From: Chaetoderma sp. LZ-2023a
Taxonomy: Eukaryota; Mollusca; Caudofoveata; Chaetodermatida; Chaetodermatidae
NCBI GenBank assembly: GCA_034401795.1
Contig: JAVVLW010002614.1
Coordinates: 1 to 64,000 of the forward strand
Direction: 5' to 3'
DNA length: 64,000 nucleotides
Position numbers and translations under genes: made by a program. Within the stretch, counting starts at the first letter, position 1. The number at the start of each line of letters is the position of its first letter. Below the pieces are notes generated by a model that did not search any database, was not told the origin of the DNA, and saw nothing but the letters and a program-made list of their open reading frames with translations. Shown one piece after another: positions 1 through 64,000 of this stretch.

Positions 1-468
1 ATGATATGTGACATGAACACATTTGCTAAAATTTATTTTCTGCCCACCATTTCCCCCACCCCGGCCCCTGGGGGTGATATTAAAATTCCAATGTGTCATG
101 CACATCCCTGGCCATATGTGTAATCATACAGAGTTTCAAGTCTCTCTGAAATGGTCTAAGAGTTGCGTTACAATAGATTGGTGCAGACTTTTGATCCCGC
201 TCCCACCCTCAGTTTGACCCAAGATCAAAATAATTCCCTGTACTGTAGTCTACGCATCATTGTCTTGAAAATGATATGCGACATGACAAGCTTTGGAATT
301 TTTTTTTTTTTTTACCGCACATTTCCCACACCCAGGGTCGTACTCCTGGGGCCATGCCAAATTTCAAGTGTCATGCACATCCCTGCCATATGTGCAATCA
401 TACCCAAAGTTTCAAGTTTCTATCTGAAATCGTCTAGGAGGAGTTGCATTACAAGAGATAATTACTGA
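1..468 (+). repeat. two tandem-oriented copies of a dispersed repeat
   Basis: Positions 1-178 and about 262-468 are diverged copies of one sequence. Both carry ATGATATGYGACATGA near the start, then CATTTCCCMCACCC, GTGTCATGCACATCCCTG and GTTTCAAGT blocks, and end near GAGTTGCRTTACAA. The second copy has a T run at about 301-314. Short reading frames here (for example 163-468) have no domain and cross the copy junction, so I read this as non-coding repeat DNA. The family is not named from sequence. Confidence 0.7.
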
Positions 469-784
469 ACAAAACTGCACTTGCAAAACACATAAAAAAA
501 GTCCAAGTCCAAAACTGTGAAAAAAAGAGTTAAAATGGCGCAAAATTAAACCTATTGTTATGTAGATCACATCCCTGTATAGTATAGATCACCTCTGTAA
601 AGTTTCATTGCGATTGGATGAGCCAGTGTTGAAAAATAAGTTGATTAAAAAAATGTATCCAAAACTGCACATATGATGGACGCCGCCGCCGCCGCCAACG
701 CCGCCGCCGCCGCCAACGCCGCCGCCACCACCGGAATTAGTGATCCCTATGTCTCGCCTTCTGCTTTGCAGACGAGACAAAAAC
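469..784 (+). repeat. dispersed repeat family C1 with GCC-rich tract
   Basis: Shares blocks with 14085-14325 and partly with 13500-13625: AAAACTGTGAAAAA, a CATCCCTGTATAGTATAGA block, then GTTTCATTG and GTTGAAARATAAGTTGATT. It ends with a small imperfect hairpin, TCTCGCCTTCTGCTTTGCAG followed by ACGAGACAAAAA. A (GCC)n/(GCCAAC)n tract at about 680-732 is inside this copy, at a place where the 14-kb copy has only a short GC-rich stretch. On the minus strand this tract produces a glycine-rich reading frame (589-795), which is a composition artefact. Confidence 0.65.
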
Positions 785-949
785 GGCTTCTGCAATGGTC
801 TTGAGAAATTTTCATTTGCATACCAAGATAACCGAGCCAGTTATTCCAGTGGTAAATTTTCAAAAATAGTCTTCTCTTGGTCAGCAAATGGGCATTTTCT
901 ATGAGAAAATTGAAGTTTTCTTGAACAAATTCGCGGGTTAAAGGGTTAA
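781..949 (+). mobile_element. TTAA MITE family A, internally deleted
   Basis: Matches the family A consensus seen across the window: CCAGTGGTAAATTTTCAAAA, then TAGTCTTCTCTTGGTC, a GCAAATGGRCATTTTCTATG block, and an end in AAAGGGTTAA. The left arm is mostly deleted, so CATACCAAG runs straight into ATAACCGAGCC at the dyad centre. Confidence 0.7.
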
Positions 950-1425
950 GATGCCTAGATTATTCTGCTATTTTGCAGTCAAAGACAAAGTAGCATGCAT
1001 ATGATGGAGTGTGCCTGAGGAGTCCTGCATTCCCTTGGCAAGTTTCACATGCATTTATATGAGGACATGCACTAAGTTACAGCAATGGACCTCTTAAGAC
1101 CTGACCAAGGAGAAACTGCAAGGTAAGCTTGAAGTGATGAATTCTTCAGTATATCTAAACACACAGAAATGGAGGCCTGGTCAGGTACAAGGAGATATGA
1201 TTGGACATGTTTCAGGATAAGAAGTTGTTGGTTTGATTGGTGTCTATCGAGTCCCTTATTCCAGGTCCCATTCATGCCGTATCTAGGCTGGTTTTATTTC
1301 AGTCTATTATTGCTATGTTCCCCAGCTTTTACACTGGTACCCATTTATACTCCTGGATGGAGCGCGGAAAGGCGCAAAGGAGATTGCCCATGTTTCCAAC
1401 GATGGTGAGAGTGCACAGGTCATGC
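950..1425. other. no recognisable gene or repeat
   Basis: About 475 bases with mixed composition. Short overlapping frames occur on both strands (1072-1275 minus, 1169-1408 plus), without domains, splice-site support or similarity that I recognise. I see nothing else here. Confidence 0.5.
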
Positions 1426-1427
1426 GC

Positions 1428-2345
1428 AAACCTTTCAGGCCAGGTGATCTTACCCTATCACTCAATGGCTTGATTATCAACCAAGGACCTTTCAAGCCAG
1501 GTGAGCTTACCCTATCAATCAATAGCTTGATTATCAACCAAGAACCTTTCAGGCCAGGTGATCTTACCCTATCAATCAATAGCTTGATTATCAACCAAGG
1601 ACCTTTCAAGCCAGGTGATCTTACCCTATCAATCAATAGCTTGATTATTAACCAAGAACCTTTCAAGCCAGGTGATCTTACCCTATCAATCGATAGCTTG
1701 ATTATCAACCAAGGACCTTTCAAGCCAGGTGATCTTACCCTATCAATCAATAGCTTGATTATCAACCAAGAACCTTTCAGGCCAGGTGATCTTACCCTAT
1801 CAATCAATAGCTTGATTATCAACCAAGGACCTTTCAAGCCAGGTGATCTTACCCTATCAATCAATAGCTTGATTATTAACCAAGAACCTTTCAGGCCAGG
1901 TGATCCTACCCTATCAATCAATAGCTTGATTATCGACCAAGAACCTTTCAGGCCAGGTGATCTTACCCTATCAATCAATAGTTTGATTATTGACCAAGGA
2001 CCTTTCAGGCCAGGTGATCTTACCCTATCAATCAATAGCTTGATTATCGACCAAGAACCTTTCAAGCCAGGTGATCTTACCCTATCAATCCATAGCTTGA
2101 TTATCGACCAAGGACCTTTCAGGCCAGGTGATCTTACCCTATCAATCAATAGCTTGATTATCGAGCAAGAACCTTTCAGGCCAGGTGATCTTACCGTATC
2201 AATCAATAGCTTGATTATCGCCCAAGGACCTTTCTCGCCAGGTGATCTTACCCTATCAATCAATAGCTTGATTATCGACCAAGGACCGTTCAGGCCAGGT
2301 GATCTTACCCTATCAATCAATAGCTTGATCATCGACCAAGGATTT
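1428..2345. repeat. 57-bp minisatellite, 16 copies, open on both strands
   Basis: The unit starts ACCTTTCAGGCCAGGTGATC and contains CTATCAATCAATAGCTTGAT. Because 57 is 3 x 19, one frame per strand stays open throughout: 320 codons on plus (1422-2384, repeat core PGDLTLSINSLI) and 346 on minus (2353-1313, repeat core SPGLKGPW). In the left half the units alternate between AAGG and AAGA at the boundary, suggesting a 114-bp dimer. There is no signal peptide, no domain, and no reason to prefer either strand, so I call it a non-coding array. Its right edge abuts half of a family A MITE. Confidence 0.9.
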
Positions 2346-2440
2346 ATATTCATTGGTAAATGTTCAATAATAGACTTTTCTTGATATGCAAATAGACATC
2401 TTTAAAGATGACCGCAGAAGTCATTTTTGATTGACCATCA
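2345..2440 (+). mobile_element. family A MITE, right arm only
   Basis: ATTGGTAAATGTTCAATAAT, AGACTTTTCTTGATATGCAA and ATAGACAT correspond to the right arm of family A. It starts where the 57-bp array stops; the left arm is absent. Confidence 0.55.
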
Positions 2441-2469
2441 GAAACACTTTATCTATCACATGCCATAAA

Positions 2470-2632
2470 CAACAAATTCTTTATGTAGCGAATATTCTGT
2501 TGAATACATGTATTTTGAATGTAATTTGACTGGGAGCTGTAGCAACCAATTCCAGTCAAATTACTTTCAAAACAGCTTTCCTGATGTGAATAGGTGTCTT
2601 GAAATTCCAACACTGGCATTTGAAGGGTTAAG
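2470..2632 (+). mobile_element. TTAA MITE family B copy
   Basis: Contains AATATTCTGTTGAATA, then AATTTGACTGGGAGCTGT on the left arm and CCAGTCAAATTACTTTCAAA on the right arm, followed by a GAAGGGTTAA end. The central hairpin is shortened compared with the copies at 13.8 and 28.5 kb. Confidence 0.65.
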
Positions 2633-2639
2633 ATAGTTA

Positions 2640-2868
2640 ACAAAATTTCAAATTTGAAATTTTCTTCTCAGTGCATGTTAATTTGTAGACCAAGATAAGA
2701 ATGTTTTTTGAAAATTCACTGATTTGTTTTTTTGAAAATTTACTCAACTTATCGAGTCAGTCAATCCAGTGGTAAATTTTCAAAAATATTCTTATCTTGG
2801 CCTGACAAATGGACATTCCTTGAGAGCACTGTGGAGGCTGGTTTTACTAGCATGACCAGCAAAAGGTA
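2640..2868 (+). mobile_element. TTAA MITE family A, diverged copy
   Basis: Left arm with TTGTAGACCAAGATAAGA and a damaged GAAAATTYAC region, centre TTATCGAGTCAGTCAATCCA, right arm CCAGTGGTAAATTTTCAAAA followed by CTTATCTTGGCCTG. It sits directly against the next family A copy. Confidence 0.65.
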
Positions 2869-3100
2869 AACCCTTTAAAACTCAAGTTGGTTAAAAACGG
2901 CTTCTGCAGTGGTCTAGGGAAATGGCTATTTGCAGACCAAGAGAATTTTTGAAATTTTACCACTGGAATGACTGCCTTGATAACCGAGCCAGTCATTCCA
3001 GTGGTAAAAGTACAAAAATACTCTTCTCTTGGTCTGCAAATGGACATTTTCTATGAGAAATTAAAATTTTCTTGACAAAATTTGAGGCTTAAAGGGTTAA
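2867..3100 (+). mobile_element. TTAA MITE family A, near-complete copy
   Basis: Begins TAAACCCTTTAAAACTCAAG and ends CTTAAAGGGTTAA. The arms pair through ACCACTGGAATGACTG on the left and GAGCCAGTCATTCCAGTGGT on the right. This copy helps to define the family: about 230 bp, fold-back, CCC/GGG termini next to TTAA. Confidence 0.75.
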
Positions 3101-3611
3101 GCGGTGTTAGTCTTATATATATATATATATATATAAATTCATTAAAAAAATTTAATCAAAACCAACTTCACCATCACAATATATTTTGATGACACTAAGA
3201 GTTATGACAACTTCCGAATAAAGCAAATATCCTTCATTTTTCACAAAATCTATAACCACACAAGCGCAATGAATAAGTCGGTATGTGTGTGTGCTGAACA
3301 TAGCTCTAGGCCAGTCTAAGATAACCATGTGACCATGTGTACAGGATTCAGTCTTCAAGTTCTCAATATACCAAACGTGACAGGTCTTGAATAATTTGTG
3401 AACACCTCTGTTTTCTAATTCAATTTTCTCACTGGATCAATGCATCAGCATCTATTGCATAGATACGGTGTCGCGAAGCAGCAGTCAGGAGATGCCATGG
3501 TACAGTTCTTAGGATAGCGAAAATTCTAATACGCTAAATTATAGCCTTGCCATGCGCCCACGCTGGACGCGGTCTGTGAGGGATCAGTGAGTTGCGCTTG
3601 ATATCCCCAGA
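3101..3611. other. unassigned sequence with (TA)n
   Basis: A (TA)n microsatellite lies at about 3115-3136. The remaining 470 bases show no repeat family that I recognise and no coding potential beyond a 68-codon minus-strand frame at 3358-3152. Confidence 0.5.
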
Positions 3612-5728
3612 ATCTGTGACATTACTAGGAGTTGGGAGTACTTCTACTCCTGCTAACATTATTAGGGGTTGAGAGTACTTCTACTCCTGCTGACATTATT
3701 AGGGGTTGGGAGTACTTCTACACCTGCTGACATTATTAGGGGTTGGGCATACTTCTGCTCCTGCTGACATTATTAGGGATTGGCAGTACTTCTACTCCTG
3801 CTGACATTATTAGGGGTTGGACATACTTCTACTCCTGCTGACATTATTAGGGGTTGGGCATACTTCTATTCCTGCTGACATTATTAGGGGTTGGGCATAC
3901 TTCTACTCCTGCTAACATTATTAGGGATTGGGCATACTTCTATTCCTGCTGACATTATTAGGGGTTGGGAGTACTTCTACTCCTGCTGACATTATTAGGG
4001 GTTGGCATACTTCTACTCCTGCTGACATTATTAGGGGTTGAGCATACTTCTATTCATGCTGACATTATTAGGAGTTGGGAGTACTTCTATTCATGCTGAC
4101 ATTATTAGGGGTTGTGCATACTTCTATTCCAGCTAACATTATTAGGAGGTGGGCATACTTCTACTCCTGCTGACATTATTAGGGGTTGTGCATACTTCTA
4201 CTCCTGTTAACATTATTAGGGGGTGGGCATACATCTACTCCTGCTGACATTATTAAGGGTTGGGCATACTTCTATTCCTGCTGACATTATTAGGGGGTGG
4301 GCATACTTCTACTCCTGCTGACATTATTAGGGGTTGGGCATGCTTCTATTCATGCTGACATTATTAGGGGGTGGGCATACTTCTACTCCTGCTGACATTA
4401 TTAGGGGTTGGGCATACTTCTACTCCTGCTGACATTATTAGGGATTGGGCATACTTCTGCTTCTGCTGACATTATTAGGGGTTGGGCATACTTCTATTCC
4501 TGCTGACATTATTAGGGGTTGGGCATACTTCTATTCATGCTGACATTATTAGGGATTGGGCATACTTCTATTCCTGCTAACATTATTAGGGGTTGGGCAT
4601 ACTTCTACTCCTTCTGACATTATTAGGGTGTGTGCATACTTCTATTCCTGCTGACATTATTAGGGGTTGGGCATACTTCTATTCCTGCTGACATTATTAG
4701 GGGGTGGGCATACTTCTACTCCTGCTGACATTATTAGGGATTGGGCATACTTCTATTCCTGCTAACATTATTAGGGGTTGGGCATACTTCTACTCCTGCT
4801 GACATTATTAGGGGTTGGCATACTTCTACTCCTGCTGACATTATTAGGGGTTGAGCATACTTCTATTCATGCTGACATTATTAGGAGTTGGGAGTACTTC
4901 TATTCATGCTGACATTATTAGGGGTTGTGCATACTTCTATTCCAGCTAACATTATTAGGAGGTGGGCATACTTCTACTCCTGCTGACATTATTAGGGGTT
5001 GTGCATACTTCTACTCCTGTTAACATTATTAGGGGGTGGGCATACATCTACTCCTGCTGACATTATTAAGGGTTGGGCATACTTCTATTCCTGCTGACAT
5101 TATTAGGGGGTGGGCATACTTCTACTCCTGCTGACATTATTAGGGGTTGGGCATGCTTCTATTCATGCTGACATTATTAGGGGGTGGGCATACTTCTACT
5201 CCTGCTGACATTATTAGGGGTTGGGCATACTTCTACTCCTGCTGACATTATTAGGGATTGGGCATACTTTTGCTTCTGCTGACATTATTAGGGGTTGGGC
5301 ATACTTCTATTCCTGCTGACATTATTAGGGGTTGGGCATACTTCTATTCATGCTGACATTATTAGGGATTGGGCATACTTCTATTCCTGCTAACATTATT
5401 AGGGGTTGGGCATACTTCTACTCCTTCTGACATTATTAGGGTGTGTGCATACTTCTATTCCTGCTGACATTATTAGGGGTTGGGCATACTTCTATTCCTG
5501 CTGACATTATTAGGGGGTGGGCATACTTCTACTCCTGCTGACATTATTAGGGATTGGGCATACTTCTATTCCTGCTAACATTATTAGGGGTTGGGCATAC
5601 TTCTATTCATGCTGACATTATTAGGGGTTGGACATACTTCTACTCCTGCTGACATTATTAGGGGTTGGGCATACTTCTACTCCTGCTGACATTATTAGGG
5701 GTTGGGTGTACTTCTATTCCTGCTGACA
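3612..5728. repeat. 37-bp minisatellite, about 57 copies
   Basis: Unit CTGACATTATTAGGGGTTGG followed by GCATACTTCTACTCCTG, 37 bp, with common TAC/TAT, CTG/ATG and GGGTT/GGGGT variants. The variant order from about 3996 recurs from about 4809, an 813-bp offset (22 units minus one base), so a block of 22 units was duplicated in tandem. One unit in each block has a one-base deletion (GGTTGGCATAC). There is no long open frame until the array's right edge. Confidence 0.92.
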
Positions 5729-6220
5729 ATATTATTTTGGTTGGACGGGACACATTGGGGGTGGGCTCTGGTGTTCCGGGAAGGGATGTTCACCGCCTGC
5801 AAATGTGGTGGGTCTGGGGGTTCTCTAACCCCCCCCCCCCCCCCCTACCACCCACCACCACCACCCCACACACCCATCACAAAATTTTGAAATCTGGATA
5901 CTCTCTTGGCTTCTTAATTTCTGGAAGTGAATATGAACTAAATCACATGCAGATGTCATTTTGTAGACCAAGAAGACTATTTTAAGGCTTTTTTTAGGCT
6001 TCACAACTGGAATGACTGGCAAAGTTATCGTGAGATTAAATACTGTCGGGTGGGTGGGGGGGGGATATGAATATAGGTATCCCCCTCAAGGTCATGATTG
6101 AGGGAGACATGTCTCCCCCACCCCCTACCCCTGATTCCAGCACCTATGATTGTGGGTAGATTGGCAATGAAAAGGGACATCGATTGCACTTTAAGGTTTG
6201 CAACGACCACCATGTGGCTG
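5729..6220. other. low-complexity C/CCA tract and MITE A fragment
   Basis: A C run followed by (CCA)n-like sequence occupies about 5829-5878. A family A left-arm fragment (GTAGACCAAGAAGACTATTT, then CAACTGGAATGACTGGC) is at about 5950-6020. A G-rich run is at about 6048-6064. The small reading frames at 5665-5985 come from the array edge and the proline-coding C tract. Confidence 0.55.
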
Positions 6221-6714
6221 ACCTGAGGTGTGAACGCAGGGTAGCCACCTTCCCAGCTCAGGACATTATCATCTAAGTTATCGCCTCCTCTCTCCTGCTA
6301 AATCATGGAATTGTTAATTTATGAAGCGAATGACTTATCTTTACTGATGATACCATTTATGGTACATTTATCATTGTGAAGGCTGCCTTGAGTATTGTGG
6401 TCAGGTTATGTCCATCCATCTGTTTGTCCGCAGCATTGGTCAGTGTAGTGATATTCAAGGAAAGCATTTATATTTACACCACATCCACCCTCCTCTTCTA
6501 TGAAATGGTTTCCCGTCTACATCCCACCCCTACTCCTCCATGTTCTCATCTACAGAATTCATCCACCATACTCATCTGCTAACAAATTATACAATCCGTC
6601 CAGGAAACTTTTCATAATTACACCTCCATCTCCATGATCCAGCACTTTTCTACCTATCTTTTGGATAACAATAATTTATGGTCAAATGAAACATGCAATG
6701 GCTTTATCCAGACA
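6221..6714. other. unassigned sequence
   Basis: About 490 bases with no repeat family, splice-flanked exon or RNA gene that I can support. A 68-codon plus-strand frame at 6376-6582 has no recognisable content. Confidence 0.45.
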
Positions 6715-6913
6715 GTAACCCTTTCACTGATGAATTCATGAATAAGTAAATTCTTTCTGATGCATATCATTTTCGGTTGCGTAATTTGAATTTAATATGA
6801 CAGGAAGCCGTTGCCGACTAAGGCAGCAACAGTTTCCAGTCATATTAATTTCAAAATATTCACCAGCCTTTCTGTATTATTGCCTTGAAAATGAACTATG
6901 GGGAACGGGTTAA
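6715..6913 (+). mobile_element. TTAA MITE family B copy
   Basis: Begins TAACCCTTTCACTGATGAAT and ends GGGAACGGGTTAAA. The arms pair around ACAGGAAGCCGTTGCCGACT and AAGGCAGCAACAGTTTCCAG. This full-length copy shows the CCC/GGG termini of family B. Confidence 0.7.
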
Positions 6914-7011
6914 AACAATAGACACATTCATTGTTTGTAATTATACATGATAGAAATAAATTGCGAAAACTAGATTGATCTACTTCCGAAAAAGTTGGTC
7001 CCGATCCCAGG

Positions 7012-8215
7012 ATGATTCATAATAAGGAAAAATTTGTTACCTCTCCGGGATGTAGAAATTGTTTGAGTGTAGCTTTCGTGACCATCTCGGTCACTTCTTC
7101 AGCACTAACTGACGGTCGCTGGCAACGTCACTCTGGTCAGTTCTTGTGGAGTCACGTGACCGCATGGACTGGTAGACTACTGGTATACGGTAGCCCTCGT
7201 CTCTGTTCATGGTTGGTTGTTGCTTGTAGATTTCTATGGCCTCTTTAACCTTCCGTTTGAATAAGTTGGTCTCAATGTTGATGACTGAGGCACTGCTGGC
7301 GGGGATGACTTGGCCAGTGGATTCTGTATGTTCGGCCACAGCTGAGTTGGAATTGATTTTAAGATGTTCTTTGACTCTGGTGCTGAGAGGCCTTTTGATT
7401 TCGCCTATGTATGTCCCCTCACATTGGTCACATTCGATCTTGCAGATGACGCCAGAGCGTTCATCTGTGGTCAGTTTATCTTTGGGTCTTACTAGTTGTG
7501 ATCTTAAGGTGTTGACGGCCTTGTGGTAGTTTTGGTGTGGTGTCTGCCAAGGTGTTCTGATAGGCCTTGGATGTACGGAAGTCTGACTAGTGGAAGTTTT
7601 TCAACATCTGGTGGTTTATTACGAGGTGGGGGAGGTGGTTTTCTCATCCACGAAGTGTAACCGTTAGCTAGGAGAGACCGTTGGATGTGATCATGTTCTT
7701 CTTTTTTGTCTGATGTTTCTGTGATGATGGAGTCTGCGCGGTGAAATAGAGTTCTGACGACTGACCTTTTGTGTTCCAAATGGTGATTAGAGTGAAAATT
7801 TAGATATTGATCTGTGTGTGTGTTTTTTCTGTACACGGTAAGTTTGGTGGTTCCGGAATCACTGACATGTACCAAGACGTCCAGGAAGGTAATCTGGCCA
7901 TCTTCTTTGACTTCGCTGGTGAATTGGATGCATTGGTCGATGCTGTTGAGGTGATCAGTGAAAGTTTGGATGTTGTAGAGGTGCAGGCACGTGAAAGTGT
8001 CATCCACATATCGGTACCAGAAATTTTGGGGGGGGGGGGGTCTGTGGCTGTGCTTGTTGCTCGAGGGATTCCATATAAAGGTTTGCGATCACTGGCGACA
8101 CTGAGGAGCCCATAGCTACTCAATGAATTTGGTGGTAGAAGTAGCCATTCTGAACGAAATATGTGGTATCTAACACGATCTTCAAAAGATTTGGACCTAG
8201 ACACCTCATTGAAAG
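7012..8215 (-). mobile_element. Penelope-like element fragment, 5'-truncated
   Basis: The minus strand carries the C-terminal part of a Penelope-like reverse transcriptase, a linker and a GIY-YIG endonuclease, in that order, as in canonical Penelope-like elements. About 80 bases of probable 3' untranslated sequence follow the stop at 7091. Homology begins near 8210, so the element is cut off upstream within the reverse transcriptase; the sequence beyond is a short 51-bp tandem repeat. The copy is decayed (one stop and two frame changes; see the pseudogene entry). Confidence 0.85.
7091..8210 (-). pseudogene. Penelope-like RT/GIY-YIG polyprotein, broken
   Basis: Reading leftwards: NLLKIVLDTTYFVQNGYFYH at the start, then a TGA at 8122-8120 where the family has the glycine of [17 protein letters not shown] follows, then a run of 13 G (8028-8040) that shifts frame. 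The catalytic box YRYVDDTF lies at 8016-7993 and ITFLDVLV further on. A second frame change near 7525 leads into [14 protein letters not shown], then the GIY-YIG core ICKIECDQCEGTYIGE, RVKEHL and a conserved-looking tail ending at 7091. In the intact family these domains copy RNA at a nicked target. This copy cannot encode the whole protein. The G-run shift could in principle be a sequencing error; the TGA is harder to explain that way. Confidence 0.85.
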
Positions 8216-8257
8216 ACCAGCCCAGCCTCTCGGCAACCCAGATTATCAGCCTCCAGT

Positions 8258-8390
8258 GTTAGGCTCAATGATCATGGGAGACTCTAATTAAGAGCTACCG
8301 CGGCCATTGTTAGGTTCAATGATCCTGGGAGGCTCTAATTAAGAGCTACCACGACCATTGTTAGGCTCAATGATCCTGGGTATGGCTTAC
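8258..8390. repeat. 51-bp tandem repeat, 2.5 copies
   Basis: GTTAGGYTCAATGATCMTGG begins at 8258, 8309 and 8360, with TCTAATTAAGAGCTACC between. It lies just upstream of the truncated end of the Penelope-like fragment. Confidence 0.85.
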
Positions 8391-8599
8391 ATCAGTGACG
8401 CAGTCAAATAAAGACTTAGATGATAAAATTGTCAAATTACTGAAAGCTTGCATGTTTACTCCCATCTTCCTATGCTAGATGCTAACCCCGCCCCGTACCT
8501 CCCCCATCCTCCAACCACACAAACCCCCCCCCCCCAACCAGCCTCGAGGAAATACCATGAACCATGCTTGATTTATCCATTGCAGACGAGAAACCACAA

Positions 8600-8735
8600 C
8601 CTTTTATGACATAACAAATATTCTGTTTAATATTTTGAAACAAATTGACAGGCAGCAACAGGTTCCAGTCAAATTAGTTTCAGAATATTCAACAGCATTC
8701 CTCTATCAGGTCTATAGTTGTCTTCAAATTGACTC
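8600..8735 (+). mobile_element. TTAA MITE family B, shortened hairpin
   Basis: AAATATTCTGTTTAATATTT and GAAACAAATTGACAGGCAGC form the left side; CAACAGGTTCCAGTCAAATT and AGTTTCAGAATATTCAACAG form the right side. The middle of the hairpin is missing. Confidence 0.65.
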
Positions 8736-9430
8736 ATAAGATAAGCCCCCTCCCACCACCCCTCCCATCCCCACCCCTTTGCGGCATGCCATCAGAGATG
8801 TTTGAAGCAAGATTAACTACATGTCAACTACTGGTAATGGAGTCAACCCTAGAGGGAAATAAAATGTCCTGCCTCAAACAGTTTCGGGAAGAGAAATGTC
8901 TCGTTTCCGTGGAAACAGTTTTACTGTATTTTTACTACTGAATAGTTTGTCTGGTAATAAAGATTGCAGAAACTTACAAGGACTGTTTTTTCTAACATTG
9001 GGTTTAACAGGTGATGGGGGCTAATCAATTGCACCACGGCAACCATCTGCTCATATATTCTCTTCACAGACACTACTTTTTATCACATGTCACTGATGAT
9101 GGTGTCCTTGAACTAACACATTTAGCTTTTAGTTGCGGCTCACAATTCGTATAACTTTGTCTGTCTGTGCCTGCGTGCGTGTCTGACAGGCCAGCCTGCG
9201 TGCTTGTTAATGTGTGCGTACATGCGTGTCTGTCTGTCGCTCTGTCTGCCTGCCTGCCCGCACCCACCCATCCGCTCCATCAGTCTGCCTGCCTGTCTGT
9301 CTGTCTGTGCTTTAAAGAGCTAAGTGACATGATTAGATATCTGATAACTAATTGTTGTGAAGATGGTGTTCTCATTGTTCCGAATCACTGACCAGATGAA
9401 GAATTTTGATGTCACAAGATACTGGCTCAT
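8736..9430. other. unassigned, with cryptic (CTGT/CTGC)n tract
   Basis: A pyrimidine-rich CTGTCTGCCTGC-like tract runs from about 9160 to 9310. It gives rise to small cysteine-rich frames on both strands (9167-9391, 9267-9073), which I do not accept as genes. No other structure was recognised. Confidence 0.5.
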
Positions 9431-9660
9431 TAACAGTTTAATGGTCAAGTCGGCCAAAACTGATGATCCTCTGCAGTAGTCTTTAGGAATGTCCATTTGT
9501 AGGCCAAGTACAGACTATTTTTGAGAATGTACTATTGGAATAGCTGGATGGAGCCATGCCAGTCATTAAAGGGGTACAATTCTTCTCGTGTGCTGCACAT
9601 GGACAGTCACGAGGATAAAATGTGCACTTTATTGACCAATTATGATGATTTCCTCTTTAA
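9430..9660 (+). mobile_element. TTAA MITE family A, degraded
   Basis: Keeps GGTCAAGTCGGCCAAAACTG, GGAATGTCCATTTGTAGGCC and part of the centre; the right arm is strongly changed. It ends at a TTAA shared with the next element. Confidence 0.55.
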
Positions 9661-9921
9661 CCCGTAGCACTCTGATGTCAAAATTTTTAATTTTCAAATT
9701 AAATTAAAAGATGAACTGGTATACATTTTTCTACAAATTTGGTGGAAGATGGTGCTGTCGTAGAGGTGCTGTCGTAGAGGTGCTGTCGTAGAGGTGCTGT
9801 CATAGAGGTGCTGTCGTAGACTGCAACATAGTCCACCAAAATTGTTGAAAAATGCACACCAGTTTTTCTTCTATTGACACAGGAAAAGATAGAATATGGG
9901 CATCAGTGTGGTATGGGTTAA
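9657..9921 (+). mobile_element. TTAA MITE family D with 14-bp repeat at its centre
   Basis: Begins TTAACCCGTAGCACTCTGAT and ends with a block equivalent to CATCAGTGTGGTATGGGTTA. The arms contain ACAAATTTGGTGGAAGATGG and CCACCAAAATTGTTGAAAAA. Between them, GTCGTAGAGGTGCT is repeated about six times (about 9753-9825), at the place where other family D copies have only a short hairpin loop. Confidence 0.75.
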
Positions 9922-10139
9922 TGGTAAATACAGGCAAGAACTGACCGCTGCAATGTCCATTTACAGGTCCAGATTGTTTTTGAAATTTTACCACTAGAAA
10001 TCACTGGCTCGATGAATGCGCTAGTAATTCCAGCAGTACATATTTTTACAATAATCTTTTGTCCAGCAAATGGATATTTTTTATGGAAATTTTTTAATTT
10101 TCTTGACACAATTTTACAATTAAAGGGCTAAAGGGTTAA
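9918..10139 (+). mobile_element. TTAA MITE family A, back to back with family D
   Basis: Starts at the same TTAA that ends the preceding family D copy and finishes AAAGGGTTAA. The arms ATTTTACCACTAGAAATCAC and AGTAATTCCAGCAGTACA are imperfectly paired. Confidence 0.7.
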
Positions 10140-10250
10140 TGCGCCACAATTTTCCCGTCAAAATCAACGTCTTTAGGGCGGATAAAATACAACTTGTTCA
10201 TGAATATTATATGCAGCAAAACATGTGATGTATGGATTATGTCCCCTTAC

Positions 10251-11448
10251 CTCTCTCCGCGTACGCTCCTCATCTGCTGCCATCTGTAATTGCTTCTCCA
10301 GTGTATCCCAATCCATTGGCGGCATGGACGTCTCCAAGGTATATACATCAAAATCATCTCCAAGAGCACTATCAGAAATGGTGTCATTACTCGATGATGC
10401 CGTCTTGTTCGGTGCCAAGGACTTCACTGACTTTTTATCATCCTTGATAAAGTTTTTTGGAAGTGTATTATCACCTGTATCCATATCAACCTCAGACATA
10501 TTGCCTCGCAAGGCAAATTTGGCATTTCTCGGCAAACTATCCCTATTATATTTACTCGTTCTATTCGAGTTGCTTGTATTTTTGTTTTGACATACACTTG
10601 ACATATTTTTCGTTGTACTATTATTTTGATGCGATGAGGAAGAAGAAATCTGTGACTTTGACATCAAAGAATTGGACAGAAAATTTATTACACCATCATT
10701 ATTCTTTTCCTTCATAGTTCCGTTTGATAATTTCCGACCATCACTTGCATAATTTCTACTATCAATGACGTTACCGTCCATATTACCTGACAGTTTGTCA
10801 GACGCTGAGTCCACTGGAGTGCTTATAGCTGAATCTGCAGACGATTCGTCACTTACAGGACTGGAAAGCATCTGTGTGTCTTTATGTAAATTAAATGGCA
10901 AAGCATCAGCATCAATTTTTTTCAACTCTGCAAATTCTTGAGCAAGACTTAGTAAATTTATTTTTCTTAATCTCTTAGTATACTCCTCTTCCGTTTCACC
11001 CGGCCATTGTTCCTGCAGATCGGATTCATAGATATCTTGTTCAAGAGGAACTGCTAAAGGATCCGGCTCCACAACTGTCTGATCAAGCTCCTCCTGCGTT
11101 AAATCATTAAGTGGAGCCCCAAGTTCTGAATAATCCGAGGCAACTGAATCAGATTCTCCATCTTGCAATCCTTCTAAAACCCTACAAGGTACATGCTGGC
11201 TTTCTGATTCTAACCAGCCTGTTTTAGTGCAGTTTTTTAAATTAGAATCTGGAGTCAAAGCGGATTCCTCGGTCTTGGAATCTGACATTAAGTCTAGTTT
11301 ATTAGCACGGTTGATCAGAGTTTCAGGAAGCGGCGACTCATTGGTGTCTCGGGATTGCGGTACCATCGTAACAATGTCATTCTTACAGTTATCTGGCTTT
11401 GTATCGTGACATGTTCTGTGAACATATGACCGCCATGCTCGCTGAATC
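10251..11448 (-). CDS. SCHIP1: IQCJ-SCHIP1-like (schwannomin-interacting protein) internal exon
   Basis: An internal exon of 1198 nt encoding 399 residues. The acceptor is TGTTTATTTCAG (phase 2: its first G completes a codon). The donor is GAGAGAG followed by GTAAGG (phase 0). Exon residues 1-11 are IQRAWRSYVHR, an IQ (calmodulin-binding) motif like that of vertebrate IQCJ. Residues 376-399 contain PPMDWDTLEKQLQMA and end in RTRRE, matching the PPMDWEALEKHL segment of SCHIP1, also followed by V-R across the next junction. Residues 150-189 form an acidic to basic stretch (TKRLRKINLLSLAQEFAELK) that may be a second conserved block; the rest is Ser/Asn/Asp-rich and probably disordered. In animals SCHIP1 binds NF2/merlin-type FERM proteins (Hippo signalling in flies), and the IQCJ fusion acts at axon initial segments; function here is inferred. 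The C-terminal coiled coil and the first exon were not found. Frame reading beyond either splice site is intronic. Confidence 0.8.
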
Positions 11449-11532
11449 CTGAAATAAACACACACGTGAGTAAATATATGTGGCTGGGAGAAAATGATAT
11501 ACTCTCTCCTAACCACAAAATGGTGAAGATTT

Positions 11533-11755
11533 CCCAAGAAAATAAGAAAATATAAAATTTTCTTAGCCGATGTCTATTTTCAAGCCAAGAAAGCCATATT
11601 TTTTAAAACTCACCACTGGAATGACTGGTTCGATTATTGAGCCAACCATTCCAGTGGTAAAATTTCAAAAGTGCTCTTCTTTCGGTCTGCAAATAGACAT
11701 TTCTCAACACCACTACAAAGGCTGGTTCTGGATGGTTTGACCATTAAATGGTTAC
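11533..11755 (+). mobile_element. TTAA MITE family A copy
   Basis: ACCACTGGAATGACTGG on the left arm and ACCATTCCAGTGGTAAAATT on the right, centre CGATTATTGAGCC, ending CCATTAAATGGTTA. It lies in the intron just upstream of the SCHIP1-like exon. Confidence 0.7.
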
Positions 11756-11844
11756 TTCAAGTGAGTCACCACTGTATGGTTAAATGACTGCCAAAGACCC
11801 ATAACAAAGTGCTACATGCCATGATTCAAACAGCTAACAATCTG

Positions 11845-12205
11845 TTAACCCTTACCAATATAAGTTTATTTTTGAAAACTTACCACTGGAATGAGTGGCT
11901 TGATAATCGAGCCTGTAATTCCAGTAGCAAATTTTCATTAACCCTCACTTCTCTGATGTCGATATTCCATCTTTTACTAGGTCAATAACAAAGAAACTTC
12001 TGTATGTTTTTCAACAATTTTGGTGGATGATGTTGCTGTCTTAGACAGCAAAATCGTCCACCAAATTTGTTGAAAAATGAACACCAGTTCATCATAATCG
12101 AGCCAGTCATTCTAGTGGTAAATTTTCAAAAATAGTCTTCTCTTGGTCTGCAAATGGACACTTTCTATGAGAAAATTAGTTTCATGAAGCAATTTGAGTG
12201 TTAGA
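11845..12205 (+). mobile_element. family A MITE interrupted by family D
   Basis: Family A sequence begins TTAACCCTTACCAATATAAG and is interrupted after CAGTAGCAAATTTTCA. A family D copy (11938-12093) follows: TTAACCCTCACTTCTCTGAT at its left end, arms around GGATGATGTTGCTGTCTTAG, truncated on its right. Family A resumes at ATAATCGAGCCAGTCATTCT. The nested order shows family D was active after this A copy inserted. Confidence 0.65.
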
Positions 12206-12519
12206 TGTATAATTCATGATACTATACACCAATATAATACCTTAGTATATAGGCATAATGCATGTCAAGGGAGATAACTCCTGAGAGTTAATAATATGCA
12301 TAGATTGTGGGAAGAGTTATCCGCATGAGTTTTCTCCATCTCAATCAATAACATTAGAACACTCACAACCGGGGGTAAGTTGGAAAGGCAGCTGAGCACA
12401 CAAGTGGAAGCAGACTTAAACCCCACCTATGCCTATATACTTATACAGTGAATGACATGAGAGACAATCAACTAAGCTTGAACATCCGCCATGACAACAG
12501 TGATCCTGTTCTTGCTACG
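12206..12519. other. unassigned sequence
   Basis: About 310 bases between MITEs with no recognised repeat or exon. Confidence 0.4.
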
Positions 12520-12815
12520 TCGCGCCCATTTCTAGCTAAGCTCCACCCATATTTTACGCGTATTGGAATAGATATGAAACTTTGAAACCTATACAGACTG
12601 GGGGATGTTGCTTGCATAGGCAGTAATATACCCCCGGTCAAATTAGTTTCAAAATCTTAAACAGCATGTTTTTAAATTGTAAATTAATCAAAAACATACA
12701 ATTTTTGTGACAGATTTTCCAATTTCCATGATGAAGTTATACGTCATTATGATTGTCACGTCATCTAACACGTGACATATTTGATTATGACATCAGATAC
12801 TTGAGTCACAGATCG
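12520..12815 (-). mobile_element. dispersed element E, minus orientation
   Basis: Read on the minus strand: a start equivalent to CTGTGACTCAAGTATCTGAT and GTCATAATCAAATATGTCAC, a degraded family-B-like core (TTTGAAACTAATTTGAC), and an end in GTGGAGCTTAGCTAGAAATG. Plus-orientation relatives are at 13640, 15685, 17770 and 29850. Confidence 0.55.
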
Positions 12816-12881
12816 CATCCCTCCATCTAAGCATAGCAGGCCCAAGTCATCATCCAAAATGTAGCCTTTAGTACCCCCTCA

Positions 12882-13388
12882 ATGGTAAGCCGGCCAAACT
12901 TGGCCTCTGCAGGCCGCTAAAGGGATGTCCATTTGCCACGTTTGCAGGCCAATAGACGATTATTGTGAAATTTTACCTCTGGAATGAGTTTGGCTTGATA
13001 AATGAACCAGTCATTCCACTGGTAAATTCTTAGTCTTTTCTTGACCTGAAAATGTACATTCACTAAGCAAAAGTTTAAATTCTCTTGACAAATCGGTAAA
13101 GGGACCTTCCTTGATGCCACTGCAAAGGCCGGTTTTGGCCAACATAGTGTTAACTCTTTATTGGTTAAGCCGGCCAAAATTGTGTTCAGCAGTGGTCTAG
13201 TGGAATGTTTATTTCCAGACCAAGAGAAGACGATCTTTTTAAATTTTACCACGGGAATGACTTGCTCGATAACCGAGCCATTCATTCGTGAAAAATTTTC
13301 AAAAATAGTCTTCTCTTGGCCGTCAAATGGACATTCAATAAACAAATATTTTGATTTTCTTGACCAAATTTGACCATTATTGGGTTTA
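12882..13388 (+). mobile_element. two adjacent TTAA MITE family A copies
   Basis: Copy one spans about 12882-13155 and copy two about 13150-13388; they meet at TTAACTCTTTATTGGTTAAG. Both have GCCGGCCAAAMTTG near the left end, arms with CCACKGGAATGA, and an AAATTTGACC segment at the right end. Frames at 13345-12917 and 13161-13373 merely read through the arms. Confidence 0.65.
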
Positions 13389-13639
13389 TGTATCCACAGA
13401 ATGTTTTGAATTCAAACAATACATGTTCCTAATCTATCACAAATATGTATTGTCTGGTTATCGCCTGTACAGTCATGGATAATGGGAATTGACATTTTGA
13501 TAGAAACTACTCGTGGTAAAAAACTGTGAAAAAGTAGGCAAAATTCCGCAAAATTAAATTAGATATAGATTGTATCCCTACATAGCAGAGAAAAGATTTG
13601 TAAAGTTTGATTGAAATTCACCGTTCCAGAGTATCCATT

Positions 13640-14015
13640 CATCATCTGACCTCGTATGATGTCATAATCAGCTCAGAGTGTGCATGATGACATCATAATT
13701 ATTATGTCACAAAGGGTTCCATATAGACCATCACCAAATCTCAGATGGTCCAACATGTTGTATGAATTGTATATCTTTGTAATTCTTTGCTATTTAATAA
13801 ACATGCTGTTGAATATTTTGAAACTAATTTGACTGGGCGCTGTTGCTGCCTTAGGCAGCAACAGCACCCAGTCAAATTAGTTTCAAAATATTCAACAGCT
13901 TACCTGTGTAGTTTTTTGAAAATTGATAGTCAGGGTGTTCAGAGATCGATTGATCCCAACACGAGCGAGGTGTGGGTGGAGCTTAGCTAGAGATGGGCGG
14001 GGCATAGCTAAAACT
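13640..14015 (+). mobile_element. element E with a complete B-type hairpin
   Basis: Starts with ATGATGTCATAATC/ATTATGTCAC blocks. The core is a near-perfect inverted repeat (about 13801-13901) reading ATGCTGTTGAATATTTTGAA, then CTGGGCGCTGTTGCTGCCTT and its complement. The end contains GTGGAGCTTAGCTAGAGATG. The hairpin links element E to MITE family B. Confidence 0.7.
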
Positions 14016-14084
14016 GGAAAGATCCATTGGAATGGCCATTGATGAGTTACAAGGCAAGCTAGACTTTTAGAAAGAAACACATGG

Positions 14085-14325
14085 AAAATATTCAAGTCCA
14101 AAACCGTGAAAAAAATAGTAAAAAAGCCCCAAGATGAAATCTGTTGTAATGCAGATTGCATCCCTGTATAGTATAGAACATTTCTGTACAGTTTCATTGA
14201 CATTGGTTGAGCCATTGTTGAAAGATAAGTTGATTTAAAAACCTTAACCAAAAGTACTAACACGGATGTCGCTGCCGGCAGAAATAATCCCTGTCTCGCT
14301 TCTGCTTCGCAGGCAAGACAAAAAA
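14085..14325 (+). repeat. dispersed repeat family C1 copy
   Basis: AAAACCGTGAAAAAAATAGT, a CATCCCTGTATAGTATAGAA block, GTTTCATTGACATTGGTTGA, then the terminal hairpin TGTCTCGCTTCTGCTTCGCA followed by GGCAAGACAAAAA. Same family as 469-784. Confidence 0.7.
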
Positions 14326-14849
14326 TATTAAAGATAAATCACTTATATATATAATGGAGTATAATAGACTAGTCACATTATTTAGAACTTTTCTCTCATA
14401 CTGTAGCCTCATCTATTATGGATTAGCAAGCGCCATACATAACTTGAAAGAGGTTTAAAGTATTACAGCGGATCAAAGCATGTATTGATTTGACAACCCT
14501 GTACATCAGACAAACTTCAGAATCCGTACATCACCGCCAAACTTCAAGACCCGATATAAGGTCATGCATCAACATGAAACATCACCGACCTAATGACCTT
14601 GTCATTTCCATGACAATTACAATGACATGTCGGTATCTATCACTGAACTCAAGCACAGAATGGTACGAATGTATTGTATATCTTGAATTTATGTTGCTCA
14701 GTATCTAAGCCTCATAACAGCCAAGCAGTTGAATATTTTGAAACTAATTTGACTGGAAACTATTGCTGCCATTCTTGTTTTTGTTCTGTTCATGTTAACA
14801 AATGTTTCTGATTTGTCAACCAAATTTAAATTTTGCAAATTTTACTGAG
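14326..14849. other. unassigned, with a half B-type arm
   Basis: Mostly unrecognised sequence. A left arm of family B (GTTGAATATTTTGAAACTAA, then TTTGACTGGAAACTATTGCT) is at about 14726-14768 with no matching right arm. Confidence 0.45.
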
Positions 14850-15030
14850 TATCCATTTGTAGGTCAAGATTAGCTTGAGTGTAAACCTATTTTTGAAAAT
14901 TTACCACTGGAATAACTGGCTTGGTTATCAAGCCAGTTATTCTACTAGTGGTAAATTTCAAAAATATGTCTTTTCTTGTATGCAAATGGACATTTCTTAA
15001 GACCGGCAAAGGCCAGTTTTACTCGGCTTG
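14850..15030 (+). mobile_element. TTAA MITE family A; right end replaced by an array
   Basis: Arms pair through TTACCACTGGAATAACTGGC and AAGCCAGTTATTCTACTAGT. The right side proceeds as far as GGCCAGTTTTACTCGGCTTG, where other copies continue to GACCATTAAAGGGTTA; here the 16-bp array begins instead. Confidence 0.7.
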
Positions 15031-15037
15031 ATTGCAC

Positions 15038-15668
15038 ACTACCGGGTCCATCTCTTACCGGGTCCATCCCTTACCGGGTCATCTCTTACCGGATCCATCT
15101 CTTACCGGGTCCATCCCTTACTGGGACCATCGCTTATTGGGCCCATCTCTTAATGGGCCCATCTCTTACCGGGCCCATCTCTTACCGGGCCCATCTCTTA
15201 CCGGGCCCATCTCTTACCGGGCCCATCTCTTACCGGGTCCATCTCTTACCGGGTCCATCTCTTACCGGGTCCATCTCTTACCGGGTCCATCTCTTACCGG
15301 GTTCATCTCTTACCGGGTCCATCTCTTACTGGGTCCATCTCTTACAGGGTCCATCTCTTACCGGGTCCATCTCTTACCGGGTCCGTCTCTTACCGGGTCC
15401 GTCTCTTAGCAGGCCCATCTCTTACCGGGCCCATCTCTTACCGGGTCCATCTCTTACCGGGTACATCCCTTACCGAGTCATCTCTTACCGGATCCATCTC
15501 TTACCGGGCCCATCTCTTACCGGGTCCATCTCTTACCGGGTCCATCTCTTACCGGGTCCATCTCTTACAGGCTCCATCTCTTACCGGGTCCATCTCTTTA
15601 CCGGGTCCGTCTCTTAGCGGGCCCATCTCTTACCTGGCCCATCGCTTACCGGGTCCATCTCTTACTGA
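15038..15668. repeat. 16-bp minisatellite, about 39 copies
   Basis: Unit CATCTCTTACCGGGTC with GGGCC/GGGTC variants; neighbouring units share variants in blocks. Because 16 is not a multiple of 3 the three plus frames read the same 16-residue cycle (PGPSLTGSISYRVHLL), giving spurious frames at 14976-15617 and 15032-15409. Confidence 0.92.
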
Positions 15669-15684
15669 CTCAAATAACCCTTTA

Positions 15685-15995
15685 ATTCTCAATCTGTCAC
15701 TCAAGTATTGACGTCATAATCATAATTGACAGACAACACTCTGTCATGAACCTGGAATAGTCAGTCAGTTGTACGAATTGTATGTCTTTACTATTTAATA
15801 AATATGCTGTTGATTATTTTGAAACTCCTTTGACAGGGTGCTGTTGCTGCCTCCACTCAAATTAATTTCAGAATAGCGACAGGTTAGCTGCAGAGTTAAC
15901 ATGAAATTGGGATTCTGGGATTTCAGGATTTGAAGCATATAAATCGATCCCAAAACGCGCAAAACATAGGCGGAGCTTAGCTAGAGATGGGCGGG
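15685..15995 (+). mobile_element. dispersed element E copy
   Basis: CTGTCACTCAAGTATTGACG and TCATAATCATAATTGACAG at the start; ATGCTGTTGATTATTTTGAA and GGGTGCTGTTGCTGCCT in the core; GCGGAGCTTAGCTAGAGATG at the end. The right hairpin arm is reduced. Confidence 0.65.
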
Positions 15996-16029
15996 GCTAA
16001 AAGGTAATGGAGATGAATATTAGAGGCTG

Positions 16030-16253
16030 TTAACCTTTTAACACTTGAATTTGTTCAAGAAAATCTAAATTTTCTCATAAAAAATGTTCATTTTCAGACC
16101 AAGAAGACTATTTTTGAAAATTTACCACTGAAATGACTGGCTCGAGCCAGTCATTCCAGTGATAAATTTTCAAAAATAGTCTTCTCATGGCCTGAAAATG
16201 GACATTTTTCAAAACCACTGCAGAAGCCATATGATATGGGTGTTAAAGGGTTA
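16030..16253 (+). mobile_element. TTAA MITE family A, well-preserved copy
   Basis: Begins TTAACCTTTTAACACTTGAA and ends GTGTTAAAGGGTTA. The arms meet at CTGGCTCGAGCCAGTC, a perfect dyad with no loop. A short (TA)n follows. Confidence 0.75.
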
Positions 16254-16447
16254 TTGAATATATATATATATCCATTAACAATCTCTCACATTCACCTCCA
16301 TTGCTTCTGTTATAAGGTCATGGTTCAAACCTGGCTAAACCCCACCCCCCCCCCCCCCCACCCTCCCCGGTCTGTTTATGGTTATTTAGTCTGGTGAATA
16401 AAGTGGTCACAGATGGGAGGATGATGAGGAGATTGACTTAAAATCTG

Positions 16448-17448
16448 GTAAGTCACTACCTTGTAATATAAGGTAAGTCACTACCTTGTAATATAAGGTA
16501 AGTCACTACCTTGTAATATAAGGTAAGTCACTACCTTGTAATATAAGGTAAGTCACTACCTTGTAATATAAGGTAAGTCACTACCTTGTAATATACGGTA
16601 AGTCACTACCTTGTAACATCAGGTAAGTCACTACCTTGTAATATAAGGTAAGTCACTACCTTGTAATATAAGGTAAGTCACCACCTTGTAATATAAGGTA
16701 AGTCACTACCTTGTAATATAAGGTAAGTCACTACCTTGCAATATAAGGTAAGTCACTACCTTGTAATATAAGGTAAGTCACTACCTTGTAATATAAGGTA
16801 AGTCACTACCTTGTAATATAAGGTAAGTTACTACCTTGTAATATAAGGTAAGTCACTACCCTGTAATATAAGGTAAGTCACTAACTTGTAATATAAGGTA
16901 AGTCACTACCTTGTAATATAAGGTAAGTCACTACCTTGTAATATAAGGTAAGTCACTACCTTGTAATATAAGGTAAGTCACTACCTTGCAATATAAGGTA
17001 AGTCACTACCTTGTAATATAAGGTAAGTCACTACCTTGTAATATACAGTAAGTCACTACCTTGTAATATAAGGTTAAGTCACTACCTTGTAACATAAGGT
17101 AAGTCACTACCTTGTAACATAAGGTAAGTCACTACCTTGTAATATAAGGTAAGTCACTACCTTGTAATATAAGGTAAGTCACCACCTTGTAATATAAGGT
17201 AAGTCACTACCTTGCAATATAAGGTAAGTCACTACCTTGTAATATAATGTAAGTCACTACCTTGTAATATAAGGTAAGTCACTACCTTGTAATATAAGGT
17301 AAGTCACTACCTTGTAATATAAGGTAAGTCACTACCTTGTAATATAAGGTAAAGTCACTACCTTGTAGTATAAGGTAAGTCACTACCTTGTAATATAAGG
17401 TAAGTCACTACCTTGTAATATAAGGGAAGTCACTACCTTGCAATATAA
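16448..17448. repeat. 25-bp minisatellite carrying a 5' splice-site consensus
   Basis: About 40 copies of GTAAGTCACTACCTTGTAAT plus ATAAG. Across each junction the plus strand reads AAGGTAAGT, a match to the metazoan 5' splice-site consensus; a few units are changed (for example CGGTAAGT, CAGTAAGT, ATGTAAGT). The same bases form a 6-bp stem (AAGGTA and TACCTT around AGTCAC). Two units have an extra base. A C run lies at about 16336-16360, just to the left. Confidence 0.93.
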
Positions 17449-17769
17449 GACACCCTGCAAGAAGAAGCTGCTTTCTCCTTGTGGCATTTTTAAGTGTACA
17501 AATTATATGTTATTGATAAGTTCACAATTTAATTGTTTTTGAATATTTTGAAACCAATTTGACTTAAATGTAAATGATCAATTTATATTCTCCTTACGTA
17601 GAACGAAGGCTTGGTATGCATATGCTGCTAATTTCTTTACGACAGTCGGACTTCCATTTTGGAATAACTCGATCAGTCTGTATAAGACACCATGCAAGAA
17701 AAACGGTCCATATTCATATGAATTCTCTCAACTAAGAACCGTAAGAATTGGCCGAAATCGATAACTCTG
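17449..17769. other. unassigned, with a half B-type arm
   Basis: TAAGACACCCTGCAAGAAGA at about 17447 recurs as TAAGACACCATGCAAGAAAA at about 17682, so the array's right flank contains a short direct repeat. A partial B arm is at about 17540-17570. No gene is seen. Confidence 0.45.
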
Positions 17770-18015
17770 AAATGTTACTCAAGTATCTGATGTCATAATC
17801 ATAATTAATTATGTCACTAGTTAGCTGACGTTGCAATCAAAATGACATAGATCCGTCAGGTGACAAAATTCTGTCCTGAACGTGTCTGAATTGTATGTCT
17901 TTGATGCGTTTACAATCTAATAAACATTCTGTTGAATATTTTGAAACAACTTTAACTGGGAGCTGTTGATGTTTATGGCAGGTAGAGCTTACAAACTGTT
18001 ATGTTGAATATTTAA
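17770..18015 (+). mobile_element. dispersed element E, 3' part lost
   Basis: GTTACTCAAGTATCTGATGT and CATAATTAATTATGTCACTA at the start, CATTCTGTTGAATATTTTGA in the core, then sequence that no longer matches the hairpin. Confidence 0.55.
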
Positions 18016-18470
18016 TCGCCTGACAGTTTTACAACACTGTACACATGTATCTATTATGTATAAAGTTAAAGATCATGTTTGCAGGAGATACAGACTTCTT
18101 GTGACATCTTGGACAGAGGCCCTAGGGACAGAAAGATTAAACTCTGTGTGCACAAGCTTTTAGAGTGCATGCTAAAAAGTAAACTTCATATGTCCATAGA
18201 TTTTCTAGCCATCATAAATTGGCCGAGTCATTTCTAGCTAAGCTTTGCTAACACGTAAAGCTCGCCAAAATTAGCAAGGACATTAAGCAATGTCTGATGC
18301 CCGAATGGAAAAGATAGGTGTATTGGCTCACGTGAACAGACTTTGAAAGGTATAATAACGTGATATATTTTTCTAAGACACATGGCATACAATATAAGTA
18401 CTACGTGTCCGCAGTCACAGGAACCAAGTAAGAACAAAACCAGGACATGAAAGACGCTCCAGGAAGGAAA
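18016..18470. other. unassigned sequence
   Basis: No repeat, exon or RNA gene supported, except CATTTCTAGCTAAGCTTTGC near 18229, which resembles the end of element E in reverse orientation. Confidence 0.4.
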
Positions 18471-18840
18471 ATAACCCTTTTACCCAGCAAACCTTATATA
18501 AAATGTAAATTTTCTCAGAAAAATGTCCATTTGCAGAGCATAAGTAGAGTATTAACCCTTACCACTCCGATGCCAAAATATTAAATTTTCAAATTAACAT
18601 AAACGATGAACTGGTGTTCAGTTTTCAACAAAATTGTTGAAAAATGTACACCAGCTTCTTTGCTATTGACACAGTAAAAGATAGAATATTGACATCAGAG
18701 TGGTAAGGGTCAATGAAAATTGCTACTGGAATTACAAGGTCAATTATCGAGCCAGTCATTCCAGTGGTAAGTTTTCAAAAATAAACTTATCTTGGTTTGC
18801 ATATTGATATTTTCTAAAGACAATTGCAGAACCGTTTTTG
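18471..18840 (+). mobile_element. family A MITE with a nested family D MITE
   Basis: Family A left arm (TAACCCTTTTACCCAGCAAA to AAGTAGAGTA) is interrupted by family D at 18552-18713, which starts TTAACCCTTACCACTCCGAT and ends GAGTGGTAAGGGTCAA. Family A then resumes at TGAAAATTGCTACTGGAATT. The insertion borders are TTAA and its TCAA variant, as expected for TTAA-targeting transposition. Confidence 0.75.
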
Positions 18841-19477
18841 TCCCGTTTTCACGATGAAGCATAAACAAAGTATCCTGCAAGAAAAAACATTCCAGAAAAT
18901 TTCCCATTATAATGGAACGCTCAAACTTAGACCGTACTTATTAATTCCATGTCCAATTACGATAGAAGTCACGTTTCATTTGCTATTTGTCAGCCTCACT
19001 AGAACGTGTCACGAGCTGTCATCTGAAAGACACTGTGGAATCCTGCCTTGACATGGGTCAGACCAAAGACAACAGACCGGAGGAGCGCAGACTGAAGTTG
19101 TGTTGACTGAAGCAGACAGCTTGACGCCAAATAATTTTTTTACAATTAGATAATTTCACGCTATATGGTATAATTAACTTAATTGACTACCGGTACACAG
19201 ATAAATTGCTGAATATTTTGAAGAGAGAATTTACAGAAAGTTGTTACTGTCCAAAGTCAATGCATTAAGAACAAAAAGCATGAATGTCATGCAAGTTTAA
19301 TTGACTGACCGAATGACTGACCGGTGAGGAGAGAGGCAAGCGGATAAGCGGATCTGATTTCTGCGCTACAAGAGTTAATGGGATGTTATTACCCTCAACC
19401 CATAAGGGGAAGGCGGTATTGAATTGAATTAGGTCTATCTGTTGGTTGGGCACGAACTGTATCTAAACAAGAATTCT
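18841..19477. other. unassigned sequence
   Basis: About 640 bases without a recognisable repeat. A 75-codon plus-strand frame (18824-19051) begins inside the MITE and has no domain. Confidence 0.4.
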
Positions 19478-19760
19478 GCAGAATTAAATCTCTCGCCTGT
19501 CTCCTGTTTGTGACAGTGGCATTGACTTTAACATTGAAAAAATGTTTTGCATAGTGACCATGACCTTTGACCTTGTGATCTCAGAATCATCATGCTGCTT
19601 CCTAACAGTATAGACAACCACATAAACAAGTTTAGTCGTAATATTATTGCTGATCCTGAAATATAAGCTGAGAAGTTTTGCTAAGCGCAAAACCTTAACT
19701 TTGTTGATGCCGTCAGAAAAGTGAAACATATGTCTCACTTTCTGCTTTGCAGGTTAGACA
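19478..19760 (+). repeat. dispersed repeat family C2 copy
   Basis: Closely matches 57912-58222: GCAGAATTAAATCTCTCGCC, CCTGTTTGTGACAGTGGCAT, ATCATCATGCTGCTTCCTAA, AAGCTGAGAAGTTTTG, and a terminal TCTGCTTTGCAGGTTAGACA. The last 30 bases also resemble the end of C1, so the two subfamilies share a 3' hairpin. Confidence 0.8.
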
Positions 19761-19764
19761 AAAA

Positions 19765-19935
19765 CTGATCCGAATTGGCTCAAATGGAAGGAATTTGCCG
19801 CGTAAGCGGATTTGCAGACTTTGGCCATGATCCAGATAAAAGACCCCGGATCTGTATCAGATCAAATCGGATCAAAATATATAGATATCTTGGAACCTAC
19901 TGGTCTAATTTCGCTGAAATCTGAACACAAGAAAG
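19765..19935 (+). repeat. dispersed repeat family F copy
   Basis: GGATTTGCAGACTTTGGCCA, TGATCCAGATAAAAGA and CGGATCTG/GATCAAAT blocks recur at 25198-25385; a reverse-oriented relative (GGATCAGAACCAACG side) is near 22300-22510. The frames at 19812-20096 and 20056-19862 run across this repeat and the next MITE. Confidence 0.55.
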
Positions 19936-19982
19936 GGTGTGACCATACAAAGAGTATGAGCAAAGATGACGTGGAACAGAGG

Positions 19983-20222
19983 GTAACCCTTTCGTGGACA
20001 TACCGGTCAAAACCGGCCTCTGCTATGGTCTTGCGGAATGCCCATTTACAGGACAAGAGAATACAATTTTTGAAAATTTATCACTGCAATGATTAGCTCG
20101 ATAACTGAGCCAGTCATTCCAGTGATAAATTTTCAAAAATTGTATTCTCTTGACCTGTAAATGGACATTCAATAAGAAAATACTTAAATTTTATTTACCA
20201 AATTTGACCATTAAAGAGTTAA
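19983..20222 (+). mobile_element. TTAA MITE family A copy
   Basis: Starts TAACCCTTTCGTGGACATAC and ends CCATTAAAGAGTTAA. The arms pair over more than 50 bases: AGAATACAATTTTTGAAAAT with ATTTTCAAAAATTGTATTCT. Confidence 0.75.
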
Positions 20223-20854
20223 CACACATCAACAGTAATTCCCAGAAACTTTATTTCAAGACGACTAAATAAGAAATATGCTGAATAATTCTAACAGTTT
20301 TTAACTGAATGACATTGCATGCTGTTAAAGGCTCTAAATATTAGTTAGATAAACTGTTTTCAAAACAATCAGTGGGCTATTACCTATATACATAGCGCAT
20401 ATGCACATATGTAATAAGAACATTTCTACAATCGCTTAAATAGAAGCAATTTCAGCGTGTTTGAGAATGTATTGATTTGGCCAGCATGCACCCAGCCTCC
20501 AAACAACAGGAATCAATACAAGAGTTGCAGCAACGACATGAAACATCTCTGATCTAATGACATCATCCGTAGCAATTACCACGAACAGAGGACATCTAAC
20601 ACTTGATTCCTTCCCAAGATGCATCTTACGTATTACATGTTTGATGAACGTTGTTGTGTTCTCTGCTTGCAGTAATCCGCAGTTACTTCCTTATTGATAA
20701 CTAGTGTTTCTTTACAGGGCTAGAGATTAACTTTCTTTAATCATGATCCATACGGATCAATAACCACAAAATTGACAGACCACTGGATTTTTTAACTGAT
20801 CTGTACTGTCATAATTGTAGTACTGCGCAGAATATAAAATTAATCAAATGTTCT
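20223..20854. other. unassigned sequence
   Basis: About 630 bases; no repeat family, exon or RNA gene supported. Confidence 0.4.
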
Positions 20855-21045
20855 GAATGTACCATTTACATTTGCAGGCCAAGAGAATACTGTTTTTGAA
20901 AATTTACCATTGGAATGACTGGCTCGATGAATGAGCCAGTCATTCCGGTGGTAAACCTTCAAAAATAGTATTCTCTTGGCCTGCAAATGGGCATTTCTCA
21001 AGACCACTGTGCCTATCTTTGGTCAGCTTGACCACTAAAGGGTTA
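20855..21045 (+). mobile_element. TTAA MITE family A copy
   Basis: Arms AAGAGAATACTGTTTTTGAA and CAAAAATAGTATTCTCTTGG; dyad centre GGCTCGATGAATGAGCC; ends CCACTAAAGGGTTAA. Confidence 0.75.
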
Positions 21046-21625
21046 AATCCTGTTTGAATTGTGTCATAAAACTAAACTACTGAAAGACACTAATCTAGCC
21101 AGATCAGTTACTGTCCTAAGGTAGTGATCCGTTACTGATCCGTATGCGAAAACACCCAGGGATCACGGGATCAGTAGTTAATTTCTAGCCCTGATTTACC
21201 GTCCAAATAATTTCAGTCTGAAAAGTTTAACATAAACAGCTGAGAATAGCTTCTCAAATTGTCATTTAGATGATACTGTTTTGCATGCAATGTTCCTCCG
21301 TCAACATTAAGCATGAACACTCTGCTGGTATCAGTGGCCCAATAACCGAGTCCGTCATTCCTGTGGTAAACTTTTAAACATAGTCTTCACTTGCTCTGCA
21401 AATTCACATTCTTCAAGACCCCTGCAGATGCCAGTTTTAGCAGTTAATTCCACTATAAAACCAATCTTAATGCCATTCAGTGCCACTCCATATTTAGGAC
21501 TAATGGATCTCTGACATAAAATCAAAGCTGAAATGTTTATTGAAAAGAAATTAATCACTTGCAATCACATATAAATGGATTTAACAAGTAAACTCGCCAA
21601 CCTGGTTGAATCTTATATCTGGAAA
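21046..21625. other. unassigned, with a family A fragment
   Basis: A family A right-arm fragment (ATAACCGAGTCCGTCATTCC followed by TGTGGTAAACTTTTAAACAT) is at about 21335-21450. The remainder is unrecognised. Confidence 0.45.
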
Positions 21626-21940
21626 TTGAGTGTGTGGTTGGGTGTGTGCGTGCGTGCGTGCGTGCGTGTGCATATGTGCGTGAGTGGGTGGGTGAGCGAG
21701 CGATTGGGCAAGTGGGTGTGTGCGTGGGTGGCTGGGTGAGTGCCTGTGTGGGTGGGTCAGTGGGTGAGTGGGATGGTGGGTGGGTGAGTTACCGAGTGAA
21801 TGAGAGCATGGGTGGATGAGAGCATGGGTGAATGACAGCATGTGTGGGTGGGGGTGTGTGTGCATGCATGGGTTGGTGGGTGAGTGAGTGGGTGACTTAC
21901 GGCGTGAATAAGCATGGGCGAGCGTGTCTGTATGTGTGAT
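21626..21940. repeat. G/T-rich cryptic simple repeat
   Basis: GTGGGTGAGTG, GCGTGCGTGC and GGGTGGATGAG motifs in irregular order, without a fixed period. The His/Thr-rich minus-strand frame (21943-21581) and the Gly/Val-rich plus-strand frame are by-products. Confidence 0.85.
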
Positions 21941-22790
21941 CACGCCAATTGTCTTTGGAGTACAAATTTGAGCAAATGTATGAAGTCTGTGTAGAGTTTG
22001 ACATCCAATGATGGATCTTGTCGGTTTAATAATAATGTTTGTGCAAAAAACTATAAAACTAATTAATATTTAAGTCATGCAAGATCTCCACTGGATCCAC
22101 TACAACAACATTTGGGAGTCCCCAGTTATATTTGGGGGGGGGGGGGGGGGTGGGGTCTATACCCTCAAAAGGAGAAACCCTGCCCCCCCCCCCTCCATTC
22201 AAAATGCACAAATTAGGATAGAAATTAATATATGATTACCACTGATGAGATTGAGCAGTTAGATTGTTCTGATTACTCCCACACATGTGGATTCCTTAGT
22301 GTCTGTTCACATACATTCTATGCTAAGATTTGGGCAAAATCGGACTGGTAGTTTCGAGATAACAGAATGATCCAGAATTTGATCGGATCTAGATCTGTTT
22401 TTATCCGGATCAGAACCAACGTTGTGGAATCCTAATGTACAATCACACCTGGTCTTGTGATAAAATGGGAGCAGTAGTTTCCGATATATCTATACTGGCT
22501 GACAGACAGACCGGATGACAAACAGACCGGCCCAGAGACACCGACAGACAGACAGAGACAGACAGACCGACTGACAGACAGACACACAGGTTTTTGGGGT
22601 GATGTGTAGCACTACTGTAGCTGCAGAAACTTGAACATCCTTTAGTCTGAATATATTTGTCACAGTTTGTCCAGATCCCTCAATAACGTGTTTTTTTTGG
22701 TTAAAACTAGGCCATCAAAGATAGCCATTAGACAGATTGACCAATCAGGGTCTCTTGAAATTGGTAATGAAAATTGACATTTTTGCCTTT
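21941..22790. other. unassigned, with G/C runs and (GACA)n
   Basis: A G run is at about 22133-22151, a C run at about 22183-22192, and a GACAGACAGAC tract at about 22500-22590. Part of 22300-22510 resembles family F in reverse. No gene is seen. Confidence 0.5.
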
Positions 22791-22950
22791 TGAATATTTT
22801 TTTGCAGGCAAAGAGAATCTTATTTTTGACAATTTTATCACTGAAATGACTGGTTTGGTTATCGAGTCTGGCATTTCAGCAGTAAATTTTCAAAATTAGT
22901 TTTTTCTTTCTAAACGGGCATTCATGGGTCCTGTTTTGACCTTTAAAGAG
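22790..22950 (+). mobile_element. family A MITE, degraded
   Basis: TTTTGCAGGCAAAGAGAATC, a TTTTATCACTGAAATGACTG arm and GGCATTTCAGCAGTAAATTT on the right; further right it is damaged. Confidence 0.6.
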
Positions 22951-23355
22951 CCGCCATTTTCTGTTCACTTGGAGGCACGTAGTGTCCTGACAAAACAAAC
23001 ACGATATTTCATGCTGGGTTTGATGCATTAAAAGGATATCGCTAATTTAATAGCCTAATCTAATACGATTTGCTGGACAAATGAATTTTCTCCAGCGTAT
23101 TAGTTTATTGGCAGCTAGGTCTGTCTAACGTGACTCAATGCCAACACGGGCTAGCAATTCTTCCCTTAATCCTTGTTGGCACGGGAACGCAGTAATACCG
23201 CTTAGATTAGTAACATTTCTAAACGAATGGATATTGAGTTGTTCTCTATTTAATGATTCACAAACAATCATCTCTCCGTTTCTCATTTGTCCATAGGAGA
23301 TGAGAAGGATCTGTTACAGTACAGTTTAAAAAATACTTACATGCTTCCAAAATAA
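22951..23355. other. unassigned sequence
   Basis: About 400 bases of unrecognised sequence leading into the family B left arm that precedes the 22-bp array. Confidence 0.4.
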
Positions 23356-24990
23356 ATAAAACATATTATTGAATATTTTGAACAGAATTGTATTGGAAGA
23401 CATTGCTGCGAGTATTGGAAGACATTGCTGCGAGTATTGGAAGACATTGCTGCGAGTATTGGAAGACATTGCTGCGAGTATTGGAAGACAATGCTGCGAG
23501 TATTGGAAGACATTGCTCCGAGTATTGGAAGACATTGCTGCGAGTATTGGAAGACAATGCTGCGAGTATTGGAAGACATTGCTGCGAGTATTGGAAGACA
23601 TTGCTCCGAGTATTGGAAGACATTGCTGCGAGTATTGGAAGAGATTAAGACATTGCTCCGAGTATTGGAAGACATTGCTGCGAGTAATGGAAGACATTAA
23701 GACATTGCTGCGAGTATTGGAAGACATTGCTGCGAGTATTGGAAGACATTAAGACATTTCTCCGAGTATTGGAAGACATTGCTGCGAGTATTGGAAGACA
23801 TTAAGACATTGCTGCGAGTATTGGAAGACTGCTGCGAGTATTGGAAGACATTGCTCCGAGTATTGGAAGACACTAAGACATTGCTGCGAGTATTGGAAGA
23901 CATTGCTCCGAGTATTGGAAGACATTGCTCCGAGTATTGGAAGACATTGCTGCGAGTATTGGAAGACAATGCTGCGAGTATTGGAAGACATTGCTGCGAG
24001 TATTGGAAGACATTGCTCCGAGTATTGGAAGACAATGGTGCGAGTATTGGAAGACATTGCTCCGAGTATTGGAAGACATTGCTGCGAGTATTGGAAGACA
24101 ATGCTGCGAGTATTGGAAGACATTGCTCCGAGTATTGGAAGACAATGCTGCGAGTATTGGAAGACATTGCTGCGAGTATTGGAAGACATTGCTGCGAGTA
24201 TTGGAAGACATTAAGACATTGCTGCGAGTATTGGAAGACATTGCTCCGAGTATTGGAAGACATTGCTGCGAGTATTGGAAGACATTGCTGCGAGTATTGG
24301 AGGACATTGCTGCGAGTATTGGAAGACATTGCTGCGAGTATTGGAAGACATTGCTCCGAGTATTGGAAGACATTGCTGCGAGTATTGGAAGACATTGCTG
24401 CGAGTATTGGAAGACATTGCTGCGAGTATTGGAAGACATTAAGACATTGTTGCGAGTATTGGAAGACATTGCTGCGAGTATTGGAAGACATTGCTGCGAG
24501 TATTGGAAGACATTGCTGCGAGCATTGGAAGACATTGCTGCGAGTATTGGAAGACATTGCTGTGAGTATTGGAAGACATTGCTGTGAGTATTGGAAATCA
24601 TTGCTGCAAATATTGGAAGATATTGCTGCGAGTATTGGAAGACATTGCTGTGAGTATTGGAAGACAGTAAGACATTGCTGCGAGTATTGGAAGACATTAA
24701 GACATTGCTGCGAGTATTGGAAGACATTAAGACATTGCTGCGAGTATTGGAAGACATTGCTGCGAGTATTGGAAGACATTGCTGCGAGCATTGGAAGACA
24801 TTGCTGCAAGTATTGGAAGACATTGCTGCGAGTATTGGAAGACATTGCTGCGAGTATTCGGAGACATTGCTGCGAGCATTGGAAGACATTGCTGCGAGTA
24901 TTGGAGTATTAGAAGATATTGTTGCCGAGGGAAGCAACGTATGGCGTCCCAATCCAATTACGTTAAAAAAATTCAAAAGAACATTTCTTA
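23356..24990. repeat. 22-bp minisatellite inside a family B hairpin
   Basis: About 65 copies of GGAAGACATTGCTGCGAGTA plus TT (about 23391-24905), with CTCCG/CTGCG variants and about ten units lengthened by 8 bp (GACATTAAGACATT). The left flank is a family B left arm (TATTGAATATTTTGAACAGA, ATTGTATTGGAAG). The right flank (GAAGCAACGTATGGCGTCCC, AATCCAATTACGTT, ATTCAAAAG) resembles the B right arm. The unit itself resembles the B arm GGAAGCCATTGCTGCC. No stop codon falls in most unit frames, so long frames appear on both strands (for example 23779-24912 plus, 24845-23697 minus); I do not regard them as genes. Confidence 0.9.
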
Positions 24991-25038
24991 CTAAATAATA
25001 GATTTTAGCTGTGGGCAGCTAAAAAACTGTCATGTCCC

Positions 25039-25180
25039 TTAGTTAGTTAGTTAGTTAGTCAGTCGGTCGGTCGGTCGGTCGGTCGGTCGGTCGGTCGGTC
25101 GGTCGGTCGGTCGGTCGGTCGGTCGGTCGGTCGGTCGGTCGGTCGGTCGGTCGGTCGGTCGGTCGGTCGGTCGGTCGGGC
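25039..25180. repeat. (TTAG)n to (GTCG)n tetranucleotide tract
   Basis: About five TTAG units pass through TCAG into roughly 29 uninterrupted GTCG/CGGT units (about 25061-25179). Every GTCG unit contains a CpG. Confidence 0.95.
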
Positions 25181-25197
25181 TAAACAAAAGCTTATTC

Positions 25198-25385
25198 AGG
25201 TCTGTATCTTAAAAACTACCATCGGATTTGGCTCAAATTTTAACACAATGAAAGAAATTGTCATGCAAGAGGATTGCAGATTTTCCCCATGATCTGGATA
25301 AAAGAATCCAGATCCGGATCTGATCAAATTCTGTATATATTGATATTTTGGAAACAACTCGTTCAATTTGCTAAAGTTTTAATAC
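25198..25385 (+). repeat. dispersed repeat family F copy
   Basis: GAGGATTGCAGATTTTCCCC, ATGATCTGGATAAAAGAATC and GGATCTGATCAAATTCTGTA match 19800-19900. Confidence 0.55.
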
Positions 25386-25512
25386 TGGACCATACATTAG
25401 AATTCCACAACTTCGGGCGTGGTCTGGGAAAAAAATCCGAAAAAACCCCGGGAACCCACAGCTCCCGAGATTCTATCAAGTGTATTTTATTATGGAGACA
25501 TGCTAACTTATA

Positions 25513-25762
25513 TCAGAGCTTTACTGTAGGTTTGTATTTCATATCATTGCCCATTGATTCTATACTCTGTGCCCTGAGCTTTACTGTAGGTTTGTATATC
25601 ATATCATATCATTGCCCATTGATTCTATACTCTGTGCCCTGAGCTTTACTGTAGGTTTGTATTTCATATCATTGCCCATAGATTTTATACTCTGCGCCCT
25701 GAGCTGTACTGTAGGTTTGTATTTCATATCATTGCCCATTGATTCTATACTCTGTGCCCTGG
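25513..25762. repeat. 60-bp tandem repeat, four copies
   Basis: Unit GAGCTTTACTGTAGGTTTGT, ATTTCATATCATTGCCCATT, GATTCTATACTCTGTGCCCT. One unit carries an extra ATATC. The minus-strand frame 25973-25599 reads it as a repeated QSIESMGNDMKYKPTV cycle, without other support. Confidence 0.9.
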
Positions 25763-25798
25763 TGTTTGAGTCATGAATAATTACACACAGCTGACATG

Positions 25799-26027
25799 TT
25801 AAATGGTCAACCCGGCCAAAACTGACCGCTGTAGTGGTCTCGAGGAATGGTCTATTTACAGACAAGAGGACTATGTTTGAAAATTTACCACTGAAATGAC
25901 TGCCTCGATAAACGAGCCAGTCATTCCTGTGGTAAATTTTCAAACAGTCTTCTCTTGTCCTGTCAATAGACAATCAATAAGCACAAAGTTTGATTTTCTC
26001 TACCGATCTTGACCATTAAAGGGGTAA
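25799..26027 (+). mobile_element. TTAA MITE family A copy
   Basis: Begins TTAAATGGTCAACCCGGCCA and ends GACCATTAAAGGGGTAA. The arms pair through ACCACTGAAATGACTG and CAGTCATTCCTGTGGT. Confidence 0.7.
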
Positions 26028-26214
26028 TTTAATTGAGAGGGTCAGACTTTGACCAGTAGAGGAGTTCTTCCAATGTGTCCACCTGCGTTACAGAACCATG
26101 ATCGTGTGACGTGGTATTGTAACACACTGGAGGGTTCAGGTATATGATATCATAATCAATTACGTCATTTATCAGCTGATGTTACAATCACTATACAAGA
26201 TGTGTAACACATCG

Positions 26215-26490
26215 CCGCTGTCCGTAAAAGTTGGCCAGTGAAGATGGCCCATGTGCTAAGGATGCCAGAAGACGCACGAGCACAGAGAGCCTTGGAATTC
26301 ACCCTACTGGGAGCCAGTAAATACAAAGCCAGGAGAGGACGTCATTGCATAAATCTGTTAAGCATGCTACGAGGTGACCTCAAGAAAATATGACATGGTA
26401 CAGTCAAATAGAATGGACCTGAGGAAGCCAAAGATTTTGGCTGAGGAAAAGACGCAGTGGTCAAAAGCGAAGGACTGGTTGGAGTTGTAG
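26215..26490 (+). pseudogene. 3' end of a non-LTR retrotransposon ORF2, degraded
   Basis: From about 26223 the plus strand reads WPVKMAHVLRMPEDARAQRA, LEFTLLGASKYKARRGR, then LKKI and a stop at 26391-26393. The continuation EEAK is in one frame and LAEEKTQWSKAKDWLEL with the final stop at 26488-26490 in another. A GHVLRMPED...RGRP...W..LA.DR..W block is the usual C-terminal end of LINE reverse-transcriptase ORFs. At least one stop and one frame change separate the pieces, so it is a relic. An element E start (TATATGATATCATAATCAAT) lies directly upstream. The clade is not determined. Confidence 0.7.
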
Positions 26491-26723
26491 GATGTTTCTA
26501 CTACTACAGCCGCAGACTACAGTAATCATACATACAAGTATAATGATGTATAGCTGTCACTAAAAAACTTAGGGGTGGGTCTTGTTTTAAGAATGTCATA
26601 TACTCACCTGTACCGTATACATACAACCCCAGCTCGACTGCACCTTGATCGAATTATGAAGCGCATAAGCTCACGATTACATGGACCGTCAAGGAAAGGA
26701 ATGATATTGTTGCTAACAACAAA

Positions 26724-27110
26724 TGCCACATGAGCGACTTCAGACAATCAGCAAGCACCACATGTGTGGCTTCAGCCAATCAGGAAGCACCACATGAGCG
26801 ACTTCAGCCAATCAGGAAGCACCACACGAGCGAGTTCAGCCAATCATGAAGCAGCACATGAGCGACTTCAGCCAACCAGGAAGCACCACATGAGTGACTT
26901 CAGCCTATCAGGAAGCGCCAAATGAGTGACTTCAGCCAATCAGGAAGCAGCACATGAGCGACTTCAGCCAATCAGGAAGCAGCACATGAATGACTTCAGC
27001 CAATCAGGAAGCAGCACATGAGTGACTTCAGCCAATCAGGAAGCAGCACATGAGTGACTTCAGCCAATCAGGAAGCACTACATGAGCGACATCAGCCAAT
27101 CAGGAAGCTG
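26724..27110. repeat. 32-bp minisatellite with a CCAAT motif per unit, 12 copies
   Basis: Unit CACATGAGCGACTTCAGCCA then ATCAGGAAGCAC. AGCCAATCAG is intact in most units, and is ACAATC, CCAACC or CCTATC in the others. The array ends about 20 bases left of the weak exon candidate. Confidence 0.92.
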
Positions 27111-27130
27111 CTCGTAACTGTGGCCTCTAC

Positions 27131-27258
27131 AGATCACTGTTCTGATGAGTTTATTAGCCCTGTCATTGTCATGTCTTAAGAGGGGAAGTAATTCATCTGA
27201 ATCATTTGGATCTTCATGATAGAGAGATTCGAGGTGCAGGGAGTGGCCTTCCTTTACC
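27131..27258 (-). CDS. possible small coding exon, unidentified
   Basis: On the minus strand, a good acceptor (CTTCATGTGTGTTCAG) is followed by an open frame: VKEGHSLHLESLYHEDPNDS, then DELLPLLRHDNDRANKLIR. A possible donor is ATCT followed by GTAGAG, giving 128 nt. The acceptor phase (2) is the same as that of the SCHIP1-like exon on the same strand, but this donor (phase 1) does not splice directly into it in frame. The frame then enters the 32-bp array and ends. I recognise no family. It could be an upstream or alternative exon of the same gene or a chance frame. Confidence 0.25.
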
Positions 27259-27361
27259 CTGAACACACATGAAGATACTACATCCTGCTTAGAATTTCTT
27301 ACTGATTTGAATGAGAGAGCTATCAGTATACGGTAGACGCGAGTTTGACATGTCTTAGCCA

Positions 27362-27565
27362 TTTAACACTCATATCAGCCAAAAACAGCTTCTACAGTGT
27401 TCTTGAGAATACGATTTTTGAAAATTTCCAACTGAAATGACTGGCTCGATTGAGCCAGTCATTTCAGTGGAAGATTTTCAAATATAGTATTCTCAAGAAC
27501 ACTGTAGAAGCTGTTTTTGAGAATATTGAAATTTTCTTGAACAAATTTAAGGCCTAAAGGGCTAA
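27362..27565 (+). mobile_element. TTAA MITE family A, very long palindrome
   Basis: The arms pair across 27381-27518 (about 69 bases each side): AAAAACAGCTTCTACAGTGT at the left and ACACTGTAGAAGCTGTTTTT at the right, with CTGGCTCGATTGAGCCAG at the centre and few mismatches. It ends GGCCTAAAGGGCTAA. Confidence 0.8.
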
Positions 27566-27658
27566 CAACTGTAAAATTTGTCTGTGAATCAAATCTTTGG
27601 AAAAACCACATACACTGCAATTATAATGTAAATATGTATATTCAAAGAGATACGTACG

Positions 27659-27715
27659 CATTCATTCATTCATTCATTTATTCATTCTTTCATTCTTTAA
27701 TTTATTCAATATTAG
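27659..27715. repeat. (CATT)n microsatellite
   Basis: Imperfect CATT/TATT repeats followed by AT-rich sequence. Confidence 0.85.
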
Positions 27716-27885
27716 ATTTATCCTAATTAAGGTAAGATAAAATGAGAGGTCTAGCTTACGTGATAACATTGCTGATGAGCAGTCTCTGTTTATTACGGTA
27801 TGTTGTCCGACTATCGTCTAGAAGTACCTCAAGCTTGTGACTGAAACACATCAACAAATAACATTCTTAATTATTTAATATTCAA

Positions 27886-28095
27886 ACTTACCTAGGAAAT
27901 TTTAATTCTCTCAGAGAACAGGTCAATTTGCACACCAAGAGACGATTATGTTTGAAAATGTATCACTAGCAATGACTGGCTCGGTTATCGAGCCAATCAT
28001 TCCACTGGTCAATTTTCAAAAAAACATCTCTTGGTCTGTAAATGGTCATTTGACTCAAGACAACTGTAGAAGTCATTTTTGGCCAACCATAGTGT
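27886..28095 (+). mobile_element. TTAA MITE family A copy
   Basis: ACACCAAGAGACGATTATGT and CAATGACTGGCTCGGTTATC on the left; GAGCCAATCATTCCACTGGT and AACATCTCTTGGTCTGTAAA on the right. Confidence 0.7.
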
Positions 28096-28404
28096 TACAG
28101 TGTTTTAATGGGATTAGACCAATCATTCATCACTAAATCGCACCATCATAGTAGGCATAGCAATTATCTGATATTACAGATAAAGCGATGTTCTGAATTC
28201 CTAGACAAGTCACTTCGAGGATGGACGTCAAAGCATAAAATACAAGTACATGTATGAATAATTAAGAACATAATACAGCGGAAAGTTGCATTGATGAAGT
28301 TACAATAACATCTTAAATAGAAACAATTTACAACCAATTTATATTCATGGCATAACACACATGCCACCAGGATAAACACAGTCAGGGCCATTTTAATTGG
28401 AATC
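28096..28404. other. unassigned sequence
   Basis: A 75-codon minus-strand frame (28391-28164) starts with a hydrophobic stretch like a signal peptide, but has no domain, no splice evidence and a Cys/Ile-rich low-quality sequence. I leave it uncalled. Confidence 0.4.
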
Positions 28405-28618
28405 AGGTAACACTTTCACCGATAAATCCCTGAAAAAGGTATATTCTTTATGATATAAATCTTACTCTGTTGAATATTTTGAAACTAATTTGACTGGAAG
28501 CCATTGCTGCCAAAGGCAGCAATGGCTTCCAGTCAAATTAATTTCAAATTATTCAAGTTTTCCTGCATGGTTGCCTTGAAAAGTAGATACATGATGAATT
28601 CATCGGTGAAATGGTTAA
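28405..28618 (+). mobile_element. TTAA MITE family B, complete hairpin
   Basis: Starts AACACTTTCACCGATAAATC and ends CATCGGTGAAATGGTTAA. The core at 28467-28555 is a near-perfect inverted repeat (CTGGAAGCCATTGCTGCC, AAA, then GGCAGCAATGGCTTCCAG). Good reference copy for the family. Confidence 0.8.
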
Positions 28619-28964
28619 ATCAGTCATCAATCACTGTCAACATTAAGGGCATTATAACAGTCATTATCGTTTATTAGGAGGGGGTGACTATCTGATCAAG
28701 AGACAGAGACAGGAGATAACTCCTTTCTGTACTATTAATAGCCGTTACTTCTTTGAGAAATTCTCATCGTATACCCATTATAGTAAATGAATAAATATCT
28801 GAGATGCTAATGGAAATCTTTTGTTAGTATAAAGTGTGAACAACTTTCCAATGAGCAATACAATCCAGAGTATTGCGTTAAAGACCCCAGATCAAATTAT
28901 TGTGGTTATCAACTCTCCGTCTGCTCAGTTTCTGCAGACTACATTTTCCATGGGGCTTAACTCT

Positions 28965-29062
28965 AAATATGCTGAATATTTTGAAAACAATTTGACTGAA
29001 AGTTGTTGGTAGCTAGGCTACCAACAACTTTCAGTCAAATTGGTTTCAAAACAGTCAGCAGA
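28965..29062 (+). mobile_element. MITE family B, hairpin with a different tip
   Basis: ATGCTGAATATTTTGAAAAC on the left, GTTGTTGGTAGCTAGGCTAC at the tip and CAGTCAAATTGGTTTCAAAA on the right. The tip sequence differs from other B copies while both arms still match each other. Confidence 0.75.
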
Positions 29063-29534
29063 TCCAGAGTTATTACCCATTGGAATTATTGTCTGGTGGT
29101 GGCTTGCAGCAGTCGGACAGTTAAAGATCTGTGATCATGTGACCAATAACAATGCATAAATAATTGCTTAGTGAATGTCCTTTTCCAAGTTGGTAATAAG
29201 AGTATTTTTGTAAATGTTTATCACTGGAAGATAAATTTTCAAAAAAACATTTGAACTTAATAAATGAACTATATGAGTAAGTCAAACCTGATAAGGATAT
29301 ATTCTTACGATGGAACATGACTTGCAAATGGAATCACATCGCATCAATTGACATCCCACCTTACACAATAGTTTTCAAGTTGTTGATTATCCTAATCGCA
29401 TTCATGATTGAATCTTGCTGATCAATATCTTCCTGTCATTTCAGGATAAAATGTGAATGCTGCGGTGTGTGAGGTGGTGAGGAACTACAGATTAATATTT
29501 AAGACAGGGTCATTCATCAAATTAAGAATTCTTC
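29063..29534. other. unassigned, with a family A fragment
   Basis: A small family A remnant (TGTTTATCACTGGAAGATAA then ATTTTCAAAAAAACAT) is at about 29212-29255. Nothing else is recognised. Confidence 0.45.
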
Positions 29535-29780
29535 ATTAACGTTGAACCGGCCAAAACTGGCCCCTGTAGTGCTCTTGTTGAATGCACATTTGCAGGTGAA
29601 TAGAAGATTATTCTTTCTAATTTTACAATTCTAATTACTCTCAAGAAATCTGAGCCAGTCAGTCAATCTAGAGGTAAATTGTAAAAAATAGCCTTCTTTT
29701 GACATGTTTGACCTGTAAATGAACATTCAATAAGGGCAACTCACAATTCTCTTGATTAATCGTAGCAGTGAAAGGGTTAT
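29535..29780 (+). mobile_element. family A MITE, diverged
   Basis: TTAACGTTGAACCGGCCAAA at the left, GAGCCAGTCAGTCAATCTAG near the centre, and GCAGTGAAAGGGTTA at the right. Confidence 0.6.
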
Positions 29781-29849
29781 AAACCATAATCCAGGGGATG
29801 GGTGAGAGATTGAATTCACAAGATAGTGATTAATGAAGAATCCAGTATA

Positions 29850-30690
29850 CCATCTGTCACTCAAGTATATGACATCATAATCAAATACATCACACTGGTT
29901 CACTGATGACATCATAATCAAATACATCACACTGGTTCACTGATGACATCATAATCAAATACATCACACTGGTTCACTGATGACATCATAATCAAATACA
30001 TCACACTGGTTCACTGACAATGTCATAATCAAATACATCACACTGATTCACTGGTGACATCATAATCAAATACATCACACTGGTTCACTGATGACATCAT
30101 AATCAAATACATCACACTGATTCACTGACAACGTCATAATCAAATACATCACACTGGTTCACTGATGACATTATAATCAAATACATCACACTAGTTCACT
30201 GACAAAGTCATAATCAAATACATCACACTGGTTCACTGATGACATCATAATCAAATACATCACACTCGTTCACTGATGACATCATAATCAAATACATCAC
30301 ACTGTTTTACTGATGGCATCATACTCAAACACATTACATTGACTTACTGATGACATCATAATCAAATACATCACACTGATTTACTGACAATGTCATAATC
30401 AAATACATCACACTGATTCAGTGACATCACCAAAGTCGAAAGGTTTATCATGAAATCTCAATCTACTGTACATTAATTGTATACATGAATTTACAAGTTA
30501 AAAACCATTCTGTTGAACATTTTTGAAATTAATTTGACTGCCAAAATATTAAACAACTTACCTGTATTGTTACCTTGAGATTGGAATTTGGCAAATTCAG
30601 GTTTTAAAGTGGTAAAATTAATGACAATACGCGAATAAAGTGTACGCAGCTTAGATAGTAATGAGCGAGGCATAGACAGAAATGGACCTG
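29850..30690 (+). mobile_element. element E carrying an internal 37-bp minisatellite
   Basis: The left end CTGTCACTCAAGTATATGAC and the right part (CATTCTGTTGAACATTTTTG, AATTAATTTGACTGCC, CTTACCTGTATTGTTACC, GTACGCAGCTTAGATAG) match other E copies. Between them, GACATCATAATCAAATACAT plus CACACTGGTTCACTGAT is repeated about 15 times (29869-30425), with TGGT/TGAT and ATGACATC/ACAATGTC variants. The unit includes the element's own ATGACATCATAATCAA sequence, so the array probably expanded from inside it. Confidence 0.8.
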
Positions 30691-31177
30691 TCTATTGAAG
30701 AATATTGTCGTATTACACTAAAATGTAATATATCACAATATCATCCGAGTATAATCTAGTGATGTGTAACAAAGACCGGGTCAGGTGCGGTATGGACACC
30801 ATGGCGCCAGGAAAGAAAAAGAATGGAAGGGCAAAATAACATATAGTGAAAAGTTGCAGCAGCAAAAACTGTAAGAGATGGGATGGGTAGAAAGTAGGAG
30901 TCACAGAGCTGATGGATCATCGGTGGTGGAGAGCAATAGAGGGTCATATCTGTCACTCGAAGTATGACATCATAATTGGGCTGTGATACATGTGTAAAGT
31001 TTGGGTGATGAGATTATAATATGATACGGATGAAGGCTGGTGGCATTCCTGACCTGAACTAATTACTGATGAATGGGTCTATGGGTCAAGAACTTTAGAA
31101 ATGAAACAGAAAAATCCATTTTCCATCTATCTGATTGGAGTACTGGTCTCTGATATTTTGTCTTAACATAAGACTAA
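30691..31177. other. unassigned, with an element E start
   Basis: TGTCACTCGAAGTATGACAT followed by CATAATTGGGCTGTGATACA at about 30950 is the left end of an E copy without its core. The remainder is unrecognised. Small minus-strand frames (30904-30713, 30956-30756) have no support. Confidence 0.45.
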
Positions 31178-34100
31178 CAATGCAGATAAGAGATAGCTTT
31201 CATCTGTTGTGGAAGGCTAGTGTTAATGTAGATAGGAGATATGGGCCTTCATCTGTTGTGGAAGGCTAGTGTTCATGCAGACAGGAGATATGGGCCTTCA
31301 TCTGTTGTGGAAGGCTAGTGTTAATGTAGATAGGAGATATGGGCCTTCATCTGTTGTGGAAGGCTAGTGTTAATGCAGATAGGAGATATGGGCCTTCATC
31401 TGTTGTGGAAGGCTAGTGTTAATGTAGATAGGAGATATGGGCCTTCATCTGTTGTTGAAGGCTAGTGTTAATGTAGATAGGAGATATGGGCCTTCATCTG
31501 TTGTGGAAGGCTAGTGTTAATGTAGATAGGAGATATGGGCCTTCATCTGTTGTGGAAGGCTAGTGTTAATGTAGATAGGAGATATGGGCCTTCATCTGTT
31601 GTGGAAGGCTAGTGTTAATGCAGATAGGAGATACGGGCCCTCATCTGTTGTTGAAGGCTAGTGTTAATGTAGATAGGAGATATGGGCCTTCATCTGTTGT
31701 TGAAGGCTAGTGTTAATGTAGATAGGAGATATGGACCTTCATCTGCTGTGGAAGGCTAGTGTTAATGTAGATAGGAGATATGGGCCTTCATCTGTTGTGG
31801 AAGGCTAGTGTTAATGTAGATACGAGATATGGACCTTCATCTGCTGTGGAAGGCTAGTGTTAATGCAGATAGGAGATATGGGCCTTCATCTGTTGTGGAA
31901 GGCTAGTGTTAATGTAGATAGGAGATATGGACCTTCATCTGCTGTGGAAGGGTAGTGTTAATGTAGATAGGAGATATGGGCCTTCATCTGTTGTGGAAGG
32001 CTAGTGTTAATGTAGATAGGAGATATGGGCCTTCATCTGTTGTGGAAGGCTAGTGTTAATGCAGATAGGAGATATGGGCCTTCATCTGTTGTGGAAGGCT
32101 AGTGTTAATGTAGATAGGAGATATGGGCCTTCATCTGTTGTGGAAGGCTAGTGTTAATGCAGATAGGAGATATGGGCCTTCATCTGTTGTGGAAGGCTAG
32201 TGTTAATGTAGATAGGAGATATGGACCTTCATCTGTTGTGGAAGGCTAGTGTTTATGTAGATAGGAGATATGGGCCCTCATCTGTTGTGGAAGGCTAGTG
32301 TTAATGTATATAGGAGATATGGACCTTCATCTGCTGTGGAAGGCTAGTGTTAATGCAGATAGGAGATATGGGCCTTCATCTGTTGTGGAAGGCTAGTGTT
32401 AATGTAGATAGGAGATATGGACCTTCATCTGCTGTGGAAGGCTAGTGTTAATGTAGATAGGAGATATGGACCTTCATCTGTTGTGGAAGGCTAGTGTTAA
32501 TGTAGATAGGAGATATGGACCTTCATCTGTTGTGGAAGGCTAGTGTTAATGCAAATAGGAGATATGGGCCTTCATCTGTTGTGGAAGGCTAGTGTTGATG
32601 TAGATAGGAGATATGGACCTTCATCTGTTGTGGAAGGCTAGTGTTAATGTAGATAGGAGATATGGGCCTTCATCTGTTGTGGAAGGCTAGTGTTAATGTA
32701 GATAGGAGATATGGACCGTCATCTGTTGTGGAAGGCTAGTTTTAATGTAGATAGGAGATTTGGGCCCTCATCTGTTGTGGAAGGCTAGTGTTAATGTAGA
32801 TAGGAGATATGGGCCTTCATCTGTTGTGGAAGGCTAGTGTTGATGTAGATAGGAGATATGGGCCTTCATCTGTTGTGGAAGGCTAGTGTTAATGTAGATA
32901 GGAGATATGGGCCTTCATCTGTTGTGGAAGGCTAGTGTTAATGCAGATAGGAGATATGGGCCTTCATCTGTTGTGGAAGGCTAGTGTTAATGTAGATAGG
33001 AGATATGGGCCTTCATCTGTTGTGGAAGGCTAGTGTTAATGTAGATAGGAGATATGGGCCTTCATCTGTTGTGGAAGGCTAGTGTTAATGTAGATAGGAG
33101 ATATGGGCCTTCATCTGTTGTGGAAGGCTAGTGTTAATGCAGATAGGAGATATGGGCCTTCATCTGTTGTGGAAGGCTAGTGTTAATGTAGATAGGAGAT
33201 ATGGGCCTTAATCTGTTGTTGAAGGCTAGTGTTAATGTAGATAGGAGATATGGGCCTTCATCTGTTGTGGAAGGCTAGTGTTAATGTAGATAGGAGATAT
33301 GGGCCTTCATCTGTTGTGGAAGGCTAGTGTTAATGTAGATAGGAGATATGGGCCTTCATCTGTTGTGGAAGGCTAGTGTTAATGCAGATAGGAGATACGG
33401 GCCCTCATCTGTTGTTGAAGGCTAGTGTTAATGTAGATAGGAGATATGGGCCTTCATCTGTTGTTGAAGGCTAGTGTTAATGTAGATAGGAGATATGGAC
33501 CTTCATCTGCTGTGGAAGGCTAGTGTTAATGTAGATAGGAGATATGGGCCTTCATCTGTTGTGGAAGGCTAGTGTTAATGTAGATACGAGATATGGACCT
33601 TCATCTGCTGTGGAAGGCTAGTGTTAATGCAGATAGGAGATATGGGCCTTCATCTGTTGTGGAAGGCTAGTGTTAATGCAGATAGGAGATATGGGCCTTC
33701 ATCTGTTGTGGAAGGCTAGTGTTAATGTAGATAGGAGATATGGGCCTTCATCTGTTGTGGAAGGCTAGTGTTAATGTAGATAGGAGATATGGGCCTTCAT
33801 CTGTTGTGGAAGGCTAGTGTTAATGTAGATAGGAGATATGGGCCTTCATCTGTTGTGGAAGGCTAGTGTTAATGTAGATAGGAGATATGGGCCTTCATCT
33901 GTTGTGGAAGGCTAGTGTTAATGTAGATAGGAGATATGGGCCTTCATCTGTTGTGGAAGGCTAGTGTTAATGCAGATAGGAGATACGGGCCCTCATCTGT
34001 TGTTGAAGGCTAGTGTTTATGTAGATAGGAGATATGGGCCTTCATCTGTTGTTGAAGGCTAGTGTTAATGTAGATAGGAGATATGGACCTTCATCTGCTG

Positions 34101-37100
34101 TGGAAGGCTAGTGTTAATGCAGATAGGAGATATGGGCCTTCATCTGTTGTGGAAGGCTAGTGTTAATGTAGATAGGAGATATGGACCTTCATCTGCTGTG
34201 GAAGGCTAGTGTTGATGTAGATAGGAGATATGGACCTTCATCTGTTGTGGAAGGCTAGTGTTAATGTAGATAGGAGATATGGACCTTCATCTGTTGTGGA
34301 AGGCTAGTGTTAATGCAAATAGGAGATATGGGCCTTCATCTGTTGTGGAAGGCTAGTGTTAATGTAGATAGGAGATATGGACCTTCATCTGTTGTGGAAG
34401 GCTAGTGTTAATGTAGATAGGAGATATGGGCCTTCATCTGTTGTGGAAGGCTAGTGTTAATGTAGATAGGAGATATGGACCTTCATCTGTTGTGGAAGGC
34501 TAGTTTTAATGTAGATAGGAGATTTGGGCCCTCATCTGTTGTGGAAGGCTAGTGTTGATGTAGATAGGAGATATGGACCTTCATCTGTTGTGGAAGGCTA
34601 GTGTTGATGTAGATAGGAGATATGGGCCTTCATCTGTTGTGGAAGGCTAGTGTAAATGTAGATAGGAGATATGGGCCTTCATCTGTTGTGGAAGGCTAGT
34701 GTTAATGCAGATAGGAGATATGGGCCTTCATCTGTTGTGGAAGGCTAGTGTTAATGTAGATAGGAGATATGGGCCTTCATCTGTTGTGGAAGGCTAGTGT
34801 TAATGTAGATAGGAGATATGGGCCTTCATCTGTTGTGGAAGGCTAGTGTTAATGTAGATAGGAGATATGGGCCTTCATCTGTTGTGGAAGGCTAGTGTTA
34901 ATGCAGATAGGAGATATGGGCCTTCATCTGTTGTGGAAGGCTAGTGTTAATGTAGATAGGAGATATGGGCCTTAATCTGTTGTTGAAGGCTAGTGTTAAT
35001 GTAGATAGGAGATATGGGCCTTCATCTGTTGTGGAAGGCTAGTGTTAATGTAGATAGGAGATATGGGCCTTCATCTGTTGTGGAAGGCTAGTGTTAATGT
35101 AGATAGGAGATATGGGCCTTCATCTGTTGTGGAAGGCTAGTGTTAATGCAGATAGGAGATACGGGCCCTCATCTGTTGTTGAAGGCTAGTGTTAATGTAG
35201 ATAGGAGATATGGGCCTCCATCTGTTGTGGAAGGCTAGTGTTAATGTAGATAGGAGATATGGGCCTTAATCTGTTGTTGAAGGCTAGTGTTAATGTAGAT
35301 AGGAGATATGGGCCTTCATCTGTTGTGGAAGGCTAGTGTTAATGTAGATAGGAGATATGGGCCTTCATCTGTTGTGGAAGGCTAGTGTTAATGTAGATAG
35401 GAGATATGGGCCTTCATCTGTTGTGGAAGGCTAGTGTTAATGCAGATAGGAGATACGGGCCCTCATCTGTTGTTGAAGGCTAGTGTTAATGTAGATAGGA
35501 GATATGGGCCTTCATCTGTTGTTGAAGGCTAGTGTTAATGTAGATAGGAGATATGGACCTTCATCTGCTGTGGAAGGCTAGTGTTAATGTAGATAGGAGA
35601 TATGGACCTTCATCTGCTGTGGAAGGCTAGTGTTAATGCAGATACGAGATATGGACCTTCATCTGCTGTGGAAGGCTAGTGTTGATGCAGATAGGAGATA
35701 TGGGCCTTCATCTGTTGTGGAAGGCTAGTGTTAATGTAGATAGGAGATATGGACCTTCATCTGCTGTGGAAGGGTAGTGTTAATGTAGATAGGAGATATG
35801 GACCTTCATCTGTTGTGGAAGGCTAGTGTTAATGTAGATAGGAGATATGGGCTTTCATCTGTTGTGGAAGGCTAGTGTTAATGTAGATAGGAGATATGGA
35901 CCTTCATCTGCTGTGGAAGGCTAGTGTTAATGCAGATACGAGATATGGACCTTCATCTGCTGTGGAAGGCTAGTGTTAATGCAGATAGGAGATATGGGCC
36001 TTCATCTGTTGTGGAAGGCTAGTGTTAATGTAGATAGGAGATATGGACCTTCATCTGCTGTGGAAGGGTAGTGTTAATGTAGATAGGAGATATGGACCTT
36101 CATCTGTTGTGGAAGGCTAGTGTTGATGTAGATAGGAGATATGGACCTTCATCTGCTGTGGAAGGCTAGTGTTAATGCAGATAGGAGATATGGACCTTCA
36201 TCTGCTGTGGAAGGCTAGTGTTAATGCAGATACGAGATATGGACCTTCATCTGCTGTGGAAGGCTAGTGTTAATGCAGATAGGAGATATGGGCCTTCATC
36301 TGTTGTGGAAGGCTAGTGTTAATGTAGATAGGAGATATGGACCTTCATCTGCTGTGGAAGGCTAGTGTTAATGTAGATAGGAGATATGGACCTTCATCTG
36401 TTGTGGAAGGCTAGTGTTAATGTAGATAGGAGATATGGGCTTTCATCTGTTGTGGAAGGCTAGTGTTAATGTAGATAGGAGATATGGACCTTCATCTGTT
36501 GTGGAAGGCTAGTGTTAATGTAGATAGGAGATATGGACCTTCATCTGTTGTGGAAGGCTAGTGTTAATGTAGATAGGAGATATGGGCCCTCATCTGTTGT
36601 GGAAGGCTAGTGTTAATGTATATAGGAGATATGGACCTTCATCTGCTGTGGAAGGCTAGTGTTAATGTAGATAGGAGTTATGGGCCTTCATCTGTTGTGG
36701 AAGGCTAGTGTTAATGCAGATAGGAGATATGGGCCTTCATCTGTTGTGGAAGGCTAGTGTTGATGTAGATAGGAGATATGGGCCCTCATCTGTTGTGGAA
36801 GGCTAGTGTTAATGTAGATAGGAGATATGGGCCCTCATCTGTTGTGGAAGGCTAGTGTTAATGTAGATAGGAGATATGGGCCTTCATCTGTTGTGGAAGG
36901 CTAGTGTTAATGTAGATAGGAGATATGGGCCTTCATCTGTTGTGGAAGGCTAGTGTTAATGCAGATAGGAGATATGGGCCTTCATCTGTTGTGGAAGGCT
37001 AGTGTTAATGTAGATAGGAGATATGGGCCTTAATCTGTTGTTGAAGGCTAGTGTTAATGTAGATAGGAGATATGGGCCTTCATCTGTTGTGGAAGGCTAG

Positions 37101-40100
37101 TGTTAATGTAGATATGAGATATGGGCCTTCATCTGTTGTGGAAGGCTAGTGTTAATGTAGATAGGAGATATGGGCCTTCATCTGTTGTGGAAGGCTAGTG
37201 TTAATGCAGATAGGAGATACGGGCCCTCATCTGTTGTTGAAGGCTAGTGTTAATGTAGATAGGAGATATGGGCCTTCATCTGTTGTTGAAGGCTAGTGTT
37301 AATGTAGATAGGAGATATGGACCTTCATCTGCTGTGGAAGGCTAGTGTTAATGTAGATAGGAGATATGGGCCTTCATCTGTTGTGGAAGGCTAGTGTTAA
37401 TGTAGATACGAGATATGGACCTTCATCTGCTGTGGAAGGCTAGTGTTAAGGCAGATAGGAGATATGGGCCTTCATCTGTTGTGGAAGGCTAGTGTTAATG
37501 TAGATAGGAGATATGGACCTTCATCTGCTGTGGAAGGGTAGTGTTCATGTAGATAGGAGATATGGGCTTTCATCTGTTGTGGAAGGCTAGTGTTAATGTA
37601 GATAGGAGATATGGACCTTCATCTGTTGTGGAAGGCTAGTGTTAATGCAGATAGGAGATATGGGCCTTCATCTGTTGTGGAAGGCTAGTGTTTATGTAGA
37701 TAGGAGATATGGACCTTCATCTGTTGTGGAAGGCTAGTGTTAATGTAGATAGGAGATATGGGCCCTCATCTGTTGTGGAAGGCTAGTGTTAATGTATATA
37801 GGAGATATGGACCTTCATCTGCTGTGGAAGGCTAGTGTTAATGTAGATAGGAGTTATGGGCCTTCATCTGTTGTGGAAGGCTAGTGTTAATGCAGATAGG
37901 AGATATGGGCCTTCATCTGTTGTGGAAGGCTAGTGTTGATGTAGATAGGAGATATGGGCCCTCATCTGTTGTGGAAGGCTAGTGTTAATGCAGATAGGAG
38001 ATACGGGCCCTCATCTGTTGTGGAAGGCTAGTGTTAATGTAGATAGGAGATACGGGCCCTCATCTGTTGTGGAAGGCTAGTGTTAATGCAGATAGGAGAT
38101 ACGGGCCCTCATCTGTTGTGGAAGGCTAGTGTTAATGTAGATAGGAGATATGGACCTTCATCTGTTGTGGAAGGCTAGTGTTAATGTGGATAGGAGATAC
38201 GGGCCATCATCTGCTGTGGAAGGCTAGTGTTAATGTAGATAGGAGATATGGGCCTTCATCTGTTGTGGAAGGCTAGTGTTAATGTAGATAGGAGATATGG
38301 GCCTTCATCTGTTGTGGAAGGCTAGTGTTAATGTAGATACGAGATATGGACCTTCATCTGCTGTGGAAGGCTAGTGTTAATGCAGATAGGAGATATGGGC
38401 CTTCATCTGTTGTGGAAGGCTAGTGTTAATGCAGATAGGAGATATGGGCCTTCATCTGTTGTGGAAGGCTAGTGTTAATGTAGATAGGAGATATGGACCT
38501 TCATCTGCTGTGGAAGGGTAGTGTTAATGTAGATAGGAGATATGGGCTTTCATCTGTTGTGGAAGGCTAGTGTTAATGTAGATAGGAGTTATGGGCCTTC
38601 ATCTGTTGTGGAAGGCTAGTGTTAATGCAGATAGGAGATATGGGCCTTCATCTGTTGTGGAAGGCTAGTGTTGATGTAGATAGGAGATATGGGCCCTCAT
38701 CTGTTGTGGAAGGCTAGTGTTAATGTAGATAGGAGATATGGGCCCTCATCTGTTGTGGAAGGCTAGTGTTAATGCAGATAGGAGATACGGGCCCTCATCT
38801 GTTGTGGAAGGCTAGTGTTAATGTAGATAGGAGATATGGGCTTTCATCTGTTGTGGAAGGCTAGTGTTAATGTAGATAGGAGATATCGACCTTCATCTGT
38901 TGTGGAAGGCTAGTGTTAATGCAGATAGGAGATATGGGCCTTCATCTGTTGTGGAAGGCTAGTGTTAATGCAGATAGGAGATATGGGCCTTCATCTGTTG
39001 TGGAAGGCTAGTGTTAATGTAGATAGGAGATATGGACCTTCATCTGCTGTGGAAGGGTAGTGTTAATGTAGATAGGAGATATGGGCTTTCATCTGTTGTG
39101 GAAGGCTAGTGTTAATGTAGATAGGAGATATGGACCTTCATCTGTTGTGGAAGGCTAGTGTTAATGCAGATAGGAGATATGGGCCTTCATCTGTTGTGGA
39201 AGGCTAGTGTTTATGTAGATAGGGGATATGGACCTTCATCTGTTGTGGAAGGCTAGTGTTAATGTAGATAGGAGATATGGGCCCTCATCTGTTGTGGAAG
39301 GCTAGTGTTAATGTATATAGGAGATATGGACCTTCATCTGCTGTGGAAGGCTAGTGTTAATGTAGATAGGAGTTATGGGCCTTCATCTGTTGTGGAAGGC
39401 TAGTGTTAATGCAGATAGGAGATATGGGCCTTCATCTGTTGTGGAAGGCTAGTGTTGATGTAGATAGGAGATATGGGCCCTCATCTGTTGTGGAAGGCTA
39501 GTGTTAATGTAGATAGGAGATATGGGCCCTCATCTGTTGTGGAAGGCTAGTGTTAATGCAGATAGGAGATACGGGCCCTCATCTGTTGTGGAAGGCTAGT
39601 GTTAATGTAGATAGGAGATATGGGCCTTCATCTGTTGTGGAAGGCTAGTGTTAATGCAGATAGGAGATATGGGCCTTCATCTGTTGTGGAAGGCTAGTGT
39701 TAATGTAGATAGGAGATATGGACCTTCATCTGTTGTGGAAGGCTAGTGTTAATGTAGATAGGAGATATGGGCCCTCATCTGTTGTAGAAGGCTAGTGTTA
39801 ATGTAGATAGGAGATATGGGCCCTCATCTGTTGTGGAAGGCTAGTGTTAATGTATATAGGAGATATGGACCTTCATCTGCTGTGGAAGGCTAGTGTTAAT
39901 GCAGATAGGAGATATGGGCCTTCATCTGTTGTGGAAGGCTAGTGTTAATGTGGATAGGAGATACGGGCCATCATCTGCTGTGGAAGGCTAGTGTTAATGT
40001 AGATAGGAGATATGGGCCTTCATCTGTTGTGGAAGGCTAGTGTTAATGTAGATACGAGATATGGACCTTCATCTGCTGTGGAAGGCTAGTGTTAATGCAG

Positions 40101-43100
40101 ATAGGAGATATGGGCCTTCATCTGTTGTGGAAGGCTAGTGTTAATGCAGATAGGAGATATGGGCCTTCATCTGTTGTGGAAGGCTAGTGTTAATGTAGAT
40201 AGGAGATATGGACCTTCATCTGCTGTGGAAGGGTAGTGTTAATGTAGATAGGAGATATGGGCTTTCATCTGTTGTGGAAGGCTAGTGTTAATGTAGATAG
40301 GAGATATGGACCTTCATCTGTTGTGGAAGGCTAGTGTTAATGCAGATAGGAGATATGGGCCTTCATCTGTTGTGGAAGGCTAGTGTTAATGTAGATAGGA
40401 GATATGGACCTTCATCTGTTGTGGAAGGCTAGTGTTAATGTAGATAGGAGATATGGGCCCTCATCTGTTGTGGAAGGCTAGTGTTAATGTATATAGGAGA
40501 TATGGACCTTCATCTGCTGTGGAAGGCTAGTGTTAATGTAGATAGGAGTTATGGGCCTTCATCTGTTGTGGAAGGCTAGTGTTAATGCAGATAGGAGATA
40601 TGGGCCTTCATCTGTTGTGGAAGGCTAGTGTTGATGTAGATAGGAGATATGGGCCCTCATCTGTTGTGGAAGGCTAGTGTTAATGTAGATAGGAGATATG
40701 GGCCCTCATCTGTTGTGGAAGGCTAGTGTTAATGCAGATAGGAGATACGGGCCCTCATCTGTTGTGGAAGGCTAGTGTTAATGTAGATAGGAGATATGGG
40801 CTTTCATCTGTTGTGGAAGGCTAGTGTTAATGTAGATAGGAGATATGGACCTTCATCTGTTGTGGAAGGCTAGTGTTAATGTAGATAGGAGATATGGGCC
40901 TTCATCTGTTGTGGAAGGCTAGTGTTAATGCAGATAGGAGATATGGGCCTTCATCTGTTGTGGAAGGCTAGTGTTAATGTAGATAGGAGATATGGGCCTT
41001 AATCTGTTGTTGAAGGCTAGTGTTAATGTAGATAGGAGATATGGGCCTTCATCTGTTGTGGAAGGCTAGTGTTAATGTAGATATGAGATATGGGCCTTCA
41101 TCTGTTGTGGAAGGCTAGTGTTAATGTAGATAGGAGATATGGGCCTTCATCTGTTGTGGAAGGCTAGTGTTAATGCAGATAGGAGATACGGGCCCTCATC
41201 TGTTGTTGAAGGCTAGTGTTAATGTAGATAGGAGATATGGGCCTTCATCTGTTGTTGAAGGCTAGTGTTAATGTAGATAGGAGATATGGACCTTCATCTG
41301 CTGTGGAAGGCTAGTGTTAATGTAGATAGGAGATATGGGCCTTCATCTGTTGTGGAAGGCTAGTGTTAATGTAGATACGAGATATGGACCTTCATCTGCT
41401 GTGGAAGGCTAGTGTTAAGGCAGATAGGAGATATGGGCCTTCATCTGTTGTGGAAGGCTAGTGTTAATGTAGATAGGAGATATGGACCTTCATCTGCTGT
41501 GGAAGGGTAGTGTTCATGTAGATAGGAGATATGGGCTTTCATCTGTTGTGGAAGGCTAGTGTTAATGTAGATAGGAGATATGGACCTTCATCTGTTGTGG
41601 AAGGCTAGTGTTAATGCAGATAGGAGATATGGGCCTTCATCTGTTGTGGAAGGCTAGTGTTTATGTAGATAGGAGATATGGACCTTCATCTGTTGTGGAA
41701 GGCTAGTGTTAATGTAGATAGGAGATATGGGCCCTCATCTGTTGTGGAAGGCTAGTGTTAATGTATATAGGAGATATGGACCTTCATCTGCTGTGGAAGG
41801 CTAGTGTTAATGTAGATAGGAGTTATGGGCCTTCATCTGTTGTGGAAGGCTAGTGTTAATGCAGATAGGAGATATGGGCCTTCATCTGTTGTGGAAGGCT
41901 AGTGTTGATGTAGATAGGAGATATGGGCCCTCATCTGTTGTGGAAGGCTAGTGTTAATGTAGATAGGAGATATGGGCCCTCATCTGTTGTGGAAGGCTAG
42001 TGTTAATGCAGATAGGAGATACGGGCCCTCATCTGTTGTGGAAGGCTAGTGTTAATGTAGATAGGAGATACGGGCCCTCATCTGTTGTGGAAGGCTAGTG
42101 TTAATGCAGATAGGAGATACGGGCCCTCATCTGTTGTGGAAGGCTAGTGTTAATGTAGATAGGAGATATGGACCTTCATCTGTTGTGGAAGGCTAGTGTT
42201 AATGTGGATAGGAGATACGGGCCATCATCTGCTGTGGAAGGCTAGTGTTAATGTAGATAGGAGATATGGGCCTTCATCTGTTGTGGAAGGCTAGTGTTAA
42301 TGTAGATAGGAGATATGGGCCTTCATCTGTTGTGGAAGGCTAGTGTTAATGTAGATACGAGATATGGACCTTCATCTGCTGTGGAAGGCTAGTGTTAATG
42401 CAGATAGGAGATATGGGCCTTCATCTGTTGTGGAAGGCTAGTGTTAATGCAGATAGGAGATATGGGCCTTCATCTGTTGTGGAAGGCTAGTGTTAATGTA
42501 GATAGGAGATATGGACCTTCATCTGCTGTGGAAGGGTAGTGTTAATGTAGATAGGAGATATGGGCTTTCATCTGTTGTGGAAGGCTAGTGTTAATGTAGA
42601 TAGGAGTTATGGGCCTTCATCTGTTGTGGAAGGCTAGTGTTAATGCAGATAGGAGATATGGGCCTTCATCTGTTGTGGAAGGCTAGTGTTGATGTAGATA
42701 GGAGATATGGGCCCTCATCTGTTGTGGAAGGCTAGTGTTAATGCAGATAGGAGATACGGGCCCTCATCTGTTGTGGAAGGCTAGTGTTAATGTAGATAGG
42801 AGATACGGGCCCTCATCTGTTGTGGAAGGCTAGTGTTAATGCAGATAGGAGATACGGGCCCTCATCTGTTGTGGAAGGCTAGTGTTAATGTAGATAGGAG
42901 ATATGGACCTTCATCTGTTGTGGAAGGCTAGTGTTAATGTGGATAGGAGATACGGGCCATCATCTGCTGTGGAAGGCTAGTGTTAATGTAGATAGGAGAT
43001 ATGGGCCTTCATCTGTTGTGGAAGGCTAGTGTTAATGTAGATAGGAGATATGGGCCTTCATCTGTTGTGGAAGGCTAGTGTTAATGTAGATACGAGATAT

Positions 43101-46100
43101 GGACCTTCATCTGCTGTGGAAGGCTAGTGTTAATGCAGATAGGAGATATGGGCCTTCATCTGTTGTGGAAGGCTAGTGTTAATGCAGATAGGAGATATGG
43201 GCCTTCATCTGTTGTGGAAGGCTAGTGTTAATGTAGATAGGAGATATGGACCTTCATCTGCTGTGGAAGGGTAGTGTTAATGTAGATAGGAGATATGGGC
43301 TTTCATCTGTTGTGGAAGGCTAGTGTTAATGTAGATAGGAGTTATGGGCCTTCATCTGTTGTGGAAGGCTAGTGTTAATGCAGATAGGAGATATGGGCCT
43401 TCATCTGTTGTGGAAGGCTAGTGTTGATGTAGATAGGAGATATGGGCCCTCATCTGTTGTGGAAGGCTAGTGTTAATGCAGATAGGAGATACGGGCCCTC
43501 ATCTGTTGTGGAAGGCTAGTGTTAATGTAGATAGGAGATACGGGCCCTCATCTGTTGTGGAAGGCTAGTGTTAATGCAGATAGGAGATACGGGCCCTCAT
43601 CTGTTGTGGAAGGCTAGTGTTAATGTAGATAGGAGATATGGACCTTCATCTGTTGTGGAAGGCTAGTGTTAATGTGGATAGGAGATACGGGCCATCATCT
43701 GCTGTGGAAGGCTAGTGTTAATGTAGATAGGAGATATGGGCCTTCATCTGTTGTGGAAGGCTAGTGTTAATGTAGATAGGAGATATGGGCCTTCATCTGT
43801 TGTGGAAGGCTAGTGTTAATGTAGATACGAGATATGGACCTTCATCTGCTGTGGAAGGCTAGTGTTAATGCAGATAGGAGATATGGGCCTTCATCTGTTG
43901 TGGAAGGCTAGTGTTAATGCAGATAGGAGATATGGGCCTTCATCTGTTGTGGAAGGCTAGTGTTAATGTAGATAGGAGATATGGACCTTCATCTGCTGTG
44001 GAAGGGTAGTGTTAATGTAGATAGGAGATATGGGCTTTCATCTGTTGTGGAAGGCTAGTGTTAATGTAGATAGGAGTTATGGGCCTTCATCTGTTGTGGA
44101 AGGCTAGTGTTAATGCAGATAGGAGATATGGGCCTTCATCTGTTGTGGAAGGCTAGTGTTGATGTAGATAGGAGATATGGGCCCTCATCTGTTGTGGAAG
44201 GCTAGTGTTAATGTAGATAGGAGATATGGGCCCTCATCTGTTGTGGAAGGCTAGTGTTAATGCAGATAGGAGATACGGGCCCTCATCTGTTGTGGAAGGC
44301 TAGTGTTAATGTAGATAGGAGATATGGGCTTTCATCTGTTGTGGAAGGCTAGTGTTAATGTAGATAGGAGATATCGACCTTCATCTGTTGTGGAAGGCTA
44401 GTGTTAATGCAGATAGGAGATATGGGCCTTCATCTGTTGTGGAAGGCTAGTGTTAATGCAGATAGGAGATATGGGCCTTCATCTGTTGTGGAAGGCTAGT
44501 GTTAATGTAGATAGGAGATATGGACCTTCATCTGCTGTGGAAGGGTAGTGTTAATGTAGATAGGAGATATGGGCTTTCATCTGTTGTGGAAGGCTAGTGT
44601 TAATGTAGATAGGAGATATGGACCTTCATCTGTTGTGGAAGGCTAGTGTTAATGCAGATAGGAGATATGGGCCTTCATCTGTTGTGGAAGGCTAGTGTTT
44701 ATGTAGATAGGGGATATGGACCTTCATCTGTTGTGGAAGGCTAGTGTTAATGTAGATAGGAGATATGGGCCCTCATCTGTTGTGGAAGGCTAGTGTTAAT
44801 GTATATAGGAGATATGGACCTTCATCTGCTGTGGAAGGCTAGTGTTAATGTAGATAGGAGTTATGGGCCTTCATCTGTTGTGGAAGGCTAGTGTTAATGC
44901 AGATAGGAGATATGGGCCTTCATCTGTTGTGGAAGGCTAGTGTTGATGTAGATAGGAGATATGGGCCCTCATCTGTTGTGGAAGGCTAGTGTTAATGTAG
45001 ATAGGAGATATGGGCCCTCATCTGTTGTGGAAGGCTAGTGTTAATGCAGATAGGAGATACGGGCCCTCATCTGTTGTGGAAGGCTAGTGTTAATGTAGAT
45101 AGGAGATATGGGCCTTCATCTGTTGTGGAAGGCTAGTGTTAATGCAGATAGGAGATATGGGCCTTCATCTGTTGTGGAAGGCTAGTGTTAATGTAGATAG
45201 GAGATATGGACCTTCATCTGTTGTGGAAGGCTAGTGTTAATGTAGATAGGAGATATGGGCCCTCATCTGTTGTAGAAGGCTAGTGTTAATGTAGATAGGA
45301 GATATGGGCCCTCATCTGTTGTGGAAGGCTAGTGTTAATGTATATAGGAGATATGGACCTTCATCTGCTGTGGAAGGCTAGTGTTAATGCAGATAGGAGA
45401 TATGGGCCTTCATCTGTTGTGGAAGGCTAGTGTTAATGTGGATAGGAGATACGGGCCATCATCTGCTGTGGAAGGCTAGTGTTAATGTAGATAGGAGATA
45501 TGGGCCTTCATCTGTTGTGGAAGGCTAGTGTTAATGTAGATACGAGATATGGACCTTCATCTGCTGTGGAAGGCTAGTGTTAATGCAGATAGGAGATATG
45601 GGCCTTCATCTGTTGTGGAAGGCTAGTGTTAATGCAGATAGGAGATATGGGCCTTCATCTGTTGTGGAAGGCTAGTGTTAATGTAGATAGGAGATATGGA
45701 CCTTCATCTGCTGTGGAAGGGTAGTGTTAATGTAGATAGGAGATATGGGCTTTCATCTGTTGTGGAAGGCTAGTGTTAATGTAGATAGGAGATATGGACC
45801 TTCATCTGTTGTGGAAGGCTAGTGTTAATGCAGATAGGAGATATGGGCCTTCATCTGTTGTGGAAGGCTAGTGTTAATGTAGATAGGAGATATGGACCTT
45901 CATCTGTTGTGGAAGGCTAGTGTTAATGTAGATAGGAGATATGGGCCCTCATCTGTTGTGGAAGGCTAGTGTTAATGTATATAGGAGATATGGACCTTCA
46001 TCTGCTGTGGAAGGCTAGTGTTAATGTAGATAGGAGTTATGGGCCTTCATCTGTTGTGGAAGGCTAGTGTTAATGCAGATAGGAGATATGGGCCTTCATC

Positions 46101-49100
46101 TGTTGTGGAAGGCTAGTGTTGATGTAGATAGGAGATATGGGCCCTCATCTGTTGTGGAAGGCTAGTGTTAATGTAGATAGGAGATATGGGCCCTCATCTG
46201 TTGTGGAAGGCTAGTGTTAATGCAGATAGGAGATACGGGCCCTCATCTGTTGTGGAAGGCTAGTGTTAATGTAGATAGGAGATATGGGCTTTCATCTGTT
46301 GTGGAAGGCTAGTGTTAATGTAGATAGGAGATATGGACCTTCATCTGTTGTGGAAGGCTAGTGTTAATGTAGATAGGAGATATGGGCCTTCATCTGTTGT
46401 GGAAGGCTAGTGTTAATGCAGATAGGAGATATGGGCCTTCATCTGTTGTGGAAGGCTAGTGTTAATGTAGATAGGAGATATGGGCCTTAATCTGTTGTTG
46501 AAGGCTAGTGTTAATGTAGATAGGAGATATGGGCCTTCATCTGTTGTGGAAGGCTAGTGTTAATGTAGATATGAGATATGGGCCTTCATCTGTTGTGGAA
46601 GGCTAGTGTTAATGTAGATAGGAGATATGGGCCTTCATCTGTTGTGGAAGGCTAGTGTTAATGCAGATAGGAGATACGGGCCCTCATCTGTTGTTGAAGG
46701 CTAGTGTTAATGTAGATAGGAGATATGGGCCTTCATCTGTTGTTGAAGGCTAGTGTTAATGTAGATAGGAGATATGGACCTTCATCTGCTGTGGAAGGCT
46801 AGTGTTGATGTAGATAGGAGATATGGGCCTTCATCTGTTGTGGAAGGCTAGTGTTAATGTAGATACGAGATATGGACCTTCATCTGCTGTGGAAGGCTAG
46901 TGTTAAGGCAGATAGGAGATATGGGCCTTCATCTGTTGTGGAAGGCTAGTGTTAATGTAGATAGGAGATATGGACCTTCATCTGCTGTGGAAGGGTAGTG
47001 TTCATGTAGATAGGAGATATGGGCTTTCATCTGTTGTGGAAGGCTAGTGTTAATGTAGATAGGAGATATGGACCTTCATCTGTTGTGGAAGGCTAGTGTT
47101 AATGCAGATAGGAGATATGGGCCTTCATCTGTTGTGGAAGGCTAGTGTTTATGTAGATAGGAGATATGGACCTTCATCTGTTGTGGAAGGCTAGTGTTAA
47201 TGTAGATAGGAGATATGGGCCCTCATCTGTTGTGGAAGGCTAGTGTTAATGTATATAGGAGATATGGACCTTCATCTGCTGTGGAAGGCTAGTGTTAATG
47301 TAGATAGGAGTTATGGGCCTTCATCTGTTGTGGAAGGCTAGTGTTAATGCAGATAGGAGATATGGGCCTTCATCTGTTGTGGAAGGCTAGTGTTGATGTA
47401 GATAGGAGATATGGGCCCTCATCTGTTGTGGAAGGCTAGTGTTAATGTAGATAGGAGATATGGGCCCTCATCTGTTGTGGAAGGCTAGTGTTAATGCAGA
47501 TAGGAGATACGGGCCCTCATCTGTTGTGGAAGGCTAGTGTTAATGTAGATAGGAGATACGGGCCCTCATCTGTTGTGGAAGGCTAGTGTTAATGCAGATA
47601 GGAGATACGGGCCCTCATCTGTTGTGGAAGGCTAGTGTTAATGTAGATAGGAGATATGGACCTTCATCTGTTGTGGAAGGCTAGTGTTAATGTGGATAGG
47701 AGATACGGGCCATCATCTGCTGTGGAAGGCTAGTGTTAATGTAGATAGGAGATATGGGCCTTCATCTGTTGTGGAAGGCTAGTGTTAATGTAGATAGGAG
47801 ATATGGGCCTTCATCTGTTGTGGAAGGCTAGTGTTAATGTAGATACGAGATATGGACCTTCATCTGCTGTGGAAGGCTAGTGTTAATGCAGATAGGAGAT
47901 ATGGGCCTTCATCTGTTGTGGAAGGCTAGTGTTAATGCAGATAGGAGATATGGGCCTTCATCTGTTGTGGAAGGCTAGTGTTAATGTAGATAGGAGATAT
48001 GGACCTTCATCTGCTGTGGAAGGGTAGTGTTAATGTAGATAGGAGATATGGGCTTTCATCTGTTGTGGAAGGCTAGTGTTAATGTAGATAGGAGTTATGG
48101 GCCTTCATCTGTTGTGGAAGGCTAGTGTTAATGCAGATAGGAGATATGGGCCTTCATCTGTTGTGGAAGGCTAGTGTTGATGTAGATAGGAGATATGGGC
48201 CCTCATCTGTTGTGGAAGGCTAGTGTTAATGTAGATAGGAGATATGGGCCCTCATCTGTTGTGGAAGGCTAGTGTTAATGCAGATAGGAGATACGGGCCC
48301 TCATCTGTTGTGGAAGGCTAGTGTTAATGTAGATAGGAGATATGGGCTTTCATCTGTTGTGGAAGGCTAGTGTTAATGTAGATAGGAGATATGGACCTTC
48401 ATCTGTTGTGGAAGGCTAGTGTTAATGCAGATAGGAGATATGGGCCTTCATCTGTTGTGGAAGGCTAGTGTTAATGCAGATAGGAGATATGGGCCTTCAT
48501 CTGTTGTGGAAGGCTAGTGTTAATGTAGATAGGAGATATGGACCTTCATCTGCTGTGGAAGGGTAGTGTTAATGTAGATAGGAGATATGGGCTTTCATCT
48601 GTTGTGGAAGGCTAGTGTTAATGTAGATAGGAGATATGGACCTTCATCTGTTGTGGAAGGCTAGTGTTAATGCAGATAGGAGATATGGGCCTTCATCTGT
48701 TGTGGAAGGCTAGTGTTTATGTAGATAGGGGATATGGACCTTCATCTGTTGTGGAAGGCTAGTGTTAATGTAGATAGGAGATATGGGCCCTCATCTGTTG
48801 TGGAAGGCTAGTGTTAATGTATATAGGAGATATGGACCTTCATCTGCTGTGGAAGGCTAGTGTTAATGTAGATAGGAGTTATGGGCCTTCATCTGTTGTG
48901 GAAGGCTAGTGTTAATGCAGATAGGAGATATGGGCCTTCATCTGTTGTGGAAGGCTAGTGTTGATGTAGATAGGAGATATGGGCCCTCATCTGTTGTGGA
49001 AGGCTAGTGTTAATGTAGATAGGAGATATGGGCCCTCATCTGTTGTGGAAGGCTAGTGTTAATGCAGATAGGAGATACGGGCCCTCATCTGTTGTGGAAG

Positions 49101-52100
49101 GCTAGTGTTAATGTAGATAGGAGATATGGGCCTTCATCTGTTGTGGAAGGCTAGTGTTAATGCAGATAGGAGATATGGGCCTTCATCTGTTGTGGAAGGC
49201 TAGTGTTAATGTAGATAGGAGATATGGACCTTCATCTGTTGTGGAAGGCTAGTGTTAATGTAGATAGGAGATATGGGCCCTCATCTGTTGTGGAAGGCTA
49301 GTGTTAATGTATATAGGAGATATGGACCTTCATCTGCTGTGGAAGGCTAGTGTTGATGCAGATAGGAGATATGGGCCTTCATCTGTTGTGGAAGGCTAGT
49401 GTTAATGTGGATAGGAGATACGGGCCATCATCTGCTGTGGAAGGCTAGTGTTAATGTAGATAGGAGATATGGGCCTTCATCTGTTGTGGAAGGCTAGTGT
49501 TAATGTAGATAGGAGATATGGGCCTTCATCTGTTGTGGAAGGCTAGTGTTAATGTAGATACGAGATATGGACCTTCATCTGCTGTGGAAGGCTAGTGTTA
49601 ATGCAGATAGGAGATATGGGCCTTCATCTGTTGTGGAAGGCTAGTGTTAATGCAGATAGGAGATATGGGCCTTCATCTGTTGTGGAAGGCTAGTGTTAAT
49701 GTAGATAGGAGATATGGACCTTCATCTGCTGTGGAAGGGTAGTGTTGATGTAGATAGGAGATATGGGCTTTCATCTGTTGTGGAAGGCTAGTGTTAATGT
49801 AGATAGGAGATATGGACCTTCATCTGTTGTGGAAGGCTAGTGTTAATGCAGATAGGAGATATGGGCCTTCATCTGTTGTGGAAGGCTAGTGTTAATGTAG
49901 ATAGGAGATATGGACCTTCATCTGTTGTGGAAGGCTAGTGTTAATGTAGATAGGAGATATGGGCCCTCATCTGTTGTGGAAGGCTAGTGTTAATGTATAT
50001 AGGAGATATGGACCTTCATCTGCTGTGGAAGGCTAGTGTTAATGTAGATAGGAGTTATGGGCCTTCATCTGTTGTGGAAGGCTAGTGTTAATGCAGATAG
50101 GAGATATGGGCCTTCATCTGTTGTGGAAGGCTAGTGTTGATGTAGATAGGAGATATGGGCCCTCATCTGTTGTGGAAGGCTAGTGTTAATGTAGATAGGA
50201 GATATGGGCCCTCATCTGTTGTGGAAGGCTAGTGTTAATGCAGATAGGAGATACGGGCCCTCATCTGTTGTGGAAGGCTAGTGTTAATGTAGATAGGAGA
50301 TATGGGCTTTCATCTGTTGTGGAAGGCTAGTGTTAATGTAGATAGGAGATATGGACCTTCATCTGTTGTGGAAGGCTAGTGTTAATGCAGATAGGAGATA
50401 TGGGCCTTCATCTGTTGTGGAAGGCTAGTGTTAATGCAGATAGGAGATATGGGCCTTCATCTGTTGTGGAAGGCTAGTGTTAATGTAGATAGGAGATATG
50501 GACCTTCATCTGCTGTGGAAGGGTAGTGTTAATGTAGATAGGAGATATGGGCTTTCATCTGTTGTGGAAGGCTAGTGTTAATGTAGATAGGAGATATGGA
50601 CCTTCATCTGTTGTGGAAGGCTAGTGTTAATGCAGATAGGAGATATGGGCCTTCATCTGTTGTGGAAGGCTAGTGTTAATGTAGATAGGAGATATGGGCC
50701 TTCATCTGTTGTTGAAGGCTAGTGTTAATGTAGATAGGAGATATGGACCTTCATCTGCTGTGGAAGGCTAGTGTTAATGTAGATAGGAGATATGGGCCTT
50801 CATCTGTTGTGGAAGGCTAGTGTTAATGTAGATACGAGATATGGACCTTCATCTGCTGTGGAAGGCTAGTGTTAAGGCAGATAGGAGATATGGGCCTTCA
50901 TCTGTTGTGGAAGGCTAGTGTTAATGTAGATAGGAGATATGGACCTTCATCTGCTGTGGAAGGGTAGTGTTAATGTAGATAGGAGATACGGGCCCTCATC
51001 TGTTGTTGAAGGCTAGTGTTAATGTAGATAGGAGATATCGGCCTTCATCTGTTGTGGAAGGCTAGTGTTAATGTAGATAGGAGATATGGGCCTTCATCTG
51101 TTGTGGAAGGCTAGTGTTAATGTAGATAGGAGATATGGACCTTCATCTGCTGTGGAAGGGTAGTGTTAATGTAGATAGGAGATATGGGCTTTCATCTGTT
51201 GTGGAAGGCTAGTGTTAATGTAGATAGGAGATATGGACCTTCATCTGTTGTGGAAGGCTAGTGTTAATGCAGATAGGAGATATGGGCCTTCATCTGTTGT
51301 GGAAGGCTAGTGTTGATGTAGATAGGAGATATGGGCCCTCATCTGTTGTGGAAGGCTAGTGTTAATGTAGATAGGAGATATGGGCCCTCATCTGTTGTGG
51401 AAGGCTAGTGTTAATGCAGATAGGAGATACGGGCCCTCATCTGTTGTGGAAGGCTAGTGTTAATGTAGATAGGAGATACGGGCCCTCATCTGTTGTGGAA
51501 GGCTAGTGTTAATGCAGATAGGAGATACGGGCCCTCATCTGTTGTGGAAGGCTAGTGTTAATGTAGATAGGAGATATGGACCTTCATCTGTTGTGGAAGG
51601 CTAGTGTTAATGTGGATAGGAGATACGGGCCATCATCTGCTGTGGAAGGCTAGTGTTAATGTAGATAGGAGATATGGGCCTTCATCTGTTGTGGAAGGCT
51701 AGTGTTAATGTAGATAGGAGAAACGGGCCTTCATCTGTTGTGGAAGGCTAGTGTTAATGTAGATACGAGATATGGACCTTCATCTGCTGTGGAAGGCTAG
51801 TGTTAATGCAGATAGGAGATATGGGCCTTCATCTGTTGTGGAAGGCTAGTGTTAATGCAGATAGGAGATATGGGCCTTCATCTGTTGTGGAAGGCTAGTG
51901 TTAATGTAGATAGGAGATATGGACCTTCATCTGCTGTGGAAGGGTAGTGTTAATGTAGATAGGAGATATGGGCTTTCATCTGTTGTGGAAGGCTAGTGTT
52001 AATGTAGATAGGAGATATGGACCTTCATCTGTTGTGGAAGGCTAGTGTTAATGCAGATAGGAGATATGGGCCTTCATCTGTTGTGGAAGGCTAGTGTTAA

Positions 52101-55100
52101 TGTAGATAGGAGATATGGACCTTCATCTGTTGTGGAAGGCTAGTGTTAATGTAGATAGGAGATATGGGCCCTCATCTGTTGTGGAAGGCTAGTGTTAATG
52201 TATATAGGAGATATGGACCTTCATCTGCTGTGGAAGGCTAGTGTTAATGTAGATAGGAGTTATGGGCCTTCATCTGTTGTGGAAGGCTAGTGTTAATGCA
52301 GATAGGAGATATGGGCCTTCATCTGTTGTGGAAGGCTAGTGTTGATGTAGATAGGAGATATGGGCCCTCATCTGTTGTGGAAGGCTAGTGTTAATGTAGA
52401 TAGGAGATATGGGCCCTCATCTGTTGTGGAAGGCTAGTGTTAATGCAGATAGGAGATACGGGCCCTCATCTGTTGTGGAAGGCTAGTGTTAATGTAGATA
52501 GGAGATATGGGCTTTCATCTGTTGTGGAAGGCTAGTGTTAATGTAGATAGGAGATATGGACCTTCATCTGTTGTGGAAGGCTAGTGTTAATGCAGATAGG
52601 AGATATGGGCCTTCATCTGTTGTGGAAGGCTAGTGTTAATGCAGATAGGAGATATGGGCCTTCATCTGTTGTGGAAGGCTAGTGTTAATGTAGATAGGAG
52701 ATATGGACCTTCATCTGCTGTGGAAGGGTAGTGTTAATGTAGATAGGAGATATGGGCTTTCATCTGTTGTGGAAGGCTAGTGTTAATGTAGATAGGAGAT
52801 ATGGACCTTCATCTGTTGTGGAAGGCTAGTGTTAATGCAGATAGGAGATATGGGCCTTCATCTGTTGTGGAAGGCTAGTGTTAATGTAGATAGGAGATAT
52901 GGGCCTTCATCTGTTGTTGAAGGCTAGTGTTAATGTAGATAGGAGATATGGACCTTCATCTGCTGTGGAAGGCTAGTGTTAATGTAGATAGGAGATATGG
53001 GCCTTCATCTGTTGTGGAAGGCTAGTGTTAATGTAGATACGAGATATGGACCTTCATCTGCTGTGGAAGGCTAGTGTTAAGGCAGATAGGAGATATGGGC
53101 CTTCATCTGTTGTGGAAGGCTAGTGTTAATGTAGATAGGAGATATGGACCTTCATCTGCTGTGGAAGGGTAGTGTTAATGTAGATAGGAGATATGGGCTT
53201 TCATCTGTTGTGGAAGGCTAGTGTTAATGTAGATAGGAGATATGGACCTTCATCTGTTGTGGAAGGCTAGTGTTAATGCAGATAGGAGATATGGGCCTTC
53301 ATCTGTTGTGGAAGGCTAGTGTTAATGTAGATAGGAGATATGGACCTTCATCTGTTGTGGAAGGCTAGTGTTAATGTAGATAGGAGATATGGGCCCTCAT
53401 CTGTTGTGGAAGGCTAGTGTTAATGTATATAGGAGATATGGACCTTCATCTGCTGTGGAAGGCTAGTGTTAATGTAGATAGGAGTTATGGGCCTTCATCT
53501 GTTGTGGAAGGCTAGTGTTAATGCAGATAGGAGATATGGGCCTTCATCTGTTGTGGAAGGCTAGTGTTGATGTAGATAGGAGATATGGGCCCTCATCTGT
53601 TGTGGAAGGCTAGTGTTAATGTAGATAGGAGATATGGGCCCTCATCTGTTGTGGAAGGCTAGTGTTAATGCAGATAGGAGATACGGGCCCTCATCTGTTG
53701 TGGAAGGCTAGTGTTAATGTAGATAGGAGATACGGGCCCTCATCTGTTGTGGAAGGCTAGTGTTAATGCAGATAGGAGATACGGGCCCTCATCTGTTGTG
53801 GAAGGCTAGTGTTAATGTAGATAGGAGATATGGACCTTCATCTGTTGTGGAAGGCTAGTGTTAATGTGGATAGGAGATACGGCCATCATCTGCTGTGGAA
53901 GGCTAGTGTTAATGTAGATAGGAGATATGGGCCTTCATCTGTTGTGGAAGGCTAGTGTTAATGTAGATAGGAGATATGGGCCTTCATCTGTTGTGGAAGG
54001 CTAGTGTTAATGTAGATACGAGATATGGACCTTCATCTGCTGTGGAAGGCTAGTGTTAATGCAGATAGGAGATATGGGCCTTCATCTGTTGTGGAAGGCT
54101 AGTGTTAATGCAGATAGGAGATATGGGCCTTCATCTGTTGTGGAAGGCTAGTGTTAATGTAGATAGGAGATATGGACCTTCATCTGCTGTGGAAGGGTAG
54201 TGTTAATGTAGATAGGAGATATGGGCTTTCATCTGTTGTGGAAGGCTAGTGTTAATGTAGATAGGAGATATGGACCTTCATCTGTTGTGGAAGGCTAGTG
54301 TTAATGCAGATAGGAGATATGGGCCTTCATCTGTTGTGGAAGGCTAGTGTTAATGCAGATAGGAGATATGGGCCTTCATCTGTTGTGGAAGGCTAGTGTT
54401 AATGTAGATAGGAGATATGGACCTTCATCTGCTGTGGAAGGGTAGTGTTAATGTAGATAGGAGATATGGGCTTTCATCTGTTGTGGAAGGCTAGTGTTAA
54501 TGTAGATAGGAGATATGGACCTTCATCTGTTGTGGAAGGCTAGTGTTAATGCAGATAGGAGATATGGGCCTTCATCTGTTGTGGAAGGCTAGTGTTAATG
54601 TAGATAGGAGATATGGACCTTCATCTGCTGTGGAAGGGTAGTGTTAATGTAGATAGGAGATATGGGCTTTCATCTGTTGTGGAAGGCTAGTGTTAATGTA
54701 GATAGGAGATATGGACCTTCATCTGTTGTGGAAGGCTAGTGTTAATGCAGATAGGAGATATGGGCCTTCATCTGTTGTGGAAGGCTAGTGTTAATGTAGA
54801 TAGGAGATATGGGCCTTCATCTGTTGTTGAAGGCTAGTGTTAATGTAGATAGGAGATATGGACCTTCATCTGCTGTGGAAGGCTAGTGTTAATGTAGATA
54901 GGAGATATGGGCCCTCATCTGTTGTGGAAGGCTAGTGTTAATGCAGATAGGAGATACGGGCCCTCATCTGTTGTGGAAGGCTAGTGTTAATGTAGATAGG
55001 AGATACGGGCCCTCATCTGTTGTGGAAGGCTAGTGTTAATGCAGATAGGAGATACGGGCCCTCATCTGTTGTGGAAGGCTAGTGTTAATGTAGATAGGAG

Positions 55101-57046
55101 ATATGGACCTTCATCTGTTGTGGAAGGCTAGTGTTAATGTGGATAGGAGATACGGCCATCATCTGCTGTGGAAGGCTAGTGTTAATGTAGATAGGAGATA
55201 TGGGCCTTCATCTGTTGTGGAAGGCTAGTGTTAATGTAGATAGGAGATATGGGCCTTCATCTGTTGTGGAAGGCTAGTGTTAATGTAGATACGAGATATG
55301 GACCTTCATCTGCTGTGGAAGGCTAGTGTTAATGCAGATAGGAGATATGGGCCTTCATCTGTTGTGGAAGGCTAGTGTTAATGCAGATAGGAGATATGGG
55401 CCTTCATCTGTTGTGGAAGGCTAGTGTTAATGTAGATAGGAGATATGGACCTTCATCTGCTGTGGAAGGGTAGTGTTAATGTAGATAGGAGATATGGGCT
55501 TTCATCTGTTGTGGAAGGCTAGTGTTAATGTAGATAGGAGATATGGACCTTCATCTGTTGTGGAAGGCTAGTGTTAATTCTGATAGGAGATATGGGCCTT
55601 CATCTGTTGTGGAAGGCTAGTGTTAATGCAGATAGGAGATATGGGCCTTCATCTGTTGTGGAAGGCTAGTGTTAATGTAGATAGGAGATATGGACCTTCA
55701 TCTGCTGTGGAAGGGTAGTGTTAATGTAGATAGGAGATATGGGCTTTCATCTGTTGTGGAAGGCTAGTGTTAATGTAGATAGGAGATATGGACCTTCATC
55801 TGTTGTGGAAGGCTAGTGTTAATGCAGATAGGAGATATGGGCCTTCATCTGTTGTGGAAGGCTAGTGTTAATGTAGATAGGAGATATGGACCTTCATCTG
55901 TTGTGGAAGGCTAGTGTTAATGTAGATAGGAGATATGGGCCCTCATCTGTTGTGGAAGGCTAGTGTTAATGTATATAGGAGATATGGACCTTCATCTGCT
56001 GTGGAAGGCTAGTGTTAATGTAGATAGGAGTTATGGGCCTTCATCTGTTGTGGAAGGCTAGTGTTAATGCAGATAGGAGATATGGGCCTTCATCTGTTGT
56101 GGAAGGCTAGTGTTGATGTAGATAGGAGATATGGGCCCTCATCTGTTGTGGAAGGCTAGTGTTAATGTAGATAGGAGATATGGGCCCTCATCTGTTGTGG
56201 AAGGCTAGTGTTAATGCAGATAGGAGATACGGGCCCTCATCTGTTGTGGAAGGCTAGTGTTAATGTAGATAGGAGATACGGGCCCTCATCTGTTGTGGAA
56301 GGCTAGTGTTAATGCAGATAGGAGATACGGGCCCTCATCTGTTGTGGAAGGCTAGTGTTAATGTAGATAGGAGATATGGACCTTCATCTGTTGTGGAAGG
56401 CTAGTGTTAATGTGGATAGGAGATACGGGCCATCATCTGCTGTGGAAGGCTAGTGTTAATGTAGATAGGAGATATGGGCCTTCATCTGTTGTGGAAGGCT
56501 AGTGTTAATGTAGATAGGAGATATGGGCCTTCATCTGTTGTGGAAGGCTAGTGTTAATGCAGATAGGAGATACGGGCCCTCATCTGTTGTGGAAGGCTAG
56601 TGTTAATGTAGATAGGAGATATGGACCTTCATCTGTTGTGGAAGGCTAGTGTTAATGTGGATAGGAGATACGGGCCATCATCTGCTGTGGAAGGCTAGTG
56701 TTAATGTAGATAGGAGATATGGGCCTTCATCTGTTGTGGAAGGCTAGTGTTAATGTAGATAGGAGATATGGGCCTTCATCTGTTGTGGAAGGCTAGTGTT
56801 AATGTAGATAGGAGATATGGGCCTACATCTGTTGTGGAAGGCTAGTGTTAATGCAGATAGGAGATACGGGCCTACATCTGTTGTGGAAGGCTAGTGTTAA
56901 TGTAGATAGGAGATATGGGCCTTCATCTGTTGTGGAAGGCTAGTGTTAATGTAGATAAGAGATACGGGCCTTCATCTGTTGTGGAAGGCTAGTGTTAATG
57001 CAGATAGGAGATATGGCCATTCATCTGTTGTGGAAGGCTAGTGTTA
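31178..57046. repeat. 25.9-kb array of a 49-bp unit, about 528 copies
   Basis: Unit GCTAGTGTTAATGTAGATAG, GAGATATGGGCCTTCATCTG, TTGTGGAAG. Common variants are GTAG/GCAG, TATGGG/TATGGA/TACGGG, CCTTC/CCCTC/CTTTC, TTGTGG/CTGTGG/TTGTTG and AAGGC/AAGGG. Spacing between rare marker units stays at exact multiples of 49 over many kilobases. The only indels I found inside the array body are one missing G in units at about 53881 and 55155. Stop codons occur in every frame, so it encodes nothing long. Edge units (31181-31220 and 56820-57046) are the most diverged. Size and homogeneity fit satellite-class DNA. Confidence 0.97.
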
Positions 57047-57911
57047 AACAGGTTTACATACAGATGCCAGTGGTTTTCATTCAAGGATATTACAAGGATT
57101 GCCATGGAGAAAATCCTAACGCTGTATGGTAACTTTGGAGAAGCACTTGCCTAATATGTTTTTTGCGAAACAAAAATTAGATGCTCTGAGAAGCCATTCC
57201 TGGCTTTTTTTATGATAAACAGCAGCCATGCATGTATATGAGTAGAAATATGCTAATCGAAAGTGCTTTTCATTGCATTTGTGAAATTTTCACATACTTT
57301 ATACAGTTATCATCAAATTCAAGACTTTTCAAGGCTTTTGAAAACTCTGATCACTCTACTACTCATAAGTAAAGATAACTTCTACGGATAATGTTTAAAT
57401 AATCTTAATTCAAAAAATGCATCAGCTTTGGCCAGTAAACTGATAAAAGCCTGTATTTCTGTGACCTTTCCCAGCTGCAATGCAACATTTAAATTGGAAA
57501 TGGTTGACAGTATTGTTGCTTTGTTTATATATACAAATGTAAGTCCTGTTCATAACATTCTCCTGATTCTGCGATCTCTTCACGAGTCCCATAGCCAATG
57601 AAAACAAAGCAGCTGATGCAGTTCACATGATATGCATGGAATATTTGAACTAAGTTCAACTTTTAGTTCTTTGAATTTAATCGTGACAATCTAAATTAGA
57701 AACGCAATCCTCCATTCCAATATGCCTGACTGCTCGCAGGCAGAGCCAGACAGACAGGTGGACAGGCGGGAGGGCATGCAGACAGACAGGCAGGCAGACA
57801 AACAGACAGTCAGGCAGGCAGGTAGACACATACATATGCGCATTGTTAACTCATGCCTATGTTCAGATTGTGTGGCCTCATAAAATCTATCACCAGTCTT
57901 ATGGTGACAAG
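57047..57911. other. unassigned right flank, with (CAGA/CAGG)n
   Basis: Begins AACAGGTTTACATACAGATG directly after the last 49-bp unit. A CAGACAGGCAGGCAGAC tract is at about 57740-57830. A 61-codon minus-strand frame (57607-57422) has no support. Confidence 0.5.
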
Positions 57912-58222
57912 AATTCCGCGGAATTAAATATCTCGCCTGTCACCTGTTTGTCACAGTGGCATTGCCCTTAGCATTGAAAAGACAGAGTTTTGCATCAAGG
58001 TCACAGTGACTGTGACCACTGATCTTGTGACCTCAGTATCATCATGCTGCTTCCTAACAGTAAAGACAACCACATAGTCAAGTTTAGTTGCAATAGGATT
58101 AACTGATCCTGAAATAGAAGCTGAGAAGTTTTGTTAAACGAAAAAAACTTAACATTGTTGACGCCGTCACCATTAGAAAGATTACACATATGTCTCGCTT
58201 TCTACTTCGCAGACGAGACAAA
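57912..58222 (+). repeat. dispersed repeat family C2 copy
   Basis: Matches 19478-19760 over its length (CGGAATTAAATATCTCGCCT, CACCTGTTTGTCACAGTGGC, ATCATCATGCTGCTTCCTAA, GAAGCTGAGAAGTTTTGTTA). It ends TGTCTCGCTTTCTACTTCGC then AGACGAGACAAAAA, an imperfect terminal hairpin followed by A. Confidence 0.8.
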
Positions 58223-58565
58223 AATTGTAAAGGTTGTTATATAATAGCTTAAATCCAACCGTAATATTTCCAATGCCATTCATGCACACACTGCAAAACT
58301 TACAGAAATAGACAGTTTGTAATCATGCATGTGGCTTGAAGTCTGGAGTGGAATATTAGGTAGTGACCCTGGATATGTTTAGCTCATCAATCAGTGCCAG
58401 TAACTCATTGATTTCCCATTCTTCACGATTACACGCTTCATGTAGTACATCTTTATGTCACCCAAACATTTCAAAATGATATTTGTTAGGGTAAGTTTCA
58501 AGATGAGGCTGAAGTATGACAGCTAGAATGAACACATTGCAGAGCAATGGTCACAGCTCCGGATT
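58223..58565. other. unassigned sequence
   Basis: About 340 bases with nothing recognisable. Confidence 0.4.
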
Positions 58566-59172
58566 GGATTTTAACACTTTCAATGACAAATCCCTAAAAA
58601 AAATCAATTCTTTACGACATAAAACGTATTCAGGGTTTCCAGCACTTTATCAATACAAGATTCCCTGATATTTCCCCCCCCCCCCCCACGAGAAATTTCC
58701 AAAATTCCATGAGAAATATTTTCACTTTAACGAGGTTGCTGGGAAGTCAAGAGGTAGTTGCAACAAAGCAACTAAGATGCTGATAATATATACAAGAGAG
58801 TTGTAACCTGTGCTTACAATAATTGTAATTTATTTCCATTTTCAGTCAATGGACACATGACTCAAACTGGAAAAAAGCGAAACTGTATCTTTTGGGTCAC
58901 TGTCAAATTCACTGAGTTTTCCGATTTCTGGATTTTTTTTTTTAATTCCCTGACTGGTAAAATGGAAACTCATTTTTAAGGTTCTCCTTAATTTCAAGAG
59001 TGGCTGGGAGCCCTGTTTTTCTGTTGAATATTTTGAAGTTAATTTGACTCGAAGCTATTTGTGCTTAAGGCAGCAATGCCTTCCAGTCAAATTAATTTCA
59101 AAATATCCAACAGTTTTCCTGTATGGTAGCGTTGAAAATGAAATATGGGGAATTCATCAATGAAATGGTCAA
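58566..59172 (+). mobile_element. family B MITE split by an insertion
   Basis: Left end TTTTAACACTTTCAATGACA with CAATTCTTTACGACATAAAA; hairpin at about 59022-59112 (CTGTTGAATATTTTGAAGTT and CCAGTCAAATTAATTTCAAA); right end GGAATTCATCAATGAAATGG. Between the left end and the hairpin, about 380 bases (58634-59018) are foreign to the family and include a C run (about 58674-58687). Confidence 0.65.
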
Positions 59173-59289
59173 CACTTTCAGTGACAAATTCCTGGAAAAA
59201 AAAATTCTTTATGATTTATAGCAGCATATTCCGCTGAATGCTTTGAAATTAATGTGACTGGAAACCATTGCAATGGACAATAACAAGAC
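59165..59289 (+). mobile_element. family B MITE, left arm only
   Basis: TCAACACTTTCAGTGACAAA, TTCTTTATGATTTATAGCAG, CGCTGAATGCTTTGAAATTA and TGTGACTGGAAACCATTGCA are the left side of family B up to its hairpin tip. The 55-bp array starts straight afterwards; no right arm is present in the window. Confidence 0.7.
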
Positions 59290-62200
59290 AATGATGATGA
59301 TAATGCAGTGTCACTCACTGGTATGTGGATGTGGATGCCGTGTAAATGATGATAATGCAGTGTCACTCGCTGGTAAGTGGATGCCGTGTAAATGATGATG
59401 ATAATGCAGTATCACTCGTTGATATGTGGATGTGGATGCTGTGTAAATGATGATGATAATGCAGTGTCACTCACTGGTATGTGGATGTGGATAGCATGTA
59501 AATGATGATGATAATGCAGTGCCACTCGCTGGTATGTGGATGTGGATGCCGTGTAAATGATGATGATAATGCAGTGTCACTCGCTGGTATGTGGATGTGG
59601 ATGCTGTGTAAATGATGATGATAATGCAGTGTCACTCGCTGGTATGTGGATGTGGATGCCGTGTACATGATGATGATAATGCAGTGTCACTCGCTGGTAT
59701 GTGGATGTGGATGCCGTGTGAATGATGATGATAATGCAGTGTCACTCGCTGGTATGCGGATGTGGATGCCGTGTAAATGATGATGATAATGCAGTGTCAC
59801 TCGCTGGTATGCGGATGTGGATGGCATGTAAATGATGATGATAATGCAGTCACTCGCTGGTATACGGATGTGGATGCCGTGTAAATGATGATGACAATGC
59901 AGTGTCACACGCTGGTATGTGGATGTGGATGTCGTGTAAATGATGATAATGCAGTGTCACTTGCTGGTATGTGGATGTGGATGCCGTGTAAATGATGATG
60001 ATAATGCAGTGTCACTCGCTGGTATGTGGATGTGGATGCCGTGTGAATGATGATGATAATGCAGTGTCACTCGCTGGTATGTGGATGTGGATGCAGTGTA
60101 AATGATGATGATAATGCAGTGTCACTCGCTGGTATGTGGATGTCATGTAAATGATGATGATAATGCAGTGTCACTCACTGGTATGTGGATGTGGATGCCG
60201 TGTAAATGATGATGATAATGCAGTGTCACTCGCTGGTATGTCGATGTGGATGGCGTGTACATGATGATAATAATGCAGTGTCACTCGCTGGTATGTGGAT
60301 GTGGATGCCGTGTAAATGATGATGATAATACAGTGTCACTCGCTGGTATGTGGATGTCATGTAAATGATGATGACAATGCAGTGTCACTCGCTGGTATGT
60401 GGATGTGGATGCCGTGTACATGATGATAATAATGCAGTGTCACTCACTGGTATGCGGATGTGGATGCCGTGTAAATGATGATGATAATGTAGTGTCACTC
60501 GCTGGCATGCAGATGTGGATGCTGTGTAAATGATGATGATAATGCAGTGTCCCTCGCTGGTATGTGGATGTGGATGTCATGTGAACATGATGATAATAAT
60601 GCAGTGTCACTCACTGGTATGCGGATGTGGATGCCGTGTAAATGATGATGATAATGTAAGGTCACTCGCTGGCATGCAGATGTGGATGCTGTGTAAATGA
60701 TGATGACAAGGCAGTGTCACTCGCTGGTATGTGGATGTCATGTAAATGATGATGACAATGCAGTGTCACTCGCTGGTATGTGGATGCTGTGTAACTGGTA
60801 TGCGGATGTGGATGCCGTGTAAATGATGATGATAATGCAGTGTCACTCACTGGTATGTGGATGTGGATGCCGTGTAAATGATGATGACAATGCAGTGTCA
60901 CTCGCTGGTATGTGGATGTGGATGCCGTGTAAATGATGATGATAATGCAGTGTCACTCGCTGGTATGCGGATGCTGTGTAAATGATGATGATAATGCAGT
61001 GTCACTCGCTGGTATGTGGATGTGGATGCAGTGTACATGATGATAATAATGCAGTGTCACTCGCTGGTATGCAGATGCCATGTAAATGATGATGATAATG
61101 CAGCGTTACTCGCTGGTATGTGGATGCCATGTAAATGATGATGATAATGCAGTGTCACTCGCTGGTATGTGGATGTGGATGCAGTGTACATGATGATAAT
61201 AATGCAGTGTCACTCGCTGGTATGCAGATGCCATGTAAATGATGATGATAATGCAGTGTCACTCGTTCGTATGCGGATGTGGATGGCGTGTAAATGATGA
61301 CAATGCAGTGTCACTCGCTGGTATGTGGATGTGGATGCCATGTAAATGATGATGATAATGCAGTGTCACTCGCTGGTATGCGAATGTGGATGCTGTGTAA
61401 ATGATGATGATATTGCAGTGTCACTCGCTGGTATGTGGATGTGGATGCCGTGTAAATGATGATGATAATGCAGTGTCACTCGCTGGTATGTGGATGTCAT
61501 GTAAATGATGATGACAATGCAGTGTCACTCGCTGGTATGTGGATATGGATGCCGTGTACATGATGATAATAATGCAGTGTCACTCGCTGGTATGCGGATG
61601 TGGATGCCATGTAAATGATGATGATAATGTAGTGTCACTCGCTGGTATGCAGATGTGGATGCCGTGTAAATGATGATGATAATGCAGTGTCACTCGCTGG
61701 TATGTGGATGTCATGTGAATGATGATGACAAGGCAGTGTCACTCGCTGGTATGTGGATGTCATGTAAATGATGATGACAATGCAGTGTCACTCGCTGGTA
61801 TGTGGATGTGGATGCCGGGTAAATGATGATGATAATGTTGTGTCACTCGCCGGTATGTGGATGCCGTGTAAATGATGATGATAATGCAGTGTCACTCGCT
61901 GGTATGCGGATGTGGATGCCGTGTAAATGATGATGATAATGCAGTGTCACTCGCTGGTATGTGGATGTGGATGTCGTGTAAATGATGATGACAATGCAGT
62001 GTCACTAGCTGGTATGTGGATGTGGATGCAGTGTAAATGATGATGATAATGCAGTGTCACTCGCTGGTATGCGGATGCCGTGTAAATGATGATGATAATG
62101 CAGTGTCACTCGCTGGTATGTGGATGTGGATGCAGTGTACATGATGATAATAATGCAGTGTCACTCGCTGGTATGCGGATGCCATGTAAATGATGATGAT

Positions 62201-64000
62201 AATGCAGCGTTACTCGCTGGTATGTGGATGTCATGTAAATAATGATGACAATGCAGTGTCACTCGCTGGTATGTGGATGTGGATGCCGTGTACATGATGA
62301 TAATAATGCAGTGTCACTCATTGGTATGCGGATGTGGATGGCATGTAAATGATGATAATGCAGTGTCACTCGCTGGTATGTGGATGTGGATGCCATGTAA
62401 ATGATGATGATAATGCAGTGTCACTCGCTGGTATGTGGATGTGGATGCCATGTAAATGATGATGATAATCCAGTGTCACTCGCTGGTATGCAAATGTGGA
62501 TGCTGTGTAAATGATGATGATATTGCAGTGTCACTCGCTGGTATGTGGATGTGGATGGCGTGTAAATGATGATGATAAAGCAGTGTCACTCACTGGTATG
62601 CGAATGTGGATGCCGTGTAAATGATGATGATAATGCAGTGTCACTCGCTGGTATGTGGATGTCATGTAAATGATGATGACAATGCAGTGTCACTCGCTGG
62701 TATGTGGATGCTGTGTACATGATGATAATAATGCAGTGTCACTCGCTGGTATTCGGATGTGGATGCCGTGTAAATGATGATGATAATGTAGTGTCACTCG
62801 CTGGTATGTGGATGTCATGTGAATGATGATGACAAGGCAGTGTCACTCGCTGGTATGTGGATGTCATGTAAATGATGATGACAATGCAGTGTCACTCGCT
62901 GGTATGTGGATGTGGATGCCGGGTAAATGATGATGATAATGCAGTGTCACTCGCTGGTATGTGGATGCCGTGTAAATGATGATGATAATGCAGTGTCACT
63001 CGCTGGTATGCGGATGTGGATGCCGTGTAAATGATGATGATAATGCAGTGTCACTCGCTGGTATATGGATGTGGATGTCGTGTAAATGATGATGACAATG
63101 CAGTGTCACTCGCTGGTATGTGGATGTGGATGCCGTGTAAATGATGATGATAATGCAGTGTCACTCGCTGGTATGCGGATGCCGTGTAAATGATGATGAT
63201 AATGCAGTGTCACTCGTTGGTATGTGGATGTGGATGCCGTGTACATGATGATAATAATGCAGTGTCACTCGCTGATATGCGTATGTGGATGCCGTGTAAA
63301 TGATGATGATAATGTAGTGTCACTCGCTGGTATGCAGATGTGGATGCTGTGTAAATGATGATGATAATGCGGTGTCCCTCGCTGGTATGTGGATGTCATG
63401 TAAATGATGATGACAATGCAGTGTCACTCGCTGGTATGTGGATGTGGATGCCGTGTAAATGATGATGATAATGTAGTGTCACTCGCTGGTATGCAGATGT
63501 GGATGCCGTGTAAATGATGATGATAATGCAGTGTCACTCACTGGTATGTGGATCTGGATGTCATGTGAATGATGATGACAAGGCAGTGTCACTCGCTGGT
63601 ATGCGGATGCCGTGTAAATGATGATGATAATGCAGTGTCACTCGCTGGTATGTGGATGCCGTGTAAATGATGATGGTAATGCAGTGTCACTCGCTGGTAT
63701 GCGGATGTGGATGCCGTGTAAATGATGATGATAATGCAGTGTCACTCGCTGGTATATGGATGAGGATGTCGTGTAAATGATGATGACAATGCAGTGTCAC
63801 TCGCTGGTATGTGGATGTGGATGCCGTGTAAATGATGATGATAATGCAGTGTCACTCGCTGGTATGCGGATGCCGTGTAAATGATGATGATAATGCAGTG
63901 TCACTCGCTGGTATGTGGATGTGGATGCAGTGTACATGATGATAATAATGCAGTGTCACTCGCTGGTATGTGGATGCCATTAAATAATGATGATAATGCA
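59290..64000. repeat. 55-bp minisatellite, about 88 copies, runs off the window
   Basis: Unit GCAGTGTCACTCGCTGGTAT, GTGGATGTGGATGCCGTGTA, AATGATGATGATAAT. Shorter units arise mostly by loss of one GTGGAT hexamer or an ATG triplet, so most lengths are 55, 52, 49 or 46. Rare markers recur about 1.1 kb apart (GCAGCGTTACTCG at 61100 and 62204; GCCGGGTAAATG at 61814 and 62918), showing higher-order structure. The minus-strand His/Ser-rich frames are by-products. Confidence 0.95.

Follow-up and report, generated by a model that had tools for sequence, protein, structure and literature searches.

The 22-bp minisatellite at positions 23390-24905 grew from the arm of the fold-back element that encloses it. 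The locus is one element of subfamily B2, in which the stretch from about consensus position 118 to 140 has been tandemly repeated. In the reading we prefer, to which we give a probability of roughly 0.6, a B2 element inserted, its inner left arm was duplicated and the duplication grew to about 65 units, with the folding of the arm favoring the first duplication. The window (the whole stretch of DNA analyzed, 64,000 nucleotides) comes from C1429, a contig of 102 kb in a genome assembly of 2.44 Gb and 2753 contigs. It is rich in minisatellites and fold-back elements, and two fold-back families, A and B, were aligned. Searching two ORFs of the window against Pfam gave none above the cut-off, one ORF compared with solved structures gave no match, and neither did an Rfam scan of the window.

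The array and its host element

Splitting the array gave about 65 units of GTATTGGAAGACATTGCTGCGA. Most of the units were 22 bp long, ten were 30 bp and one was 20 bp. Tandem units of about 10-100 bp characterize a minisatellite, and 22 bp repeated about 65 times lies within this range. The original prediction had quoted a 20-mer as the unit, which is actually 22 bp. The features of the locus, and of a nearby element copy with which it had been paired, are as follows.

23309..23389, + strand: left arm of the B2 fold-back element, single copy, from B2 consensus position 36 (with the first unit core, 87/100 identical)
23390..24906, + strand: 22-bp tandem array, about 65 units, each about B2 118-140, from the inner left arm to the hairpin turn
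24907..24936, + strand: last, most diverged unit and hairpin apex (GTTGCCGAGGGAAGCAAC)
24937..25005, + strand: right arm of the same B2 element, single copy, to about B2 212 (24907-25010 is 77/93 identical)
28405..28618, + strand: B1 copy with an intact hairpin; not the before form of the array locus

The evidence for the origin came from the two flanks. A genome search with 23300-23480 returned the array itself (C1429 and a second contig, C563) and at least 38 other places (40 candidates were scored). In 34 of these 38 places the match to the left flank ended at query position 109-112, that is, at window position 23408-23411, which is the hairpin turn; the array continues past this turn, where the matches of the sister copies stop. 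Twenty of the 38 places were fetched, giving 19 loci of a sister subfamily, B2, and the locus C1:172.8M. The B2 consensus was built from 18 of the 19 sister loci (L041, being the same as L040, was left out), and the right flank was not used in choosing them. Its palindrome is centered on position 140. The left flank together with the first unit mapped to B2 consensus 36-137, with 87 of 100 aligned bases identical, and the right flank mapped to 120-212 (77 of 93). The two flanks thus overlapped on the consensus by 18 bases, and these 18 bases are the core of the 22-bp unit. That both flanks map to B2 and overlap in the unit core supports an origin of the array in the arm of the element.

We also compared the flanks with a consensus of B elements in the window, a 160-base palindrome derived from fourteen B pieces with the array locus left out. 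The segment 23340-23389 matched its left arm with a score of 41 and the segment 24926-24985 matched its right arm with a score of 40; none of 5000 dinucleotide shuffles did as well in either case. The longer left segment 23290-23389 was equaled by 17 of 5000 shuffles, and by one after the first unit was added, and the longer right segment 24906-25020 by none. The claim that arms of family B bracket the array was borne out, and its flanks match B copies elsewhere in the genome. The boundaries that had been given, 23356 and 24990, held in that the flanks are element sequence, but the copy extends further, over about 23309-25005.

The resemblance of the unit to the arm, from which, together with the bracketing arms, the birth of the array had been argued, was not significant by itself. 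The 22-bp unit alone matched the B arm no better than chance, with 680 of 5000 shuffled units doing as well, and the last unit was equaled in 119 of 5000. We therefore rejected this similarity as proof of origin; the case is carried by the register of the unit with both flanks. It is very improbable that the minisatellite was there first and that the element inserted into it or captured it. A review reports this idea for miDNA4 of Xenopus, but here the unit consists of the element's own arm and both flanks overlap in it.

The proposed precursor also changed. The copy at 28405-28618 had been regarded as the pre-expansion form, making a direct before/after pair with 23356-24990. It belongs to B1 and to another locus, so that it is neither an allele of the array locus nor the best before form; the supposed pair joins different subfamilies at different places. 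Its segment 28455-28570 folds at -41.8 kcal/mol (z -15.5), and the arms of the array locus, with the array removed, still pair imperfectly (-15.8 kcal/mol, z -2.7).

Contig C563 carries a near-identical version of the array locus (99.78% over 21.6 kb), in which the locus is already expanded. We take C563 to be the other haplotype, but it may instead be a duplicate assembly. Its array is 110 bp longer than that of C1429, owing to five extra units, one at one place and four at another; this difference between two assembled contigs would be real if the assembly is correct. Of 13 arrays examined in both contigs, 10 were of equal length, and besides the 22-bp array the differences were in a GTCG microsatellite (-16 in C563) and a 37-bp array (-37). 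A TTAG/GTCG microsatellite, 16 bp shorter in C563, occupies 25039-25178, the place expected for the outer right end of the B2 copy that bears the array.

The host element is short, non-coding and dispersed in many copies, as is characteristic of a MITE. The B1 element is about 210 bases long and gave 5612 candidates in a first look at the genome, 40 of which were scored; a search for the intact B2 apex matched 665 times on one strand and 669 times on the other, mostly palindromes counted twice. Terminal inverted repeats were present in both subfamilies. B1 ends in CCCTTTCACC... and ...GGTGAAAGGG, and in the B2 consensus TACAGTACAG lies close to one end and CTGTACTGTA close to the other. TTAA, a candidate target-site duplication, flanked B1 copies on the left in six of seven cases, on the right in four and on both sides in three. 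The host element may be piggyBac-like. The two subfamilies (L001-L008 and L040-L058) share the central hairpin and differ in their ends, TTAA with CCC/GGG versus TACAGTACAG, as if two kinds of element had carried one hairpin.

Other arrays in the window were also noted. The right flank of a 57-bp array at 1430-2430 is the right arm of family A (score 92, 0/5000 shuffles). Its last unit is similar to the left arm and apex of A (40/5000), and no A match was found in its left flank (4551 and 4739 of 5000 shuffles did as well). This may be another array birth, in a second fold-back family. At 9657-9921 there is an inverted repeat whose loop contains five copies of a 14-bp repeat (9751-9820). Another array, with a 55-bp unit, begins at 59290, 18 bp after a B left arm (59235-59271), and ends at 64359, beyond the window (L013); we did not count it as born in B, there being no B match after its far end until 68379. 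The 49-bp array at 31199-57047, with about 528 copies, makes up 40% of the window, and its flanks had no match among the repeats of the window.

Recurrent tandem duplications in B2 and B1

The first duplication of a minisatellite is usually hidden, as the grown array overwrites its own start. The original prediction had proposed looking for other B loci with few units, and such loci were found. Searched genome-wide, a pattern of TTGGAAGACATTGCTGC repeated directly after a gap of 2-20 bases matched 50 times, and the reversed pattern gave no match. The matches fell at five loci: the array locus (C1429 and C563), C1:172.8M, C2:118.4M, C14:155.0M and C15:109.2M. A shorter core pattern gave 313 matches (reversed, 0), and those listed (100 of 313) added C1:177.1M, C4:49.4M and C7:77.1M. 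There are therefore at least eight tandem B2 loci, each with its own unit and junction. The length of each unit and its fit to the B2 segment from which it comes are given below.

C1429/C563: unit 22 bp, 19/22 bases fit
C1:172.8M: unit 27 bp, 26/27 bases fit
C2:118.4M: unit 29 bp, 23/29 bases fit
C14:155.0M: unit 27 bp, 26/27 bases fit
C15:109.2M: unit 34 bp, 31/34 bases fit
C1:177.1M: unit 20 bp, 18/20 bases fit
C4:49.4M: unit 32 bp, 26/32 bases fit
C7:77.1M: unit 40 bp, 38/40 bases fit

On inspection, both arms of the element were present at six of the eight loci; no right arm was seen at C2:118.4M and no left arm at C1:177.1M. The right arm of the latter is split by a family A element. This element (L090, reverse strand, 111-330) has TTAA on both sides and lies inside the B2 apex adjoining the 20-bp array.

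Copy numbers ranged from 2.00 or 4.00 exact copies to 39-54 copies. Low-copy stages were C4:49.4M (L094), with 2.00 exact copies, and C14:155.0M (L074), with 4.00; neither shared any base at the junction. At C15:109.2M, inspection revealed TGGAC on either side of the first unit, 34 bases apart, which is the length of the unit. As a rough yardstick, B2 arrays were seen in at most about one in a hundred intact apexes.

Among the matches listed, the 22-bp unit was found only at the array locus, in C1429 and C563, and the other loci had other units. This bears on whether the array was born once in a parent element and brought here by transposition. Carrier elements of this kind are described in reviews, but the restriction of the unit to one locus among the matches listed (100 of 313) and the different units and junctions of the other listed B2 arrays make such a history highly unlikely here.

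B1 elements contained similar duplications. The tandem pattern for an arm 12-mer, CTGGAAGCCATT, gave 21 matches at 12 loci (reversed, 0): one match at each of nine loci, two at C12:165.6M, three at C12:172.0M and seven at C17. Eleven of the 12 are likely B1 tandem loci; the C17 locus was not counted as clearly B, because by eye its unit is unlike the arm outside the 12-mer. Four of the 12 loci were fetched for sequence. Three had two copies (1.76, 1.94 and 2.04 exact copies) and the fourth, on C6, had at least five diverged units. In L098, beside the two-copy duplication of the left arm, the apex and right arm also appeared to be partly duplicated.

Here, one MITE superfamily offers independent starts in a known ancestral sequence, with junctions at base level and stages that run from two exact copies to dozens.

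Does folding favor the first duplication?

We considered whether the hairpin tip has a special role. The ends of the B2 units lay between -6 and +7 from the center, which initially suggested a breakpoint hot spot at the apex, and the B1 unit ends had a standard deviation of 5.25 (1866 of 100000 random draws were as tight; two of the eleven were poorly mapped). This clustering was discounted because the search pattern itself restricts the possible end positions. An outer-arm core common to the superfamily, TTGAATATTTTG, gave 429 tandem matches and, when reversed, none. Among the matches listed were 50 sequences, of which 45 were used and five left out as neighbors in one array or near copies. 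In the 31 of 45 that fitted the element at ≥85% (the 14 below 85% were unused), the duplication ends ranged from -30 to 0 from the apex. They were spread rather than gathered at the tip, and the apex was dropped as a hot spot. A special role of the hairpin tip was not supported.

We also searched with one 12-mer from the outer part of B1, GGTTGCCTTGAA, which is unpaired by inspection, and its tandem pattern gave no match genome-wide. The comparison is therefore 12 loci for the paired CTGGAAGCCATT versus none for the unpaired GGTTGCCTTGAA, their single-copy frequencies being known from local samples only. Each of the two 12-mers occurred five times in a set of seven full-length B1 copies, which had been chosen for their resemblance to a full-length query. 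In positions 1-84000 of C1429 the arm 12-mer was twice as common, 4 to 2. The chance of observing 0 versus 12 is 0.0002 at equal opportunity, 0.008 at two to one and 0.11 at five to one, and omitting the C17 locus slightly weakens the contrast. Folding as the cause of array birth is thus hinted at, a lead and not a result. The earlier proposal that the array was born from a MITE hairpin stands for the derivation of the unit from the element's own arm, as the flank overlap shows, and the hairpin as the cause is at the level of this hint. Full counts would permit measuring whether folding DNA seeds arrays more than non-folding DNA of the same element.

In the reading given at the outset, a small tandem duplication would have arisen in one B2 insertion, covering its inner left arm as far as the hairpin turn (about B2 118-140). 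Two head-to-tail copies would then have grown to about 65 through slippage or unequal exchange, while the edges, with the outer left arm on one side and the apex and right arm on the other, stayed single-copy. The first step recurred in other members of the family, each time as a separate event, at various points along the arms. Folding of the arm into a hairpin or cruciform, causing stalled copying or breakage and rejoining, would have raised the chance of this first step. We lean to breakage or stalling at the folded arm followed by rejoining, because the junctions of the two young cases share no base and the one unpaired stretch shows no duplication.

These same two observations tell against an origin in the element in which folding is irrelevant, where any sequence with thousands of copies acquires some short tandem duplications, through ordinary slippage between short direct repeats or through end joining, and a few of these grow. 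In its favor, the family is large (5612 first-look candidates), and the outer arm contains numerous duplications with scattered ends. Direct-repeat slippage suffices to explain C15, with TGGAC spaced by the unit length, and, judging from the sequence, slippage at CTGTTG probably accounts for some of the 34-bp outer-arm units. We regard this alternative as a real possibility that falls short of even odds. Folding-linked breakage and direct-repeat slippage may both act.

A stronger form of the preferred reading, in which the paired arms are a minisatellite nursery with tens to hundreds of their own duplications in the foldable part, almost none elsewhere, and folding as the main cause, is put forward tentatively, as something we would bet against at present. 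If it were true, the hairpin or cruciform, and not copy number or direct repeats, would be the main driver of the birth of arrays, and the loci with two copies and more would form its fossil record.

Comparison with known systems

Arrays grown from MITE or fold-back arms are already on record (PMC4079207, PMC9659126, PMC6947457, PMC12628747), and the array locus is a new, well-resolved case of this known process. In the open-licence literature searched, as far as its accounts extend, we found no single MITE family described as having given rise to arrays repeatedly and independently, two-copy stages included.

A model of minisatellite birth by Haber and Louis, as presented in PMC6947457, involves a duplication followed by growth, the first unit being bounded by short direct repeats 5-10 bp long. 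The short direct repeats at C15 fit this model. In contrast, L074 and L094 have no shared base at their junctions, and by inspection the 22-bp array has at most one. Xstir, derived from a Xenopus MITE (Hikosaka and Kawahara), and miDNA4 (Scalvenzi and Pollet) are, according to the reviews PMC12628747 and PMC9659126, likewise tandem repeats that stem from a MITE with inverted ends or are carried by one. As the reviews describe them, however, each is one repeat family riding on an element, whereas here there were separate births in one superfamily.

Tetris/TIR-220, a foldback transposon of Drosophila virilis, carries repeats inside its inverted repeat, and allelic copies have three versus four units (PMC4079207). 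Our case is similar to Tetris as described there: tandem repeats lie in the inverted repeat of a fold-back element, near-identical contig copies differ in repeat number, and longer arrays arise from within. The two differ in that the repeat of Tetris, about 220 bp long, is common to many copies and has spread into satellite arrays. One unit common to many copies would mark an element-borne satellite; the 22-bp unit occurs at one locus among the matches listed, and the B elements carry separate units of 20-50 bp.
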